In this document: positions 1 through 64,000 of the stretch, in pieces
Position numbering within the stretch: position 1 is the first letter of the stretch
Layout of the letters: the number at the start of each line of letters is the position of its first letter
NCBI RefSeq assembly: GCF_028368935.1
Contig: NZ_JAQNDK010000002.1
Location: 2,108,001-2,172,000 of the forward strand
Source: Sorangium aterium
Lineage (GTDB): Bacteria > Myxococcota_A > Polyangia > Polyangiales > Polyangiaceae
Direction of reading: 5' to 3'
Length of the DNA stretch: 64,000 nt
Program-made: the position numbers and the translations under genes
The notes under the pieces: generated by a model
What the model was told of the DNA's origin: nothing
The model's input: only the letters and a program-made list of their open reading frames with translations
The model's database searches: none

Positions 1-717
1 TTCCCGGCCGGCCTCTCGGTCACCTCGGGCTACATGTGCGACGAGGGTCCTGGCGAGACGGTGACCCCCTTCGAGCCGCCGGCTGGCTGGGACGGGGCGT
101 GTGTCGCGCCCGGCACGGTGCCCGCCGCCACGTTCGGCTCCTTCGCGATCGCGCCGGTGACGAAGCGCGCCTGCGAGGTCGTGGCGGCCCCGGTGCCGCG
201 CGACGGCGCGCTGCCGGGGAGCACGGAAATCGCCGTCGTGTGCGAGGACGCCGACTCGAGCCGTTGCCCGCAAACGGATCATCGCTGCGTCGCCGAGGAG
301 AGGCTCCCCGCAGGCTGGCGCCGCTGCATCCTGTCGGAGATCGAAGCGGACTACATCGAGTGCCCCAACGGCGAGGACATCGAGGGCCCCAGGCACTCGG
401 AGAAGTTCACGTTCTGGGTGGTGGCAAAGGACGAGCGCAAGTGTACGGAGTGCTCGTGCCACGAGACCGCTCCGAGCGTGTGTGAGGCGATCGTGTCGAC
501 GTTCGAGGACACCGCGTGCGGCGAGCTGGTAGCCTCTGCCACGGTCCGTGAGAACGGCGTCTGTCACGACGCCGAGCCCGGCTCGACGCTGGGGAGCATG
601 AGCGCGGCGTGGCGGGTCGACGCGCCGGGGAGCTGTGCGCCGAGCGGCGGGGAGCTCACCGGCGAGCGGCAGGTGGAAGGAAGAAGGACGCTGTGCTGTC
701 TGCCGGAGGGAACGTGA
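1..717 (+). CDS. Cysteine-rich secreted protein, 5' end missing
   Basis: The frame is open from the first base of the window, so the start and any signal peptide lie outside. About 238 residues are visible with many cysteines, including a CTECSC motif and a C-terminal GRRTLCCLPEG ending. The next gene has the same kind of layout and a similar ending (GRRVHCCEPAPG), so the two are tandem paralogues. Its stop codon overlaps the next start by one base (TGATG), which points to translational coupling. No enzymatic motif is visible. I infer an extracytoplasmic, disulfide-bonded protein of a myxobacterial lineage-specific family. Confidence 0.75.
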   Translation, partial: FPAGLSVTSGYMCDEGPGETVTPFEPPAGWDGACVAPGTVPAATFGSFAIAPVTKRACEVVAAPVPRDGALPGSTEIAVVCEDADSSRCPQTDHRCVAEERLPAGWRRCILSEIEADYIECPNGEDIEGPRHSEKFTFWVVAKDERKCTECSCHETAPSVCEAIVSTFEDTACGELVASATVRENGVCHDAEPGSTLGSMSAAWRVDAPGSCAPSGGELTGERQVEGRRTLCCLPEGT

Positions 718-1760
718 TGCGGGCGAGGACGACTGTCTCGGCGCGGGTGGGGTTGAAGGCGGCCGCGCTGCTGGCGCTCGGCGCGAGCGTGACGCTGCTC
801 GGGGCGTCGTGCTACGAGACCCCCCCTCCCGACCCGTACTACTATGGCTGCCCCTACGAGTGCGTTCCCCGCGGCAGGGACTTCCGAGGCGAGTGGTTGG
901 ACTCCTATTATGTCTGGTTGGGCAAGGCGAGCGAAGCGCCTGATTGCAGGTCGGTCGGCCTGTTCCCTGAGGAAAACGCAGGCACCTACGCCGATCTGAG
1001 GGACACGGACCGCTGCCCCCAGTGCCTGTGCGAGCCCCGCCCGTGCCTGCCTCCCACGAGCCTCTGGGTGGCGTCGAGGGCGACGCCCAGCGACGAAGCC
1101 TGCGAAGGGACGCTGACTAAGTCTACGTACCCGCCGCCGGCATGGGATGGTGGCTGTTTCGCGCCGCGCAACTCCTTCGCCAGGAAGGCGGAGTACGTGC
1201 TCTCTGTAGAGTCCCACGAGCCATTTCGCGATCGCGATCCTTGCCGCCCGTACCTCGCCCCGAAGGACGTGGAGGCGACATGGGGCACGTTCGCGGTCCT
1301 GTGCTTCAACGATGTCTATGGTGGAAGATGCGATGAACCTGGATACGTGTGTATGCCACCCAAGCCGGAGGGCTTTCGCACCTGCGTGCCGATCCGCGAG
1401 GTGTCCGAGGACTCGTCGGCGGCGTGCCCCCCGGAGTTCCCCGAACGACTCGAGCTCTATGAGGGGCTCGATGGCTGTTACTGCTACTGCGACGAGGTGA
1501 AGCCCCGAGAATGCGAGATGACGGTGTCCCTGTATGCGGACAAGAGCTGCACGCAGCACGTCATCACGCGGCCGCTGCCGGTGTCGTCTGGGGCGTGCGT
1601 GGAGACCCCCGGCGAGGCGGGCACGAAGGCCCTGAGCGTGGAGTTGACGAAGGAGGAGCGCGCCACGTGCGCGCCGGTCAGTGGGACAGCGCAGCCCGGC
1701 GTTCCGCTGCGAGGCGAGGGCCGCCGTGTCCATTGCTGCGAGCCCGCGCCCGGGGGTTGA
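717..1760 (+). CDS. Cysteine-rich lipoprotein, paralogue of the preceding gene
   Basis: This 347-residue protein starts at an ATG that overlaps the previous stop codon by one base. An N-terminal hydrophobic segment ends in LLGASC, a plausible lipoprotein signal with the cysteine near residue 32. The remainder is rich in cysteine pairs and lacks any recognisable catalytic motif. It shares with the upstream gene a W-D-G-x-C segment, spaced cysteines and a terminal GRR-x-x-CC motif. I infer an outer-membrane or surface-exposed protein. The function is unknown. Confidence 0.8.
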   Translation: MRARTTVSARVGLKAAALLALGASVTLLGASCYETPPPDPYYYGCPYECVPRGRDFRGEWLDSYYVWLGKASEAPDCRSVGLFPEENAGTYADLRDTDRCPQCLCEPRPCLPPTSLWVASRATPSDEACEGTLTKSTYPPPAWDGGCFAPRNSFARKAEYVLSVESHEPFRDRDPCRPYLAPKDVEATWGTFAVLCFNDVYGGRCDEPGYVCMPPKPEGFRTCVPIREVSEDSSAACPPEFPERLELYEGLDGCYCYCDEVKPRECEMTVSLYADKSCTQHVITRPLPVSSGACVETPGEAGTKALSVELTKEERATCAPVSGTAQPGVPLRGEGRRVHCCEPAPGG

Positions 1761-1881
1761 GCCTCGCGCTGCCGGATCAGTCCATCACGACGCCCGAGAT
1801 GAAGGACCTGGATCACGGGCCTGACCCGGCGCGGTCCGTGGCATCGAGGAGGTGGTTCAGGAAGGCGCGCGCCTCGACGCG

Positions 1882-2904
1882 TCATCCCGCATCCTGTGTG
1901 GCGGGCTCCCCAAGGCGCTGGAGGCGCTTTTGACCTGCGCGGTCATCCACCACGACCCAAGGAGCCCCTGGGTCGTACGCCGTGACGCCCCACACCGGCA
2001 GCGGTGGCCCTTGAGCGATTTCAGCAAGACCGTGTCGCTTTATTTCATCGCCGACAGCCGTCAACCTGTAGCGAGCCTCCAGCATAGGTGCTCTGTCCGT
2101 CCTGTAGGGCACACTCTCCAGCGCGGCCTTAGCCCCACGGTGCTCGGCCCACTGGCGCAGCCGCATGGCGAGAAAGAAATCGCCGATGCGCGTCCCCCAA
2201 CCATTACGCAGCTCTTCGCCAGCCGATGAATGGTGCACAAATACGTCCACGGGCGTCATCCAGTCTTTGTCGAGACAGGCGAACAAGAGCTCGTCAACCC
2301 AAGATAGGGTGAGCGCGCTACCGTCCAACCGAGGAAAGAATGCCGCTTGGTGGGTGCCCAGCTCTACGAGATCCTTCCGCACTCGATCTGCGCGCCCAAC
2401 CTCGGTGGCCAGCACAGGAGACCGACCGCATAGCTTTCGCCAGGAGCGCGCCATGTGCCGGACGCGCGTCAGAGATTGCGCGCGCGCGTCGTCCAGACCG
2501 CGGCGCGCGTCAGCCGGCTTCACGTGGACGAATCCACGGCTAAACCCATCCTCCGGCGCATCTCCCAGGAGGACGATGTCGATATCCGGGTGCTCGGGCC
2601 GATTGCGGAGCCTCCACGCGCAGAGCGCCCACAGCATCAGCCTATCCCTCCACAAGCCGGACGTCCATACGACGATTCGTTGACGCGATTTCACTGCGCT
2701 GATAAGATCGTCAAACGACGAACGGAGCTGTGCCCTTTCCCGCCCTCGAAGGTTCCAATAATCGCACCGCCGCTCACAATGGTCTTCGGGATCGGACGCG
2801 CACGGCCCCTCCAGCACGTTGTCGCGCACGAAACGCACGGGAAGGCGAAGCTTGCGCCGGATCGCTTTCCGAATGTCCTCATTTGTGGTGATGTGAATAG
2901 TCAT
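1882..2904 (-). CDS. Hypothetical protein, weakly DUF1835-like
   Basis: This is a 340-residue cytoplasmic-looking protein. The start MTIHITTNED is chosen because it lies 7 bases after the stop of the upstream lipoprotein gene and begins a typical beta-strand; the frame stays open further upstream but overlaps that gene. The N-terminal half has the pattern HITTNED, RFVRDNVLEGP and VVWTSGLWRD, which weakly recalls DUF1835 proteins. Several tryptophans are conserved-looking in the C-terminal half. There is no signal peptide. It is the last gene of a three-gene minus-strand cassette. The function is unknown. Confidence 0.6.
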   Translation of the reverse strand: MTIHITTNEDIRKAIRRKLRLPVRFVRDNVLEGPCASDPEDHCERRCDYWNLRGRERAQLRSSFDDLISAVKSRQRIVVWTSGLWRDRLMLWALCAWRLRNRPEHPDIDIVLLGDAPEDGFSRGFVHVKPADARRGLDDARAQSLTRVRHMARSWRKLCGRSPVLATEVGRADRVRKDLVELGTHQAAFFPRLDGSALTLSWVDELLFACLDKDWMTPVDVFVHHSSAGEELRNGWGTRIGDFFLAMRLRQWAEHRGAKAALESVPYRTDRAPMLEARYRLTAVGDEIKRHGLAEIAQGPPLPVWGVTAYDPGAPWVVVDDRAGQKRLQRLGEPATQDAG

Positions 2905-2911
2905 TGGAATC

Positions 2912-3457
2912 TCAGAATAGACACTTTTTGCAGTCCGGCGATGGTGGATCTCCGGACTTGCATCGTCTATAGCAGGTTCGACACTTCGTCTCGCCTGCGT
3001 CTCCAGATTTTGGACTTGCACAAAACTGCCACGGAGCGCGGTCCATGCAATCCTGATATTTCTCATCGCAGCTGTGATTGCTTGTCTGCTCGCAACCTTC
3101 TCGACAGCTCTTGTATCTAGCGTATGCGCTATCCCGACACGCTGTCCGCTGCGCTTCATCCTCCATTTTTCCACACTGAATATTGTCAGACTCGGAGTCC
3201 ACCTCGCATTCTTCCTCACATGGCGTCTGGGCCGCGATGTTGCAGACGGGAGGAGGCGGATCCATGTCTTGCGGCTCCAGCGGCACGGGCCCGATGCCAC
3301 CGACCCCTGTCGCGCCGAACCCGAAGCCGCCGGCGCCCGTCGCGGTGATGATGATACCGCCGGCGCCGCTCTCCCCTTCGCTCCGGAGGTAGCAGTCTCC
3401 AACATCGAAGTTGCATCCCGCGAGGCCGAGGCATAAAACAGCGAACGGCTTGTTCAT
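2912..3457 (-). CDS. Cysteine-rich lipoprotein
   Basis: This 181-residue protein has a clear lipobox, LGLAGC, with the lipidated cysteine at residue 15. A glycine-rich linker follows, and then a mature domain with about twenty cysteines in C-x3-C type spacings. The start MNKPF is preceded by a strong GGGGGAG ribosome-binding site. Its ATG overlaps the stop of the upstream gene by four bases (ATGA), so the two are translationally coupled. The cysteine spacing suggests a disulfide-stabilised helical domain. I do not recognise the family. Confidence 0.7.
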   Translation of the reverse strand: MNKPFAVLCLGLAGCNFDVGDCYLRSEGESGAGGIIITATGAGGFGFGATGVGGIGPVPLEPQDMDPPPPVCNIAAQTPCEEECEVDSESDNIQCGKMEDEAQRTACRDSAYARYKSCREGCEQTSNHSCDEKYQDCMDRAPWQFCASPKSGDAGETKCRTCYRRCKSGDPPSPDCKKCLF

Positions 3458-3987
3458 TTTGACTCTCCCCCAAATCTCCACACAGGTCCGGCGGTGACCA
3501 TCGTAACCACGCTTCCTGGGAGGACGCGGCTGCTCCCGCCGGCCCAGTCTACGTTGGCGCTCACCGACACACCCAGGCGCCCGGCAAAGTACCAGTCGGA
3601 CTGGGCGCGACCTCCTGGAGCGATGCCCATCACGCGGTCACAGAACTCGACTCCGCACACCGGCATCGAGTAAATCGACAGGGATGGCCCGAGGCTGACG
3701 TTGCCTGTCTTCGTGTCGTACCCAAGCGTGACCGCCGTTCGGTCGTAGAGGCCTACGCGCGAGCCAGGGACGATGCTGAACATGTTATGAAGTTCGAGGC
3801 GGAACTCGCTGCTCTTTCGCCAGAGCACCTTGGCGAACGGGCTCAACGCGAGCCTGGACTCGGTCCCGACCTGGATCCCGCCCACGCTCACACCAGCGCT
3901 GAACTCGCGCGCATATACCGGCCTGGGCGCGACGACGAAGAGCTCACAGGCACAGAGAATGCAGATAAGCCGCAGTGACTGAATCAC
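3454..3987 (-). CDS. Secreted or outer-membrane hypothetical protein
   Basis: This 177-residue protein has a signal peptide (hydrophobic core LICILCACELFVV, cleavage probably after VYA). Alternating hydrophobic stretches follow, such as AVTLGYDTKTGNVSLGPSLSIYS, which would suit a small beta-barrel. The single CGVEFC pair may form a disulfide. It is the first gene of the cassette 3987-1882, coupled to the downstream lipoprotein by an ATGA overlap. No family is recognised. Confidence 0.6.
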   Translation of the reverse strand: MIQSLRLICILCACELFVVAPRPVYAREFSAGVSVGGIQVGTESRLALSPFAKVLWRKSSEFRLELHNMFSIVPGSRVGLYDRTAVTLGYDTKTGNVSLGPSLSIYSMPVCGVEFCDRVMGIAPGGRAQSDWYFAGRLGVSVSANVDWAGGSSRVLPGSVVTMVTAGPVWRFGGESK

Positions 3988-4011
3988 GCAGAGATCCCCT
4001 CCCTTCTGCGA

Positions 4012-4266
4012 TCATCTTGGCTCACCGGATAGCGCGTGATCCGAGGAGCGTGGTGGATTGTTCCATATGTAACCTGGCTTTCCAAGAAAAATAGGAAAGA
4101 TTTCGCAAGCGTCACATGGCACGTGGCTGCTGAGTCGTGAGCCGTTCAGGACGGGGACGGGAGCGTACGCCGTTACGCAGTTCGGGGTCCGGCATGTATT
4201 TGATGAGGCCGCTGCGCAGAAGCCTATGGAATTACGGCAATTATAGCTTTCGGTGCACCTTCGCAT
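4012..4266 (-). CDS. Possible small cysteine-rich ORF or remnant
   Basis: This is an 84-codon frame with seven cysteines. It sits in DNA clearly richer in A and T than its surroundings. There is no signal peptide and no obvious ribosome-binding site. The cysteine pattern recalls the ends of the cysteine-rich secreted proteins nearby, so this may be a decayed piece of one rather than a gene. I see no function. Confidence 0.25.
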   Translation of the reverse strand: MRRCTESYNCRNSIGFCAAASSNTCRTPNCVTAYAPVPVLNGSRLSSHVPCDACEIFPIFLGKPGYIWNNPPRSSDHALSGEPR

Positions 4267-4566
4267 GCGCGAGGAGCATGCGTTTCTGCACGTGATTCAT
4301 TTGCGTATAGATAGAATTATATTGAGGAGATTGACGCCTGCGTGGTTTCGCACGGTCGGACCTACCAAACGTTCCACTGGACCTACCTGCTGTCATACTG
4401 GTCGATAGGCTGAGTAAAAATTCCAGTTTTGGAAGAAATGGGGAGCTGGCGACGTGGCAGAGAGCGCACCCGCATGCGCGATGGTGAGGCCGGCCATTTC
4501 GGTTTCGTTACGACCATGCGCGAGTCCTTGCTTCGAGAGGCGCCGCTCAAGCGAACATGCCGTTGA

Positions 4567-4875
4567 AGCGCGGGCGCGCTCACGCTCGGCGAGTCGGAGC
4601 TCGGCACCGACCGGGTGCTCGGACAGTCCGGCTGCTTCGCCCTCTACTCCGCCAGCGTCCAGGTGGCGCGCACCCTTGCCGACCGCGAGCGCCGGCATCT
4701 GCGGGCCATCGTCGAGCACCTCAAGCCCGCGCACACCCATTCCGTGTACCTGAACGGCCCCCTGCCGCCCATCCTGCCGAACCCCTGGGAGCTCGGCCTC
4801 AGCGACCTCGGCGAGGGCGACGGACCTGCACTGACCCTCGCCGGGCTCCGAGAGGCGCCTGCGCACGGCGCTTGA
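4567..4875 (+). pseudogene. Phage-tail-like protein remnant (C-terminal part)
   Basis: The frame after the TGA at 4564 reads LTLGESELGTDRVLG and then IVEHLKPAHTH, with WELG near the end. Together these recall the C-terminal region of phage tail protein I or contractile-injection tail proteins, where an LGxSxLG box and a KPAHT box are common. No start codon or N-terminal part is in frame and no other tail genes are nearby. I infer a truncated remnant beside an AT-richer scar. The region 3988-4566 otherwise holds nothing I can support. Confidence 0.4.
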
Positions 4876-4903
4876 CCCGGATAGTATACCCCCCTATGCT
4901 ATA
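4872..4903 (+). promoter_or_regulatory. Promoter overlapping an RcnR/FrmR-type operator
   Basis: A -35 box TTGACC (4872-4877) and a -10 box TATGCT (4895-4900) are separated by 17 bases. Between and across them lies a run of six C (4889-4894) flanked by AT-rich inverted arms, ATAGTATA and TATGCTAT (4881-4902). That layout is the known operator architecture of CsoR/RcnR/FrmR-family repressors. The predicted transcription start falls at about 4907, the first base of the regulator's GTG codon, so the mRNA should be leaderless. Autorepression relieved by metal is the natural reading. Confidence 0.7.
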
Positions 4904-4906
4904 TGC

Positions 4907-5179
4907 GTGCACACGGTCGAGAACAAGAAGAAGCTCATCGCTCGCGTCCGGCGGATTCGCGGGCAGCTCGAAGCGGTGGAGCGCGCCCTCGAGGGCGAAG
5001 CGGGGTGCTCGGAGGTCCTGCAGACGGTGACCTCGGCGCGTGGCGCGCTGAACGGCCTCGTGGGCGAGCTCATCGAAGGGCACATCCGCACCCACGTCAT
5101 CGACGGGGAGCGCGCAACGGGACCTCAGCGGGAGGCCGCGGAGGAGCTGGTTCAGATCGTCCGCACCTATGTGAAGTGA
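4907..5179 (+). CDS. Metal-sensing repressor, RcnR/CsoR/FrmR family
   Basis: This 90-residue all-helical protein has the family core VRRIRGQLEAVERALEG, followed by C34, H59 and H63. With the N-terminal His2, these correspond to the nickel/cobalt ligands His3, Cys35, His60 and His64 of E. coli RcnR, one residue being missing at the N-terminus. FrmR formaldehyde sensors usually lack the last histidine. The GTG at 4907 coincides with the expected transcription start. The gene is followed after 11 bases by a CDF exporter and then an MntP-like gene. Function: it should repress this operon until Ni or Co binds. A DmeR-type role is inferred. Confidence 0.85.
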   Translation: MHTVENKKKLIARVRRIRGQLEAVERALEGEAGCSEVLQTVTSARGALNGLVGELIEGHIRTHVIDGERATGPQREAAEELVQIVRTYVK

Positions 5180-5190
5180 AGGAAGCAACG

Positions 5191-6219
5191 ATGAGCGACT
5201 CCACCGGATCCGATCAGCTCGCCCAGCTTCGACACGCCCACGACCACGGCGCCGCCGCGGCTTCGCACGAAACCAAGACCCGGTGGGTCGTCGCGCTGAC
5301 CTTCGCCATGATGCTGGCGGAGCTCGTGGTCGGCCATGCGACGAACTCGCTCGCGCTCACGGCCGACGGTTGGCACATGGCCACGCATGCGGGCGCGCTG
5401 GGCATGGCGGCGTTTGCGTACTGGTTCGCGCGCAAGCAGTCCGGGTCGAGCGTGTTCTCCTTCGGCACGGGCAAGGTGCACGCCCTCGCCGGGTACACGA
5501 GCGCTGTCGTGCTTGCGCTCATCGCGCTCCTCATGGTCGTCGAGTCGCTTCGCCGTCTCCTCCATCCAGAGTTGATCGCCTTCTCCGAGGCGCTTCCTGT
5601 CGCCGTCGTCGGTCTCGCGGTCAACCTCGTCAGCGTGAAGCTCCTCCACGCTGACGAGCACCATCACGAGGCGCACGACGACCATCCCGACCACGGCCAC
5701 CACGGTCACCACGATCACGACCATGGCGATCACGACGACGAGCACGCTCATGGCCACGACCACCACGGGCACGACCACAACTTGCGTGCGGCGTACTTCC
5801 ACGTCCTCGCGGACGCGCTGACCAGCGTGCTCGCGATCCTCGCCCTCGTCGGTGGGCGCTACCTTGGCTGGACGTTCCTCGACGCCGCGATGGGCATCGT
5901 CGGCGGGCTCGTCATCGCGAAGTGGAGCTACGGACTCTGCCGACAGGCAGCCAGGCAGCTGCTCGACGTCGTCCCTTCCGAGTCCCTCGCTCGGCGCATC
6001 CGCGATCGAATCGAGTCCACCTTCGCTGGAGCGAGCGTCGTCGATCTCCACCTGTGGGACATCGGTCCCGGCGCGCGCGCCTGCATCGTTTCGGTCGCGG
6101 TGCCGAGCCCCCTGGCGCCTTCCGCCTACCGTGACGCGCTCGTCCCGATCGCGAGCCTCCAGCACGTCACTGTCGAGGTTCACCCGCTCTCTGTCGGCGA
6201 CGCGCGGAGGGGCTCGTGA
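5191..6219 (+). CDS. dmeF: DmeF-like cation diffusion facilitator (Co/Ni efflux)
   Basis: This is a 342-residue CDF antiporter with about six membrane helices between residues 30 and 250. Metal-site residues are visible as the D59/H62 pair in TADGWHM and the H204-x3-D208 motif in FHVLADAL. Between helices 4 and 5 lies a loop with 21 histidines in residues 153-196, typical of DmeF-like nickel/cobalt exporters. A cytoplasmic C-terminal domain completes the fold. The start at 5191 follows a GAAGG site. It overlaps the downstream gene by four bases (GTGA). The substrate is inferred from the family and from the RcnR-like neighbour. Confidence 0.88.
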   Translation: MSDSTGSDQLAQLRHAHDHGAAAASHETKTRWVVALTFAMMLAELVVGHATNSLALTADGWHMATHAGALGMAAFAYWFARKQSGSSVFSFGTGKVHALAGYTSAVVLALIALLMVVESLRRLLHPELIAFSEALPVAVVGLAVNLVSVKLLHADEHHHEAHDDHPDHGHHGHHDHDHGDHDDEHAHGHDHHGHDHNLRAAYFHVLADALTSVLAILALVGGRYLGWTFLDAAMGIVGGLVIAKWSYGLCRQAARQLLDVVPSESLARRIRDRIESTFAGASVVDLHLWDIGPGARACIVSVAVPSPLAPSAYRDALVPIASLQHVTVEVHPLSVGDARRGS

Positions 6220-6785
6220 GTTACAGCGCGATCTTGCTCCTCGCGCTCGGGCTCGCGATGGACGCGACCGCTGTCGCGGCGGCACGAGGGCTGTCTGTCC
6301 CGGCGATTCGAGCCCGCCATGTCCTGCTCGTCGCGGGGTTCTTCGGCGGCGCTCAGGCCCTGATGCCCGTCATCGGCTGGCTGCTCGGAGCGCGGATCGG
6401 TCCGCGCGTGCAAGCGTGGGACCACTGGATCGCGTTCGTGCTGCTCGCGTTCCTCGGCGGAAAGATGCTCTGGGAAGCCCGCGGCGACGACAGCGACGAG
6501 GGCGAGACCACGGCCGATCCCTTCGCGTTGAGCTCGATGTTCGTGCTGGCGGTCGCCACGAGCATCGACGCGCTCGCCGTGGGCATCACGCTGCCGATGT
6601 TGAACGCCCCGTTCGCGATCTCCGTCGTGACGATTGGCATCGTCACGGCGCTGCTCAGCGCAGCGGGGCTCTTCGCGGGACGGCGGTTCGGGGCGATGCT
6701 CGGCAAGCGTCTCGATATCGCTGGTGGGGTCGTTCTCATCGGCCTCGGGTTCAAGATTCTCCTTGAACACCTTCTGATGTCGTAA
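6216..6785 (+). CDS. mntP: MntP-family efflux pump
   Basis: This 189-residue protein has six membrane segments in two inverted halves, a LysE-superfamily architecture. D16 in LAMDA and D118 in TSIDALAVG match the essential aspartates of the manganese exporter MntP. The GTG start overlaps the stop of the upstream exporter, so it is translated as part of the same operon. Being under an RcnR-like repressor is unusual for MntP, which in E. coli is controlled by MntR and a riboswitch. Its true substrate here could be cobalt, nickel or manganese. Confidence 0.82.
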   Translation: MSYSAILLLALGLAMDATAVAAARGLSVPAIRARHVLLVAGFFGGAQALMPVIGWLLGARIGPRVQAWDHWIAFVLLAFLGGKMLWEARGDDSDEGETTADPFALSSMFVLAVATSIDALAVGITLPMLNAPFAISVVTIGIVTALLSAAGLFAGRRFGAMLGKRLDIAGGVVLIGLGFKILLEHLLMS

Positions 6786-6887
6786 GCGTGTCTTCGCAGA
6801 CCGCGCCCGCCGGCTTTGCGTCCCCGGAGCGTGCTGGCTCTCCTGTACGTGACGGCGGAACAGGATCCGTTGCGTCGGAGCGCCCGC

Positions 6888-8240
6888 TCAGATCGACAGC
6901 GCGATCGGCGAGCGCCGCCGCGCGCTGGCCGCTGCGTCGCTGCGTGGCGCGCCCCAGCCGCGGCCCGGGACCTCGGCGGCCGCGCTCACGCCGAGCGCGC
7001 GCTGCAAGAACGATGAGCTCCGCGCATACGCGAGCAAGTCGCTCGGCCGGACGGCAGGCATGCCGCGGTGCAGCTGCCGTACGAGCAACAACGCATAGAG
7101 GTCCATGTAGCGCTCGACCATGCGGGCAGCGGAGTAGCGCTGGAGCGTGACCTTCCGGCCGTACCGCCCCATCCGCGCGGCGAGCGCGGGGTCGTCGCGG
7201 AGCTCCGTCAGCCTGGCCGCGAGCGCCTCGGCGTCCCCGGAAGGCACGAGGAAGCCCGTGTACCCGTCGGTGAGGGCCGTGGGCACGCCGCCCACCGCGG
7301 TCGCGACGACGGGGAGCCCGGCGGCCATCGCCTCGAGGACGGCGAGCGGGAGGCCCTCGGCGATGGAGCAGAGGGCGAACGCGTCGAGCGCGGCGAGGAT
7401 CTGGGGCACGCCGTGCCGCCCGCCGACGAAGAGCGCGCGGTCGGACAGGCCGAGCTCGCGCGCGAGCGCGACGAGCCGCGCGCGCTCCGGGCCATCTCCG
7501 ACGAGGAGCAGCCGCCCGTCCTCGGGCAGCGCCTGCGCCGCCGCGCGCAGGAGCAATGCGTGGTTCTTCACGGCAGAGAGGCGCGCCACGCTCCCGAGCA
7601 CCCAGGCTTGCTGCGAGATGCCGAGCTCGGCCCTGACACGGGCCCTGGCCACCGGATCGGGCGCGAACCGCGACAGGTCGAGGCCGCTGGCGACGACGTG
7701 CAGCTTCTCGGCGCTGACCTGGCCCTGGTCGACCAGCATCTCGGCCGTCGGCCGCGAGACCGCGACGTGGGCGTCGACGAACGCGGCGGCGGCGCTGCGG
7801 AGCCATCGCCGGCTCTGCAGGTCGTCCGAGACGCCGTGCTTCGTGTGGACGACCGGGACGCGGTGCAGCCAGCCTGCGGGCGCGGCATAGATGAGCGGCT
7901 GCTGGTTGTGCGCATGGACGAGCGAGATACCTCTCGCCCTGAAGAGCGCGACGAGCCGGGCGGTCATGCTGACGTCGAAGCCGCGGCGCTTCGGCAAGAG
8001 CTGCACATCGACGCCGCGCCGCCGCAGCTGCTCCGCCCGCGGGCCATCCGGATCATCGGCGATGGCGATCACGGTCACGTCATGGCCCGCTGCGCGCTGG
8101 AGCGCCGCCAGATCGACGACCACCTGCTCGGCGTCGCCGGCCTTCAAGCTGCTCACAACGTGCGCGATCCCGAGCTTCCATGGAAGCCCCGCCCGGCCAA
8201 GGTCGCGGCCTCCCGCGCCGTAAATGTCACGAACATCCAT
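6888..8240 (-). CDS. Glycosyltransferase family 4
   Basis: This 450-residue GT-B enzyme has an N-terminal acceptor domain with HVVSSLKAGDAEQVV (an altered GGAExxV loop) and HAHNQQ, and a C-terminal donor domain with SVARLSAVKNH, LLLVGDGPER and EGLPLAVLEAMAAGLPVV containing the E-x7-E motif. This matches glycan-building retaining glycosyltransferases. The start at 8240 has a GGGGGAAG ribosome-binding site a few bases upstream. About 50 residues after the GT fold are alanine/arginine-rich. No other polysaccharide genes adjoin it, so the sugar product is unknown. It acts in the cytoplasm or at the inner membrane. Confidence 0.85.
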   Translation of the reverse strand: MDVRDIYGAGGRDLGRAGLPWKLGIAHVVSSLKAGDAEQVVVDLAALQRAAGHDVTVIAIADDPDGPRAEQLRRRGVDVQLLPKRRGFDVSMTARLVALFRARGISLVHAHNQQPLIYAAPAGWLHRVPVVHTKHGVSDDLQSRRWLRSAAAAFVDAHVAVSRPTAEMLVDQGQVSAEKLHVVASGLDLSRFAPDPVARARVRAELGISQQAWVLGSVARLSAVKNHALLLRAAAQALPEDGRLLLVGDGPERARLVALARELGLSDRALFVGGRHGVPQILAALDAFALCSIAEGLPLAVLEAMAAGLPVVATAVGGVPTALTDGYTGFLVPSGDAEALAARLTELRDDPALAARMGRYGRKVTLQRYSAARMVERYMDLYALLLVRQLHRGMPAVRPSDLLAYARSSSFLQRALGVSAAAEVPGRGWGAPRSDAAASARRRSPIALSI

Positions 8241-8475
8241 GTCTTCCCCCCTCGAACGAATGGAACGGTGTCGACGCGCGCTGCTCGTCCAGCGTGCCTG
8301 CGCTGCCTGGCTCCTCAAGGCGTGATCCGGCCTCTCCGATCGGCGGAGCGGCGCTCCGCTCCCTGGCCAATGCAGCGAAGCGATGATGGACGAGCGTCCT
8401 GGGCTTGAGAAGCGTAAGCGCTGCAGCACGCCGAGGGCGATGCGCGGCGGATGGTAGGAAAGTTGATTGGCGTGG

Positions 8476-8503
8476 AATATAGGCCGAACCCGGAATGTGG
8501 CAA
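8476..8503 (-). promoter_or_regulatory. Candidate promoter for the glycosyltransferase
   Basis: On the minus strand, TTGCCA (8503-8498) and TATATT (8481-8476) are separated by 16 bases inside an AT-rich patch of an otherwise GC-rich 590-bp gap (8241-8832). Transcription from here would leave a leader of about 230 bases before the start at 8240. I see no gene in the rest of this gap. Confidence 0.35.
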
Positions 8504-8832
8504 TAGAAAACGGTGGTGAATGGTAAGACGGTGGTACACGAGGATTGCTGTCCAGGCCGAGCCGCGCGCCGTGCGCTCGCTCCGGCTGGACGGGATCCGT
8601 CCGCGACTTCCAGCCCCGGCGCGAACGTCGGGGTTCTCCCGCGGTCGCATACGGTTTTGTCCCGCAGAACCGGCGCCTCAGCGACGGAGAGGCCTTGAAG
8701 AAGGTGTGGGGGCGCTCGTCGACGAGGGGCAGGTCCACGCGTCATCGCTCCCATCGCGGTCAGTCGGGCGCCGGCGCTCGGCCTGCCTCCCCGCAAGTGA
8801 GGTTGGCGACGTGTGGCATGTCGCGTGGCGCG

Positions 8833-11298
8833 TCAGCGACAGAAGAGGAACCTGCAGTTCCCGGACGCGCACTGGTTGTCCTTCGTGCACGCCGCTCCCC
8901 GGCCGCGCTTGTCGACGCACTCGCCCTCGTTGGTGCCCCACCCGCAGAACTGGCCCGCCGCGCAGTGCGCGTCGGAGCGGCAGAGGCACGTCTGGGTGAG
9001 ATCGCCGCAGCGGTTGCTGGGGCACTCCTCGTTCACACGGCAGCCCTGGCCGATGGCCTTCGATCCGGGCGTGTAGCAGAAGCCCGCGCCGGCGATCAGC
9101 CCGCCGCAGCGGCCGGAGGCGCACTCGCTGTCGCGCGTGCACAGCTGATGCTCGGCCTTCTTCGGCACGCAGGCGTTGTCGCCGCCGACTCCAGGCGTCT
9201 TGAGCGCGCAGCGGAGGCCGCTGCCGCAATCGGCGTCGTCGTTGCAGACGCAGCGCCCCGGGATCGCGTTGCAGGCGACGGCGGTGCACTGGCCGCTCTC
9301 GCACTCCTCATCGAACCGGCAGCTCCCGCCCAGCGCCTGAAATCCAGGGCAGTAGGCCGCGCCGCACTTCGTGGGATAGGCAGACTCCCGCTCCTCCGCC
9401 GTCACGAAGGGCGCGATGCCGCTCTCGTCGAGATCGTTGGCGGGATCGGCCATCCCGGCCCGCGGCCCCTGGGCGCGCTCCCACATGCGGAGGAAGGCCT
9501 CCGTCGAGGATCTCAGGCCGGTCGTGTCCACGCCCAGGCGATCCAGGTCGGCCAGGAGGTCGGGCAGCATCCCCTCGTGGGCCAGGCCCTTCTCGTCGAA
9601 CTCCGCCCCCAGGGGGCCGGGCCCCTGCGCGCGCTGCTCCCAGGCCTGGCAATCGGCCTCTGCCTGGAACGCCGCCGAGCAGGCGCCGTCCTCGCCGAAG
9701 CGCGGCCGGGTCTGCTGGATGAAGCCGTTGAGATCGGCGCCGAAGGCCATGGGGACCTTCAGGCCGAGCCGCCCGTACTCGTAGGCCTGCGCGAAGGAGC
9801 GCGACGAGCCCTGGCAGCTGTTCTCGACCGAGCTGCGGTTGTACTGCCGGGTCTCGTCGTGCGCCGTGCGCAGGCCGAAGATGCCGCCCGTCTGCCGGAG
9901 CATCCGGATCACCCGCGCCGGCGTGGACTTCTCCTTTTCGGCCACCGCCGGGGCCATGATCTCCCGGAAGTGACCGTGGGAGATGTAGATCGGATAATAG
10001 TCGCGCGCCCGCGCCAGCTGGAACACCCGATCGACGCCGCGCTCCGAGAGGTGCGCGACGTCGAGCAGCATCCCCCGGTCCATCATCTCGCCGACGAGCG
10101 CCTCGCCGAGGGGCGTCAGCCCGCGCATGTTGCGGCAGCTCGCGTCGACATCCATGCCCAGCGTGACCCCCGCGAGGGTGGCGCCGCAGTCGGTGTCGAT
10201 GAAGCAGCTCTCTGTGTACTGCGCGAGCTGGAAGATCGGGTTGTGCAGCGCCGCCCCGCCAAAGGCGTTGTCGACCTGGTGCACCGGCTGGAGCGTCCGG
10301 ACCCCCAGGGCGTGGTACCTGGCGAGCTGCGCGCGCATCTTCGCCGCGTCGACGTCTCGGCCGAACAGGTGGCTGGCCTCGATGGACAGCACCACCGCCA
10401 GCTTGCCCGCGCCGATGATCTGCCGGGCGTGCGCCGGCGAGAGCGCGATCTCCATCCAGCCGGCGTTTTGCGCGGCCAGCGCGCGGGTCATCTGGATCTG
10501 GAGATCGACATCCACCATCTCGTCGCAGGCCCGCTGCCGGTTCTGCTCCGGCAGGATCGAGCAGAGCCAGTCGTAGCTCACCGCCGACATGACGATGAGG
10601 CTCAGCCCGCGATCGTGCGCCGCGCGCAGCCAGCTCACATGGCCCTGCTGGTGAGCGATGGTGTCCCAGCGCGGCCACCCCTCGGAGAAGCGCTTTCGCC
10701 CGAGGTGGAGCCCTGTGTCGCCGCTCGTCCCCTCCGTCTGGCCGATCACCTCCGAGCCGAGGACGCCGCCTCCCAGGCCGAGCAGCGCTGAAAGCGCGCC
10801 GCTGCTGGCGAAATCGAGCATCGCCGACTGAGGGCACCGGTCCAGGAGCGCGCTGAGATCCTGTCGAACGCGGCCGTGATCGCCCCCTGGGCTGCCGCCG
10901 TCGCAATCGTCCAGCGCGCCGGCGCCGTCGTGCTTGCCGTGGAGCCATCCACCCCCGAACGCCTCCTCCGCCATCATGTGGAAGTGCAGATCCGCGAAGC
11001 CGCTCACCGGGGCTCCGCCGAGCGCCGCCGGGGAGGGGAGGGGGAGCCCCGCCGCGGCGCCGTCTGCCGCCGCGGCGCCGGCGGAGAGGCCGAGCGAGGC
11101 AGAGAGCGCGAGATCGTCCGTCTCGCCCTGCTCGCCGGGAGGCGAGGGCGTTCCCGGGTCGCACGCGGACGCCATGAGGGCGAGGGCGGCAAGGGCCGCG
11201 GTCGCGAAGGGGCGCGGCCAGCGCCGGCGGCGCTCTCGGGGCGCCGGGCCGGGTCGAGTCGATAGAGCAGGTGTCAGGCAATCGTAGGGGCAGGTCAT
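8833..11298 (-). CDS. Lipoprotein with peptidase M19-like domain and Cys-rich tail
   Basis: This is an 821-residue protein. A signal sequence ends in LALMASAC (Cys46), giving a lipoprotein. Residues about 95-620 resemble renal-dipeptidase-like peptidase M19/amidohydrolase folds: a DLHFH metal motif (H104, H106), VVLSIEASHLFG, LTPLGEALVGEMMDRGMLLD and YISHGHF. The last 180 residues carry repeated units of the type C-x-x-D-x-E-C-x-S-G-x-C, found in myxobacterial surface proteins. I infer a surface-anchored metal hydrolase, with dipeptide or another amide as possible substrate. The start ATG lacks a good ribosome-binding site, so it may lie further in. It diverges from the next gene. Confidence 0.78.
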   Translation of the reverse strand: MTCPYDCLTPALSTRPGPAPRERRRRWPRPFATAALAALALMASACDPGTPSPPGEQGETDDLALSASLGLSAGAAAADGAAAGLPLPSPAALGGAPVSGFADLHFHMMAEEAFGGGWLHGKHDGAGALDDCDGGSPGGDHGRVRQDLSALLDRCPQSAMLDFASSGALSALLGLGGGVLGSEVIGQTEGTSGDTGLHLGRKRFSEGWPRWDTIAHQQGHVSWLRAAHDRGLSLIVMSAVSYDWLCSILPEQNRQRACDEMVDVDLQIQMTRALAAQNAGWMEIALSPAHARQIIGAGKLAVVLSIEASHLFGRDVDAAKMRAQLARYHALGVRTLQPVHQVDNAFGGAALHNPIFQLAQYTESCFIDTDCGATLAGVTLGMDVDASCRNMRGLTPLGEALVGEMMDRGMLLDVAHLSERGVDRVFQLARARDYYPIYISHGHFREIMAPAVAEKEKSTPARVIRMLRQTGGIFGLRTAHDETRQYNRSSVENSCQGSSRSFAQAYEYGRLGLKVPMAFGADLNGFIQQTRPRFGEDGACSAAFQAEADCQAWEQRAQGPGPLGAEFDEKGLAHEGMLPDLLADLDRLGVDTTGLRSSTEAFLRMWERAQGPRAGMADPANDLDESGIAPFVTAEERESAYPTKCGAAYCPGFQALGGSCRFDEECESGQCTAVACNAIPGRCVCNDDADCGSGLRCALKTPGVGGDNACVPKKAEHQLCTRDSECASGRCGGLIAGAGFCYTPGSKAIGQGCRVNEECPSNRCGDLTQTCLCRSDAHCAAGQFCGWGTNEGECVDKRGRGAACTKDNQCASGNCRFLFCR

Positions 11299-11573
11299 GG
11301 GTGTCGCGGTCCGAGGGTCGTGGGTGTTCCAGGCGCTGAGGACGCCCGGTTATCTGGGGTAGTTTCCACCGCATTTTCAAGCGGTGCACCGCGCCCGCGC
11401 GGCGCGTGGCGGGTTTTGTCAGCGCCTGGCGCGTTTTGTCGCCTTCGCCGCCGGTCCAGAGGCAGCTACTCCACGCAACGATGGGAGACCGCGAGCCGCT
11501 CCGCGAGCGGGCACGGCGGCCGACCGCGTCACGTCCGCTCATCTCGGCCGACCAGGCCGTCGGGGTTGATTCA

Positions 11574-14500
11574 ATGACAGTTCTCAGGTCCATGCTGATA
11601 CGCCGGCTCATCCAACCACGAGGCGCCCTCGTGCATTCGAGGCTCGCGGGGCGCCTCCCGCTCCTCCTTTGCCTGGGCATCGTCACACCGGCCTGCGCGG
11701 GCGGCGCCGACGAGCCGAGCGAGCCGAACGAGCCCATAGGAAGCGTGCAGCAAGCGCTCTGCTCCGCGGACGACGTGGGCTGCCAGAGCGGCGCCCCGAG
11801 CTGGCCGAAATGGTCTCAGCAGCCCGATCGGCCGGACGCCGTCTTCGAGAAGTTCGAGACCGGCTCGGGCGCCGGGAGCGCGTCGAGCAGCGCCAGCGCC
11901 AGCAGCGCGTCGAGCAGCGCAAGCAGCGCAAGCAGCGCAAGCAGCGCAAGCGGGGCCGGCGGAGGCTCAGGCTTTGAGTTCAAGCCCAAGGCGTGCGACC
12001 CGAACCTGCTCGGCAAGATGCCGAAGAGCCCGAACCCGAAGGGCGCCGATCTCCAGAACATCACGACGAACTTCCATGTCCTGCAGTCGATGCAGCTCCT
12101 CTCGTCGATCGTCAACAAGACGGCCGAGGCCATCAACGCCGCCGACACGGAGACCATCGAGGACGCCGGCAAAGGCAGGTGCATCTGCACCCAGCAAGTG
12201 GTCCCCGGGTGCACGGACGTCATCCAGAAGAGCCAGACGACCTACGAGGAGTGCTCCGACTTCTGCGATCCGGCCACGACGCCGACGAACACCTGCAGCA
12301 TGGGCGTGCTCGTTTGGCTCTCCAACGACGTCCAGCAGACCCAGGCGGGCAAGGAGAAATGGGCCTTCAAGGCGGTCAAGTGGCTCGACAAGATGGCCGG
12401 CGAGATCTCCGACGGGCGCTTCGCCGATTTCCTGGAGCAGATCGGCGGCGAGCTCGAGAACGCGACGGAGGTGCTCGCGAAGATCCAGTGTTATATCGAC
12501 CTCTACACCGAGGGCTACCACCTCGGCAGCTACTCCGAGCAGCGGCCCGATCTGCACATGTGCATCCCCTGGGCCGGCCATGGCGCGTACGCCACGATGG
12601 GCGAGAGCGGCGACGGCAGGTGGGGCATCGGCGGCCGCTACGAGTCGCGTAACCTGAGCGAGGAGCGGCGTGCCCAGATGCGCACCGGCGGCTTCGCCGT
12701 GACGGCGTTTGGCAAGACGCTGAGCATCCTCCCGGGGATGGAGTTCAACATGCAGCTCGACGGGTACAAGTGGTTCAACCGCGAAGCCCCCCTCGGCATC
12801 CCGGCCTTCGGCCACTCGGGCGGCGGGGGCTTGAGCCTCTCCGCCGCCAAGAAGAACGGGGTCTTCTACCTCGCGGACGGGAAGCAGGTCGAATCGCTCG
12901 ACACCGACCACGACGGCCGGGTGTCTCCGCAGGAGTTCCTCATCGGGACCTACATGCCGTTCTCTTACACGGCGGACTACACGCCGGCCGGCGCTCCGAG
13001 CCCGGCCACCTGGCCCAGGGACGCGGCGGAGCCGGTCGAGGACTGGGAGGGGCGCTCCGCCGCCGTCATGGCCGCGGCGCTCAACCTGGATATGCAGATG
13101 AAGCCGATCGAGAAGGAGCTGACGAAGATCCCGCTCCCCCCGGTCCCCGGCGCGTTCCTCATCCCGTACTTCAAGCTCGGCGCAGGGGTCAAGTGGTACG
13201 ACGAGGCCTATTTCATGCGCAAGCGCCTGCAGGAGGCGCTCAACAAGCACACGAACCACAAGATCGAGAATGTCGATTTCGATCGCAACATGCACCCGTT
13301 CCAGGCGCCGGACGTGACGGGCGAGGCGGGGACGCAGATCTCGGTGCGCCCGGAGATCGGCGCGAAGCTCTTCCTCGGCGTGCCGCTCGGCAAGCGGCTG
13401 AAGGTCGGCGTGGAGGCGAGCATCGGCTTCTCCGTGGATCTCAAGCCGAGCGGATCCGGCGGCGTGGTCGACCTCAACACCTCGCTCGAGCGGGCGCTCG
13501 TGAACAGCAACCCTGACGAGTCGCTCGAGTGCAAGCCCGTCTTCAACTACAAAGATCAGACGTACTGCTCGAACCGTTTCGTCGAGGAGTCCGAGATGAA
13601 CCTCGGCTGCTCCCCGCTCGATACCAACAACTCCTGCTGCCTCTCCTTCATCACCGGCGGCCGCGCCTGCATCGACGACTGGACGGGGATCACCCAAGAG
13701 CTGTGCAATCCCGGCAAGCTCTCGTACGAGCTGTTCTCCACCTTCATGAAGGAGAAGAAGGCCAAGCAGCTCAAGACCGCCTTCCAGCAAGGCTTCACCG
13801 CCAAGTGGAACGCGAACAAGACCTGTGACGAGTGCGACAGCGACGGCACCTGCGCGACCGACGTGCGCAGCGACGATCTCCGCGACATCTCGGGCTGCCA
13901 AAAGCACGGCGTCTGCTGCCTCCCCGTGGCGTCGTCGCCCTTCGGCCTGGCGGGGTCGCGCGGCCTCGTGAACGCCAGCTACGCGCAGGCCCGCTTCCTC
14001 CAGACCGGCGACCTTGCCTACGACGCGTCGACGCGCATGCTCTACGTCGCGGACCGGACCGCCGTGCGCCGCATCGACCTGACGAGCGGCGCGGTGACGA
14101 CGATCGCGGGGTCGACGACCTCGGGCACCACCGACGGCGTGGGCACCGCCGCGCGGTTCAACACCATCTCGGGCATCACGCTCCACAACGGCGCCCTCTA
14201 CATCGCGGATCGCGGCAGCCGCACGATCCGCAAGCTCACGCTGAGCAGCGGCCAGGTCACGACGATCGCCGACCGCACCGTGGTCGGCACGCCGCGTGAC
14301 GTGGCCGTGGAGGGAGGCAACCTGTACGTCACGAACAGCGGAGACCGCACGCTGGTCTGGATCGACCTCGCGACGGGCGCGAACATCGCGGTCGCCGGCC
14401 TGGCCTCCTCGTCCGGGAACGTCGACGGCGTGGGGACGACCGCGCGGTTCGCGGAGCCGTCCGGCATCGTCGCCGACGGGCACGGCAACCTGTACATCGC

Positions 14501-15086
14501 CGACGCGTTCAATCACTCGCTGCGCCGGTTCGAGATCGCGACCTCGATGGTCACCACCGTGGCAGGCAACGGCACCGCGGGCTCCGCGGACGGCGTCGGG
14601 ACGGCCGCTCGGCTCAGCTCCCCGCAGGCGCTCGCGATCGACGGCTCTGGAAGCGTGTTCATCGGCGAGGGCAACAGGCCCGGTCGCATCCGGCGCTTCG
14701 ACCCGGCGCTCGGCGCCACGGCCACGGTCGCCGGCGGGCCTGGCACCGTGTGGCAAGACGGCCTGGCCACGACGGCCGTCCTCGAGCTGCCCGGCGGCCT
14801 CGCCGTGCTGCCCTCCGGCGACATCTACGTGAGCGACACGCTGCCGTCGACGGTCCGCAAGATCGGGAGCAACTGCGACTCGACGATCCCGGGAGCCGTT
14901 ACCTACGACGCCACGGAGGCCGAGTGCCCTGGCACCTTCGGCGCGTACCGCTGCGTGACCGAGACAAAGAGCGATGTCGTCGAGTGGAGGGGCCCGGGTG
15001 CCACCCGCTCCACTCGGGCTTCCAGTCCGCGTGCGGCTGCGCGTCGAACGCCGACTGCGCGAGCGGCGAGACGTGCGACGCGGTGA
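11574..15086 (+). CDS. Giant Cys-rich NHL-repeat lipoprotein, N-terminal part (frameshifted)
   Basis: A signal sequence (LPLLLCLGIVTPAC) is followed by a serine/alanine linker at residues about 96-129 encoded by an AGC-rich repeat, a cysteine-containing domain, an EF-hand-like loop DTDHDGRVSPQEF near residue 443, and a beta-propeller of NHL repeats at about 796-1090 (recurring LYIADR, TIAG, DGVGT and ARF motifs). The frame is meaningful to about position 14998 and then turns into arginine/alanine-rich nonsense before stopping at 15086, while the continuation reads on in another frame. I infer one secreted, calcium-binding surface protein of about 1,890 residues, broken by a one-base frameshift. 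MLIRR at 11592 is an alternative start. Confidence 0.75.
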   Translation: MTVLRSMLIRRLIQPRGALVHSRLAGRLPLLLCLGIVTPACAGGADEPSEPNEPIGSVQQALCSADDVGCQSGAPSWPKWSQQPDRPDAVFEKFETGSGAGSASSSASASSASSSASSASSASSASGAGGGSGFEFKPKACDPNLLGKMPKSPNPKGADLQNITTNFHVLQSMQLLSSIVNKTAEAINAADTETIEDAGKGRCICTQQVVPGCTDVIQKSQTTYEECSDFCDPATTPTNTCSMGVLVWLSNDVQQTQAGKEKWAFKAVKWLDKMAGEISDGRFADFLEQIGGELENATEVLAKIQCYIDLYTEGYHLGSYSEQRPDLHMCIPWAGHGAYATMGESGDGRWGIGGRYESRNLSEERRAQMRTGGFAVTAFGKTLSILPGMEFNMQLDGYKWFNREAPLGIPAFGHSGGGGLSLSAAKKNGVFYLADGKQVESLDTDHDGRVSPQEFLIGTYMPFSYTADYTPAGAPSPATWPRDAAEPVEDWEGRSAAVMAAALNLDMQMKPIEKELTKIPLPPVPGAFLIPYFKLGAGVKWYDEAYFMRKRLQEALNKHTNHKIENVDFDRNMHPFQAPDVTGEAGTQISVRPEIGAKLFLGVPLGKRLKVGVEASIGFSVDLKPSGSGGVVDLNTSLERALVNSNPDESLECKPVFNYKDQTYCSNRFVEESEMNLGCSPLDTNNSCCLSFITGGRACIDDWTGITQELCNPGKLSYELFSTFMKEKKAKQLKTAFQQGFTAKWNANKTCDECDSDGTCATDVRSDDLRDISGCQKHGVCCLPVASSPFGLAGSRGLVNASYAQARFLQTGDLAYDASTRMLYVADRTAVRRIDLTSGAVTTIAGSTTSGTTDGVGTAARFNTISGITLHNGALYIADRGSRTIRKLTLSSGQVTTIADRTVVGTPRDVAVEGGNLYVTNSGDRTLVWIDLATGANIAVAGLASSSGNVDGVGTTARFAEPSGIVADGHGNLYIADAFNHSLRRFEIATSMVTTVAGNGTAGSADGVGTAARLSSPQALAIDGSGSVFIGEGNRPGRIRRFDPALGATATVAGGPGTVWQDGLATTAVLELPGGLAVLPSGDIYVSDTLPSTVRKIGSNCDSTIPGAVTYDATEAECPGTFGAYRCVTETKSDVVEWRGPGATRSTRASSPRAAARRTPTARAARRATR

Positions 15087-17239
15087 AGAAGCTGTGCACC
15101 GTCGGCGGAACGCCGGTCGACTGCCTGTGCAGCGCGGACCCGAACCCGACCTGCGCGAGCGAGCCAGGCCGCACGTGCGTCGAGGGCGCGTGCGCCCGCC
15201 GCTGCAACTACGACGTTGCCACCGCGGACACCGTCTGCGGCTACGGTCAGGTCTGCACGCCTGACGGCGCGTGCGCGCCGCAGGGTGGCGCCCAGTTCGC
15301 CGAGCAGGTGATCTGGGGGCTCAAGAACCCGGAGGCGCCCGCCCACGCGATCGCCACCTACGGCATGAGCGAGATCGAGCTGATCGCCGCGCTCAACGCG
15401 GGCATTCACGTCGGCCTCGAGGTCAAGCTGTTCAAGAAGCCGAAGAAGTTCACGCTCTGGGACTGGCGCCGGTCCTGGGATATCGGCTCTGTCGAGAAGG
15501 CCAAGTTCCAGCCCGGCCTCGAGGCGACGTACCAGTGGGACAGCACGTCGCTCGGCCAGGTGACGAACTACCAGCCGGAACAGGTGAAGCGCTACGCGAC
15601 CGTCACGTCGGAGACCGCCGACTTCCTGGCGTGGTGCAAGGACGAGCTGCCGCTCTACGCGGAGGACCCGCTGCCCCCCACCACGGAGGACGTCACGGGC
15701 GGCGTGCAGGAGGTCCTCAGCTTCGGCTTCGACCTGGGAGAGCAGGTGTCCACGATGGAGAACCTCTGCATCGAAGGTCGGCCCATGATGGAGTGGCTGC
15801 AGGACAAGGACGCGCTCGCCGAGAAGTTCGTGACCGGCACCTGCACGTACGTCGGACTTGTGAGCGGCTTGCGCGGCAACCTCAGCTTCCCGTGCCAGGA
15901 CGCGCACATCAACCTGCTCAAGCACTGGGGCTGCCTCGACGCGGAGGGCTCCGCCGTCGCCAACCAGCTGCGGGTGGGCGCCTTCAGCGGCGCCGTCGTC
16001 AACACCCCGACGCCCACGTTCGATCTGACCGCGCTGCTGTACGACACGAGCAACGGGCTCGAGGCGTCCAACCTGGTGCACCCCAGCGCTTTGGCCGAGG
16101 CGTGGCTCGCCGAGGTGGAGGCCTGCTTCGACGATCACTCCGAGGACACCGTGCCTTGCTCGTGCCTCGACGACACGGATTGCACGACGGGGCCGGGGCA
16201 GACCTGCGTGAGCGGGACGTGCCAGGGCCCCGAGGACGACATCATCCAGTGCTCCGTCGTGAAGAACGCGGGCGTGACCGTCGAGCGCTGCTGCGGCGAC
16301 GGCGTCCAGCAGGCGTCCGAGCTGTGCGACGACGGCAATGCGCAGAGCGGCGACGGCTGCTCGTCGAGCTGCCTCCTGGAGACGAAGGGCGCGTGCTGCC
16401 AGTCCCAGGGCTGCACCGACCTCGGCACGGGCGGCATCAGCTCCAGCGCGAGCTGCCGTGAGGCCGGCGGCTACTTCGTGAGCGGCTACAGCTGCGCGCA
16501 GATCGACGCCTGCGGGGCCGAGCCCATCGGCTCGTGCACGGAGCCCGACGGCGCCTGTCACACGCCGACCTACGAGGCGCAGTGCGACGCGGTGAGCGGC
16601 GTGTTCGTCGTCGGCGGCCACTGCGAGAACGAGCCGGAGCGGCTGACGCTCCAGCCCGGCAGCGCCGGCGTCGATGCGACAATCACCAGCCTGAGCTCGG
16701 GTGTCGGGACCAACAATGGGAATTCCCCGAACCTGACCGCGGGGCTGTGGACCTCTGGCGGCACCAAATACGCGAACCGGGGCCTGTTCCGCTTCGATCT
16801 GTCGCCCATCCCGGCGGGCTCCACGATCGAGCGGGCGCGCCTCAGCCTCTACGCCGATCCCGCCGCGCGCCTCTACGGCCAGGGTACCTCGAACGGCCTC
16901 GGCCCGGGGCACTCGACGCTCGGCGGCTCCAACGCCTTCCTGCTCCAGCGCGTCACCTCGGCGTGGCAGGAGAACACCGTGACCTGGGCCAACCAGCCCA
17001 CGACCACGGCGCTCCACGAGGTGCTCCTGCCGCGGAGCACGTCGGATGGTCAGGATTACGAGCGCGTGGACGTGACGGAACTCGTGCGGGACATGCTGAG
17101 CGCGCCCTCGAGCAACCACGGCTTCCTGATGCGGCTCCAGGACGAGGTGGTGAAGCACCGGGAGGTCTCGTTCACGTCGAGCGACTACGCGGTCGACGTG
17201 CGGCGCCCCAAGCTCGAGGTGGTGTTCCGGAGGCCCTGA
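14999..17239 (+). CDS. C-terminal part of the frameshifted Cys-rich lipoprotein (DUF4215, DNRLRE)
   Basis: This frame has no start of its own at a sensible place and begins in mid-domain with CHPLHSGFQSACGC, directly after the good part of the preceding frame ends. It holds EGF-like or dickkopf-like cysteine modules, a 300-residue unrecognised middle region, a DUF4215 repeat (CCGDGVQQ to CDDGN) near 16290-16380, and a C-terminal DNRLRE domain from about 16650 (RGLFRFDLSPIP, ENTVTWANQP). DNRLRE domains are beta-sandwiches of secreted proteins. It is best read as the second half of the same polypeptide, surface exposed. Confidence 0.7.
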   Translation, partial: CHPLHSGFQSACGCASNADCASGETCDAVKKLCTVGGTPVDCLCSADPNPTCASEPGRTCVEGACARRCNYDVATADTVCGYGQVCTPDGACAPQGGAQFAEQVIWGLKNPEAPAHAIATYGMSEIELIAALNAGIHVGLEVKLFKKPKKFTLWDWRRSWDIGSVEKAKFQPGLEATYQWDSTSLGQVTNYQPEQVKRYATVTSETADFLAWCKDELPLYAEDPLPPTTEDVTGGVQEVLSFGFDLGEQVSTMENLCIEGRPMMEWLQDKDALAEKFVTGTCTYVGLVSGLRGNLSFPCQDAHINLLKHWGCLDAEGSAVANQLRVGAFSGAVVNTPTPTFDLTALLYDTSNGLEASNLVHPSALAEAWLAEVEACFDDHSEDTVPCSCLDDTDCTTGPGQTCVSGTCQGPEDDIIQCSVVKNAGVTVERCCGDGVQQASELCDDGNAQSGDGCSSSCLLETKGACCQSQGCTDLGTGGISSSASCREAGGYFVSGYSCAQIDACGAEPIGSCTEPDGACHTPTYEAQCDAVSGVFVVGGHCENEPERLTLQPGSAGVDATITSLSSGVGTNNGNSPNLTAGLWTSGGTKYANRGLFRFDLSPIPAGSTIERARLSLYADPAARLYGQGTSNGLGPGHSTLGGSNAFLLQRVTSAWQENTVTWANQPTTTALHEVLLPRSTSDGQDYERVDVTELVRDMLSAPSSNHGFLMRLQDEVVKHREVSFTSSDYAVDVRRPKLEVVFRRP

Positions 17240-17253
17240 ACGCCGGCGCGATA

Positions 17254-17378
17254 GAGCGACGGTCACCCGCTTCGGAGACGGGCCCACCTCGGCATTTTCG
17301 GTGCTCAGCGCACCGGAGTGCGCCTGCGCGCCGAAAACGCCGATCTGGGCCCGTCTCCTGCGCGGGAGACCGCCGCTC
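17254..17378. repeat. 125-bp imperfect inverted repeat
   Basis: Arms 17254-17301 and 17331-17378, each 48 bases, are reverse complements at roughly 40 positions. The best paired core is GGAGACGGGCCC with its partner GGGCCCGTCTCC. The loop contains a second perfect hairpin, GCGCAC-CGGA-GTGCGC. It fills most of the gap between the giant lipoprotein and the VWA gene. There is no U-tract, so it is not a classic terminator. It may be a REP-like or MITE-like palindromic unit, or a transcript-end stabiliser. Confidence 0.7.
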
Positions 17379-17454
17379 TGCTCTGCATGGTGCAAAGGTG
17401 GGCAGAAACCGCTGTATACCTTTGGTTTTGATCGACACTCAAGAAGGATTGGAG

Positions 17455-19128
17455 ATGATGAGAAGCTCATTCAGAATGTTCGCAAGCGTCGCCGGCGGTC
17501 TCCTCACGAGCGTTGCGGGGGTGTCTGCCGCGTTTGCCCAGGTCGCCCCGCTGGACACCAACCATGTGGTGATCATCGACCGGTCCGGCAGCATGTACGG
17601 CGACCGCATCGCGCTCGCGAAGAAGGCGGCCAAGATCTACTGGAACACGCTCGTATCGAGCAATGTGCCCGCGTCGCAGTCGTTCACGGAGATGCTCGGC
17701 GTGGCGAGCTACTCCGACACCTCGTCGATCACGTACCCCTTGACGGCGCTGCCGGCGTCCGGCCTGGACACGGCGGTCGACGCGCTGGTCGCGGACGGGT
17801 CGACCTCGATCGGGGCGGGCCTAGAGGAGGCGCTCGACATGCTGGTCGCCGAGAGCCCGACCAAGAGCGCGCGCGAGTGCGTCATCCTGCTGTCGGACGG
17901 GCAGCACAACACGCCGCCTGCCCCGAGCGACTTCTATGGGGACTATTACAACCGAGTGGAGGAGGTCCACTCGATCGCGCTCGGGTCGGGGGCGGACGAG
18001 GCGATGATGAGCGACATCGCGGCGAACTACGGGGTCTCGCCCGGGCTCTACCTGCGCGCCGACAGCGACACCGCGATCGACCAGCTCGAGCTGATCGGCG
18101 CGTTCAACCGCATGGCGAACGACTGTCGCGACGGCGGCATGATCGATCAGGTGCTGACGGAGATCCTGCCGCAGTCGACGTCGTGCGCGGACGCGTTCGT
18201 CTCGGCGGCGCAGATCGTGGATTTCACGATGATCTTCGTCGGAGCGGCCGCGCCGAAAGTCTACTTGCTGCCCCCTTGGGACCAGACTTCCGAGATCACC
18301 GAGACGAACTTCGCCACGTCGGGCTCCGACCTGACCTTCTTTTCGGCCGAGAACTTCAAGCGCTTCTCCCTGAACCTGACGCAGCCGTACGAGGAGGGGT
18401 CCTGGCAGTTCTGCGCCACGAACACCTCGGATCAGCCCATCTACCTCTACTCCGCGGTGTCGACCCTGGCCGACACGATCTCGCTCCGGGTCACGCCGAG
18501 CACGCTGAACGTCGGGACGGCGCCGCTCATCGTGGAGGCCGAGGTGAGCCACCTGGGCAGCCCGGTCCTAGGCGCCACGGTCAGCGCGCAGATGACCGGC
18601 CCGAGCGGCGCGGTCACGCCCCTGGCGTTCCACGACGACGGCGCTGCCGCGCACGGCGACGCGACGGCCAACGACGGCGTCTACTCGCTGAAGGTCGGCC
18701 AGTTCGCCGAGACGGGGAGCCACGACGTCACGGTGTTCGCGGACTACGCGGGCAGCGCCACCGTCCCGATGTTCACGCGGCAGCACACGTTCGGGTTCTA
18801 CAAGAACCCCGCGCCGCCCTGCCAGAGCCTGGGGCCGATGAGCACGGCTATCGTCGCGTCGGTCAACGGGACCTCCTGCTTCCAGATCGATCGGGCGAGC
18901 CTCCCGACCGCCTGGACGCCGGCGACCCTGACGCTGCAGATGAGCCCGACGGACGGCGTCCCGCTGAACGGCGTCAGCGTGTCGGCCAACGGCGGGACGC
19001 CCCAGAGCGCCCCGGCGAACAGCTGGTCCGCAACGACCACGATCCCGTTCCCGGGCAGGGCGAACGACGTTGTCTATCAGGTGAACACGACGAGCAACAG
19101 GCAGCTTCGGATTCAATGGTATCCGTGA
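17455..19128 (+). CDS. Secreted VWA-domain protein
   Basis: This 557-residue protein has a signal peptide ending near VSAAFAQ. A von Willebrand factor A domain spans residues about 40-235, with an intact MIDAS motif, DRSGSMYG (DxSxS), and an ILLSDGQHN strand. The C-terminal half contains Ig-like or invasin-like segments, such as GATVSAQMTGPSG and HGDATANDGVYS, as in choice-of-anchor proteins. Two adjacent ATGs (17455, 17458) follow AAGGATTGGAG, and the first is used here. It probably binds a ligand through a divalent metal at the cell surface. It follows the giant lipoprotein, separated by the inverted repeat. Confidence 0.82.
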   Translation: MMRSSFRMFASVAGGLLTSVAGVSAAFAQVAPLDTNHVVIIDRSGSMYGDRIALAKKAAKIYWNTLVSSNVPASQSFTEMLGVASYSDTSSITYPLTALPASGLDTAVDALVADGSTSIGAGLEEALDMLVAESPTKSARECVILLSDGQHNTPPAPSDFYGDYYNRVEEVHSIALGSGADEAMMSDIAANYGVSPGLYLRADSDTAIDQLELIGAFNRMANDCRDGGMIDQVLTEILPQSTSCADAFVSAAQIVDFTMIFVGAAAPKVYLLPPWDQTSEITETNFATSGSDLTFFSAENFKRFSLNLTQPYEEGSWQFCATNTSDQPIYLYSAVSTLADTISLRVTPSTLNVGTAPLIVEAEVSHLGSPVLGATVSAQMTGPSGAVTPLAFHDDGAAAHGDATANDGVYSLKVGQFAETGSHDVTVFADYAGSATVPMFTRQHTFGFYKNPAPPCQSLGPMSTAIVASVNGTSCFQIDRASLPTAWTPATLTLQMSPTDGVPLNGVSVSANGGTPQSAPANSWSATTTIPFPGRANDVVYQVNTTSNRQLRIQWYP

Positions 19129-19220
19129 CGCTGCACGACGGTCTCGTCGCGACGCGCCGCTGACCCGTCATGGACCGCGCGCGCGTGGAGTCCCTGTCTG
19201 GACCGCCGGTGAGCTCCGGC

Positions 19221-20219
19221 TCACCGGCGGCGCAGCGCGCGGGACACCGAGCGCGTGCTCGCATAGCCGAGCCCGGCGGCGAGCGCGCGTCTCGTGGGGC
19301 TCGACGAGGCCAGGTAGCGGTTCGCCAGCTCGGTTCGCGCTTCCATCAAGAGGGCGCGGTGCGACGTGCCCTGCTCTCGCAGCAGCCGCTGGAGCGTCCG
19401 CGAGCTCACGCCGAGGTGCTCGGCGACCCGATCGATGTTCGGGTTGCCCTGGTCGATGCAGAGCTGGAGGGCCTGCCGGACCTCGGCGACGAAGCTCGAC
19501 GGAGCGCCGGCGGGGGCGGCCGGCGCCCCGCCGACCTTGCCGAGCGCCTGAAGCCGCGCCGCCGCGCAGTCCTCGAGGATCTCACAGAGGCGCGGCTCGG
19601 CGGAATGGAAGGGCAGCTCCAGGAGATCCCGATCGAAGACCAGCTCGTCGCAAGGGGCATCGAACTCGACCCGAGCGTCGAAGACGCGCTCGTACTCGCT
19701 TGCGACGCGCTCGCGGCGGTGCCGGAAGCGCACCGCCAGCGGGCGGATGTGCTCGCCCGAGAACGCCCGCGTCCGGAGCACCATCAAACTGACGATGAGA
19801 TCCGCGACGGCGGGCACGCCGTCCGGCGAGACGTGGCGGAAATGCGCGCGGCGACCGGTCACCTCGAGGCTCAGGACGCCCCCATTGGCGACCAGCGGAG
19901 CGAAGCGGATGACGCGCTCCAGCGCTGTGCCAAAGCTGCTGCTGCTGCGTGTCAGGTAGTCCAGGAGATCGAGCGAGCCGACCTCGAGCCCCTCCGCGGC
20001 GTGCAGCCCGAGCAGCGGATTGCCGCTCATCTTCTCGGCGGAGGACCATATCTGCCGCGCCACGCTCAGGGAGATCGGCAATCCGCGCTGGCGGAGCGCC
20101 TCCGGCGGGAGCGCGGCGTCGCGCAGGACCGCGTCGATCGGCAGCCCGAGCTTGGGCGCTGCGGAGAGGAGGAGCAGGACGAAATCAGAGAACGCAGACT
20201 GAGCCGGCGCATGGACCAC
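19221..20219 (-). CDS. AraC-family regulator with PF12625-type N-terminus
   Basis: This is a 332-residue protein. The N-terminal 190 residues match the arabinose-binding-like domain found in OruR/MmsR-type regulators (GLPISLSVARQIWSSAEKM, GNPLLGLHAAEGL). The C-terminal 90 residues hold the AraC double helix-turn-helix (VAEHLGVSSRTLQRLLREQG and ALAAGLGYAS). It should be a DNA-binding regulator of a nearby catabolic or stress gene, but neither neighbour identifies the target. The upstream gap 20220-20376 contains only a short GTGCGCGGC triple repeat. Confidence 0.85.
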   Translation of the reverse strand: MVHAPAQSAFSDFVLLLLSAAPKLGLPIDAVLRDAALPPEALRQRGLPISLSVARQIWSSAEKMSGNPLLGLHAAEGLEVGSLDLLDYLTRSSSSFGTALERVIRFAPLVANGGVLSLEVTGRRAHFRHVSPDGVPAVADLIVSLMVLRTRAFSGEHIRPLAVRFRHRRERVASEYERVFDARVEFDAPCDELVFDRDLLELPFHSAEPRLCEILEDCAAARLQALGKVGGAPAAPAGAPSSFVAEVRQALQLCIDQGNPNIDRVAEHLGVSSRTLQRLLREQGTSHRALLMEARTELANRYLASSSPTRRALAAGLGYASTRSVSRALRRR

Positions 20220-20376
20220 GGTTCCTCACAAGCCAAATGTGTCGGAGCGTAGTGGCCGAAGCCGCCCGGGGCAACCCGGATCCTGGCGCTGGGCGCCTAC
20301 GTGCCAGGCGCCGCTCGCGGCGTGCGCGGCGTGCGCGGCGTGCGCGGCGCCCGGGGATGCGAGGCGAAAAGGGGGC

Positions 20377-21768
20377 TCAGGCCAGGAGGCCCGGCAGCGG
20401 CCCGGTGCAGACGCCGGGAATGCCGAAGGTGGTCACGTCGTCGAGGCCCATGGCGTTGCACACCGACACGAGCAGGTTGTTGTGTGGCAGGTCGGCGTAT
20501 TTCATGTAACGGCCCATCTTGAAGTAGCCGCCCGCCCCGCCCGCGAGCACCCAGGGGATGTCCTTGTACGTGTGCGTGTTGCCGACGCCCAGCTCGTTGC
20601 CCCAGAGCAGCAGGGTGTTGTCCAGCACCGAGCTGCCGTCCACCTCCTTGGCGAGCGCCAGCTGATCGAGAATGTATTTCACCTGCTCGCTGTGCCAGAC
20701 GTTGATCTTCACGAGCTTCTCGTTCGCGACCGCGTCGTTGTCGCCGGCGTGGGAGAGCTCGTGGTGCTCCTCGTTCACGCCGATCCAGGGATAGTACTGC
20801 CAGCTATCGGCGTTGGCCCACATGAACGTGGAGACGCGGGTCATGCCGCAGATGTGCGCGAGCAGCATCAGATCGGTCTGCAGCCGGCCGACCTTCGGAT
20901 AGTTCTCCATCGCTCGCGTGTCGAACTTCTCCGGCATCGCGAGCGGCGTGCACGACACCGCCGAGCTCTGCAGCCGCTGCTCGATGTTGCGGATACCGCC
21001 GAGGTGCGCCTCGAGCCGCGCCTTGTCCTCGGAGCTGACGCGCGCCTTCAGGCGTCCGATATCGTCCTTCAGGAAGTCCAGAACGCTCTGGCGCTCGGCG
21101 ATCAGCCGCTGCAGCTCCGTCTCGGAGAGATCGGCGTTGGCGAAGATGCGCGCGTACATCTGGAATGGATCGTCGACCGCCGTGTTTGGCTGGTTCGGAC
21201 CGCGGTACGAGATGACGCGGAGCGGCTCCTGCCCTTCGATGCGCACGCCGAACTCGAGCGACGGGAACTGGCTGCTCTCGCCGATGCGATTGGCGATGTG
21301 CTGGTCGACGGAGATGCGATCCGCCCAGCCGGCAGGGCCGCCCGCGCCCGTGAAGCTGCCGGCGAGCAGCGAGCCGCCCGTGAGCATCGCGCCGGGGCCC
21401 TTCATGTGCGGGCCGCCGGGCTTGTTCTCGCTCGGGACGCCGAGCTCGTCCTCGACCGTCGAGTTCATGTGCACGCCCTTGAGCACCAGCATCCTCTGCT
21501 TGTGCTCCTCGAGCGGCGCCAGGATCGGGCCGAGCGAGAGCGGCGCCTCGTGCGCGTCTCCCGATGGGAAGAACGCCGACGGCACCGTGCCGTTCGCCGA
21601 GAAGATGCCGATGAAGCGTTTGGCGCCCGGCTGCTTGGCGTCCTGTCCAAACACCGTGGCGCTCCGCCAGACGGGGCTCGTGAGCGCGACGGTCAGGGCG
21701 CCGAGCCCGCCCAGCAGCTTGCGGCGGCTGATCTGGGTGCGGAGATCGATCGGGCCTCTTCGGTTCAT
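20377..21768 (-). CDS. DUF1552 protein with Tat signal
   Basis: This 463-residue protein begins with a twin-arginine-type leader (SRRKLLGGLGALTVAL) and is then typical of DUF1552 (RFIGIFSANGTVPSAFFP, GTHMKGPG-like segment, LLWGNELGVGN, PWVLAGGAGGYF). Members resemble DUF1501/sulfatase-like alpha-beta folds and occur next to DUF1592 proteins in planctomycetes and myxobacteria. The ATG overlaps the upstream stop by four bases (ATGA), so the pair is co-translated. The function is not established. It is expected to be exported folded to the periplasm. Confidence 0.88.
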   Translation of the reverse strand: MNRRGPIDLRTQISRRKLLGGLGALTVALTSPVWRSATVFGQDAKQPGAKRFIGIFSANGTVPSAFFPSGDAHEAPLSLGPILAPLEEHKQRMLVLKGVHMNSTVEDELGVPSENKPGGPHMKGPGAMLTGGSLLAGSFTGAGGPAGWADRISVDQHIANRIGESSQFPSLEFGVRIEGQEPLRVISYRGPNQPNTAVDDPFQMYARIFANADLSETELQRLIAERQSVLDFLKDDIGRLKARVSSEDKARLEAHLGGIRNIEQRLQSSAVSCTPLAMPEKFDTRAMENYPKVGRLQTDLMLLAHICGMTRVSTFMWANADSWQYYPWIGVNEEHHELSHAGDNDAVANEKLVKINVWHSEQVKYILDQLALAKEVDGSSVLDNTLLLWGNELGVGNTHTYKDIPWVLAGGAGGYFKMGRYMKYADLPHNNLLVSVCNAMGLDDVTTFGIPGVCTGPLPGLLA

Positions 21769-23510
21769 GGCATCTCCTTCGTGTGCGCGTCGATCGGGCG
21801 GCGGTAAAGGAAGGCGTCCGTCCCCACGACCGCGCGGGGAAGCGCGTTCAGGTCCTGGCCGGCAGCCTTGAAGGTCTCGAGCAAGCTCTCCATCGAGCAA
21901 CCATCCATGTCCTGTTCGAAGCGGGCGATCGCGAAGCGGAACCACTGGCGCGCCACGCACTCCTCCACCTCGGCGCTGCCCGCGAGCTTTGCGCCGAGCT
22001 CCGTCACACCCTCGAAATCGCCGTTGATGTCGCGGGTGGCGATGACCTTGCCGCTCGCGTCGACCGGCTCGCCGCCGTCGAGCTCGCGGTAGCGGCCGAG
22101 CGCGTCGTAGTGCTCGAAGCCGAAGCCGATCGGATCGAGCAGCTGGTGGCAGCCGACGCAGCTCGGGTCCGCCTCGTGCTGCGACAGCCGCTCTCGGGTC
22201 GAGCTGTTCGGGTCGACCTCGGGCGGCTTGGGAATGTTCGCCGGCGGGGCCGGCAGCTGCTGGCAGAGCAGCGCCTCGCGCACGAACTTCCCTCGGTAGA
22301 TGGGCGAGCTCTCTGCGGGCTTCGCCTGGATGGCGAGCAGGGCCGGGAGCGTCAGGATGCCCGAGGCGGTGCCGTCCGTGCGCTTCAGGGCCTGGAAGGA
22401 GTCGTCGCCGGTGACGCCGTAGTACCCGCCGAGATCCTTGTTGTAGAAGACCGTCGTCGACGTGAGGAGCGCGCTCAGCTTGCCTCCCTCGTCGTCGAGC
22501 ACGTGGTCGAAGAAGGCGTCGGCCTGCCCGCGCAGCGACTCGCGGAACGACCGTGATTGCCACTCGGGGAAGGCGTCCGCGTCCTTCACCACGCTGTTCA
22601 GGCCGTTCATGTGCGTCCAGCTGCCGAGGAAGCGATGGACCAGCTTCTGGCCGCGCTCGTCCTCGAGCATCCAGCCGAGCTGCGCGGCGACGCCCTCCTT
22701 CGTGGTCAGGCTGCCGTCTTCGATGGCCTCGTTCAGCCGGGCGTCCGGCAGGGTGCCCCACAGCATGTACGAGAGGCGGGCGGCCACCTCGTACGGAGAG
22801 AGCTTCACGGCGCGATCGCTCACCTTCTCCGAGGTGCCGATCTCGACGCGGTACAGGAAGCGCGGCGATTGCAGCATGCCGCGGAGCAGGAGCTCGATCC
22901 CGTGCTCGTAGCTCGTCTCCGCGCCCACGTCGAAGAGCTGCAGGTGTCGCTCGATGTCCGCCGCGTCCGTGATCGGCGCGCGGTAGGCGCGGGCGCCGAA
23001 GCCCACGACCAGCTGGCGCGCGCATTCGCTCGGCTCGGCTCCGGCCTCGCAAGGCGCGATCTCGTCGAGCGCCGTCGGATTGCCGACGACCACCGCGGCG
23101 ATGGCGTCTGCCGCGGCCTGGAAATGCTCGAGCTCGACCTGCGTCACGTCCGGCTGCAAGAGGCCGAACGCCGACGCCTCGATGGCTGGGCCGAGCGCCG
23201 CATCGAGGCCGGGCACGTCGCCGACGAGGTCGCGCACTGTGTTCAGGTACTGCTCCCGCGAGAGCAGCCGCATCGGCGAAGGCCCAGGATCGACGGTGCT
23301 CGTATCGCACCTCAATGGCTCGCCGGGACCCGCCGACCCCGAGCCCGAACCTCCGCTGCTCGAGCTGCCGCTCGTGCCGTTTGTGCCCTCCGCGGGCGAT
23401 TGGCCGTCATCGCTGCCCAGGTTGCCGATGCACGCCGACAGCGCGAGCGCCACGGCGAGCAGGCCCACGCTTCCGTGGGACTTGAATTGTTCAATCGATG
23501 ATGTAGTCAT
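21765..23510 (-). CDS. DUF1592-family lipoprotein with CxxCH motif
   Basis: This 581-residue protein has a lipobox LALSAC near residue 26. It follows the domain order of the DUF1587/1595/1592/1588/1585 multidomain family: LLSREQYLNTVRDLVGD, then ARAYRAPI, LSYMLWGTLPD, and the C-terminal CVGCHQLLDPIGFGFEHYDALG. The CVGCH is a haem c-type attachment motif typical of the DUF1588 region. It forms a coupled pair with the DUF1552 gene. I infer a periplasmic or surface redox-associated complex of unknown substrate. Confidence 0.88.
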   Translation of the reverse strand: MTTSSIEQFKSHGSVGLLAVALALSACIGNLGSDDGQSPAEGTNGTSGSSSSGGSGSGSAGPGEPLRCDTSTVDPGPSPMRLLSREQYLNTVRDLVGDVPGLDAALGPAIEASAFGLLQPDVTQVELEHFQAAADAIAAVVVGNPTALDEIAPCEAGAEPSECARQLVVGFGARAYRAPITDAADIERHLQLFDVGAETSYEHGIELLLRGMLQSPRFLYRVEIGTSEKVSDRAVKLSPYEVAARLSYMLWGTLPDARLNEAIEDGSLTTKEGVAAQLGWMLEDERGQKLVHRFLGSWTHMNGLNSVVKDADAFPEWQSRSFRESLRGQADAFFDHVLDDEGGKLSALLTSTTVFYNKDLGGYYGVTGDDSFQALKRTDGTASGILTLPALLAIQAKPAESSPIYRGKFVREALLCQQLPAPPANIPKPPEVDPNSSTRERLSQHEADPSCVGCHQLLDPIGFGFEHYDALGRYRELDGGEPVDASGKVIATRDINGDFEGVTELGAKLAGSAEVEECVARQWFRFAIARFEQDMDGCSMESLLETFKAAGQDLNALPRAVVGTDAFLYRRPIDAHTKEMP

Positions 23511-23671
23511 TCAGGACTCCGCTCGGGGCAGCTGGCTACTCAGCCTCGGTGGGAGACCCGCTCGGGCGCGATCACCTTTTTCGTCGTCGAAGCGTGGAGA
23601 CGCGTCGATTGGTACGAAGAGGTGGGTCTACGGTCACCGGGCTCCGACCCGATGGCGGGAGCGCCGCCGGC

Positions 23672-24379
23672 TCACGGTCCTTCGATGCTGCAGCACACCG
23701 CGCAATCGTAGGCTTCGAGCAGTTCGCGCCCGGCGCACGGGACGTCGCCGCACGCGGTTCCCTTCAAGGCGCCGCAGCTCGGGAGGCATTTCCCGCCGAC
23801 CTCGATCGAATGCGGCGGATCGCAGGGCGTGTCGTTGCCCGGAGGCTCGTCGCCGTCCGGCGTGAAGTACAGCCGATCCAGCTGGACGCCCTCGACGGCG
23901 TTCGCGAGGACGAGCTCGTGAGCTCCGGCCGAGAGGGGGAAGCGGAGCGGCTCGCCATAGCTCGTGTTGTCGTGGAGATCGTCCCAGAACCAGATGTCGC
24001 CGACGCTGATGCGCCAGAGGTACCAGGGGCCGCTGTCCACCTGGAACCAGAAGCGGTTGTTGATGGCGCCCGGAGCGTGGATCCGCCCCCAGATCAGGTA
24101 CTCTGCCCCGCTCGGCGCCTCGAAGCGGTAGCGCGCTCGCGCGAGCCCCGGCGCGTCGTCCGAGGGCACCCCGGCCGGGGGGGCGATGAAGCGGCCCTCG
24201 GAAGCGCGGCTGTCTTCACCCACGGTGAAGCCGCCGCTCAGCTCTCCGAGCTCCGCCTCGAGATAAGAAGATCCGGACACGACAGGAGCCCAGGCCCCGA
24301 CCGACGTGATCTCCGCATCACACCCGGAGGCCGCAAGGCAGCCGAACGCCATGATGAGAGCGGCCGACCAGCGCTTCAC
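23672..24379 (-). CDS. Lipoprotein with CBM-like jelly-roll domain
   Basis: This 235-residue protein starts at a GTG that overlaps the stop of the upstream gene by four bases (GTGA). Its lipobox is FGCLAASGC. The central region (YLEAELGEL, ARYRFEAPSGAEYLIWGRIHAP, FWFQVDSGPWYLWRI, HELVLANAVEGVQLDRLYFTPDGD) has the pattern of CBM6-like or malectin-like galactose-binding modules. A short cysteine-rich tail follows. It is the last gene of the sigma-factor cluster 25673-23672. It may bind cell-surface glycan. That role is an inference. Confidence 0.75.
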   Translation of the reverse strand: MKRWSAALIMAFGCLAASGCDAEITSVGAWAPVVSGSSYLEAELGELSGGFTVGEDSRASEGRFIAPPAGVPSDDAPGLARARYRFEAPSGAEYLIWGRIHAPGAINNRFWFQVDSGPWYLWRISVGDIWFWDDLHDNTSYGEPLRFPLSAGAHELVLANAVEGVQLDRLYFTPDGDEPPGNDTPCDPPHSIEVGGKCLPSCGALKGTACGDVPCAGRELLEAYDCAVCCSIEGP

Positions 24380-25128
24380 GGCTGATCCAGGAGCCGCCTT
24401 AGCTTCGCGCTGTGGGGGCTCTTGGGATACTGCTTGACGAACGCCTGAGCGCGCCGCTTCGCCTCCTGCGTGTTGCCGCGCGCGGCCAGCACGTCGATGG
24501 CCAGCACCTCGCGCTCCTGCCGGAGCACGCCGTTCGGGAACTGCGCGCGCAGGCGCTCGAGGAGCGCCGTGGCTCCCGCCACGTCTCCGGAGCGCAGCTT
24601 GGCGCGCGCTTCCGTGAGCAGCGCGCTCTCCGCGCGCAGAAGATCGGTCTCCGTCGGCTTCGGTCCGCTCGGCCTCCGGGTCGACTCTCCCGCGGTGGGA
24701 CCGTTGAGCGGCGGCTCCGGAAGTGCCTTGGGCTCCTCCAGACGCAGAGGCGCCACAGGGGCCTGCGGCACCTCCGCGGGCGCGTGCTCCGGGGCCGCCG
24801 CGCGGGGCGGCGCAGGCGCCTCGTCCGGGGAGGAGAGGGCCCAGTACCCCACGCCGAGCACCAGGCCGCCGCCCACGAGCACCGCCGCTGCCTTGACCGA
24901 GAGCGCCGAGGGCAGCAGCGAACCGACTCCAGCCTTCGTGGCAGCGGCGGCGCTGGCGCCGGCCGTGGCCCCGACGGCCGTCCCCGCCGCCAGCTGGCCC
25001 GCGATGCCGCGCCATGCGCGCTCCTTCGCGCCCTCGGGCGGACCCACGTGGCGCACGCTCCCCAGGAGCTCCCGCTCGAGCGAGTCCGCTCCGCTCTTGA
25101 CGCTCAGCAGCCGTTCGGGATCCCCCAT
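24376..25128 (-). CDS. Membrane protein with C-terminal TPR-like region (possible anti-sigma partner)
   Basis: This 250-residue protein has one membrane segment near residues 82-104 (VLVGGGLVLGVGYWAL), a proline-rich linker, and a C-terminal TPR-like helical repeat (LLRAESALLTEARAKLRSGD, LAARGNTQEAKRRAQAFVKQYPKS) resembling BamD/YbgF-type repeats. Its start overlaps the stop of the ECF sigma gene (TGATG; a GTG three bases earlier also works). This order, sigma factor then single-span TPR protein then lipoprotein, recurs in myxobacteria. I infer sigma-factor control or signalling across the inner membrane. Confidence 0.75.
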   Translation of the reverse strand: MGDPERLLSVKSGADSLERELLGSVRHVGPPEGAKERAWRGIAGQLAAGTAVGATAGASAAAATKAGVGSLLPSALSVKAAAVLVGGGLVLGVGYWALSSPDEAPAPPRAAAPEHAPAEVPQAPVAPLRLEEPKALPEPPLNGPTAGESTRRPSGPKPTETDLLRAESALLTEARAKLRSGDVAGATALLERLRAQFPNGVLRQEREVLAIDVLAARGNTQEAKRRAQAFVKQYPKSPHSAKLRRLLDQP

Positions 25129-25673
25129 CACACGGCCTCCTTTCGGCTCGTGTCCTGTGCCAGCGCGAGGCGCTTGACCTCGCGCGAGAAGGTCTCGCGC
25201 GCCAGACGAAGGCGCGAGCGCACGGTGCCCACGGAAATGCCCAGCAGATCCGCGATCTCCTGGCCCGACTTCTCCTCGAGCTCGAACAGGACGAACACGA
25301 GGCGCTGCGGCTCCGGCAGCTTGTTCAAGATGGCCTCCGCCGCCTGCGCGCGCTGCCGCGACTCCGCGCTCAGCGCGAGCTCCTCGGACGCGCCGCCGTA
25401 GAGGTCCATCTCCGCGGCGTCCGTCGTGACCTCGCGCCGGAACCGCGCGGAGCGCCGGTAGTCGCTCGCAACACGCTGACAGATGGCGAAGAGCCATGTC
25501 GTGACGAGCGAGCGACCCTCGAACTCGGGGAGCTTGAAGTGCGCGGTCAAGAACACCTTCTGCGCCAGGTCGAGCACGTCCGCCTCGCGCACCCCGAGGC
25601 GCCTGAGCGAGCACCAGACGAAGTTGAAGTGCGCGTCGTAGAGGGCTCGAAACTCGGGGTCCGGTGTGCTCAT
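25128..25673 (-). CDS. ECF-type RNA polymerase sigma factor
   Basis: This 181-residue protein has sigma region 2 at about 8-75 (LYDAHFNFVWCSLRRLG, DLAQKVFLTAH, TTWLFAICQRVASDYRR) and region 4 at about 115-165 (LPEPQRLVFVLFELEEKSG, EIADLLGISVGTVRSRLRLARE). MSTPDPEF is chosen as the start; the frame continues upstream to a TTG at 25724. It leads a three-gene coupled operon and diverges from a secreted protein gene. Its promoter targets are unknown, and autoregulation would be typical of the family. Confidence 0.9.
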   Translation of the reverse strand: MSTPDPEFRALYDAHFNFVWCSLRRLGVREADVLDLAQKVFLTAHFKLPEFEGRSLVTTWLFAICQRVASDYRRSARFRREVTTDAAEMDLYGGASEELALSAESRQRAQAAEAILNKLPEPQRLVFVLFELEEKSGQEIADLLGISVGTVRSRLRLARETFSREVKRLALAQDTSRKEAV

Positions 25674-25843
25674 GCCGTAACGTCCCGGTGACCTGTCAGC
25701 GAACGAGACGAGCATACGCCGCAAGATCGAGCGCGGAATTGTGCAGGGACGATACCACTCGGTCCCCTAGTGGGGCTGCCGGCCCGAGACGATCACAAAA
25801 AAATGCGCGTGCTCCGCGCGGCGGTTACCCTCGCGTCGTCCCG

Positions 25844-26860
25844 ATGCGGAGGCGTCGCGCTTTTCCCGTGGTTCTTGGCGCGATGCTGGCGGCTTCGGGG
25901 ACCGCCACGGCGCAGACCGAGCCGTTCCTGAGCGTGACGCGCGGCGCTGGCGCCGAGAGCTGCCCGGACGCGGCGCGCCTCATCGAGCGCGTCGAGCAGC
26001 TGCGCGGTCGGCCGGAGACGGGTGCGAGCGGCTCCTACGTCGTCGAGTTCACCCGGGAGGCCGACGGCTTCCGCGCGTCCATCCGCAGCGGGAGCGGCGC
26101 GCGCGAGCTGCGCGATCGCAGCCGCAGCTGCGCCGGGCTCGAGCAGGCGACGGCGGTGACGCTCGCGCTGCTGCTCGACTCCGACGGGCAGGCGTCGTCC
26201 CCGCAGGGGCCTGGGGTCGTGGCGCGCGACGCGCCGCCGCCTGCGCCTCCAGCGCCTTCGCCCAGCGCCTCGGCGGAGCGGCCGCTTGTCGCGCGGCCCG
26301 CGCCAGCGGGCGCCGGCGGCGGCGAGCGCGAGGCGCCGACGTCCGAACGTGGCGCCACGCGGCTCACGCTGGCGGCGGGCGCTGCCGGCCTGTTCGGCGT
26401 GGTGCGTCCCTTCGCGCCCGCGCTCTCCACGGAGCTCGGCATCGGCGGTGCGCGATTTCGAGCGGCGATCGGCGCGCTCTGGCTCGTCCCGCAGACGCTG
26501 GAGCTCGGGCCGGGCGAGCTCCGCGAGACGATGTTCGGCGGCGTCGTGCGCGCTTGCTTCGCGGCCGCGGGCGTTGGGGTGCTGCGCTTCGACGTGTGCT
26601 CCGGCGTTCACGCTGGCCGGCTGAAGGCGGCGGCGAGCGGCTTCACGCGGAACGACGCCGTCGAGAAGACGTGGCTGGCGATACCGTTCGAGCTGTCGCT
26701 GGCGAGCCTGGCAGGTCCGCTCGGCTTCGACGTCGGCGCCGCCGCGCTGGTGCCTCTCCGGCGCAATGATTTCTCGGTGGATGGCGTCGGGGTCGCGTAC
26801 AGGTCGCCGCCGGTCGGCGCGCTGGTGTCGCTCCGCGGCGTCGGCAGCTGGGTGCTGTAG
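25844..26860 (+). CDS. Secreted protein with Pro-rich linker and beta-rich C-terminus
   Basis: This 338-residue protein has a signal peptide ending in SGTATAQ. An N-terminal domain has two cysteines (ESCPDAARL and RSCAGLEQATAVTLALLLD). It is followed by a proline/alanine-rich linker at about residues 125-165 and a C-terminal region of alternating hydrophobic residues, as in outer-membrane beta-barrels. Myxobacteria have many proteins of this layout, but I do not know its role. It diverges from the ECF sigma gene across about 170 bases and could be a target of that sigma factor. Confidence 0.75.
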   Translation: MRRRRAFPVVLGAMLAASGTATAQTEPFLSVTRGAGAESCPDAARLIERVEQLRGRPETGASGSYVVEFTREADGFRASIRSGSGARELRDRSRSCAGLEQATAVTLALLLDSDGQASSPQGPGVVARDAPPPAPPAPSPSASAERPLVARPAPAGAGGGEREAPTSERGATRLTLAAGAAGLFGVVRPFAPALSTELGIGGARFRAAIGALWLVPQTLELGPGELRETMFGGVVRACFAAAGVGVLRFDVCSGVHAGRLKAAASGFTRNDAVEKTWLAIPFELSLASLAGPLGFDVGAAALVPLRRNDFSVDGVGVAYRSPPVGALVSLRGVGSWVL

Positions 26861-26919
26861 GCGTCTATGCATCATGGCGGTTCGCTTCCCCGTCCGACTT
26901 CCCTCAGCGCTGCTAGCCT

Positions 26920-28290
26920 ATGAGGGTGACGTATCGCACTCGTATCGAGGAAGGCCCGCGCTGCCGCTTTCATGCTCTCGCCCCCTCGACGGAGGAGTGC
27001 GCGCGCTGCGGCGCTCCCGTCTGCCACGTGTGCGTCTCCTTCTCCGCTTCTCACGGGGTCGCCTGCCCTGGCTGCGAGCGTGCGATCCGGCGCGGTCGCG
27101 CGCTCAGGAGCGCGGGCGTCGCGGCGGTCTTGCTCGCGGCGGTGGGCGGCGTCGCGGCGGCGTACATCCACGCTGCCGCGGCCGTGCGGATGCCGCCGGA
27201 GGGCCTCGCCGCGACCGAGCGCGCGCTGGAGGCGAACCCCTGTGAGGAGGACCTGATGCTCACGCTGGCCGAGCTCCTCCGTCGCGCCAATCGCGATCGC
27301 GAGGTGATCGAGCGCAGCGAGGCGTTCCTCGCGGCGTGCGGCCACGAGCCCAGGGTGCTCTGGAAGATCCGCGCCGCCCACAACCGCCGCGGAGAGTACT
27401 CCGGGGCGGAGCGCGCGGCGACGCGGCTGCTCGAGCAGAACCCGGCCGACGGGGACGCCTTTTGCGGGCGCGCCGAGTCGCGGGAACGCCAGGGGAAGCT
27501 CGAGGAGGCGGCCGCCGACTACGAGCAATGCATCGCGCTCCGCCCGCACCAGCGGGGGGCGCCCATCCACCTGGCGCGCGTCTATCAGGATCTCCGCCGC
27601 CCGTGCGACAGCATCGCGCCGCTCGTCCAGCGCCTCCATTACAATGCCGATCAAGGGACGCGGCTCGCGGAGTGGTCTGGCTTCACCGTGACGGAGGTGG
27701 CGAGCCAGCTCGCCACCTCGGCCGAATGCCAGCATCTCGCCGTCACCGGACAGGCGCTCTTGCCGCTCGGGGAGGACCGCCTGGCTCGAGGCGAAGCAGC
27801 GATCGACGGCAAGGAAAAGGGCGTCTTCGTCGTCGATACGATGGTGAGCCACGTGCTTGTACAGAGGGCGTTCGCGGACCGGATCGGCCTTTCCGCCGGG
27901 CCGCGTGTGCTGTGGGTGTGGACGCCGAGCGGCCTTCAGGAGGCGAAGCTCGCCGTCGCCGGCCGGCTGGAGGTGGAAGGCGCCTCCGCCCCGAGCGTGA
28001 AGCTCGCGATCGTGGAGGACCTCCCCGGCGTGGCGGGCGTGCTGGGGCTGTCGTTCCTGCTCCGGTTCCGCGTGCAGCTGACCGAGAAGGGAACCACGCT
28101 CTCGCCGCCGCCGACCGGCGCGGCGCCGTCGACCGAGGAGACGGCGCTCGCTGCGGCAGCGGGCGATGAAAACGAGGCGGCAGCAGCGGATGACGGCGGG
28201 GCGGCGGCAGCGGACCACGACGCGGCGGCGGCGAAGGCAGGCGACGAGGAGGTGGCGGAGGCCCATGAGGGGCTCGCGCCGGCGCGCTGA
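26920..28290 (+). CDS. Zinc-ribbon/TPR membrane protein with retropepsin-like domain
   Basis: This is a 456-residue protein. Residues 15-55 form a B-box-like zinc module (CRFH, CARCGAPVCHVC, CPGC). A membrane helix follows near 65-85, then TPR-like helices at about 95-250. Residues about 290-385 follow the aspartyl-protease retropepsin pattern (GVFVVDTMVSHVLVQRAFADRIGL, GVLGLSFLLRF), but the catalytic DTGAS is DTMVS at 306-310. The acidic/alanine-rich tail is low complexity. The protease domain may be inactive or a binding module. The start has no competing ATG nearby. Confidence 0.75.
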   Translation: MRVTYRTRIEEGPRCRFHALAPSTEECARCGAPVCHVCVSFSASHGVACPGCERAIRRGRALRSAGVAAVLLAAVGGVAAAYIHAAAAVRMPPEGLAATERALEANPCEEDLMLTLAELLRRANRDREVIERSEAFLAACGHEPRVLWKIRAAHNRRGEYSGAERAATRLLEQNPADGDAFCGRAESRERQGKLEEAAADYEQCIALRPHQRGAPIHLARVYQDLRRPCDSIAPLVQRLHYNADQGTRLAEWSGFTVTEVASQLATSAECQHLAVTGQALLPLGEDRLARGEAAIDGKEKGVFVVDTMVSHVLVQRAFADRIGLSAGPRVLWVWTPSGLQEAKLAVAGRLEVEGASAPSVKLAIVEDLPGVAGVLGLSFLLRFRVQLTEKGTTLSPPPTGAAPSTEETALAAAAGDENEAAAADDGGAAAADHDAAAAKAGDEEVAEAHEGLAPAR

Positions 28291-28343
28291 GCGGCTCCGT
28301 GTCGCGGAGCAGCGGGCGAGCCCGATGGCGAGATCGATGTGGA

Positions 28344-30122
28344 TTACCCCGCAGGCCTACCGCGCTTCGCGAAGTGCGCATGGCACTGGCGGAACATCTC
28401 CTGCCATCGTGCGTACTCCGTCGGTCGCTCGCGGAGCCGCTCCTTCCAGGCTGTATCGACAGCTGACCGCTTCTCGGCGGAGCTCAGCCCGTATCGCCGG
28501 AAGATCTCCTCGGCCGCGTCAGGGAACAAGGCCAGCTCGGCGCAGAGCGCGGCGTACTGGGCGAGCGGCAGGACGATGTCGATCGGCTCGGCGAGGGGCG
28601 CTGGACCGCTCGTGCCAGCATTGCTCGACGGCGCGGGAGACGGCGGCGTCGTGGAGATCTGGGAGGTGGCTCCGGTCACCGCAGCTTGCGCGCTCGCGGT
28701 TTGCCTCAACAGCTCACGGGGGATCTCGAGGCTCAGGGACGTCTCTCCGAGCTGAGCCGGAGCCTGTGGAGCCCGTTTCGATGAGGCCGGCGCTCCGGCA
28801 GGCCTCGCCGGAGCCGTCGCGGCAAAGGGAATGGCCTGGGCTCGCGGGAGCGCCTGCACCGGTGACGTCTCCGCGACCTCCCGGGGCGCCCGTGGCCGCT
28901 GCGGCTGGGCTGTCGGCGCGGGTGGCCGAGGAGCCGCCGATGCCCCGGGCGCGAACGGCAGAGCTGGGCCGCGGGGGACGTCCACGAGCGGCCCTGTCTC
29001 CGCGACCACAGGTGGCGGGGGCTTCACCGCCGCCGACACGGTGGACCGCGGGAATGGCAGCGCCGCCCCCCGTGGAACGTCGGGCAGCGGCGCCGTGCCG
29101 GTGAGCGACTCCGCGGCGCGCGGAGGCTTTGGTTCGGCCCTCACGATCGCGATCTCGCCTTGCGCGGGCATGAAGGGCACCACCGCGGCTCGGGGCACGT
29201 CCAGCAGGGGTCCGGTGCCCTGCAGCGCCTTCGGGGGCGCCGCGGCTCCGGAAGACGGCGCGGGCGGCGCAGACGAGACGGCGAGCGGCGCGATCGAGCC
29301 CTCGACGTCAGCGACGTCCTGCGCCCGGGCGAGGAGCATCTCCAGCCGGTGCGCGTGGTGCGCCTCCAGCCGCTCGAAGTCCTTCGCCAGCACCGGATCG
29401 CGCCCCAGCACCGCCCGCCAGCCCCGATGAAGCGCGGCGAGCGCCGCCTCGTCCCCCAAGCCGTGGCGCCGCAACACCCCTTCGCGCTGCTCGGGCAGCG
29501 CCGCGAGCTCCGCGCACAGCGCCGCGTACTCGGCCAGGCCCAGACCGGGCCCGCTGGGCATCACCGCCGCGGCGGGATCGTTTGTGGGCGCGTTCGCCGC
29601 TCTCCGTGCGTCGGCCATCCTCGACGGCCTCAGCACACGGGAGCCGACCCGGAGCGGTCCAAGCTTCCCGGGTTTTGCACGAAGCTCCGCAATGAGCTCG
29701 CCGAGCTTCGCGTCCTCCTCGGCGCGCCGCGCCCAGCAGCGGCGGAGCCGGGAGACGTCGTTCATGCCCAGGTCGTTCCCGTGCAGCAGCTCGAGCGGTT
29801 CCGGATGCGCCTCGAAGGCAGCGAGGAAGCTCGCCCAGGCGGTCGCGTCCTCCGCGAGCGGCTCGACCGATCGCTCCAGCCAGTCCTCCGCCTGCGCCAG
29901 CTCCAGCTCGTACGCCGCGAGCAGCTCCGGCTCGCCGACCAGCCGCTGTTTCCAGGCGAGATCGGCCCGCGCGAACGCACGCGGCGTCAGCCCCTCGACT
30001 GCGAGCACGTCCGCGAGCGGGAACCCCTCGGTCACCGCGGCCGTAACCGCCGCATACCGCGCCAGCGAGACCCCTCCGCTGGCTTCCTGCGCTCCCGATG
30101 CGGGCTTCGTGGCTGCCGCCAT
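28344..30122 (-). CDS. T6SS-associated repeat protein (putative adaptor/chaperone)
   Basis: This 592-residue protein contains three copies of a helical module, at about residues 20-61, 196-240 and 520-567, each with L-A-x-Y-A-A-x-x-A-E-L followed by G-L-x and W-x-x-x-L. The long middle (about 290-490) is proline-rich and carries four or five copies of a short motif close to ETGPLVDVPRGPALPF. It lies 10 bases after the PAAR-like gene in a minus-strand operon with VgrG-like and lipoprotein genes. I infer a T6SS adaptor or effector-loading protein. No enzymatic motif is seen. Confidence 0.7.
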   Translation of the reverse strand: MAAATKPASGAQEASGGVSLARYAAVTAAVTEGFPLADVLAVEGLTPRAFARADLAWKQRLVGEPELLAAYELELAQAEDWLERSVEPLAEDATAWASFLAAFEAHPEPLELLHGNDLGMNDVSRLRRCWARRAEEDAKLGELIAELRAKPGKLGPLRVGSRVLRPSRMADARRAANAPTNDPAAAVMPSGPGLGLAEYAALCAELAALPEQREGVLRRHGLGDEAALAALHRGWRAVLGRDPVLAKDFERLEAHHAHRLEMLLARAQDVADVEGSIAPLAVSSAPPAPSSGAAAPPKALQGTGPLLDVPRAAVVPFMPAQGEIAIVRAEPKPPRAAESLTGTAPLPDVPRGAALPFPRSTVSAAVKPPPPVVAETGPLVDVPRGPALPFAPGASAAPRPPAPTAQPQRPRAPREVAETSPVQALPRAQAIPFAATAPARPAGAPASSKRAPQAPAQLGETSLSLEIPRELLRQTASAQAAVTGATSQISTTPPSPAPSSNAGTSGPAPLAEPIDIVLPLAQYAALCAELALFPDAAEEIFRRYGLSSAEKRSAVDTAWKERLRERPTEYARWQEMFRQCHAHFAKRGRPAG

Positions 30123-30132
30123 CCCCTGGCCC

Positions 30133-30549
30133 CTAATCGCCGACCAGCACGGTGCCGGACGCGAGCACCCTTCCGTTCGGCGCGTCGGCCGGGTCGTTGC
30201 AGGTCAGCGCCGGATCGCCGAGGTGCGCGGCCGGCTTGTTGTTGATGAGCACCGTCTTGCTGCCCGCCTGGATCCGAGCCTGGTTCGACGGAGGACGCTG
30301 AAAGGCACCTCCAGTGGGCAGGTGCGCGGGCGCATTCGCTGCGGTGCTCCCCTGGACCGCGGCCGGCTTGCCCTCGACGAGGACGTCCGCGCTCAGCTCG
30401 CCGGACAGATCCCCGCTGAACGGCATCGGCGTCGGCGTCGGCACAGGCCCGCCGGGCGAGGGCACCATCACCAGGTGCGTGTCGACGCCGATGACCTTGT
30501 CGCCTTGCTTCGCGGCGGGTTTGCCTGGCTTCGGGGGCGGAGATCGCAT
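30133..30549 (-). CDS. PAAR-like (DUF4150-type) T6SS tip protein
   Basis: This 138-residue protein has the PAAR-like pattern: KVIGVDTHLVMVPSPGGPVPTPTPMPF at the N-terminus, GKPAAVQGST in the middle, and KTVLINNKPAAHLGDPALTCNDPADAPNGRV at the end. These proteins cap the VgrG spike in type VI secretion. The ATG at 30549 is preceded by a strong ACGGAGG site. It is placed between a lipoprotein gene and the repeat protein gene. There is no C-terminal effector extension. Confidence 0.85.
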   Translation of the reverse strand: MRSPPPKPGKPAAKQGDKVIGVDTHLVMVPSPGGPVPTPTPMPFSGDLSGELSADVLVEGKPAAVQGSTAANAPAHLPTGGAFQRPPSNQARIQAGSKTVLINNKPAAHLGDPALTCNDPADAPNGRVLASGTVLVGD

Positions 30550-30575
30550 CGTTCCTCCGTGCGCTCGCGTGGCGG

Positions 30576-31922
30576 CTACCGTTGCGTCGTGTTTGCGCCA
30601 GGCGCGGCTTCGGCCAAGCGGTGAGAGTGGAAGAGAGCGACCCGGAGATCCTTCCCATGCTGCCCGTGGAAGGCAACGACCCAGATGTCCGAGAGCGACC
30701 GCGCCGCGACGCTCGCCGGGATGTACGCGGCCTTCACCGCCGCATCGACGGGCATCGGTATCCGCACCCAGGCGCCGCCTCGCGGGAGGGCCCACACCTC
30801 CTGCACCTGGCGCGCCTTGGAATCGCCTGGCGGCGTGCCGACGATCACCAGCGTGCCATCCTCGCCGCGGTCGGCATCCAGGATGATCTCGACCGGCGGG
30901 GCAGGCATCTCCGCCACGGAGGTTCCGTCGAAGCGGAGGAGCAGAGGTAGCCATGAGATATCCCCAGGAGGAGGGCCGTACCGCGGCACCTCGCCGAGCA
31001 CGTGATTGCCGACGACGTAAACGTCGGTCGGTGTGTTTCCGAGCAGATGGCTGTAGTACAGCTCGAACTTCCGTTTTTTACGCAGGATCTCGGGCGGTAA
31101 TGGGAGGACCACCTCCGTCCGGTTCGGCGATCCCGGTCGGGACAGGGCGAGGCGGGCCGGGACCGGCTCGCCCTCCTTCATCTCTGCGTGCACCTCGAGC
31201 ACCAGCATGTCTCCCGAGGACCATCCCCGCGCGGCGGCAACCCCGTACTCCTCTTGCTCCGTCGCCTTGAACGAGAGACGTGGCGATGTCTGCCCCTTGC
31301 AATCCAGCACCTTTTGGTATGCGACCCCAGCATTCTGGGCGCGCTCATCGTCCGCGAGCAAACCAACCAGGCATCCTCTGCCTTGATCCCACAGGCCTTG
31401 ATACACATGGTTGATGTATTCGTTGTGTGGCGCCTCATCGATCTGCTCCCAGCGGTCGCCGCGAAGCCGGAATGCACGATCGTAGTACATGTCATAAGGA
31501 CGACTCCATCTATCGACGGCGCGCCAGGTCAACCATACTGCATCGGGCCAACGTCCGAGGATCGTTCTCACGGTCCCTCCCGGATCTGAGCTTGTCGGAG
31601 GCAATCCTCCACCGATCTCTTCCGTCGTGCCAAGACGGTCATTCTGGACCAACGTGAAGGAAGTACCCTTGCTCTCCAGCAGGATCTGCCCGCCCTCCAG
31701 GGGCCAGAGATTGGCCGTGCGCGCGGGCAGATCCGCGACCTTGTAAAACGACATGTCTGGCCGCCGGGCGGATGCCTCCGCTGCATCCGAGGCACCTGGC
31801 GCGATGCCGCCGCCGGGCGTAGGGGCACGTGGAGCAGTCCCGCCGGAGCCGCAGGAGATCTGGGTGCCAACCAGCATTGCAGCACCCAGCAGAACGACTA
31901 GCATGAGCCTGAATGAGCGCAT
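30576..31922 (-). CDS. Lipoprotein downstream of the VgrG chimera, candidate immunity protein
   Basis: This 448-residue protein starts at MRSFRLML behind an AAGGGAG site. A signal sequence with Cys near residue 24 (TQISCGSGG) is followed by a Ser/Pro/Gly linker, so it is a lipoprotein. The mature part has repeated beta-strand/turn units (DAVWLTWRAVDRW, DVYVVGNHVLGEV, DIWVVAFHGQHG) that suggest a beta-propeller. It lies 45 bases after the VgrG-hydrolase chimera. A periplasmic lipoprotein beside a peptidoglycan-hydrolase-like effector fits an immunity role, but this is an inference from position and export signal. Confidence 0.7.
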   Translation of the reverse strand: MRSFRLMLVVLLGAAMLVGTQISCGSGGTAPRAPTPGGGIAPGASDAAEASARRPDMSFYKVADLPARTANLWPLEGGQILLESKGTSFTLVQNDRLGTTEEIGGGLPPTSSDPGGTVRTILGRWPDAVWLTWRAVDRWSRPYDMYYDRAFRLRGDRWEQIDEAPHNEYINHVYQGLWDQGRGCLVGLLADDERAQNAGVAYQKVLDCKGQTSPRLSFKATEQEEYGVAAARGWSSGDMLVLEVHAEMKEGEPVPARLALSRPGSPNRTEVVLPLPPEILRKKRKFELYYSHLLGNTPTDVYVVGNHVLGEVPRYGPPPGDISWLPLLLRFDGTSVAEMPAPPVEIILDADRGEDGTLVIVGTPPGDSKARQVQEVWALPRGGAWVRIPMPVDAAVKAAYIPASVAARSLSDIWVVAFHGQHGKDLRVALFHSHRLAEAAPGANTTQR

Positions 31923-31967
31923 GAGCTTGACTCCCTTCCCCCGGATCCTGACGCAGTACAATATCAT

Positions 31968-33815
31968 TCAACGATATCCGAGTGCCTCACGGAGCTTGGA
32001 AGTGTCGATGAAACCCCGGAGCGGATCCTTCTTCTTGTCGGTCCTGCGCCTGTTCTGGGCAACCCCCTGCCACCTTCCTCGGAGATTGAGCTTCGCGACC
32101 TCTTCCTGGCTGAGCGTCGCTATCGACTCGTTCCAGCCAGGCTCGTCGGTGTCATCCTCTTTGCCGTCGAAGGACTTGCCATCCAGCGTCACGAACCCGT
32201 AATGCGGATGCTTTTTCTGAGTGTCAGACGGAGCGTAGAACGGCTCAGATTCACAGGACGCGACGATGGAGATATGACCTCCGGCCTCGCGGTTGGCCAT
32301 GAAGATATCTCCCGGCTTCGGCGCGTACCCGTCCCCGGGGGGATGCCAGATAAGGAGCCCGGTGGGCGTCCCTTTTGCGTTTTGGTTCATCTTGAACTCA
32401 TCCAGCGAGAGCCCCTTTGCATAGGCCTCGACCATGGATAGGTTCTGTCCGGATTTCCACTCGCCGTTGAGGGCCTCTCGGTTGACAAATTTGCCGAGCT
32501 CTGCGCGCGTGATCCTGTCCTCTGCGCTGCCACGCAAAACCCAGGCCTTCCAGAATACCCAGCTCACGAAGTCGCCGCACCAGCTCTTCTCGTTGCGCTG
32601 TCCATCGAGGTCCCAGTGAAACTGCACCTTCACGCGCGCATGCTCGTCGGTGTGCACCTCGTGCCCTGCCGGCCCGGTGACCACCGCGGTCTCGAGGACC
32701 TGCCTCGGCTTGCGCGCCGGCGCACGCGGCCGGAGCAGCGCCGTTGCTGGGACGCACTCGAAGCGGTTGCGGTAGGTGCGCTCCGCGGGGCGCCCGGACA
32801 GCTCGGGGGTGTGCCCCTCGTGCACGACGCGGGTCACGGCGTAGGCTCCCTCGATCCCGGGAGAGGCCTCGGCGCTGAGCTCGAAGCGGCGTCCAGGAGC
32901 GAGCGCGCGGACCCAGCTCTCGCCGCTGCCCTCGACCGATCGGCGCTGGGTTTGCTCCAGGAAAACCCGCGCGCGGTCTGGCGTGACCTCCGGAGTGTCG
33001 TAGTCGGCGTGGTGCTGGTACACGTCCAGCGCAGGCGGCCCGCTCGCCACGTTCCCGGCCCGCTCCCTCAGGACCAGGTTCGGCCGGCGGAAATCGTAGT
33101 CCCGGAGATGCACGGAGCTGGGCTTGAGCGATCGCTGCACGCCGAAGGCGACGATCTCGAGCCCTGTGGATGTCAGCCCCTCCTCGGGACGCAGGACGAG
33201 GACGCCCGGCCCGTTGTCGAACGCCGCGGGGTAGTGCGCCGGGTCGTCGAGGAAGATCACCGGCGCGCGGGCCACGCTGCCTGGAACGCCGGCCGGCGCG
33301 TCCGCGAAGCACAAGACGATGCCTTCCTCGGCAGCGAGCCGCCGCACGAACGCGAGGTCGCTCTCGCGGTACTGCACGCAGTAGCTCCGGACCGCGTACG
33401 TCCGCGAGAGGCGGAGCTCGACAGGGAGGGAGGCGGCGGCGAGGACGTGCTGGAGGATCTGCGGCACGGTCTCGTCCTGGAAGATGCGGCTCGTGGTTCG
33501 GCGCCTGAGCAGCGCGAGCGGGGGGACGAGGCGGAGGTGCCAGGTAGGACCGGTTCGCGGGGTGAACGTGGCGTCTGCGCGCACCTGGTCGACGAGCGCC
33601 TCAATGCGGCGTTCGGCGCCGCGGCCGTCGCGCAGGATGAATAAGGCGAGGCGGCCAAGCAGCTCGGCGTCGCGACCCTCGAGCTCGGGGGCGGCCTGCA
33701 CCACGAGCTGGAACGAGAACAGCTCGGAGAGCGCCTCACGCCCGCGGAACGAGACGACGCGCAGGTCCGAAGGCGTGAACGGCCCGGCGTGGAGCTCGAT
33801 GGAGTCGCTGATCAC
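31968..33815 (-). CDS. Truncated VgrG fused to a Cys/His hydrolase-like domain
   Basis: This is a 615-residue protein. Residues 1 to about 405 match the gp27/gp44-like base of VgrG (LSELFSFQLVV, YRESDLAFVRRLAAEEGI, HTDEHARVKVQFHWDLDG). Standard VgrG continues with a CWIRV segment, an OB-fold and a beta-helix spike, but here the sequence switches at 411-413 (SWC) into WCGDFVSWVFWKAWV, later KPGDIFMANREAGGHISIV. C413 and H514 are the likely catalytic pair of a CHAP/NlpC-P60/DUF2272-like amidase. The gp5 trunk is absent. This could be a specialised effector that lost the spike, or a fusion created by deletion. It heads the T6SS accessory operon. Confidence 0.8.
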   Translation of the reverse strand: MISDSIELHAGPFTPSDLRVVSFRGREALSELFSFQLVVQAAPELEGRDAELLGRLALFILRDGRGAERRIEALVDQVRADATFTPRTGPTWHLRLVPPLALLRRRTTSRIFQDETVPQILQHVLAAASLPVELRLSRTYAVRSYCVQYRESDLAFVRRLAAEEGIVLCFADAPAGVPGSVARAPVIFLDDPAHYPAAFDNGPGVLVLRPEEGLTSTGLEIVAFGVQRSLKPSSVHLRDYDFRRPNLVLRERAGNVASGPPALDVYQHHADYDTPEVTPDRARVFLEQTQRRSVEGSGESWVRALAPGRRFELSAEASPGIEGAYAVTRVVHEGHTPELSGRPAERTYRNRFECVPATALLRPRAPARKPRQVLETAVVTGPAGHEVHTDEHARVKVQFHWDLDGQRNEKSWCGDFVSWVFWKAWVLRGSAEDRITRAELGKFVNREALNGEWKSGQNLSMVEAYAKGLSLDEFKMNQNAKGTPTGLLIWHPPGDGYAPKPGDIFMANREAGGHISIVASCESEPFYAPSDTQKKHPHYGFVTLDGKSFDGKEDDTDEPGWNESIATLSQEEVAKLNLRGRWQGVAQNRRRTDKKKDPLRGFIDTSKLREALGYR

Positions 33816-33925
33816 TGGCGCAATCTATCAGACATCGCGGCGCTGCCAGCGTCGCGTTCGTGGCGCGCGGCACCCCGGATCTAGCGGCGTCGGAGGCGTC
33901 TACCAGGTCGAGCCGTGAGAGGTCG

Positions 33926-34066
33926 TCAGCGGCTGGACCCATTCCGCTCATCCAGCGCGCTTGCGAACGTATCCGGCCACACGAGCCGGACCCCGCGGGC
34001 TTCACACATCTCGCCCCACCTCGGATCCTGCGGATTCCGCTCTGCAACGAGGACAGGTTCAATTGT
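33926..34066 (-). pseudogene. Possible C-terminal gene remnant
   Basis: On the minus strand, an open frame without a start reads TIEPVLVAERNPQDPRWGEM, continues with RGVRLVWPDTFASAL, and stops at 33928-33926. The residue composition looks protein-like, unlike the surrounding frames, yet there is no N-terminal part and the sequence upstream degrades into the CRISPR-like repeats. I infer the tail end of a lost gene. The family is not recognised. Confidence 0.25.
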
Positions 34067-34105
34067 CCTCCCTCCGGTGGGCGGAGCACGCCACAGAAGA
34101 GGACT

Positions 34106-34194
34106 GGTTCACCCCCGCGTGCGCGGGGACGACCCCATCGCCTCGAGCGCCTCGACGGTGCTGTCCGGTTCACCCCCGCGTGCGCGGGGACGAC
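34106..34194 (+). CRISPR. Two-repeat type I-E CRISPR remnant
   Basis: Two identical 28-base repeats, 34106-34133 and 34167-34194, begin GGTTCACCCCCGCG and contain the CCCCGCG-TG-CGCGGGG hairpin typical of type I-E arrays. They are separated by one 33-base spacer (34134-34166). I see no further repeat copy on either side, no AT-rich leader and no cas gene in the window. It is best read as an array remnant or a solitary mini-array. Confidence 0.8.
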
Positions 34195-34205
34195 CTCGGT
34201 TCTTG

Positions 34206-34360
34206 GCGATCATCGACTGGCCAGGGCCGCGATCGAGCGGTCCTTGGCGACCATCGAGCGGTCCTTGGGTGACAATGGACCGGTCATCGCAGCCATCGAC
34301 CGGCCATGGCGAACGTCGACCGGTGATGGCAACCATCGACCGGTGATGGCGACCCTCGCG
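34206..34360. repeat. About seven degenerate 21-bp tandem repeats
   Basis: Units close to ATCGACCGGTGATGGCGACC recur from about 34206 to 34360 with a period of roughly 20-22 bases. The last copies are the most alike and the first ones carry the variant ATCGAGCGGTCCTTGGCGACC. In one frame they give runs such as AAIERSLATIERS. They begin 12 bases after the second CRISPR repeat. They could be the start of the following ORF or a separate minisatellite. Confidence 0.65.
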
Positions 34361-34648
34361 CGCTCGGTGGAGTCGCTGGCTCGGGTCGTGCCGGCGTCCA
34401 GAATCCACGAGCACACCCTGCTCGCGACCCAGCGAGAGCGCCGCGCGCTCGCGGAGATCGTGCTCTTCCGCGAGTCGCTCTATGCCGCCTACCGCATCGC
34501 CAAGGCGCACGCGCAGACCGACCGGAAGGTCATGGACGTGCTGGCGCCGGTCGTCGACTTCATGCGGAAGAACGTCGCCGCCGCGGCCGCCGCGAGAAGG
34601 ACCCGCACGCCGGCCCCGGCCGGGCTGCCGAGCTCCGGAGACGCGTAG
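34346..34648 (+). CDS. Hypothetical helical protein following the minisatellite
   Basis: This 100-residue frame starts at the ATG inside the last 21-bp unit (MATLARSVESLARVV). It has plausible helices (RRALAEIVLFRESLYAAYRIAKAHAQ and DVLAPVVDFMRKNVAAAAAA). The frame extends upstream through the repeats and the CRISPR region to 33860, which is unlikely to be coding throughout. There is no good ribosome-binding site. The function is unknown. The gap 34649-34785 holds nothing else I can support. Confidence 0.4.
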   Translation: MATLARSVESLARVVPASRIHEHTLLATQRERRALAEIVLFRESLYAAYRIAKAHAQTDRKVMDVLAPVVDFMRKNVAAAAAARRTRTPAPAGLPSSGDA

Positions 34649-35334
34649 CCTCGACGAGGGCAGGGGAGCGCGCTGACACGGCCCCAGGAAAGGCCGCGAG
34701 CGTGCAGGCTCTACGGGTCTCGGCAGCATGGCCTGTCTGGCTCGTGGAGTGCACGGTCGAATTCTCGTAGTAGCCTCATCGCATGGTGCGTCGTGACGAG
34801 ATCGAGCCTGGACCCCGACCGCGGGGCGAGGGAGCGGTCTCACGCTGCACGTCTCCAGCGGGTGAGAGTCCCGTCCGGGTAAGCGCCGGAGCGCCCGGTA
34901 GCAGGCCCCAGGTTGGCGGGGGAGACCCCGCGGCCCGAGCGGGGCGTCGAAAGCCTCCACGGAGGGAGCAAGAACGCGGGCCGCAACATGAAGTGAAGCC
35001 TGCCGCCTCGACAGAGAAACAACGAGGGAGCCGAGCCGCGCATGCCACGGCGAAGGCCACGTCCGTCGCGCCGCAGTCCGGAGCAGAACGCGCGACGGGT
35101 CCCTCCGGGGTACAGGGCGCAGCACGCGTTCAAGGAGAGGTGCGGAACACGGGAGACCCGTCTGCGTTGCCGTCGTCGCGGCAAGGTGGCTCGTATAAGC
35201 CGAAGGTGAAGTCGAGCGCCGCGCAGCGGGAGTCCGAGGGGGCCGTAGTACCGTCGAGGGCCGCGACGAACAACGCGGTCGGAGGGAGAGGCCCCTGCGG
35301 TGGTCGCGTCGGTCGAGGAGGTAAGCGCGAGGGC

Positions 35335-35693
35335 ATGGCCGGCAGGACCGGTCCCAACCACCCCCGCGGGCGCGAGCCCGTGGACCAAGTGCGACAACTC
35401 CAACGCCGGCTGTGGGTCGCGGCCAAGCGGCATCCGGGGCGCCGGTTCCACGCGTTGTATGACCGCATCGCGAGGTGTGACGTCCTCGCGGAAGCGTGGA
35501 AGCGGGTGAAGCGGAACCGCGGTGCGGCGGGCGTCGATGCTCAGACGCTCGCCGACATCGAGCAGCACGGCGTGGAGCGCTTCCTTGAAGAGCTCCGCGT
35601 CGCGTTGCGCGCAGGCTCGTACCGGCCAGCAGCGGTGCTGCGCCGGTACATCCCGAAGGCTGACGGAAAGAAGCGGCCGCTAGGCATCCCGAC
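35335..35693 (+). pseudogene. ltrA: Group II intron reverse transcriptase, N-terminal fragment
   Basis: The frame from ATG 35335 reads through RT-0/RT-1 (WVAAKRHPGRRFHALYDRI, KRNRGAAGVDAQTL, RYIPKADGKKRPLGIPT) and then leaves the protein family immediately after the GGCATCCCGAC repeat at 35683-35693. The family continues, in frame, at 38296. The frame is also open upstream to 34783, but that part coincides with intron RNA structure. This half alone cannot be active. Confidence 0.75.
35683..35693 (+). repeat. Left copy of 11-bp direct repeat flanking the recombinase element
   Basis: GGCATCCCGAC here encodes G-I-P of the RT motif RPLGIPT. The identical right copy is at 38296-38306. Both copies are in the same RT phase, being 2,613 bases (871 codons) apart. 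Confidence 0.85.
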
Positions 35694-35731
35694 ACCATCG
35701 ACAAACTGCGCCACGTGCAGCACCCCCTTCG

Positions 35732-36175
35732 GACTACGTCACCGTCACGCTGCCCATCCACCCTCTGAAGGGACAGCGGCTTCCTGTGGTCTCGTCCGTG
35801 CGAGGCCAGGATGGGCGGCGGTACGTCGACGCCGAGCATCCGCAGGGCTGGACGATCCGGCTTCCCATCGAGTGGACCGATCGAGCTGGTCCAGGGGTGA
35901 CCCCGCGGTGGCACGGCCGCGAAGTCCGTCTGGATGCTCGCGGTTTGCTTGAGCTCGCTCGCGCCGTGAGGACCGCCCTGGACCTCCACCGAGAGGAGCC
36001 CAATACACAGACAGTGGCATCCGCCAAAGCGAGCCAACCCGCCCATGCATCGGCCGAAGACCCCTCCGTGGTCGACGCTCCCCGCAACAATGCAGCGAGA
36101 TCTGCTGGGCGCGTGGGCCACGCTCGTCCTCAAGATCCTCCGCGTCGAGCCCACACCCGTCGAGGCCGGCCATGA
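35732..36175 (+). CDS. DUF5372-like accessory protein of the recombinase element
   Basis: The frame reads DYVTVTLPIHPLKGQRLPVV from 35732, then RYVDAEHPQGWTIRLPIEWTDR, a pattern I associate with the DUF5372 proteins next to element-borne recombinases. There is no ATG at the domain start. A GTG at 35786 is available but would cut the conserved beginning, so the true start is uncertain. The stop overlaps the recombinase ATG (ATGA), indicating coupled translation. Its role in integration is unknown. Confidence 0.6.
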   Translation, partial: DYVTVTLPIHPLKGQRLPVVSSVRGQDGRRYVDAEHPQGWTIRLPIEWTDRAGPGVTPRWHGREVRLDARGLLELARAVRTALDLHREEPNTQTVASAKASQPAHASAEDPSVVDAPRNNAARSAGRVGHARPQDPPRRAHTRRGRP

Positions 36176-38295
36176 GCGACAAGATCCAGCCGCAGCATCT
36201 GGAGCGTCGTGCGATCGTCTACATGCGCCAGTCCACGCTCCGCCAAGTCTACGAGCATCCTGAGTCTACGTCCCGGCAATACGCGCTGCAACAGCGTGCG
36301 ATCGCGCTTGGCTGGCCTGCCGACCGTATCGACGTGATCGACGAGGACGTTGGTCAGAGCGCCACAAGCGCCCAGTGGCGCACCGGCTTCCAGCGGCTGG
36401 CCGATGATGTAGCGCACGGACGCATCGGCGCCATTTTCGCGCTGGAAGTCTCACGGCTCGCCCGCTGCTCTGCGGACTGGTACCGGCTGCTCGACTTGTG
36501 CGGTTTCGCCGATGTGATTCTCGCTGATGAGCACAGCGTCTACACTCCACGCGATTCCAACGATCGGCTGCTCCTTGGACTTAAGGGTACGATGAGCGAG
36601 GCAGAGCAAATGTGGATGCGCTTGCGACTGCACGGCGGAAAGCTCAGCAAGGCGCGTCGCGGAGAGCTCTTTCTTCACGCTGCAACCGGCTATGAATGGG
36701 ATGAAGCTGCGTGCCGCTTCCGATTCGATCCGGACGAGCACATCCAGCGTGCTGTCCGCCTCGTCTTCGAACGCTTCCGCCTCGATGGGAGCGCCTACGC
36801 TGTGATGCGGTACTTCGCCGACCGTGGACTCAAGATGCCGGCGCGCAGCATCGCGACACGCGAGCTAAGCTGGGTGCCTCCGCGGCATAGTACGATCCTT
36901 CGCATGCTTCATAATCCGACGTACGCCGGTGCGTACGTCTTTGGTCGACATGAGGAACGCATCGCCCTTGTTGACGGTCAACTGCGTCGCCGCCGCGTGA
37001 CCCGTCTGACGCAAGAGGCATGGAAGACATGCATTCGCGATCGCCATCCGGCCTACATTCCATGGGAGGAATTCATGGCCAACCAACGAAAGCTGCATAA
37101 CAACCGGACCCATCAAACATCGCCGGATCAGCACGGGGCCGCTCGTGAAGGACCGGCCTTGCTCCAAGGCCTCGCGTTGTGTGGCAAGTGTGGTCACCGC
37201 ATGGCCACGAATTATCAAGGCACGCTGCGACGCGCACACTATGAATGCCGAGCCCCGATCACATATGCCGGCGGTCGGCATGTGTGCTGGACCGTTTCGG
37301 CGCGGGCCATCGATGAGGCGGTCGCGAGGCTCTTTCTGGAGGCGGCCCATCCGCCTGATATCGAAATTGGTCTGGCTGTCGTCCGCGAAGCAGAGCGACA
37401 GTCAAGCGAGGTGAACCGCCAGTGGAAGCTGCGACTGGAGCGGGCGCGGTATGAGGCGCGGCTGGCGGAGCGTCGGTATAAGGCAGTCGACCCGGACAAT
37501 CGCGTCGTCGCGCGCACGCTTGAACGCGATTGGAATGAAAAGCTTCGCGAGGTCGAGGCGTTGGAACGAGAGCACCAGGAGATCTGCCGACGCGAAAAGG
37601 TCAATATCACCGACGAGGACCGTCTCCGCATCTTGTCGCTTACCAGAGACCTCACTCAGGTCTGGAACGCGCCATCCACCACGCACGCCGAGCGGAAGAA
37701 TCTTCTCCGCATGCTCGTCCAGCAAGTGACCTTGAGCCCCATCGAGGTTCCTGCGCGCATGACCCGCGTGCAACTGCTCTGGAAGACGGGCGTGGTCAGC
37801 GACTTCACCGTTCCGCGACGCAGCAAGGACATGGCTGTGGCAACGCCTCCCGAAGCGATCGAGCTTATCCAAGAGCTTGTCTTTGCTCAGAAGCCCGACT
37901 GGGTGATCGCCGATGAGCTCAACCGTCGCGGCCTGCGCACGGGACGCAGCGCGCGGTGGAGCGCGATGTCTGTCCGCTGGATCCGCTGGCGCCGCGGCCT
38001 GCGGCGCCCGGGCCTCCCGCCCCCCTCCGTACGTCGGCCGGACCAGCGCGCCGACGGCCTGTATTCCATCCACGGCGTCGCTGCGCGCTTTCAGGTCACC
38101 GAGCACGTCGTGCGCTACTGGGTCGCAAAAGGCTGGCTGAAAAGCGTCGAGGGGGGCGGCCTCGGTCGCACTTTGTGGTTCAAGCTCGACCGGGCAACGA
38201 TCAAACGTCTGAACGAGGCCAAGGCCTGCGGCTACGGCCCGCGACCGCGAAGACATTCCCAAACCCGCGTGCAGGAGAAGAAGCAGTATGCGTAG
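36172..38295 (+). CDS. Large serine recombinase
   Basis: This 707-residue protein has an N-terminal resolvase domain (AIVYMRQSTLRQVYEHPEST, nucleophile Ser21; LEVSRLARCSADWYRLL), a recombinase domain (about 165-300, with RHSTILRMLHNPTYAGAYVFGR), a zinc ribbon (ALCGKCGHRMATN, later YECRA and CWTV), a coiled-coil region near 415-480, and a C-terminal MerR-like helix-turn-helix (GVAARFQVTEHVVRYWVAKGWL). It is intact. A GAGG site precedes the ATG. It probably mobilises the element in which it lies and inserted it into the group II intron RT. Confidence 0.92.
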   Translation: MSDKIQPQHLERRAIVYMRQSTLRQVYEHPESTSRQYALQQRAIALGWPADRIDVIDEDVGQSATSAQWRTGFQRLADDVAHGRIGAIFALEVSRLARCSADWYRLLDLCGFADVILADEHSVYTPRDSNDRLLLGLKGTMSEAEQMWMRLRLHGGKLSKARRGELFLHAATGYEWDEAACRFRFDPDEHIQRAVRLVFERFRLDGSAYAVMRYFADRGLKMPARSIATRELSWVPPRHSTILRMLHNPTYAGAYVFGRHEERIALVDGQLRRRRVTRLTQEAWKTCIRDRHPAYIPWEEFMANQRKLHNNRTHQTSPDQHGAAREGPALLQGLALCGKCGHRMATNYQGTLRRAHYECRAPITYAGGRHVCWTVSARAIDEAVARLFLEAAHPPDIEIGLAVVREAERQSSEVNRQWKLRLERARYEARLAERRYKAVDPDNRVVARTLERDWNEKLREVEALEREHQEICRREKVNITDEDRLRILSLTRDLTQVWNAPSTTHAERKNLLRMLVQQVTLSPIEVPARMTRVQLLWKTGVVSDFTVPRRSKDMAVATPPEAIELIQELVFAQKPDWVIADELNRRGLRTGRSARWSAMSVRWIRWRRGLRRPGLPPPSVRRPDQRADGLYSIHGVAARFQVTEHVVRYWVAKGWLKSVEGGGLGRTLWFKLDRATIKRLNEAKACGYGPRPRRHSQTRVQEKKQYA

Positions 38296-39300
38296 GGCAT
38301 CCCGACGATCCGGGACCGGGTGGTGCAGATGGCGGCGAAGCTTGTGCTGGAGCCGATCTTCGAGGCGGACTTTCGTCCGAACTCGTACGGCTTCCGGCCT
38401 CGTCGCAGCGCGACAGAGGCGCTGGAGACCCTCCGCAAGCTGGGAGCTCGCGGAGGCAACCACGTCCTGGACGCGGACATCCGCGACTACTTCGGCAGCA
38501 TCGACCACGACAAGCTGATGAAGCTGGTCGAGCGACGCGTCTCGGATCGGCGGGTACTCAAGCTGCTGCGGCAGTGGCTCCGGTGCGGGGTGATGGACGA
38601 GGGGCGCGAAGTAGCGACGCTCTCTGGGACACCGCAGGGCGGCGTGATCTCGCCGCTCTTGTCGAACATCTTCCTGCACGTGCTCGATGCGGCGTGGGAG
38701 CGCCACGGTGCCCACCTGGGCACGCTGGTGCGCTACGCGGACGACTTCGTGATCGTGTGCAGCACGAGGTCGGCGTGCGAGCAGGCCGAGAAGCGCGTGC
38801 GCGAGGTGCTCGCGCGGCTCGGTCTGGAGCTCCACCCGGACAAGACGAGGCGGGTGGATCTCTCCTGGGGCAAGGAGGGCTTCGACTTCCTCGGCTGCCA
38901 CCTGCGCAAGCGCATGAGCGGGCCGATCTGGGAGCAGTCACGCCGGCGCGTGTACTTTCTCCAGCGCTGGCCTTCTCAGCGCAGTATGAGGCGGGTGCGG
39001 CAGCGCGTGAAGGAGCTGACCGGTCGAGCCAGGAACGGCGTGAAGGACGTGCGGGTGCTGATCCGCGACCTGAACCCGGTGCTGCGCGGCTGGGGCAACT
39101 ACTTCCGCACCGGGAATGCGGCGGACAAGTTCAACCAGATCGACAGCTACGTGTGGCGGCGGCTCTGTGGCTTCCTCGTGAAGCGCAAGGGGCGCAACCT
39201 GCGGGCGGGCGAGACCGAGGGTTGGACGCGCGACTTCTTCGTCGAAGGCCACGGGCTGTACCGCCTGCGCGGGACCATCCAGTACCCGGAGGCTGCGTAA
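38296..39300 (+). pseudogene. ltrA: Group II intron reverse transcriptase, C-terminal fragment
   Basis: From the right repeat the frame resumes GIPTIRDRVVQMAAKLVLEPIF and includes RT domains 2-7 with SYGFRPRRSATEAL, GTPQGGVISPLLSNIFLH and the catalytic RYADDFVIV, then the maturase X domain (GWGNYFRTGNAADKF, VWRRLCGFLVKRKG). There is no HNH endonuclease at the C-terminus. An ATG at 38329 could let this piece be translated alone, but it lacks the N-terminal fingers. It is inactive unless the element excises. Confidence 0.8.
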
Positions 39301-39325
39301 TGCAGCGGCCCGAGAGACCACCGGT

Positions 39326-39359
39326 AAGCCGTGTGCGGGAAATCCGCATGCACGGTTTG
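39326..39359 (+). ncRNA. Group II intron domain V
   Basis: This 34-base hairpin begins AAGCCGTGTGCGGG, has a GAAA-type loop and returns as TCCGCATGCACGGTTTG. That is the conserved shape and sequence of the ribozyme catalytic domain V, including the AGC triad. Domain VI follows at about 39389-39407. Confidence 0.8.
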
Positions 39360-39422
39360 AAAGGGGGTCTTGCCCTTCATCGCCCGGCTTCACAGCCGGG
39401 CAGGAGAAAGTAGGATCTACCA

Positions 39423-39854
39423 ATGGATCAGAAGGATTCGCCGATCGCGGAGCGTCGCTACAGCGTGGAAGGTCAGCCTGGGCGAGAAATCATCTTGAAG
39501 ATTGGGCGGCCATTCGAGGTGAGCCCTCCTGGGGTGGACTGGGCGTGTCCCGTCGTCTTCGAGGGCCTGGACGACGGATGCAGCAAGTGCGTGTACGGGA
39601 TCGACGGTGTGCAGGCGATCCAGCTCGCGATGCAGTACGCGCGCAATCAGCTGGAGGCCTCCGGGCTGCAGCTCCTGTGGATGAACGAGGAGCCGGGCGA
39701 TCTGGGGCTCCCGCGCCCGATCGAGAGCACGCTCGGCGTATGGTTTCAGCGCGAGCTCGAGCAGATGGTGGAGAGTGAGCAACGCAGGATGCACGAGATC
39801 GTGCTCAAGCTCGGCGAGGTGCGCGAGCGGCGCCGGAAATCGACCGGAGCCTAG
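39423..39854 (+). CDS. DUF6968-like hypothetical protein
   Basis: This 143-residue cytoplasmic protein reads IAERRYSVEGQPG, then LKIGRPFEVSPPGVDWACPV and a GIDGVQAIQLAMQYARNQL helix, which resembles the DUF6968 family. The C-terminal 40 residues are a charged helix. Its ATG begins two bases after the inferred 3' end of the group II intron, so the intron sits in its leader and its expression may depend on splicing. The function is unknown. Confidence 0.75.
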   Translation: MDQKDSPIAERRYSVEGQPGREIILKIGRPFEVSPPGVDWACPVVFEGLDDGCSKCVYGIDGVQAIQLAMQYARNQLEASGLQLLWMNEEPGDLGLPRPIESTLGVWFQRELEQMVESEQRRMHEIVLKLGEVRERRRKSTGA

Positions 39855-39956
39855 CTTCGGCGCGGTGCCCGTTCCGTCCCGTGGGCGGGGCCGATCGACC
39901 GCTGTGCGATCCTTTCCTCGTCGGCTCCTCCTCCGTCGAGAAGGCTGCGCGCCCCA

Positions 39957-40220
39957 TCACATCGTTTCGACCGACTTGAGCATCTCCGGGATGAAGTGGA
40001 GTCTCGGCCGGAGCAGCCTGTCGCGGCGCCCGGGCTGTCGGACCTGGAGCATGGCGCCGGTCGCCGAGCTGTTCGAGGCATCCAGCAGATCGTCGGTGAA
40101 CGTATAACTGTAATTCTCTTGCTTGGTCGGTGTCTTGTCCTCCGCAGCGGCCTCGGGGATCGAGACGCCGAGAAACAGCAGCGCGGCTGTGGCTGAAATA
40201 AGCGATCGCGGTTTCATCAT
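39957..40220 (-). CDS. Small exported protein
   Basis: This 87-residue protein starts at MMKPRS behind GAGGAG. It has a signal peptide ending near EAAAE and a short mature part, YSYTFTDDLLDASNSSATGA, then VRQPGRRDRLLRPRLHFIPEMLKSVE. The ending R-P-R-x-x-F-x-P-E-x-L-K-S-V-E recurs in my memory of small myxobacterial periplasmic proteins. The function is unknown. Confidence 0.65.
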   Translation of the reverse strand: MMKPRSLISATAALLFLGVSIPEAAAEDKTPTKQENYSYTFTDDLLDASNSSATGAMLQVRQPGRRDRLLRPRLHFIPEMLKSVETM

Positions 40221-40508
40221 GTCTCCTCGCCTTTATCGGACACGAGCGAGGTCCGCAGATTGGGACCCTTCTTGCCGAGCTCGACGCCGCGTCGCGGAAC
40301 TGGCCGGGGCGGCTGCGGCGAGAGCGCGCTGAGCTCCCTGCTCGGGGCGCCCGCTCCTGGGGCACGCGCCATCCATGGGGACGATGCGCCTCTGCGTTCC
40401 GTGCCGACAGGCGCGCTCGATGTCGTCGCGGAGGGCTTCCTGGACGGACCCCACGATCTGGTGACAACGCAGGTGACATCGCTCTCCTTCCGCGTAGAAT
40501 CGGGCCCG

Positions 40509-40841
40509 ATGCTCACCTGCAGTCGAAGGAGCACGACGGGCGGCCTCATCGTTGCGGTCGTCGCGGCGCTCGCTGTGGTCGTCCCCGCCGGAGCGGCCGG
40601 GGCGAGCGAGGAGACGCCGGCGAAGGTGGCGAACGGCATCGCCGTCGGCGTCCAGCTGGAGGCGCTCTCGGACGTGAAGGTCGCGCGCGCCGAGGTCGCC
40701 CGGGGATCCAGGGTGAGCGTGGCCAGGCTGATCGAGCGGCAGGGCCAGCTCACCGCCGTCGACGTCGAGCTCGCCGACGGCCACATCGCGCGCGTGGCGA
40801 TGGCGACGGTCCGCAAGTCGTTCCGCGTCCTCTCCGAGTAG
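40509..40841 (+). CDS. Small exported hypothetical protein
   Basis: This 110-residue protein starts at MLTCSRR, has a hydrophobic export segment (GGLIVAVVAALAVVVPAGAAG), and a mature part of about 75 residues with VARLIERQGQLTAVDVELADGHIARVAM, predicted as beta/alpha. The frame is open upstream to 40260 without protein-like composition, so the later ATG is preferred. It ends 61 bases before the D-Ala-D-Ala ligase gene. I know no family for it. Confidence 0.55.
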   Translation: MLTCSRRSTTGGLIVAVVAALAVVVPAGAAGASEETPAKVANGIAVGVQLEALSDVKVARAEVARGSRVSVARLIERQGQLTAVDVELADGHIARVAMATVRKSFRVLSE

Positions 40842-40902
40842 CCGTCTTCCTCGATCCGCCGGCTTCTTCGCCCTCGTGCGCGATCGCGGCTAGGGTGCCG
40901 CC

Positions 40903-42045
40903 ATGCGGAACCCCGCGAAGGTGCGCGTCGCCGTCCTGTTCGGCGGCCGCTCGGCCGAGCACGAGATCTCCCTCCTGTCCGCCCGCTTCGTCGTCGAGGC
41001 GCTCGACCGCGACCGCTTCGAGCCGGTGCTCATCGGCATCGACAAGTCCGGCCGCTGGCTGCTCCAGGAAGAGGCGCTGCTCCTCAGCGCGGCGCGCGAC
41101 CCCCGCCTCGCCCGGCTGAACGAGGCGATGCCGGAGATCGCCCTCGACGCCCACCCTGGGCCCGCCGGCGAGGCCATGCTGACCGTGCCGGGCGGCTCGC
41201 GCTCCCCGATCGACGTGGTCTTCCCCGTCCTGCACGGGCCCACGGGCGAGGACGGCTGCGTCCAGGGCCTCCTCGAGCTCGCCGGGGTCCCGTACGTCGG
41301 CTCCGGCGTGCTCGGCTCCGCCGTGGGGATGGACAAGGACGTGATGAAGCGCCTGCTCCGCGAGGCGGAGATCCCCATCGTGCCCCACGTCACGCTCCGC
41401 CGGGCCGCGTGGGACCGCGATCGCGGCGCGTGCATCGAGCAGATCGCCGCCCTCTCCGCCCCCGGCAGCGCCGGCTTCGGGCCGATCTTCGTCAAGCCCG
41501 CGAACCTCGGGTCGTCCGTCGGCGTCCGGCGCGTCAAGGCGCGCTCCGAGATCGAGGCGGCCGTCGAGCACGCCTTCGAGTTCGACCTGAAGATCGTCTG
41601 CGAGCAGGGCATCGAGGGCGTGCGTGAAATCGAGTGCTCCGTGCTCGGCGACGACGACCCCATCGCCTCCGTGCCCGGCGAGATCGTGGTCGGGCACGCC
41701 GACGGCTTCTACTCCTACGCCGCGAAGTACATCGACGCCGACGGCGCCACGATCCGGATCCCGGCCGACCTCTCCCCGGCCGAGGCGAACGCCGTGCAGC
41801 TGGTCGCGCTCCGCGCGTTCCGCGCGCTGGAGGCGTCGGGGATGGCCCGCGTCGACCTCTTCCTCTCGCCCGATCGCGCGCTCTACGTGAACGAGATCAA
41901 CACCATCCCCGGCTTCACGGCGATCTCGATGTACCCGAAGCTCTGGGAGGCGAGCGGCATCCCCGCGCGCGAGCTGATCGAGCGCCTCATCGCGCTCGCG
42001 CTCGAGCGCGGCGCGCGGAAGGCCCGCCTCAGGACGAGCGCCTAG
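40903..42045 (+). CDS. ddl: D-alanine--D-alanine ligase
   Basis: This 380-residue ATP-grasp enzyme makes the D-Ala-D-Ala dipeptide for peptidoglycan in the cytoplasm. Visible motifs are VLFGGRSAEHEISLLSA at the N-terminus, HGPTGEDGCVQGLLELAGVPYVGSG, the ATP-binding KPANLGSSVGV, and YVNEINTIPGFTAISMYPKLW at the C-terminus, all of the Ddl family. The length is slightly above the usual 310-370 residues. It is not inside a cell-division cluster here. Its last codons form the first unit of a 44-bp tandem repeat. Confidence 0.95.
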   Translation: MRNPAKVRVAVLFGGRSAEHEISLLSARFVVEALDRDRFEPVLIGIDKSGRWLLQEEALLLSAARDPRLARLNEAMPEIALDAHPGPAGEAMLTVPGGSRSPIDVVFPVLHGPTGEDGCVQGLLELAGVPYVGSGVLGSAVGMDKDVMKRLLREAEIPIVPHVTLRRAAWDRDRGACIEQIAALSAPGSAGFGPIFVKPANLGSSVGVRRVKARSEIEAAVEHAFEFDLKIVCEQGIEGVREIECSVLGDDDPIASVPGEIVVGHADGFYSYAAKYIDADGATIRIPADLSPAEANAVQLVALRAFRALEASGMARVDLFLSPDRALYVNEINTIPGFTAISMYPKLWEASGIPARELIERLIALALERGARKARLRTSA

Positions 42046-42137
42046 CGCCTAGCGCCGCGCGGAAGGCCCGCCTCGGAACGAGCGCCTGGCGCCGCGCGGC
42101 GCGCGGAAGGCCCGCCTCAGGACGAGCGCCTAGCGCC
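42013..42137 (+). repeat. Three 37-bp repeats at a 44-bp period over the ddl stop codon
   Basis: Copies at 42013-42049, 42057-42093 and 42101-42137 start GCGCGGAAGGCCCGCCTC and end CGAGCGCC(T/G)(A/G)GCGCC. Copies 1 and 3 are identical, and copy 2 differs at a few positions. The first copy contains the end of ddl, including its TAG stop, so the C-terminal codons have been duplicated into the intergenic space. Confidence 0.85.
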
Positions 42138-42157
42138 GCGGCGCGCGTCCGCCCGCG

Positions 42158-43252
42158 TCAGCCCCCGTCGAGCCGCACGCCGGGGGCGCCGAGCGCGGGC
42201 CGCCGCACGAGGGACGGGCCGAGCGCCTCGAGGATGCGCGCGTGGCGCTCGGCGGGCGCCCACACGAGGATGTGCCCGCCGCCGCCTGCGCCGCACACCC
42301 GGAGGACCTCGACCCCGAGGCCCTCGAGCCGCCGCTCCAGCGAGAGCGCGATCGCGCTCGCCGCCCTCGAGAGGCGCACCTTCGCGGCCGCGCCCCGGCG
42401 CATGCCCGAGAGCACCAGCGAGAGCGAGCCGAGCTCGAAGCCGCGCGCGACCTCGCCGGCCGCCGCCACGAGCTCGCCCTTCGCGTCGCACGCCGAGCCC
42501 GAGTCCATCCGATCCAGCACCTCGCCCGACACGCGCCGCACCTCCGTGTCCACGAGCAGCAGCCCCGCCGAGAGCGCGGGCACGAGGTCCGGACAGCCGA
42601 TCGCGAGCGGCCGCACCCCCGAGCAGCCGCCGGCGTCGAAGGCGAGATCGAGCAGCCCCCCGAACGCAGCGAACACCTGATCCTGCGCGCCGCACGCGTT
42701 GCACAGGCGCTCGCGCTCGATCGCGACCGCCTCGCGCGCCAGATCCTCCGGCGCGACGGCCTCTCCGATCGAGGCGCGCAGCGCGAAGAGCGCCGCCACC
42801 GCCACCGACGCGCTGCCGCCCAGGCCGGCCCCGGGAGACGTCTCGCTCTCGACCCGCAGGGCGACCCCGTCGCCCACGCCCGCCGCGGAGAGCGTCGCCT
42901 CGATCAGGCGGAAGGCGACATCGTCGCGCGGAGGATCCGCGCGGCGCCGTAGGAGGACGCGCCCCCCTCCGGCGGCGCCGGCGCCCTCGGTCGGGTGCGG
43001 CTCCGCCCGTCCCTCGCCGCGCGCGGCGAGCTCGAGCCGCACCCAGCCTCGATCGAACGGCTCCACGATCACGCGCACGCGCAGATCGATCGCGGCGCCC
43101 ACGACGCGCCCGCCGTCCTGTCGGGCGATGCCGGGCAGGTCGCTGCCACCCCCGGCGAAGGAGACGCGCATCGGCGCGCTCGAGGCCGCGCGCCACAGCG
43201 GGCTTCGCAGCGTTCGCGGCGCGGAGAGGGAGCCGGCGCAGGGGATGCTCAT
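42158..43252 (-). CDS. GHMP kinase (heptose-7-phosphate kinase-like)
   Basis: This 364-residue protein has all three GHMP motifs: substrate motif SAPMRVSFAGGGSDLP near the N-terminus, the ATP loop ETSPGAGLGGSASVAV, and VCGAGGGGHILVWAP near the C-terminus. The AGGGSDLP form is typical of D-glycero-D-manno-heptose-7-phosphate kinase (HddA)-like and related sugar kinases. It probably feeds nucleotide-sugar synthesis for surface polysaccharide. It has no sugar-pathway neighbours here, so the substrate is unproven. Confidence 0.88.
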   Translation of the reverse strand: MSIPCAGSLSAPRTLRSPLWRAASSAPMRVSFAGGGSDLPGIARQDGGRVVGAAIDLRVRVIVEPFDRGWVRLELAARGEGRAEPHPTEGAGAAGGGRVLLRRRADPPRDDVAFRLIEATLSAAGVGDGVALRVESETSPGAGLGGSASVAVAALFALRASIGEAVAPEDLAREAVAIERERLCNACGAQDQVFAAFGGLLDLAFDAGGCSGVRPLAIGCPDLVPALSAGLLLVDTEVRRVSGEVLDRMDSGSACDAKGELVAAAGEVARGFELGSLSLVLSGMRRGAAAKVRLSRAASAIALSLERRLEGLGVEVLRVCGAGGGGHILVWAPAERHARILEALGPSLVRRPALGAPGVRLDGG

Positions 43253-43403
43253 GCTGTCCTTCGGCGCGAGCGCGACCCGCCGGGGCGCGAGCGCGCCCCA
43301 GGGACCGAGGCGGAGCGCCCCGCGGCGGCACCCCGTGCAGGGAGCAGGCCATCGATGGAGCGCCCGGCGTGCACGCTCCCGCTCGGTCCCCCCCCGGTTC
43401 CGC

Positions 43404-43910
43404 TCAGTTCAGGTCCTTGCTCGCGGGCTCGCTCCGCGGCGAGGGCTGCGCGCGGGCCGCGTCGAGGATCCGGTCGATCACCCTGAGCCCGGCCGCGAAC
43501 ATGTCCCGCTCAGCGCGCTCGCCGCCGGCGTGCACCTCGGCCGCCTTCTCCCGGAGGGCGAGCGCGTCGCGGCGGACGACCGGGAGGCGGGCCGCGCCCG
43601 CCGCCTCGGCGATGCACCCGGCGAGATCGTAGATGAGGAACGCGTCCTCCTCGCTGATCCGGGCCTCCGTGCGGCGCCCCTCGGCGCGGGCGCGCGCCGG
43701 GGATCCGCCGGCGCGATCCCCGCGGGCCTGCGGCGCGACCTCCCGATCGTCGTCATCGTCCCCGATCGAGCCCGAGGAGACGCGGTCGAGCAGGCTGGTC
43801 AACTCGACCCGGTAGGCGGCGAGGACCAGCGCGCAGAGCGCCCCGCGATCGCGCAGCGAGAAGAGGATCAGCTCGAGGAGCCGGTCGGACCGGGTCGCGC
43901 AGTTTTGCAT
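43404..43910 (-). CDS. Hypothetical helical protein
   Basis: This 168-residue frame starts at MQNCATRSDRLLELIL, which gives an amphipathic helix, followed by a low-complexity acidic/arginine stretch and then helices (LIYDLAGCIAEAAGAARLPVVRRDAL, FAAGLRVIDRILDAA). There is no signal peptide and no known domain. It lies upstream of, and in the same orientation as, the GHMP kinase. The frame is open further upstream to 44003 but becomes arginine-rich. Confidence 0.5.
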   Translation of the reverse strand: MQNCATRSDRLLELILFSLRDRGALCALVLAAYRVELTSLLDRVSSGSIGDDDDDREVAPQARGDRAGGSPARARAEGRRTEARISEEDAFLIYDLAGCIAEAAGAARLPVVRRDALALREKAAEVHAGGERAERDMFAAGLRVIDRILDAARAQPSPRSEPASKDLN

Positions 43911-44237
43911 CGCTGCCTTGTACGGCGTCCGCCCACGTGACCTCAATCCAGAACGCCACCGCCCACGGCGGATCCGCCCTCGGACGCAGGGCACGTTACG
44001 CACCGAGGGCGCTCGCGTGGCGCGCGGCGGCCCGCCGAGGCGCGAACCGGCCTGTCGAGGCGCGCCGAAACGTGCTCAGACGCTGATAGCGTGGGGGGCC
44101 CCACGCGGTGGTTGCGGAGCTGAGCTGGATCGGTCAATAGGTCCGACCCTCCTGCGTCAACGGGCCGCGACGGATGTCTGGCGTGCTGACGCTCCGGCTC
44201 AGCCTGTCACCTCATCCTCCATCGTATCGGCATCCCC

Positions 44238-46589
44238 GTGACCGCGAATCGTTCTACGAGCCCCACGCACACCCGAGAGCAGTCCACCGCGCCGTCCTCG
44301 GCCACCGTCACGACGTCCGCCCGGCCCGCGCCGCCTGCGCCGCCCACGTCGCCCATGTCGACCGACGGCGCGCCCGGCGCCGGGCTGAGCGAGCGCGGCG
44401 CGGCGATCGTCAGCGAGGAGGAGGCGCTGCTCGCCCGCGTCATCGCGCACCTCGCCACCGCCGCGACCAAGCCGTCGCGCCCGCCGCCCGCCGAGAACTA
44501 CGAGGAGCAGCTCCTCTCGCTGCGCGATCAGATCGCGGCGGCGCGGCTGGAGGACGTGCCGGCGCTCGTGCAGCAGATGGAGCGGCTGCAAGGGATCGCC
44601 GCGCGGCGAAACGAGAACGTCGTCGAGCCCGTCGATCCGAAGTCTCCCTACTTCGGCCACCTGCGCCTCCGGGAGAAGGGCCGCCCCGAGCGCGACGTCC
44701 TCATCGGGCGCACGACGCTCGTCGACGCGAGCGCGGGCGTGCGGATCGTCGACTGGCGCCACGCCCCGGTCAGCCAGATCTACTACCGCTACGAGGAGGG
44801 CGCGGAGTACGAGGAGACCTTCGGCGAGCGCGACGTCGAGGGCACTGTGCTCGTGCGGCGCACCGTGACCATCGACGACGGCGAGCTCTATCGCATCTCG
44901 GCGCCGCAGGGGACGCTCGTGCGCGGGCCCTCGGGCGGCTTCCGCGAGATCGCGACGCGGGCGACCGAGCTCTCCGGCGGGCAGGGCAGCGCGGTGCGCC
45001 CCGAGGACATGCGCGACATCGCGCGCGCGGCGGCGGGCGGCGCGCGCGGCGGGCTCGGGACGGGGGCGGCGTTCCACGCCCGCGAGGACCGGCACCTGCC
45101 GGAGATCGCGGCGCTCCTCGACCCGCGGCAGTTCGAGCTCATCTCGAAGCCGGACGCCGGCATCGTGGTCATCCAGGGCGGCGCCGGCAGCGGCAAGACG
45201 ACGATCGGCGTCCACCGGCTCGCCTTCCTTTCCTACAACGGAGGGCGCCGCTTCACCGCCGACAAGATGCTCGTCATCGTCGGCAGCCCCGCGCTCCGCG
45301 CGTACATCAGCGAGGCGCTCCCCGCGCTCGGCCTGGGCGGCATCGCGGTCGAGACGTTCTCCGAGTGGGCGCGCGCGGCCCGGAAGCGCGCGTTCCCGTG
45401 GCTCGAGGCGCCGGTCGAGGAGAACACGCCCTCGGTCGTGACCCGCTACAAGACCCACCCGGCGATGCTCCACCTCCTCGAGCAGCGCGCGGCGGAGCTC
45501 AAGGACGACGCGCGGGCGCGGCGCGACTCGCGCGGCACCCTCGCGTTCTGGGCGGACGTGCTCACCGATCTCGACCGGGTGATGGCCGCGTTCGAGGCGG
45601 CGGGCGACCCCGAGTTCGGCCCGGAGCAGGTCAAGCGCGCGTGGCGCTGGTGCGCGGACCGCTGCCCCGCCGTGCTCGATCTCGACCCCGGCGACCGCGC
45701 CGAGCGCAAGGCGGCGATGGCCGACGAGCCCGCGGACGACGACGACGACCGGGGCGGGGACGGGCGCGAGGTCTCGAGCGACGACCGCGCGGTGCTCGAC
45801 CCGGAGGACGACGCGCTCCTCCTGCGGGCGTACCAGCTGCTCCGGGGCGAGCTCCGCAAGGGGAAGAACGTGCTCGTCTACGAGCACCTCTTCGTGGACG
45901 AGGCGCAGGATCTCGCGCCGATCGACCTCGCGGTGCTGCTCGGCGTCGTGGCCGAGCCGCGGAGCGTGACGCTGGCGGGCGACACGGCGCAGCGGCTCTT
46001 CATGGACTCCGGCTTCCGCGACTGGCGGGCGACGCTCGACGACCTCGGCCTGTCGCGGGTCGACGTCGAGCCGCTGCGCATCGCGTACCGCTCGACGCGC
46101 GAGGTGCTCGCGTTCGCCCGCGCGGTGCTGGGCCCGCTGGCGGATCCGACGCCGCCCCTGGCCCCGCGCAGCGGGGCGCCGGTCGAGCACCACCATTTCC
46201 CGAGCGCCGGCGCGGCCGTCGCGTTCCTGGCGGACGCGATCCGCCCGCTGTTCGCGCGGGAGCCCCGCGCGACGCTGGCGATCCTGGCGCGCCACCCCGA
46301 GCAGGCGGACGTCTACTACGACGCCCTCCGGATGGCGGAGATCCCGAACCTCCGGCGCGTGCGCGCCTACGAGTTCGCGTTCCGCCCCGGCGTCGAGGTG
46401 ACGGAGGTCCGGCAGGTGAAGGGCCTCGAGTACGACTACGTGGTGCTGGTCGACGTGAACGCGTCGACCTACTCGGCGGACGACGAGTCGCGGCACCTGC
46501 TCCACATCGGGGCGACCCGCGCGGCGCACCAGCTCTGGGTGATCTCGACGGCGGCGCCGTCGCCGCTCGTGCCGGACTGGCTGGGCTGA
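44238..46589 (+). CDS. HelD/UvrD-like superfamily 1 helicase
   Basis: This 783-residue protein starts at a GTG. An N-terminal coiled-coil region (about 55-120) is followed by VDWRHAPVSQIYYRY, the Walker A motif QGGAGSGKTT, motif Ia HRLAFLSYNG, Walker B LFVDEAQDLAPID, LAGDTAQRLF, IAYRST and the motif V/VI region VKGLEYDYVVL and HIGATRAAHQLWV. This layout matches HelD-like proteins, which remodel RNA polymerase in other bacteria, rather than UvrD itself. The 300-bp gap upstream (43911-44237) holds only a palindrome at 44089-44106. Confidence 0.88.
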   Translation: MTANRSTSPTHTREQSTAPSSATVTTSARPAPPAPPTSPMSTDGAPGAGLSERGAAIVSEEEALLARVIAHLATAATKPSRPPPAENYEEQLLSLRDQIAAARLEDVPALVQQMERLQGIAARRNENVVEPVDPKSPYFGHLRLREKGRPERDVLIGRTTLVDASAGVRIVDWRHAPVSQIYYRYEEGAEYEETFGERDVEGTVLVRRTVTIDDGELYRISAPQGTLVRGPSGGFREIATRATELSGGQGSAVRPEDMRDIARAAAGGARGGLGTGAAFHAREDRHLPEIAALLDPRQFELISKPDAGIVVIQGGAGSGKTTIGVHRLAFLSYNGGRRFTADKMLVIVGSPALRAYISEALPALGLGGIAVETFSEWARAARKRAFPWLEAPVEENTPSVVTRYKTHPAMLHLLEQRAAELKDDARARRDSRGTLAFWADVLTDLDRVMAAFEAAGDPEFGPEQVKRAWRWCADRCPAVLDLDPGDRAERKAAMADEPADDDDDRGGDGREVSSDDRAVLDPEDDALLLRAYQLLRGELRKGKNVLVYEHLFVDEAQDLAPIDLAVLLGVVAEPRSVTLAGDTAQRLFMDSGFRDWRATLDDLGLSRVDVEPLRIAYRSTREVLAFARAVLGPLADPTPPLAPRSGAPVEHHHFPSAGAAVAFLADAIRPLFAREPRATLAILARHPEQADVYYDALRMAEIPNLRRVRAYEFAFRPGVEVTEVRQVKGLEYDYVVLVDVNASTYSADDESRHLLHIGATRAAHQLWVISTAAPSPLVPDWLG

Positions 46590-46714
46590 CGGGGAGGGGG
46601 GAGGGGGAGGGGAGGAGCACCGCCCGGGCGAGCCGAGGTGTGCCGCCCTCGGCAAGCCTCGGAAGCCTCGGAAAGGGGAATGGACACAATCGACACCGGG
46701 CCGTGAGAGAATCC

Positions 46715-46742
46715 TTGACCGCAGCGAGGCCGTGAGTAGATT
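46715..46742 (+). promoter_or_regulatory. Promoter of the initiator tRNA gene
   Basis: TTGACC (46715-46720) and TAGATT (46737-46742) are spaced by 16 bases and would start transcription close to the first tRNA base at 46749. Confidence 0.55.
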
Positions 46743-46748
46743 CCCTCT

Positions 46749-46825
<77 letters not shown>

Positions 46826-46854
46826 CGACCCAAGCAGCAAAAGCAACAAGAGGA

Positions 46855-46891
46855 CGCGAGGATTGGCCGGAACAGGCCACCTCGCGTTTTT
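46855..46891 (+). terminator. Intrinsic terminator after the initiator tRNA
   Basis: The stem CGCGAGG/CCTCGCG (46855-46861 and 46880-46886) encloses a second stem TGGCC/GGCCA and is followed by TTTTT. It lies 30 bases past the tRNA. Beyond it, 46892-47797 (about 900 bases) contains no gene I can support. Confidence 0.85.
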
Positions 46892-47797
46892 CGTTTTCAG
46901 AGCCCGTCCGCTGGCGCCGAGCGTGATGCCGGAGAGGCGGTCTGAGCGATTCGGCTGTCCGGCCCCTTCAGGCACGCGCTGCTCGTCGCTCGCTTTGCCT
47001 GCTCGCCTGGTGCGCGCCTCTCGGGAGAGGTCCTGGTCGTCCCGGCGGCGTCGCGCGCCCTGGGTCCCAGTCGTTCCCTCGGAGCGCGGCGACACGGAGC
47101 GGGGCGAGCGCAAGGACGATAAGAGGCTCACCCCTTCTGGAACACCCAGCGTCGATAACGCGGACTCAATCGATCTCTGCGGCTCCGGTGCGCTGTCGCT
47201 CCGTTGCCCTGTCCGTCGGCGGCGAGCGCGTGGCGCGGAGCGCGCGAGATGTGCTGGGGAGAGCTGATTCCATCAGCTGGTGATTCGCGGTATGGAGGTG
47301 CCGAGGCCGCTCCTTCTCAGGGCATCCTTCGGGAGAAGGTGGCCGCGGTCGGGCCCGCGGGCGATCCGGTCCGGTCGGACCTGTCGCGGGTGGACCGCCC
47401 GCCACCCGTCGCTTCGCGGCCGCGTCCGTTGCGCGCGTTGCGGGTTGTATAAGTGGCTCCGGCCGGGCCGGTGTCGCTCGGAAAGTGCGCAGCGCTACGC
47501 GGCCCGCACCGGTGCGGTTCGCCAGCACCACGTCCCCGGCCTCGGTCCGCTCGTCGTTCAGCCGCACGCCGGGCACGGTCGCCGCGATCTGTGCGCGCTG
47601 GTCGAGCGCTGCTCGACATGGTGCCCGCGCTTCCACGGGCGCCTCGCGCCGGCGGCGCAGCCCTCTCGCCGCGCCGTAGGCAGGCGCCGGCCCCGTGATG
47701 TAGGATGGCGATAGAGGCGGCTCCTGTGCTCTGAACACGCGCGCCGCGGCGCGCACCTCACCGGCGCATTCCCGGTAACCTCCAGCGGACAACCACG

Positions 47798-49441
47798 ATG
47801 GCCAAACCGAACGATCCCTTCGCACCCTCGACCAACACGCGCGGCGCCGCGACGCCGGGGGATGCTGCCAAGCCGCAACGCAGCGCCAGCGCGCCCGCGC
47901 CCGCGCCCGCGGCGCGTGCGTTGCCCTCCACGGGACCTGCCACCCAGCGAGGGCCGGGGGCCTACGGCGCGCCCGAGTTCCTCAACAAAGCGCGCAGCGT
48001 GCAGCCGCCGGAGCTCCTGAGCCAGCGCACCATCGAGCTCGTGCAGTGGTCCTGGGCGAAGGTGATGCCCATCTCGGACGCCGCGGCGGCGCTGTTCTAT
48101 GAGCGGTTGTTCACGCTCGAACCGTCGGTGCGGCCGCTGTTCAAGAACGATATGGCCGAGCAGAAGAAGAAGCTCATGCAGACGCTCGCCGTGGCCGTCG
48201 ATGGGCTGAACAACCTGCCCAAGCTCGTGCCGGTGCTCCAGGGCCTCGGCGTCCGGCACCAGGGCTATATGGTCGTCGATCGCCATTACGACGTGGTGGG
48301 CGAGGCGCTGCTCTGGACGCTGCGCGAGGGGCTCGGCGACTCCTTCTCGGCCGACGTCGAGTCCGCGTGGAAAGAGGTCTACGGCCTGGTCGCGGACGTC
48401 ATGAAGAAGGCCGCCGCGGCGCACGCAACCGTGGGCGCCGCGCCGGCGCACCCCTCGCCGGTGCCGGCCGGGAGGGACGCCCCGCGGATCGGCGCGTCGC
48501 AACCGGCGCAGCGCTCGGCGCCCGTGGAGCAGGCGGTGCAGTTGCCGAAGTCGGTGCCGCCGCCCTCGTCGACCAAGGCCTCGCGGACGCTCGTCGGGGT
48601 CGTGCCGCCCTGGCAAGGCGACCCGCCGCCGCCCGCGCCCGCGCCCGCGGGCCCGCCCGCGGGCGCGCCGATCAGCCTGCGCACCATCGAGCTCGTGCAG
48701 CGATCGTGGGCGAAGGTGATGCCCATCTCGGACGCCGCGGCGGCGCTCTTCTACGACCGCCTCTTCGAGCTCGAGCCGTCGGTGCGGCCGCTGTTCAAGA
48801 ACGACATGGCCGAGCAGAAGAAGAAGCTCATGCAGACGCTCGCCGTGGCCGTCGACGGGCTGAACAACCTGGGCAGGCTCGTGCCGGTGCTCCAGGCGCT
48901 CGGCGTGCGGCACCACGGCTACATGGTGGTCGATCGCCATTACGACGTGGTGGGCGAGGCGCTGCTCTGGACGCTGCGCGAAGGGCTGGGCGACGGCTTC
49001 ACGCGCGACGTCGAGTCGGCGTGGACCGAGGTCTACGGCGTGATCGCCGACGTCATGAAGAAGGCAGCCGCAGATCACGTCGCGAGCGGGGGCGCTCGCA
49101 AGGCCGACGCCGCGCCCGCGCGGGAGCGGGCGCCCGCGCAGCGGCCTCCCCTGTCCGAGCAGCGCGCGCCGGCGCCGTCGAGCGTCACGGAGGTGATGCC
49201 GGCGAAGAGGCGCCCGGGCCCCCTCGACGAGGACGCCGACACGCTTCACTACCAGACCAACCCCGCCCATGAGGCCCTGATGAACAGCGGTATCGACCAT
49301 GAGGAGTCCCGGGCGGGAGCGCGCCTGGCATCCGCGGCGCCCCCTGCCGCCGCAAGCGCGGGCCCGCAGGGGCTCGTCATCCGTGGGCCGGCCAGGACAT
49401 GGTCGTCAACGTCCATGTCAAGCTGGACGGTCCGCTGGTGA
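47798..49441 (+). CDS. Double-globin-domain protein
   Basis: This 547-residue protein holds two globin domains, at about residues 75-210 and 295-430. They differ at only about 13 of 131 positions. Each has RTIELVQ-x-SWAKVMPIS, ALFYxRLF (tyrosine at a B10-like place), a VRH-x-GYMVV segment with the likely proximal histidine, and HYDVVGEALLWTLREGLGD, as in flavohaemoglobin-type globins. There is no reductase domain. Proline/alanine linkers join the parts, and the 110-residue tail is disordered. It may bind O2 or NO as a tandem sensor or scavenger. The 3' end overlaps the next gene by 43 bases. Confidence 0.85.
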   Translation: MAKPNDPFAPSTNTRGAATPGDAAKPQRSASAPAPAPAARALPSTGPATQRGPGAYGAPEFLNKARSVQPPELLSQRTIELVQWSWAKVMPISDAAAALFYERLFTLEPSVRPLFKNDMAEQKKKLMQTLAVAVDGLNNLPKLVPVLQGLGVRHQGYMVVDRHYDVVGEALLWTLREGLGDSFSADVESAWKEVYGLVADVMKKAAAAHATVGAAPAHPSPVPAGRDAPRIGASQPAQRSAPVEQAVQLPKSVPPPSSTKASRTLVGVVPPWQGDPPPPAPAPAGPPAGAPISLRTIELVQRSWAKVMPISDAAAALFYDRLFELEPSVRPLFKNDMAEQKKKLMQTLAVAVDGLNNLGRLVPVLQALGVRHHGYMVVDRHYDVVGEALLWTLREGLGDGFTRDVESAWTEVYGVIADVMKKAAADHVASGGARKADAAPARERAPAQRPPLSEQRAPAPSSVTEVMPAKRRPGPLDEDADTLHYQTNPAHEALMNSGIDHEESRAGARLASAAPPAAASAGPQGLVIRGPARTWSSTSMSSWTVRW

Positions 49442-49782
49442 CGGTCCCGGTCGCTTCGCCGTCGATCGCGTCGCCCGCGGCGCCTGTCGTGCTGGAGCCG
49501 ACAGGCCCGAGCGGCCTCGCCGCGGGGCTCGCGATCGCCCTGCTCTCGATCGCCGCCTCGATGGCCACGGCCATCCTGATGACGGTGGGCGGCGCCGACA
49601 AGGCTGCGGCCGGCGTCGGCGCGGCGGCCGGCGCGGGCGCCGCGCCCAACATCGCGTCCCTCGCGACCTACGCCGTGCCGATCATCGTCACGGTCCTCGT
49701 CCTCTCCGCGTTCACGATGGGACACATCCTGGGGCGGGGTCGGGCCCGGAGCGACGCGGGGCCCGGCGCGGGGCAGCTGTGA
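49399..49782 (+). CDS. Small membrane protein overlapping the globin gene
   Basis: This 127-residue protein begins MVVNVHVKLDGPLVTV and has two membrane segments (GLAAGLAIALLSIAASMATAI and a second at ASLATYAVPIIVTVLVLSAF). It starts inside the last codons of the double-globin gene in another frame, so it is either a coupled gene or the natural C-terminus after a frameshift. It has no recognised family and no good ribosome-binding site. Confidence 0.55.
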   Translation: MVVNVHVKLDGPLVTVPVASPSIASPAAPVVLEPTGPSGLAAGLAIALLSIAASMATAILMTVGGADKAAAGVGAAAGAGAAPNIASLATYAVPIIVTVLVLSAFTMGHILGRGRARSDAGPGAGQL

Positions 49783-49878
49783 GCTCCACCGGCGGGTCGT
49801 GAGCGGGCCGTGCGCTGGAGCCGACACATTCGCCCGGCGAGCGCTGGGGTTTGATGGCAAGATGGGAATGAGAGTCCG

Positions 49879-51759
49879 ATGATCGCGGAGCCTGCGAGTA
49901 CGCTGACCCACCTGGCGGGACAGTGGCTGGGACCATTCCAGCTGATCCAGCTGCTCGGCATCGGCGCGATGGGCGCCGTGTACCTGGCCAGGGACAGCGT
50001 GCTCCAGCGCGACGTCGCGGTGAAGCTGATCGCGAAGGGGAGCGCGGACACCGATCCCGAGCGGCGCGACCGCTTCCTGCGCGAAGCGCGCGCCGCGGCG
50101 CGCCTCCTTCACCCGAACGTGGTGCAGATCTTCCAGGTCGGCGAGGACGAGGACGTCCGCTACATCGCCATGGAGTACGTCCACGGCCTCACCATGGCGC
50201 AGGCGGCCAAGCAGCACGGCGGCCGCCTGCCGGAGCAGTTCGGGATCGAGAAGATGCGCGAGGCCGCGGCGGCGCTCGAGCTCGCGGCGTCGTTCGGCAT
50301 CTCCCACCGCGACGTCAAGCCCGCCAACCTCCTCCTCAATGCGTCGGGGACGCTCAAGATCGCCGACTTCGGCCTGGCGTCCCATCCGGAGAGCGGCCCG
50401 CTGGGAAGCAGCTCCGCCCGCACGCTGGAGGGCACGCCGTTCTACATGAGCCCGGAGCAATGGACCGGGCAGGACATCGCGCCTCCGTCGGACATCTACA
50501 GCCTCGGCTGCACGTTCTACCACCTGCTCGTGGGCAGGACGCCCTTCTCGGCGCGGGATCTCGCTGGTTGCTTCCAGGCGCACTGCCACGCGCCCGTCCC
50601 GGATCCGAAGCTGGCGATGCCGGACATCGATCCGCTCCTCGCGGAGCTCTTGCGCCGCTGCATGGCGAAGCGGCCGCAGGAGCGGCCGTCGGCCGGGCAC
50701 ATCGTGGCGTTCCTCGAGGACATGCTGATGCTCCGGCGCAGCAGCGTCAGGCCGCGAGAGATGTCGGAGCCGAAGAGCGCGCTGCTCGGCGCCCCCATGG
50801 ATCTCGCCGATACGAGGATCAGCGAGCTCCCTGAACCACCGAGGGGCCCGCTCGCCACGCCGACGGGCACGATCCTGGTGAGCAGCTCGACCGCCGTCGG
50901 GCATTTCACCGGTCAGTACAGCTACCGGGATCATTTCGGGCTGACCGGCTATCCGTTCAGCGACATCCGGCAGCCGAGCTTCTTCTGGGACGCAGGCCCT
51001 TACGCCTGGATCCTGAGGACGCTGGCGTCGCAGATCGTCGCCGGGCAGCGCCCGGCGATCCTCGTGGGCGAGCCGGGGAGCGGCCGGACCTTCGTCTGTG
51101 AGATGATCAAGAACAAGGTCCCGCGGATCCATGTCTTCTCGATCGAGCCGCAGCTGCTCTTCGGGACGCGGCCGCTCGTGTCGCTGTGCAGGCAGGTGGG
51201 GGCGACGGCCATCACACCGACGCTGAGCCAGCAGTTCCTCGTCGACGCGTTCCTCGGGCAAGCGCTCCTCCGCGCCGGGTCGGACGCGATCGCCGTCCTG
51301 GTCGTCGACGGCGTCGATCCGGAGGACCACGATCTCCTGATGGAGCTCCATGACATCCTGCGCTGTGCCCCGGCGGGCAAGCTCTCGATGATCCTGGTGG
51401 GCTCCCCCGATCTCCCCGCGACCCTCGCCTCCAACGGCGTGCCGCGCGAGCTCTACTCAGGCGCTCAGTCGCTCCTCTTGCCCGGCATGACGCAGCAGGA
51501 GATGATCGAATACATCGATTTCCGGATGCGTTCGGTCGGAGGGAGCCGGCGGGGGCTCCAGCTGGACCTCGCGTCGCAGCAGCTGCTGCACGCGCGGAGC
51601 GGCGGCAGCCCGAAGCTCATCAACATCTACTGCCACAACGCGCTGACGATCGCCGCGCTCCAGGGCGAGACCGACGTGAGCCTGTCGTCCATCCGCCTGG
51701 GAATGAAGAGCAAGAGCTATCTCACCGCCGAGGCGGCCACGAACCTGATCCGGGGCTGA
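49879..51759 (+). CDS. Ser/Thr protein kinase fused to an ExeA-like AAA ATPase
   Basis: This is a 626-residue protein. Residues about 18-280 form a Hanks-type kinase: glycine loop LLGIGAMGAVYLA, Lys49 in VAVKL, catalytic HRDVKPANLL, DFGLA, and APE-like SPEQW. After a linker (about 285-345), the second half reads DHFGLTGYPFSDIRQPSFFW, Walker A VGEPGSGRTFV, Walker B-like VLVVDGVDPED and GSPKLINIYCHNAL, as in ExeA/TniB-like AAA ATPases. I see no membrane segment. The fusion suggests phospho-control of an ATPase acting on envelope or DNA machinery. It follows the small membrane protein gene by 96 bases. Confidence 0.9.
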   Translation: MIAEPASTLTHLAGQWLGPFQLIQLLGIGAMGAVYLARDSVLQRDVAVKLIAKGSADTDPERRDRFLREARAAARLLHPNVVQIFQVGEDEDVRYIAMEYVHGLTMAQAAKQHGGRLPEQFGIEKMREAAAALELAASFGISHRDVKPANLLLNASGTLKIADFGLASHPESGPLGSSSARTLEGTPFYMSPEQWTGQDIAPPSDIYSLGCTFYHLLVGRTPFSARDLAGCFQAHCHAPVPDPKLAMPDIDPLLAELLRRCMAKRPQERPSAGHIVAFLEDMLMLRRSSVRPREMSEPKSALLGAPMDLADTRISELPEPPRGPLATPTGTILVSSSTAVGHFTGQYSYRDHFGLTGYPFSDIRQPSFFWDAGPYAWILRTLASQIVAGQRPAILVGEPGSGRTFVCEMIKNKVPRIHVFSIEPQLLFGTRPLVSLCRQVGATAITPTLSQQFLVDAFLGQALLRAGSDAIAVLVVDGVDPEDHDLLMELHDILRCAPAGKLSMILVGSPDLPATLASNGVPRELYSGAQSLLLPGMTQQEMIEYIDFRMRSVGGSRRGLQLDLASQQLLHARSGGSPKLINIYCHNALTIAALQGETDVSLSSIRLGMKSKSYLTAEAATNLIRG

Positions 51760-51858
51760 GCGCGCCTCCAGCGGATCGTCAGGCGCGGCCGGGGCTGTCG
51801 TGAACGGGGCAATCTCCACGCGCTCGCGCGCCGGACAGTCCCCCGCATCCTCGCCGCG

Positions 51859-52530
51859 CTAGCTATCGTTTCCGGCGGTTCCGACTGGTGCGACCGTTCC
51901 GGCCGCGCCGGTCGCGGGCGGCGCGCTCGGCGGCGCGGCGGGGAGGGGGGCGCGCCCGGGCATTGCGGCGAGCACCGCCGCGTCCGTCATCGGCGCGCGC
52001 GGCACGTTCAGCGCTCGTCCAATGCGCGCCCTCGAATGCTTGTCGTTGTCGATACACCTGCCGCGCGTGTATGCGCTGAGCCGGTCGCGCGGCTCCTGCT
52101 TGCGGCACGCTCCGAAGGATCCCTTGATCAGCGCGAGTCCCGCGCGAAAGCACTTCTCTCGATCTCCGACGAGATCCGCGTGCGACCACCCCTCCCGGGT
52201 TTTGCCGGCGCCGACGCGGACCTGGAGCAGACAGGAGTCGAGCCCCGAGCCGCGCGCGAGCTTCCCGATCCCGAGGTCCACGTCACGACGGTAGCCGCTC
52301 TCGAAATACGCGATCGATAAGAGCAGCGCCATCGTCTCGGCTCGACCGCGCGGGCCGCCGAAGAGCGGCTTCAATGCGGGATCATAGGCAACCTTCGCCG
52401 CCGCGCGCGCGATCTCGTGGTAGCGCGCGCGGCCTTCCTCGGGCGTCTCGACCGCGTCCTTGATGAAGCTCTTCCCAGGCGGGGCCCATGTCATCATGAT
52501 ACCAACAGCCCACGCGATAATCGTATCCAT
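51859..52530 (-). CDS. Lysozyme/transglycosylase-like exported protein
   Basis: This 223-residue protein starts at MDTIIAWAVGIMMTW, a hydrophobic N-terminal segment. The core (ETMALLLSIAYFESGYRRDVDLG, SCLLQVRVG, HADLVGDREKCFRAGLALI, RLSAYTRGRC) resembles lytic-transglycosylase or lysozyme-like folds, with E in YFESG as the possible catalytic acid. The tail is alanine/proline-rich. The frame is open further upstream to 52791 in AT-richer DNA. It may be a phage-derived or secreted cell-wall hydrolase. Confidence 0.65.
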   Translation of the reverse strand: MDTIIAWAVGIMMTWAPPGKSFIKDAVETPEEGRARYHEIARAAAKVAYDPALKPLFGGPRGRAETMALLLSIAYFESGYRRDVDLGIGKLARGSGLDSCLLQVRVGAGKTREGWSHADLVGDREKCFRAGLALIKGSFGACRKQEPRDRLSAYTRGRCIDNDKHSRARIGRALNVPRAPMTDAAVLAAMPGRAPLPAAPPSAPPATGAAGTVAPVGTAGNDS

Positions 52531-52710
52531 GAGACATGTAAGGTCCTGGGATACCTCTGTGTCAAGCGATTCGGACAGCCTGGCTGGGATTGTCGTCGTG
52601 CGTTGTATGAACGCGTGCCGCTCAGTGTGCATTATAACGTCCTCGTCAAATTGCGAATGATCTGGGAAGCGGTGCGTCGTACGTGGTGCGCAATCGTTTT
52701 CGCACTGGAT

Positions 52711-52740
52711 TTGTGTTCGGTTGTGTTCGGTTGTGTTCAG
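52711..52740. repeat. Three 10-bp direct repeats
   Basis: TTGTGTTCGG, TTGTGTTCGG and TTGTGTTCAG lie in tandem, about 180 bases upstream of the lysozyme-like gene, within an AT-richer segment (52480-52760). They could be binding sites for a regulator of that gene. Confidence 0.6.
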
Positions 52741-52929
52741 TTGCATTTGTTGCGCTCGGCCTCGCGAGATTGCGGGTGAGCTCGCGGTCAAATTCGCGCT
52801 GAGCCGTCTCGCGCTCTCGCCGCGGAGCTCACGAATCGAGTGGTCGCCTCCAGTCCTCGAGAGAGCGACTGGCCCTCACCGGGCCGAGAGCGATGATGTG
52901 CTGCGGGCGCGCTCGACGCGAGGCGCGCG

Positions 52930-54213
52930 TCAGGCCTTCTCGGGGGCGTCTTCTTCGGAGGTCGCGCGCGTGTCTTCGAGCCGGTCGACCGCGCGCAGCT
53001 CGGGGAACAGCCATGCCCAGAGCAGCACGACCGCGATCGTCCCGAGGCCGCCGAACACCACGGTGGGCACGGTCCCGATGAGCCTCGCGAGGGTGCCCGA
53101 CTCGAGCTCTCCGAGCTCGTTCGAGGCGCCGACGAACACCATGTTGACCGCGCTCACGCGGCCGCGCATCTCGGGCGGGGTGGCGAGCTGCTCCAGGGTC
53201 ATCCGCACGACGACGCTCACCATGTCGGCGGCGCCCATCACGGTGAGCGCGACGAGCGAGAGGAGGAAGCTCCGCGACAGGCCGAACACGACCGCGGCGA
53301 CCCCGAAGAGCCCGACGCAGAGGAGCATCTTCGACCCGGCGCGCCGCGCGATGGGCCGGAAGGCGAGGACCACGGCCATGAGCCCGGCCCCCACGGCCGG
53401 CGCGGCGCGCAGGAAGCCGAACCCCTGCGGGCCGACCCCGAGCACGTCGGTCGCGTAGATGGGCAGGAGCGCGACCGCGCCGCCCAGGAAGACGGCCACG
53501 AAGTCGAGCGAGATCGACGCGAGGAGGACCTTCTTCCGGTAGACGTAGCGCAGCCCGGCGAGCGCCGTGGCGAGCGACGGCGGCTTCCTCTCCAGGCGGC
53601 CGGCGGGCGCCCGCACGGCCAGGGGCCCGGCGCACGCCGCGGCGAGCGCGAGGCTCGCGCTCAGGTACACCGGCGCAGGCGCCTTCCAGAGCGCGTAGAG
53701 CAGCCCGCCCAGGCTCGGCCCGCCGATGGCGCCGACCTGCCAGAGCGTCGATTGCCACGTCACCGCGTTCTGGAAGTGCTCCGTCGGCACGAGCGTGGGC
53801 AGGAGCGCCGAGCCGGCCGGCCCCTGGAAGGCGCGCACCGTGCCGAGGAGCACGAGGACCCCATAGATGGCCGGCAAGCTCGGGCTCGGCGAGCGCGCGA
53901 GGAAGAAGAGCGCGAGCGCCGCGAGCGCCGAGGTGAGGTAGCAAAGGACGAGGATCCGCCGCCGATCGAAGCGATCCGCCGCGTGCCCGGACGCGAGGGA
54001 CAGCCCCGCAACAGGGAGGAACTGGGCGAGCCCCACATAACCGAGCGCCAGCGGATCTCGCGTGAGGTCGTAGATCTGATACCCCACGGCGACCGATTGC
54101 ATCTGGTACGCCACCGTGGCCAGCAGGCGGGCCGCCGCGTAAACGCAAAAATCGCGCGACGTGAAGGCGGCGAAGGGCGACGACGGCTTCAGGGCGGCGG
54201 GGGCGGTGGCCAT
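52930..54213 (-). CDS. MFS transporter
   Basis: This 427-residue protein has about twelve membrane segments of the EntS/multidrug-type major facilitator family. Visible are the N-terminal FTSRDFCVYAAARLLATVAYQMQSVAVGYQIYDLT, the loop SGHAADRFDRRRI after helix 2, and GLLYALWKA. The substrate cannot be read from sequence. The start at 54213 is chosen by hydropathy; an in-frame ATG 30 bases upstream is possible. The leader contains a 19-bp direct repeat (54309-54327, 54333-54351). Confidence 0.87.
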   Translation of the reverse strand: MATAPAALKPSSPFAAFTSRDFCVYAAARLLATVAYQMQSVAVGYQIYDLTRDPLALGYVGLAQFLPVAGLSLASGHAADRFDRRRILVLCYLTSALAALALFFLARSPSPSLPAIYGVLVLLGTVRAFQGPAGSALLPTLVPTEHFQNAVTWQSTLWQVGAIGGPSLGGLLYALWKAPAPVYLSASLALAAACAGPLAVRAPAGRLERKPPSLATALAGLRYVYRKKVLLASISLDFVAVFLGGAVALLPIYATDVLGVGPQGFGFLRAAPAVGAGLMAVVLAFRPIARRAGSKMLLCVGLFGVAAVVFGLSRSFLLSLVALTVMGAADMVSVVVRMTLEQLATPPEMRGRVSAVNMVFVGASNELGELESGTLARLIGTVPTVVFGGLGTIAVVLLWAWLFPELRAVDRLEDTRATSEEDAPEKA

Positions 54214-54463
54214 GAGCGAGTCCGGGCGACGTTCATGGCGCATTCCAGCGAGGGTCGCCAGGCTGCGAGGCCGCGGTAACGACCCGGGAGGTCGAGCGCC
54301 GGGTCGCTGCATCCCGCGCGCCGTGAACGGCCGCATCCCGCGCGCCGTGAAGGAGCAGGGACGTCCAGGCACCACGGCCGGACATCGGGACGGTCACGTT
54401 CGCGTGGCCTCGACGTGGAACACTGGCGCGCCGAGCTGGACCTGTGGTAAGCGGCAGCCACAC

Positions 54464-54673
54464 ATGATGCTCCTTGGACATGACACTTCGTCGGGACGGG
54501 CGCGCGACCTCGCCGAGCAGGCGTGGCGCGCCTGGACGCTGTTTGGCAGCCGCTCCCGCCGCGGGCGTGATGGCCGGCGCGACGACGACGACGACGACGA
54601 TTTCCCGCGGCCGAACGCGGTCCTCACGTGGCTCCCGATGCTGGGACGCGCCGTCTCGCCGCTGCCCGCCTGA
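54464..54673 (+). CDS. Possible small ORF with aspartate run
   Basis: This 69-residue frame starts MMLLGHDTSSGRARDLAEQ and contains a run of seven Asp from a GAC microsatellite, then AVLTWLPMLGRAV. There is no ribosome-binding site or family. It fills most of the gap between the MFS leader and gluQ, on the opposite strand. It may not be expressed. Confidence 0.25.
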   Translation: MMLLGHDTSSGRARDLAEQAWRAWTLFGSRSRRGRDGRRDDDDDDDFPRPNAVLTWLPMLGRAVSPLPA

Positions 54674-54685
54674 TCTACGCGCTCC

Positions 54686-55612
54686 TCAGGGGCCGCTCGC
54701 CGTCAGCGTGAGCGACCCGTCGCGGAGGCTCACCACGCGGTCTTCGGTCGCGACGCGCGACCAGTCGAACTCCCGGAGCAGCTCCGTCGGCGTGCACGGA
54801 TCGGGGCGATCCCGCAGGCCGACGCAGCACGCGAGCGCTCCGGTGAGCGCGGGCGCGCTCCGGGCGAGCGCCGCCCCGCGCGCCGCGCCGTGCGTCTTCG
54901 CCAGCTTGCCGCCGCGCTCCTCCAGGAGGAGCAGGTGGTGCCGGTAGACAGGCGCTGGCAGCCCGAGCAGCGCCAGGAGCGCCGCCTGCGTCGCGGTGCT
55001 CGGCGCGATGTCGCGCCCCCGGACGACGCGCGTGACGCCCGCCGCGCCGTCGTCGACCACCACCGCCAGCTGGTAGGAGAAGGCGCCGTCGCGCCGGCGA
55101 ACCACGGGATCGCCCATCGCGAGCGCGGGCTCCTGCGACAGGTCGAGCCCCCCCTCGTCCAGGGGCCGGAACACGCCGTCCGGCAGCCGCGCCCGGATCG
55201 GCTCCACGCTCGCGCGCCACCCGCCGGGCGGCAGCGCGCGGCCGCGCGCGCGGTTGTCGTAGGCGAAGCCGCCGTCCGGGGCGCGCCGGCCGATCGCGCG
55301 TACCTCCTCGCGCGTCGTGGAGCAGGGGTACAGCGCGCCGAGCGCCTCGAGCCGGTCCATCGCCGCCTCGTGGTGCGCCCTCCGCGCGTGCTGCTCGACG
55401 CGCTCGTCGAAATCGAGCCCGAGCCACGCGAGATCGTCCTCGATGGCGCGCGCGAACTCGGGCCGGCAGCGGTCGGGATCGAGGTCCTCCAGCCGGAGGA
55501 CCAGCCGCGCGCTCCGCGACCGCGCGTCCAGCCAGCAGAGCAGCGCCGCGGCGAGCGTGCCGAGGTGGGCGGGCCCGGTGGTCGACGGGGCGAACCGGCA
55601 CACCTCGCTCAT
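54686..55612 (-). CDS. gluQ: Glutamyl-Q tRNA(Asp) synthetase
   Basis: This 308-residue truncated GluRS paralogue lacks the anticodon-binding domain. It activates glutamate and attaches it to queuosine-34 of tRNA-Asp. Motifs: [18 protein letters not shown] (HIGH-type), [12 protein letters not shown], and LAKTHGA in the KMSKS place, where most members have LSK. DVVRGRDI-like [14 protein letters not shown] is also conserved. It lies just downstream of the full gltX on the same strand with a 68-base gap, so they may be co-transcribed. Confidence 0.9.
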
Positions 55613-55679
55613 CGCTCTTCCTCCTGCCGCTGCCGGCCGCGCCCTCGTCGCGCGGCCCGCGGGCTCGTCACGCCGCGCC

Positions 55680-57527
55680 TCAGAGCAAGCGCGCGAAGCG
55701 CTCGATGCGCGCCCGCACGCGCGGCTCGCCCAGCACCGCCATGACCTCGGTCAGATCAGGGCTGTTCCGGGTCCCGCAGACCGCGACCCGGACCACCATC
55801 GAGACGTCGCCGACATGGCCCTTCCACGACTCGGGAGAGGCCTTGTACTGCTTCACCTCGCCAGCGTAGCCCAGCGCTACCCCGATGCTCCGGACCTTCT
55901 CGAACCACGCCTCCTTCGAGTCGGCGGGATCGAAGACATGGAGCATCTGCTTCAGCACCGCCCAGCGATCTGCCTCCGGGACGTTCTCGGGGAAATCGAA
56001 CGCGTCGACGCCGCCGTAGAGCTCGTCGTAGAAGAAGAAGAGCTGGGGCCGCAGGTCGGGCCAGGTGGTGATGCGCTTGTTCGACTTCTTGCCGCCGCGC
56101 TCGATGCCGAGCGCGCGCTTCGTGTACTCCGGATCTCGCTCCATCAGCGCGGCGAGCTCCTTGTCGTATTCCCTGGCCCAGTCGAGGCCCTGGGCATAGA
56201 CGTCCTCGGCGCTCATGCGGCTCACGACCGCCTGGCTCACGCTCTTCAGCTTCACCATGTCGCTCAGCGCGCCGCCGGGGGCGAGCTTGTTGAGCTTGAG
56301 GGGGAAGGCGGAATAGGGCTTGTCGGGGTTCGCCTTGCGCCAGTCCTCGAACGCGGAGTTGGCGATGTTGAGCAGGTACTCGATGGTGCCCGTCTCCGGC
56401 ACGCCGATCTCCCGGTAATAGGCGATGTTCGCCTCGGGATCCTTGCGCTTGCTCAGCTTGCGCCGCGCGTCCGAGACCTTCGTCTCGCCCGTCTCCGGGT
56501 CGACCTCCTCCGCGCGATCGAGCTTCTGGATGGGCGGGACGTGGGCGTACTCGACCGGCCTGAAGCCGAGCGTGCGGAAGAGCTGCAGGTGGAGCGGCAT
56601 CGACGAGATCCACTCGTCGCCTCGGATCACGTGCGTCGTGCGCATCAGGTGATCGTCGATCGCGTGGGCGAAGTGGTAGGTCGGGATGCCGTCCGACTTG
56701 AGGAGGATGGTGTCGAGATCGTTGACGGGCATCGAGATGACGCCCTTCACGCCGTCCTTCCACTCGACGCGGCCGGAGACGTCGTCCGGGGCGCGCAGCC
56801 GGAGCACGAACGGGGTGCCGCCCGCGAGCGCCTCCTTCACCCGGGCGAGCGGCGCGTCGCGCCATTTCGCCCACCGGCCGTGGACCCCGGGCTTCACCGT
56901 GAGGGCCATCTGCTCCTGCCGGATGGCGTCGAGCTCCTCGACCGTGCAGAAGCAGGGGTAGGCGAAGCCGCGGCGGATGAGGTCGATCGCGTAATCCCGG
57001 TAGATCTCGACACGCTCCGTCTGGATATAGGGGCCGTAGCTGCCCTGCTGCACGAACTCGCCTCGCGACGACGCGCCTCCGTCCTTCGCCGGCGCGCGGA
57101 GCACGCCCTCTTGAGGCGAGAGATCGAAGCGCGCGAGGGAGTCGACGATGGTGTCGAGCGCGCCGGGGATGGCGCGCTTCACGTCGGTGTCCTCGAGGCG
57201 GAGGTAGAAGACGCCCTCGCTCTGGAGCGACAGCCGCTTGTTGATGAGCGACACGAAGATGCCGCCAATGTGCATGAACCCGGTCGGGCTCGGCGCGTAG
57301 CGGGTGACCATCGCGCCTTTGGGCAGCGCGCGCCGGGGATAGCGCGCCTCGTACTCCTCGGGCCGCCTGGCCGACGCCGCGGCGTCGCCGAAGAGGAGGC
57401 GCACGAGCTCGTCGCGGTCCTCTCCGGGGCCCGGTTCGCGGACGGTGACGGGAAGCGTCGTCTCGTTCGGGGCCTGCTTGTCCATGAGGGCGCGTCGCTC
57501 CTGGTCTGACATCGGGCGGGCAGCCAT
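55680..57527 (-). CDS. gltX: Glutamate--tRNA ligase
   Basis: This is a 615-residue class I synthetase. The HIGH-type motif is [21 protein letters not shown] and the KMSKS-type motif is [11 protein letters not shown]; between them lie [17 protein letters not shown] and [12 protein letters not shown]. It is longer than the usual 470-500 residues, with a 75-residue N-terminal extension and a large insert, like the long GltX variants of some anaerobes and myxobacteria. ATG 57527 is used; MSDQ at 57512 is an alternative start. It charges tRNA-Glu in the cytoplasm. Confidence 0.93.
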
Positions 57528-57619
57528 TGCACGCCTGCCTCGCCTTGTCAATCGGCCGGGGGCCTGTCAATGGCGTGGTGACGAGCGCAAACTAGCGCGG
57601 GTCGCGGCCGCGCGCCGCG

Positions 57620-59374
57620 CTACTGCGGTGTGCTCTCGCCGATGAGCCAATAGGTCTTCATCGCGCCCTTGCCCTTGATCGCCACGAGGCCTCGCTCCTC
57701 GAGGAGGAAATCTCGCGCGAGCAGGGAATAGCTCGCCTCGCTCACCTGGATCCGGCCGGGCTCTCCGCTCGACTCCATGCGGCTCGCCACGTTCACCGCG
57801 TCGCCCCAGAGGTCGTAGCTGAACTTCTTCTTGCCGATCACGCCCGCGATGACAGGCCCGGTGTTGATGCCGATCCTGAGCTGGAACGGCTCTCCGTCGT
57901 CCGCGACGAACTGGCGCACGGTGTGCGTCATGGCGAGCGCCATCCGCGCGATTGCCCTCGCGTGATCGGGGCGCTGCGCCGGCAGCCCTCCGACGACCAT
58001 ATAGGCGTCTCCTATGGTCTTGATCTTCTCCAGGCCGTGCTGCTCGGCGAGCTGATCGAACGAGGAGAACATCCGGTTGAGCAGGCCGACGAGCTCCGCC
58101 GGGGGGAGGCGCGCGGCGAGCGGGGTGAAGCCCGCGATGTCCGCGAAGAGGACGGTCACCTCCTCGAAGTGCTCGGCGATGAGCTGCTCGTGCTCCTTCA
58201 GCTGATCGGCGATCGTCCTCGGCAGGATGTTGAGGAGGAGCCGGTCCGAGCGCTCGTGGGCCCGCTCGGCCGCCGCCTTCGCCTGCTCGAGCGCCGCCTT
58301 CTGCTGGCTCTGCCGCCGCGCGTTCGCCTCCAGGGCCGAGAGCATGCCGTTGATCGAGCCGGTGAGGCGCGACAGCTCGTCGGTGCCCGGCATCGCGACC
58401 CGCGCCGAGAGGTCGCCGACGCCGCCGATCTCCGTGACCTCCCGGCTGAGGCGGGCGAGCCGGTACAGGACCAGCTTCTCCAGGAGCAGCAGCGTGACGC
58501 CGCCGAAGACCAGGCCCACCACCACCGTCACGAGCATGAGATAACGCAATGTGTCATGGCCCATCCTGAGGATGGCCCGGTCGTTGTCCACGCGCACGAG
58601 CAGCGCCGGGCGGCCGTCGATGTCGTTGAGGACGGTGTATCCGGCGATCCTGTCGGCGCCGAGCGGGTGGACGAGGATCGGGTCGCGGTCGGACAGGGCG
58701 GCGCGCGCCTCGCGGAAGTCGTCGGGCAGCTGGGGATCGTCGAGGCGGTGCACGGCGAGCGAGAGGCCGGCGGGCTCGGTGAGGCGCTTGATCTCGGCGT
58801 CGGTCAAGAAGCGCCCGAACGTGACGGTGCCGGCGACCGGTCCGCGGCCGGAGCTGCCGACGCTCGGCTGGGAGCAGAGGAGCATCGGCCCGTCCGGGAG
58901 GAGGACGATGCCCCCTCGGACGGCGCTGCTGGGCGTGTCCCGCCCGAAGAGGAGATCGCCGACGCGGAGCCGCTCGGCGATGCCGCGCGGCACGGGGGCC
59001 CAGCCCTTCGTGGCGTGGTCGTAGCCGGTGCTGTACACGGGGGTCCCGTCTGCGCCGGCGAAGACAGCGAGATCGATCCGGGCGATATCGAAGAGCTGGG
59101 CGACGAGGTTCGAGCGGACGAACTCTTCATTGCCGTCCTGCACGAACGCGTAGGCGTCGTCCCACTGGCTCCAGTCGGTCCAGCGCGCGTTGAAGTCGCT
59201 GCTGGCCTGGCGGAAGAGGTTGAGCGCCACGTGCACGGTGCGGCGGGTGTCCTGCGCCTCGGCGGCCATCGAGTTGGCGAGGAGCGCCCTCGAGGACACG
59301 CCGTACAGGGCAAAGCTGAGCCCGAGCAGCGTGGCGGCGATCGCCAGCAGCGTCTTCGCGCGCAGCGAGAGCAA
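57620..59374 (-). CDS. Adenylate cyclase with CHASE4-like sensor and HAMP
   Basis: This is a 584-residue membrane protein. Helix 1 is at about 7-27, a periplasmic CHASE4-like sensor at about 45-265 (RWTDWSQWDDAYAFV, NDRAILRMGHDTL), helix 2 at 278-300, HAMP at 300-352, a short coiled coil, and a class III cyclase at 385-580. The metal and substrate residues are in VLFADIAGFTPLA, KIKTIGDAYM (adenine-type Lys) and YDLWGDAVNVASRM (adenine-type Asp), so ATP is the likely substrate. The start appears to be a TTG, with no in-frame ATG nearby. It makes cAMP in response to an extracytoplasmic signal. Confidence 0.9.
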   Translation of the reverse strand: MLSLRAKTLLAIAATLLGLSFALYGVSSRALLANSMAAEAQDTRRTVHVALNLFRQASSDFNARWTDWSQWDDAYAFVQDGNEEFVRSNLVAQLFDIARIDLAVFAGADGTPVYSTGYDHATKGWAPVPRGIAERLRVGDLLFGRDTPSSAVRGGIVLLPDGPMLLCSQPSVGSSGRGPVAGTVTFGRFLTDAEIKRLTEPAGLSLAVHRLDDPQLPDDFREARAALSDRDPILVHPLGADRIAGYTVLNDIDGRPALLVRVDNDRAILRMGHDTLRYLMLVTVVVGLVFGGVTLLLLEKLVLYRLARLSREVTEIGGVGDLSARVAMPGTDELSRLTGSINGMLSALEANARRQSQQKAALEQAKAAAERAHERSDRLLLNILPRTIADQLKEHEQLIAEHFEEVTVLFADIAGFTPLAARLPPAELVGLLNRMFSSFDQLAEQHGLEKIKTIGDAYMVVGGLPAQRPDHARAIARMALAMTHTVRQFVADDGEPFQLRIGINTGPVIAGVIGKKKFSYDLWGDAVNVASRMESSGEPGRIQVSEASYSLLARDFLLEERGLVAIKGKGAMKTYWLIGESTPQ

Positions 59375-59774
59375 GGCGTCGAGGGCGGGCTTCAGCGGCG
59401 CCGAGACTATCGAAATGCGGGACGGCGCGGAAGCGCGCCGACACCAGCCGGGACGGTGCGGGCTCCGGGCGGGTGGGGAGGGGGGCGCGGTGTCCCTGGC
59501 CCGGGCTGCGCTGGAGAACCCGGGGACGGGCCTGGAGGAGAGGTCTCCTTCTCATCCAGCGGCGGCACGTCAGGCATCGAGTTCCCGATGTGTAACGAGG
59601 ACGTTATCGTCAGTGGCTTCGGGCCGACTCCACATCGATTTTCGCGGAAATTCAGGCCCCTGGTGATGAAAACAACTCGAACGGTCGTCGCCGTTTCTGG
59701 CGGTGATGACCGACGCCACGGTATCTCACTTTGCCTCGTGGCTTCCTTGGACCGCTGTCGCGAGAGCAGATAGA

Positions 59775-60488
59775 ATGCGTGCAATGCACACGCCCGGCCG
59801 GCTGCTTGTCATTCCTGCGGTCCTTCTCACCCTCGCCGCGTGCGCCAACGGCACCGACGAACTGATGCCCGGGTACTACGAGGAGCAGGCCGGTGGAGGC
59901 GGACTCGGCGGTGATGGAGGCGCCGGAGGGGGAGACCTGTCCGTGAGCTCGAGCTCGAGCTCGAGCGTCGGCTCCACCGGGGTCGGCGGCGCTGCGGGCG
60001 AGGGCGGCGACGCCAGCAATGAAGGTGACGAGGCCGCTGGCGGCGACGGGGGAGCGGCGGCCGAGTGCGACTATGCGGCGCCGAACACGTGCGCTCTCGC
60101 AGCGGATCTAGGAACGCTCCCGGGCGATGACGGCGCCGATTGGGCTGTGGAGACAGCGACAGGGACCACGTCGAAGTGGTTCAAGGTCCGTGTCATGGAT
60201 GAGGTGAACTGGCCCGGCTCCGAGCGCTTTCGAGCGACGCTCACCTCCCCGCCGGGGATGAATTTCGATCTGATCATCTATCAGGGGGAGGTCGAGGTGA
60301 ATGCGCCGGATTGCTTCACGTCCGGCGTGAGGGGGCAAGGAACGCCAGAGTCGTTCACGACGACATGGAATGATCGCACTGGGCCGGACGATCACCTCTG
60401 GTTCATCATCGAGGTGCGTCATGTGGACGGCATCGCGTGCGGCGAGGACGCGAAGTGGACTCTGACCGTCGAAGGGAGGGCGCCGTAA
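59775..60488 (+). CDS. Lipoprotein with Gly/Ser linker
   Basis: This 237-residue protein has lipobox LTLAAC near residue 26 and a long low-complexity linker (GGGGLGGDGGAGGG, then a serine run and acidic glycine stretch) to about residue 100. The C-terminal domain (DWAVETATGTTSKWFKVRVMDE, MNFDLIIYQGEVEV, CFTSG, HLWFIIEVRHVDGIACGEDAKWTL) looks like a beta-sandwich of the pre-peptidase C-terminal type. It is a surface protein of unknown ligand. MHTPG at 59784 is an alternative start. Confidence 0.75.
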   Translation: MRAMHTPGRLLVIPAVLLTLAACANGTDELMPGYYEEQAGGGGLGGDGGAGGGDLSVSSSSSSSVGSTGVGGAAGEGGDASNEGDEAAGGDGGAAAECDYAAPNTCALAADLGTLPGDDGADWAVETATGTTSKWFKVRVMDEVNWPGSERFRATLTSPPGMNFDLIIYQGEVEVNAPDCFTSGVRGQGTPESFTTTWNDRTGPDDHLWFIIEVRHVDGIACGEDAKWTLTVEGRAP

Positions 60489-60515
60489 CCGGACGCTCGC
60501 GCCGGCACACGAAGC

Positions 60516-60902
60516 TCAGCTCACGCTGATCGGGATCTGACGCGGCTTGAGCGATGCGCTCTTCGGCAGGTGGATCCGCAGGACGCCCGCCCGGAGATCC
60601 GCGGAGATCTTCTCGGAATCGATGCCCTGCGGGACCACGAAGCTGCGGCGGAAGTCCGGCAGGCCCTCGACGCCCTGCTCCCGCTCGGCCGCCTCGGTCC
60701 GCCGGCCCTCGAAGGTGAGCTCCCCCTTCTCCACGCGGACGGCCAGGCGATCCTGCGTCACGCCCGGCAGATCGGCCACGACCAGGAGCTCCTCGGCGCT
60801 CTCGTAGATGTCGACCGCCGGCGCCACGGCGGGGCGCTGCTGGATCTTCTCGGGGTTGCTCTCGGCACGGTGGGTCAAGCTGCGATCGGTGCTCATGTTC
60901 AT
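60516..60902 (-). CDS. Hsp20-family small heat-shock protein
   Basis: This 128-residue chaperone has an alpha-crystallin domain (VDIYESAEELLVVADLPGV, VEKGELTFEGRR, RRSFVVPQGID, ADLRAGVLRIHLPK) and a C-terminal IPI motif (I-x-I) used for oligomerisation. A GGAAGGAG site precedes MNMSTDRS. It follows another Hsp20 gene by 89 bases on the same strand. It holds unfolding proteins in the cytoplasm. Confidence 0.92.
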   Translation of the reverse strand: MNMSTDRSLTHRAESNPEKIQQRPAVAPAVDIYESAEELLVVADLPGVTQDRLAVRVEKGELTFEGRRTEAAEREQGVEGLPDFRRSFVVPQGIDSEKISADLRAGVLRIHLPKSASLKPRQIPISVS

Positions 60903-60991
60903 CGCTCCTTCCTCGGTACACTCCAGATCCCGCTCATCGCAGGATCGTCGCTCTCCTCTGCTGTTCGTTCGTTCCTCGGCTCCCGGCTCCC

Positions 60992-61456
60992 TCAGCGAGC
61001 CGTCACCGCGATCTGACGCGGCTGGGCCTCGGCGGCCTTGTTCAGCGTGAGCGTCAGCACGCCGTTCTTGAGCACGGCGGTCGTCTTCTCCGGATCGACC
61101 TTGCTCGGCAGCGTGAAGCTCCGGCTGAACCGCACCGCGCCCCGCTCCTTGCGGTGGACGAGGTAGCCCTCCGGCGCATCCGGCTTGCGCTCGCCGCTCA
61201 CCGTCAGGACGTCCTGATTCAGCGAGATCTGGATGTCCTTCTCCGTCAGACCCGGGATATCGGCCTTGACCACAAGAGCGCTCCCAGTGTCGAACAGGTG
61301 GACGCGCGGACCACCCGTGTACCGGGCCGTCTGGTCGAAATCGCCGCGGAGCGACGCGCGGGGCGCGTCCGCCTCCTCGAACACCCAATCCAGGCGCCGG
61401 CGAAGCTCATCCATCATGGCAAACGCGCGATCGAAATCCGTATAACGGTGCAGCAT
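60992..61456 (-). CDS. Hsp20-family small heat-shock protein
   Basis: This 154-residue paralogue of the next gene has HLFDTGSALVVKADIPGL, LNQDVLTVSGERK, RFSRSFTLPSKVDPEKT and VLKNGVLTLTLNKAA, with a C-terminal IAV in the I-x-I position. ATG 61456 follows GGAGGATTG at good spacing. The pair probably forms an operon, with the promoter in the 420-bp divergent gap 61457-61876. No heat-shock promoter or CIRCE element was recognised there. Confidence 0.92.
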   Translation of the reverse strand: MLHRYTDFDRAFAMMDELRRRLDWVFEEADAPRASLRGDFDQTARYTGGPRVHLFDTGSALVVKADIPGLTEKDIQISLNQDVLTVSGERKPDAPEGYLVHRKERGAVRFSRSFTLPSKVDPEKTTAVLKNGVLTLTLNKAAEAQPRQIAVTAR

Positions 61457-61876
61457 GGTCAATCCTCCATGACCGCCGCGCGCGGCGCGCGCCGGGGCTC
61501 CGCCCGCGGCGCCGTCACCCTGCTCGCGACGGCCGATTTGTTGTAGCGTTACGGGACCTTGGCTCCGAGAGCCGGTCTCTTCGCACCGCCCAATCTTTGC
61601 ACGGCACGTGGGGTGTCAAGAGCACGGCCAACGGTCGTCCCTCCGAGGCAGATCGGCGGGAAAGGCGGTGGCGACCGGCCTCGTCGGACCGAAGGGAAAG
61701 GCGGGCGAGCGCGACCTGTCCGGCTCCCCCGGGCGCCTCCCGCCGGGCACCGCCGCGCCGAACGAGCCACGCCGGCGCCTGGCAGTCGGCGGAGCCAGCC
61801 ACGCCGGCGCCCGGTCGAGCCTGCTGCATTGAACAGCCCTAGGAGCGCGTCGCCGAAAGCGCTAGAAACCCCGGAC

Positions 61877-62449
61877 ATGCAGCCCTGCTCGCCCGCCTCC
61901 CGCCGCCGCGTCGCCCGCCTCCGCTCGGTCGCCTCCGCCGCGGCGCTGTCCCTGGCGCTGATCTCGGGCGCCGCCCTGGCGCTGCCCTCGGAGGGCGACC
62001 GGGCGCCGAACGCGCGCGTCGAGGACGCCGACGGCCGCGAGCTCCAGCTCAAGGCGCTTCAAGGCAAGCCGATCCTCATCGTCTACGAGGACAAGGACTC
62101 GAAGTCCCAGAACCAGGCGCTCAAGGACGCGCTGGCGAAGCTCGCGAAGGGCGACCGCTACCGGCGGGGCATCGCCGTCGCCGCGATCGCCGACGTCAGC
62201 TCCTACGACTTCTGGCCGGCGAGAGGGTTCGTGAAGGACGCCATCCGGGAGGAGTCGAGGAAGGTCGGCGGGACCATCTATTGCGACTGGGACGGCTCCT
62301 TCCGCACGGCCTACAAGCTCCGCCGCGGCGTCAGCAACGTCGTCGTGGTCGGCAAGAACGGCCACGTGCTCTTCGCGGCCGAAGGGGCCCTCAAGCCGGA
62401 GTCGCAGAGCAAGGTCCTCGACCTGCTCCGCAAGGAAGTCGAGGGCTGA
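61877..62449 (+). CDS. Exported thioredoxin-fold protein without CxxC
   Basis: This 190-residue protein has a signal peptide ending near GAALAL. The mature part begins PSEGDRAPNARVEDADGRELQL, then PILIVYEDKDSKSQNQALKDAL, VAAIADVSSYDFWPARGFVKDAI and NVVVVGKNGHVLFAAEGAL, which is a thioredoxin-like fold as in YtfJ or peroxiredoxin-like proteins. No CxxC is present and only one cysteine lies in the mature region, so it is not a classical disulfide reductase. It is probably periplasmic. Confidence 0.78.
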   Translation: MQPCSPASRRRVARLRSVASAAALSLALISGAALALPSEGDRAPNARVEDADGRELQLKALQGKPILIVYEDKDSKSQNQALKDALAKLAKGDRYRRGIAVAAIADVSSYDFWPARGFVKDAIREESRKVGGTIYCDWDGSFRTAYKLRRGVSNVVVVGKNGHVLFAAEGALKPESQSKVLDLLRKEVEG

Positions 62450-62485
62450 CCGCGACGGACGCCCCGGCCGGCGGGGCGGCTGCGC

Positions 62486-63400
62486 TCAGCTCCCGTCCTT
62501 GCGGCGCCGCCGCGCGTGCAGCGCGGACTCGACCTGCGCGCGGATCTCCGCCGCCTCCGCGGCCGCCACGAGGCCGCCGCGCGCCTCGATGAAGGTCCGG
62601 AGCGGCCCGGCGCCCCTGCCGCCCACGATCCACGGCACGCCCCGGCACGCGTCCGCGTAGGCGTCGATGAGCTCGCGCGCCGCCGGCGGGAGCGGCGGGA
62701 TCGCGACCGTCAGCGCGACGAGATCCGGCGCGATCGCCTCGACCGCCCGCGCGATCGCGGCGGGCGGCGTCCTCGCGCCGAGCACGACGGAGCGGAAGCC
62801 CCACGAGCAGAAGCGCAGGCCGATGCCGAACAGCCCGAGCACGTGATCCTCGTCGGCGAAGGCCGCGAGCAGGACGCGCCGCCCGCCCTCGCCAGGCTGC
62901 GCGAGCCGCAAGAGGTGCTGCAGCGTCGCGCCGATCACCTGCGAGGCGAGGTGCTCCTGCGCGACCGTGATCGTCCCCGCGTGCCAGAGATCGCCGATGC
63001 GCTCGAGCGCCGGGATGAGCGCGCGCTCGGCGATCATCACCGCAGGGCCGAGCGAGAGGGCCCGGTTTACCTCGGCCTCGATTCCGTCCAGATCGAACCG
63101 AACCGTGGCGTCGATGATGCGCTCGCTCGCCCCGGCGAACGCGTCGCCCCCGGTCGTGCCCACCGGCGCGCGCGGCCTCGCCGTCTCGAGCACCATGCGC
63201 GCCGCCTCGGCCGCGGCGATCCCGCCGTTCACGTGGTCGCGCATCTTCTTGATCACCGCCACATCGTCGTCGCTGTACAGGCGGTAGGCCGACGCCGTGC
63301 GCGCGGGCGACGGCACGCCATAACGGCGCTCCCACGCGCGCAGCGTCGCCGAGGACACGCCACACATCTCCGAGACGACATGGATTCTGTAGCGGCTCAA
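62486..63400 (-). CDS. MerR-type B12-binding photoregulator, CarA/CarH-like
   Basis: This 304-residue protein has a MerR helix-turn-helix (YRIHVVSEMCGVSSATLRAWERRYGVPSPART, then YRLYSDDDV), a four-helix cap with LWHAGTITVAQEHLAS, and a cobalamin-binding Rossmann domain with the E-x-H-x-x-G lower-ligand motif EDHVLG. This is the CarA/CarH architecture that represses carotenoid genes in the dark and is released by light or B12 state. It diverges from crtI. A TTG start at 63400 with AAGG upstream is favoured; a GTG at 63433 is also in frame. Confidence 0.9.
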   Translation of the reverse strand: MSRYRIHVVSEMCGVSSATLRAWERRYGVPSPARTASAYRLYSDDDVAVIKKMRDHVNGGIAAAEAARMVLETARPRAPVGTTGGDAFAGASERIIDATVRFDLDGIEAEVNRALSLGPAVMIAERALIPALERIGDLWHAGTITVAQEHLASQVIGATLQHLLRLAQPGEGGRRVLLAAFADEDHVLGLFGIGLRFCSWGFRSVVLGARTPPAAIARAVEAIAPDLVALTVAIPPLPPAARELIDAYADACRGVPWIVGGRGAGPLRTFIEARGGLVAAAEAAEIRAQVESALHARRRRKDGS

Positions 63401-63522
63401 CTGGATAAACCTTGCTAGGACCCGCCGAGCCACGGCCGTCCACGCCGGCCCGGCGCACCGGGGTGCATCGGAACGGCGGGCAGCGAGGCCCAGAAAGACC
63501 CCTCCCGCCGGCGTTTTTCGCC

Positions 63523-63552
63523 TTTGTCAAAGGCTAGGACAAACATTATATT
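63523..63552 (+). promoter_or_regulatory. crtI promoter with inverted-repeat operator candidate
   Basis: TTGTCA (63524-63529) and TATATT (63547-63552) are spaced by 17 bases. The predicted start is at about 63559, one base before the ATG at 63560, so the transcript should be leaderless. An inverted repeat TTTGTC/GACAAA with a 9-base spacer (63523-63528, 63538-63543) covers the -35 box and spacer, a sensible site for the divergent CarA/CarH-like repressor. An 8-mer, GCTAGGAC, occurs here (63533-63540) and again at 63414-63421. Confidence 0.65.
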
Positions 63553-63559
63553 GCGCGTC

Positions 63560-64000
63560 ATGCAAAACACCAGCGCTTCTTCGGCGCAGGATCCGGCGCA
63601 TCCGGCGGGGCCTGACGGCTCGCCGGGCGACGAGACGGCCGCTTCCCCGCGAGCGGCACGAGCACGCGGCGTCCTCCGTGGAGCGCGCGCGCCGCGCGCC
63701 GTCGTCATCGGCAGCGGGTTCGGGGGCCTCGCGGCGGCCGTCCGGCTGGGGGTGCGGGGCTACGACGTCACGGTCGTCGAGAAGCTCGACGCGCCGGGCG
63801 GGCGCGCGTACGTCCACCGCCAGGACGGGTTCACCTTCGACGCGGGGCCGACCGTCATCACGGCGCCGTTCCTCCTGGAAGAGCTCTGGCAGCTCTGCGG
63901 CCGGAAGATGGCCGACGACATCGAGTTGCGGCCCGTGACGCCGTTCTACCGGATCCGGTTCCACGACGGCGCGACGTTCGACTACACGGGCGACGCCGCC
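63560..64000 (+). CDS. crtI: Phytoene desaturase (CrtI family), 3' end missing
   Basis: The frame from ATG 63560 runs off the window after 147 codons. A disordered N-terminal 45 residues precedes the FAD dinucleotide-binding motif VVIGSGFGGLAAAVRLG, then VEKLDAPGGRAY and DAGPTVITAPFLL, the signature of carotenoid desaturases. It would dehydrogenate phytoene in membrane-bound carotenoid synthesis. The divergent CarA/CarH-like gene points to light control. Whether it is the desaturase itself or a CrtN/CrtD-type relative cannot be settled from this fragment. Confidence 0.88.
   Translation, partial: MQNTSASSAQDPAHPAGPDGSPGDETAASPRAARARGVLRGARAPRAVVIGSGFGGLAAAVRLGVRGYDVTVVEKLDAPGGRAYVHRQDGFTFDAGPTVITAPFLLEELWQLCGRKMADDIELRPVTPFYRIRFHDGATFDYTGDAA

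Follow-up and report, generated by a model that had tools for sequence, protein, structure and literature searches.

In Sorangium aterium, a ~2.6 kb mobile element encoding a DUF5372 small protein and a 707-aa large serine recombinase (LSR) has inserted into the reverse transcriptase (RT) gene of a group II intron, and many relatives of this LSR split genes that serve the transposition of other mobile elements. In our reading, these are minimal LSR elements of one family that has specialised on conserved motifs in other elements' transposition genes. The element is very probably an autonomous minimal LSR transposon that uses the DNA for the RT Gly-Ile-Pro as its attB and belongs to a lineage shifting among the transposition-gene motifs of other elements. 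The window, that is, the whole stretch of 64,000 nucleotides that was analysed, contains the following features.

34786 to 39422, + strand: group II intron with interrupted RT; approximate ends, from comparison of three intron copies
34856 to 34991: Rfam group-II-D1D4-4 in the host intron
35005 to 35111: Rfam group-II-D1D4-6 in the host intron, 40.2 bits, under the gathering score of 49
35389 to 35691, + strand: upstream part of the RT/maturase, last residues Gly-Ile-Pro; tblastn with the intact RT
35686 to 38303, + strand: mobile element, 2618 bp, 0 mismatches among three genomic copies
35686 to 35690, + strand: left junction, crossover interval ATCCC within GGCATCCCGAC, from the difference between the window copy and the copy designated C1
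35744 to 35959, + strand: DUF5372 (PF17342) domain of the small protein encoded at the element's left end; Pfam E 8.4e-7 with 29.4 bits (cut-off 25)
36172 to 38295, + strand: LSR, 707 aa, with C-terminal MerR/BldC-like helix-turn-helix; Pfam
38299 to 38303, + strand: right junction, crossover interval ATCCC within GGCATCCCGAC, window against C1; directly 3' of the LSR stop codon
38305 to 39297, + strand: downstream part of the RT/maturase, RVT_1 and GIIM, 100% identical to the intact copy
39324 to 39380: Rfam Intron_gpII (domain V), 43.2 bits against 40

The host element was identified as a group II intron by the presence of both an RT/maturase and a domain V RNA, with approximate boundaries at GTGCG (start) and at CTACCA before ATGG (end). 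Its RT is broken at the Gly-Ile-Pro codons (window 35683/38296), the upstream part ending in ...KKRPLGIPT and the downstream part starting with GIPTIRDRVVQ.... A Pfam search of the upstream RT ORF gave no match, and its identity is known from comparison with the intact RT copy, which scored 417.6 bits against TIGR04416 (cut-off 300). An RT relative matching the rejoined sequence was sought and was found in the same genome: the uninterrupted intron at C5 has 0 mismatches over 1800 bp relative to the rejoined window flanks, and the RT split is therefore real. The sequence-only reading had proposed that one mobile element disables another, and the rejoined RT flanks and the same-ended copies described below agree with this.

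Three copies of the element were detected in the genome, identical over all 2618 bp and hosted by three introns that all differ. The host intron of the C5-1 copy has 18 mismatches in 2031 bp relative to the window intron. The C1 copy lies in an intron of another class, whose RT is 33-34% identical to the window RT in its C-terminal part and is cut at the same codons; identity between the C1 and window copies ends at ATCCC on either side. Ends lying elsewhere in homologous elements were also looked for, and the same ends were found at both further genomic sites, each in an RT at the same codons. The comparison with these two identical copies makes the element ends certain. The three copies are best read as separate insertions.

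The 11-bp sequence GGCATCCCGAC is present at 35683-35693 and 38296-38306, a spacing of 2613 bp or 871 codons. Of the earlier description of an RT split between 11-bp repeats, the repeats and the split held, whereas the core was overstated: ATCCC suffices as sequence shared by element and target (35686-35690 = 38299-38303), giving a core of 5 bp at most. The 11-bp repeat was accordingly rejected as the recombination core, since the C1 copy has ATCCC alone in common; because this copy narrows the crossover to ATCCC, the repeats mostly reflect attP/attB similarity. By itself, the 11-mer repeat would be weak evidence for element ends. A third exact occurrence was found in the window at 56680 (- strand), and at up to one mismatch six occurrences were observed against 2.89 expected, with 10 of 100 shuffles reaching six. 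The in-phase spacing, offered previously as evidence and as a sign of reversibility, carries no weight in either role because precise excision restores the frame at any element length. Reversal of the RT interruption by excision would be plausible for an LSR.

The LSR has Resolvase, Recombinase and Zn_ribbon_recom domains, all above the Pfam cut-offs in a single 707-aa protein, and attL and attR have only the short core ATCCC in common, with ends fixed in three copies, as in LSR elements. At the C-terminus, MerR_1 fell slightly under the Pfam cut-off and fold matches were weak, the region being MerR/BldC-like at low significance. The DUF5372 reading frame is open up to 36175, and a DUF5372-like stretch was found upstream of the LSR in 71 of 106 loci by a lenient tblastn search (E up to 1; overlapping loci counted). 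The fold search with DUF5372 returned weak ribosomal protein and SH3/Tudor-like matches, none at E up to 0.001.

Mechanistically, the element would form a circle with attP at its joined ends, and attB would be the stretch of a group II intron RT gene that codes for the conserved Gly-Ile-Pro (GGN-ATH-CCN). The LSR would then join the attP circle to attB by recombination inside ATCCC. The insert inactivates the RT that it enters, and mobility of the intron would probably be lost in cis. It lies within the ORF portion of the intron and leaves the RNA domains in place, so that an intact RT encoded elsewhere might still serve the interrupted intron in trans. DUF5372 or the C-terminal helix-turn-helix may have a role in directionality; for DUF5372 as a directionality factor, this is a guess.

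RT genes are split at the same codons, or at adjacent ones, by LSR relatives in Chloroflexota (L025, L028, L030 and L045), on cyanobacterial plasmids (L103 and L104) and on Paraburkholderia and Cupriavidus plasmids of the Betaproteobacteria (L107 and L108). Within the LSR tree, targeting of the RT Gly-Ile-Pro region occurs in four places. For L045, the N-terminal part of the RT gave no Pfam match. A palindromic AT core common to all RT-targeting lineages was considered and rejected, as it is exact only in L030; L025 and L028 are consistent with it and the window is compatible, L045 would require a later change, and the L107/L108 crossover is apparently a few bases away.

Other branches of the LSR tree split IS21 istB or istA, IS66 orf2 or tnp, IS3/rve or IS91-like transposases. 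One LSR clade has istB cut at Gly-Glu/Asp-Pro in most of its rows; of the ten istB cases, nine are in alphaproteobacteria, six of them Bradyrhizobium, and the tenth is in a proteobacterial MAG. Using a composite query, an istB relative without a stop was found in all six genomes searched, and one with an internal stop, as expected of an interrupted copy, in five of the six, these matches being by sequence and not by position relative to the LSR copies. Some split-gene halves were confirmed by Pfam, which gave no match for the IS91-like N-terminal stretches, the L105 stretch and the IstA C-part, and scored rve in L084 and L035 under its cut-off. We rejected L034 as a sense-strand istB insertion, since istB C-halves on both sides indicate a rearranged locus, and the 8-13 bp repeats at istB junctions as target duplications, since the aligned ends fit attP-attB similarity or chance. 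Among 72,556 plasmid records, 424 contain an LSR relative (E up to 1e-60).

A split was demonstrated at 35 of 54 testable LSR loci, which are not independent of one another; 28 splits were called automatically, five of them at loci (L024, L077, L084, L088 and L096) that themselves supplied reference halves, and several target assignments depend on reading or on weak matches. The search for halves covered LSR-relative loci alone. The 19 loci without a demonstrated split comprise five with one half only and 14 with neither half confirmed (L004, L005, L026, L027, L029, L043, L080, L081, L083, L090, L093, L098, L100 and L102), a match of L005 and L093 to one IS91-like or RT half having been left out of the count. 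L004 is a second LSR of the S. aterium genome, 54% identical to the first. When target labels (seven, 'unknown' among them) were mapped onto the LSR tree, 16 changes were required compared to a shuffled mean of 32.1, and none of 200 shuffles was as low. Target type follows LSR phylogeny.

These counts bear on whether this is an ordinary LSR element of relaxed specificity, whose insertions in transposition genes are seen because they are harmless and survive. The 14 of 54 relatives in no recognised mobile gene would fit such an origin, among them L090, L100 and L102, a three-copy element of one genome with dissimilar flanks. However, the same codons are struck repeatedly, Gly-Ile-Pro in RT and Gly-Glu/Asp-Pro in istB, a pattern not expected from random insertions that survive, and we consider this explanation unlikely. 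In a specialised lineage, the target would shift during evolution from one conserved motif to the next among transposition genes carried by other mobile elements. Harmlessness may be the cause of such targets being favoured, as they would offer multi-copy sites at no harm to the cell.

The skin and fdxN elements are prophage-like elements, excised by LSRs, that disrupt host genes and leave them during development. The window element is like them in interrupting a gene and in that precise excision is conceivable, and it might be retained as a programmed switch whose excision, when triggered, restores the RT. In principle the gene could be repaired precisely, and among NCBIfam models the LSR scores best with XisF from the fdxN element, although its 66.7 bits lie below the cut-off of 375 and the two are not equivalent. 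Unlike skin and fdxN, the interrupted gene is the intron RT of another mobile element and the element is multi-copy; moreover, the targets differ among branches and three copies per genome look like spread rather than regulation. A programmed switch is therefore highly improbable. Equally improbable is a single jump followed by copying with the intron through retrohoming, the element being a passenger and not an independent transposon: an intron can take along an insert in its ORF and one intron family hosts two of the three copies, but the element copies are identical while those two introns differ, and the C1 copy in its other-class intron, with identity ending at ATCCC on both sides, largely refutes this, as gene conversion could be the source of the first pair's identity but hardly of the third copy.

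Tn5053-family transposons, which have DDE transposases and insert at res sites, resemble the specialised LSR elements in preferring sites of other mobile elements, but here an LSR is used and protein-coding motifs are hit. The term 'res site hunter' appears in the abstract of PMC7765201. Durrant et al. 2022 (PMC10083194) describe LSRs aimed at conserved genes, such as Mg chelatase/protease and prolyl isomerase. The present elements likewise have LSR domains and a short core in conserved coding sequence, but their targets are the transposition genes of other mobile elements; neither IstB nor reverse transcriptase is mentioned in the main text of that paper. DUF4368, typical of its multi-targeting clade, gave no Pfam match at E 0.01 in the window LSR. 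This absence is not decisive because, according to the same paper, 63% of that clade carry the domain. Uncharacterised plasmid genes annotated as 'recombinase family protein' that have DUF5372 or Y4bD/Y4pK and DUF6788 beside them are the same genes, and the public annotation of ten such records holds no description of element or target. Searches of an open-access library, at the level of titles and the first lines of abstracts, turned up no report of an LSR family specialised on transposition genes.

That LSRs can be aimed at conserved genes and that some transposons favour other transposons was already known. The repeated habit across much of the LSR lineage goes beyond what the window sequence alone could reveal. 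We lean, slightly beyond even odds, towards a widespread minimal-LSR lineage whose niche is transposition genes, which reached the RT Gly-Ile-Pro in several separate branches and in both orientations, acts as a natural and possibly reversible brake on introns and insertion sequences, and includes DUF5372 and the fused MerR/BldC-like domain in its recombination machinery; testable functions are thereby offered for the functionally uncharacterised DUF5372 family. Since the changes of target can be placed on the LSR tree, they provide a natural series for studying change in attB specificity, which is relevant to genome engineering. If true, this would show how a site-specific integrase becomes a multi-copy transposon without harm to the cell, and would constitute a standing force shutting off other mobile elements.

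The group II intron RT in the window is interrupted at 35683/38296 by a 2.6-kb element carrying a DUF5372 stretch and a 707-aa large serine recombinase (LSR).

Group II intron and element in the window
34786 to ~39422: group II intron, its RT broken inside
35686-38303: the element, with the crossover interval ATCCC at both ends (35686-35690 and 38299-38303)

Eight matches to this LSR were found in the 13.47-Mb source genome, three of them identical across all 707 residues. The DNA of these three copies, in the window and at two other places (C1 and C5), showed no difference over 2618 bp (35686-38303), and all three were inserted at the Gly-Ile-Pro-Thr codons of an RT. The intron hosting the C5 copy belongs to the window's intron family (18 differences in 2031 bp). 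The C1 copy lies in a different intron, whose RT is 33-34% identical to the window's in its C-terminal part. Directly behind the C5 copy is an uninterrupted intron with an RT open over 637 aa, which matched the rejoined window flanks with 0 mismatches over 1800 bp and 1 over 2031 bp on longer comparison. Given an identical element, differing host introns and an uninterrupted intron, the simplest reading of the three copies is three separate, recent insertions, and this genome also contains an empty target site.

The surrounding DNA has features of its own. In the window the intron lies directly 3' of an ATG (34783-39426) and its 3' end gives the DUF6968 gene that follows (39423-39854) a new ATG. 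Just upstream of it are two copies of a CRISPR repeat with one spacer-sized gap (34106-34195), which we take to be type I-E-like. The introns at C5 form a tandem, one copy ending where the next begins. The 20-kb C1 locus (L018) is a cluster of mobile pieces: besides the identical element it contains another LSR element (L004, 54% identical) ~11 kb away, parts of several RTs, an IstB-like piece and, by eye, an IS66 fragment.

The C1 junctions (left GGG-ATCCC-GACACC, right GGGC-ATCCC-CACGG) confine the crossover to five bases. The 11-bp repeat in the window arises because the joined ends of the element resemble their target; its exact 11-mer occurs 3 times in the window and is by count alone not rare. 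A motif near GTGCAGTATGAA was matched at 9 or more of 12 bases by 16/37 right ends, where it is frequent (against 2.1% of shuffled ends), and by 5/37 left ends (against 1.9% of shuffled ends), counts that are descriptive, as the ends share descent. The window element's own ends score 8/12 on the right-end motif. On sequence inspection, both RT Gly-Ile-Pro (GGN-ATH-CCN) and IstB Gly-Glu/Asp-Pro yield a roughly symmetric GG-n-NN-n-CC site.

Alongside the observed insertion sites, identity of the copies and empty site, a mechanism can be proposed in which the LSR would integrate a circular form of the element. Insertion would abolish the RT in cis, the intact RT might rescue the interrupted intron, and excision of the element may be possible. 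Since the intron RNA domains detected by Rfam all lie outside the element, the insert need not block splicing.

Relatives of the LSR were collected by scanning a single genome for each species (66 stretches, 53 loci), by searching the window's phylum (377 genomes, 21 of them matching at E <=1e-100, own genome included) and by searching plasmids. Matches at E <=1e-60 were present in 424 of 72,556 plasmid records (813 places, the best all <60% identity), and 10 of these records, picked for spread of organisms, were taken in. The family is common on rhizobial plasmids, Rhizobium, Sinorhizobium and Bradyrhizobium being the commonest names among the 424 records. With the own-genome loci this gave 106 loci, or 95 once 11 overlapping or fragmentary ones were removed; 54 were testable (near-complete LSR, flanks of >=600 bases on the left and >=120 on the right). 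Flanks were searched for both halves of a single gene, broken at the element (tblastn, E <=0.05, without composition correction), using reference halves from loci of the same set.

The automatic rule found such a split in 34/95 loci and 28/54 testable loci. Seven further testable loci were accepted on reading the flanks (L103, L104, L106, L107, L035, L105 and L111), giving 35/54, splits that are not independent and include the three own-genome copies. A single half was seen in 5/54 (L034, L044, L087, L097, L109), and search and reading of the flanks confirmed neither half in 14/54.

Target genes of the 35 splits
RT: 11
istB: 10 (nine alphaproteobacteria, six of them Bradyrhizobium, and one proteobacterial MAG)
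IS66 orf2: 5
IS66 tnp: 3
IS91-like: 2
IS3 orfB: 2
rve: 1
IS21 istA: 1

Because L024, L077, L084, L088 and L096 provided their own reference halves, their splits rest on a reading of both flanks and on any Pfam match. Pfam matches above cut-off were IstB (L037, L038), IS66 Orf2 (L088), IS66 Tnp in both L096 halves, rve_3 in the L084 C-half and the IS91 zinc domain in L097; below cut-off were HTH_21 and rve in the L084 N-half and rve in L035. Pfam gave no match in the IS91-like N-stretches of L024 and L077, the L105 stretch, the IstA C-part or the RT N-part of L045.

The RT was broken at or beside the same codons in Chloroflexota (L025, L028, L030, L045), on Nostocales plasmids (L103, L104) and on Paraburkholderia and Cupriavidus plasmids (L107, L108). 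Unlike in the window family, the LSR is antisense to the RT in these eight loci. In the cyanobacterial RT-inserted elements one more gene, antisense and annotated as hypothetical, separates the LSR from the right end (4657-5616 in both L103 and L104).

In 71/106 loci (overlapping loci counted; lenient E <=1) the LSR is preceded by a DUF5372-like stretch, and that of the window is above the Pfam cut-off. The protein is predicted to fold as a small beta barrel plus a helix (mean pLDDT 78.8, pTM 0.49), with weak structural neighbours at best. The prediction for the LSR C-terminus consists of HTH modules (mean pLDDT 83.1, pTM 0.46), MerR/BldC-like through weak matches; by sequence, the closest solved chain is YokA. 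Two different family LSR genes stand in tandem ~1 kb apart on one contig (L081, L101; G280 contig 234). Elsewhere, a single genome holds three closely similar copies of a more distant LSR (36% identical; L090, L100, L102), with dissimilar flanks and no DUF5372 match by lenient tblastn (E <=1), perhaps a branch with looser targeting.

LSRs aimed at conserved genes and elements preferring other elements are already known. The open-access literature searched contained no report of an LSR lineage with RT and transposase genes as its targets, and no paper using the term DUF5372. In a tree built from 61 LSR rows, for which L030, L104 and L106 were too short, the RT label requires four changes, and well-supported branches force four. 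All seven target labels together required 16 changes, where shuffled labels averaged 32.1 and 0/200 shuffles came as low, with 26 of the 61 rows labelled 'unknown', counted among the seven, and with near-copies favouring clustering. The labelling took in the half-only cases L034, L087 and L092, treated rve and IS3 as one label and skipped L035. Rooted at its midpoint, the tree is compatible both with RT as the ancestral target and with RT reached repeatedly. Going by the label changes, targets are largely inherited within clades, with several switches of target.
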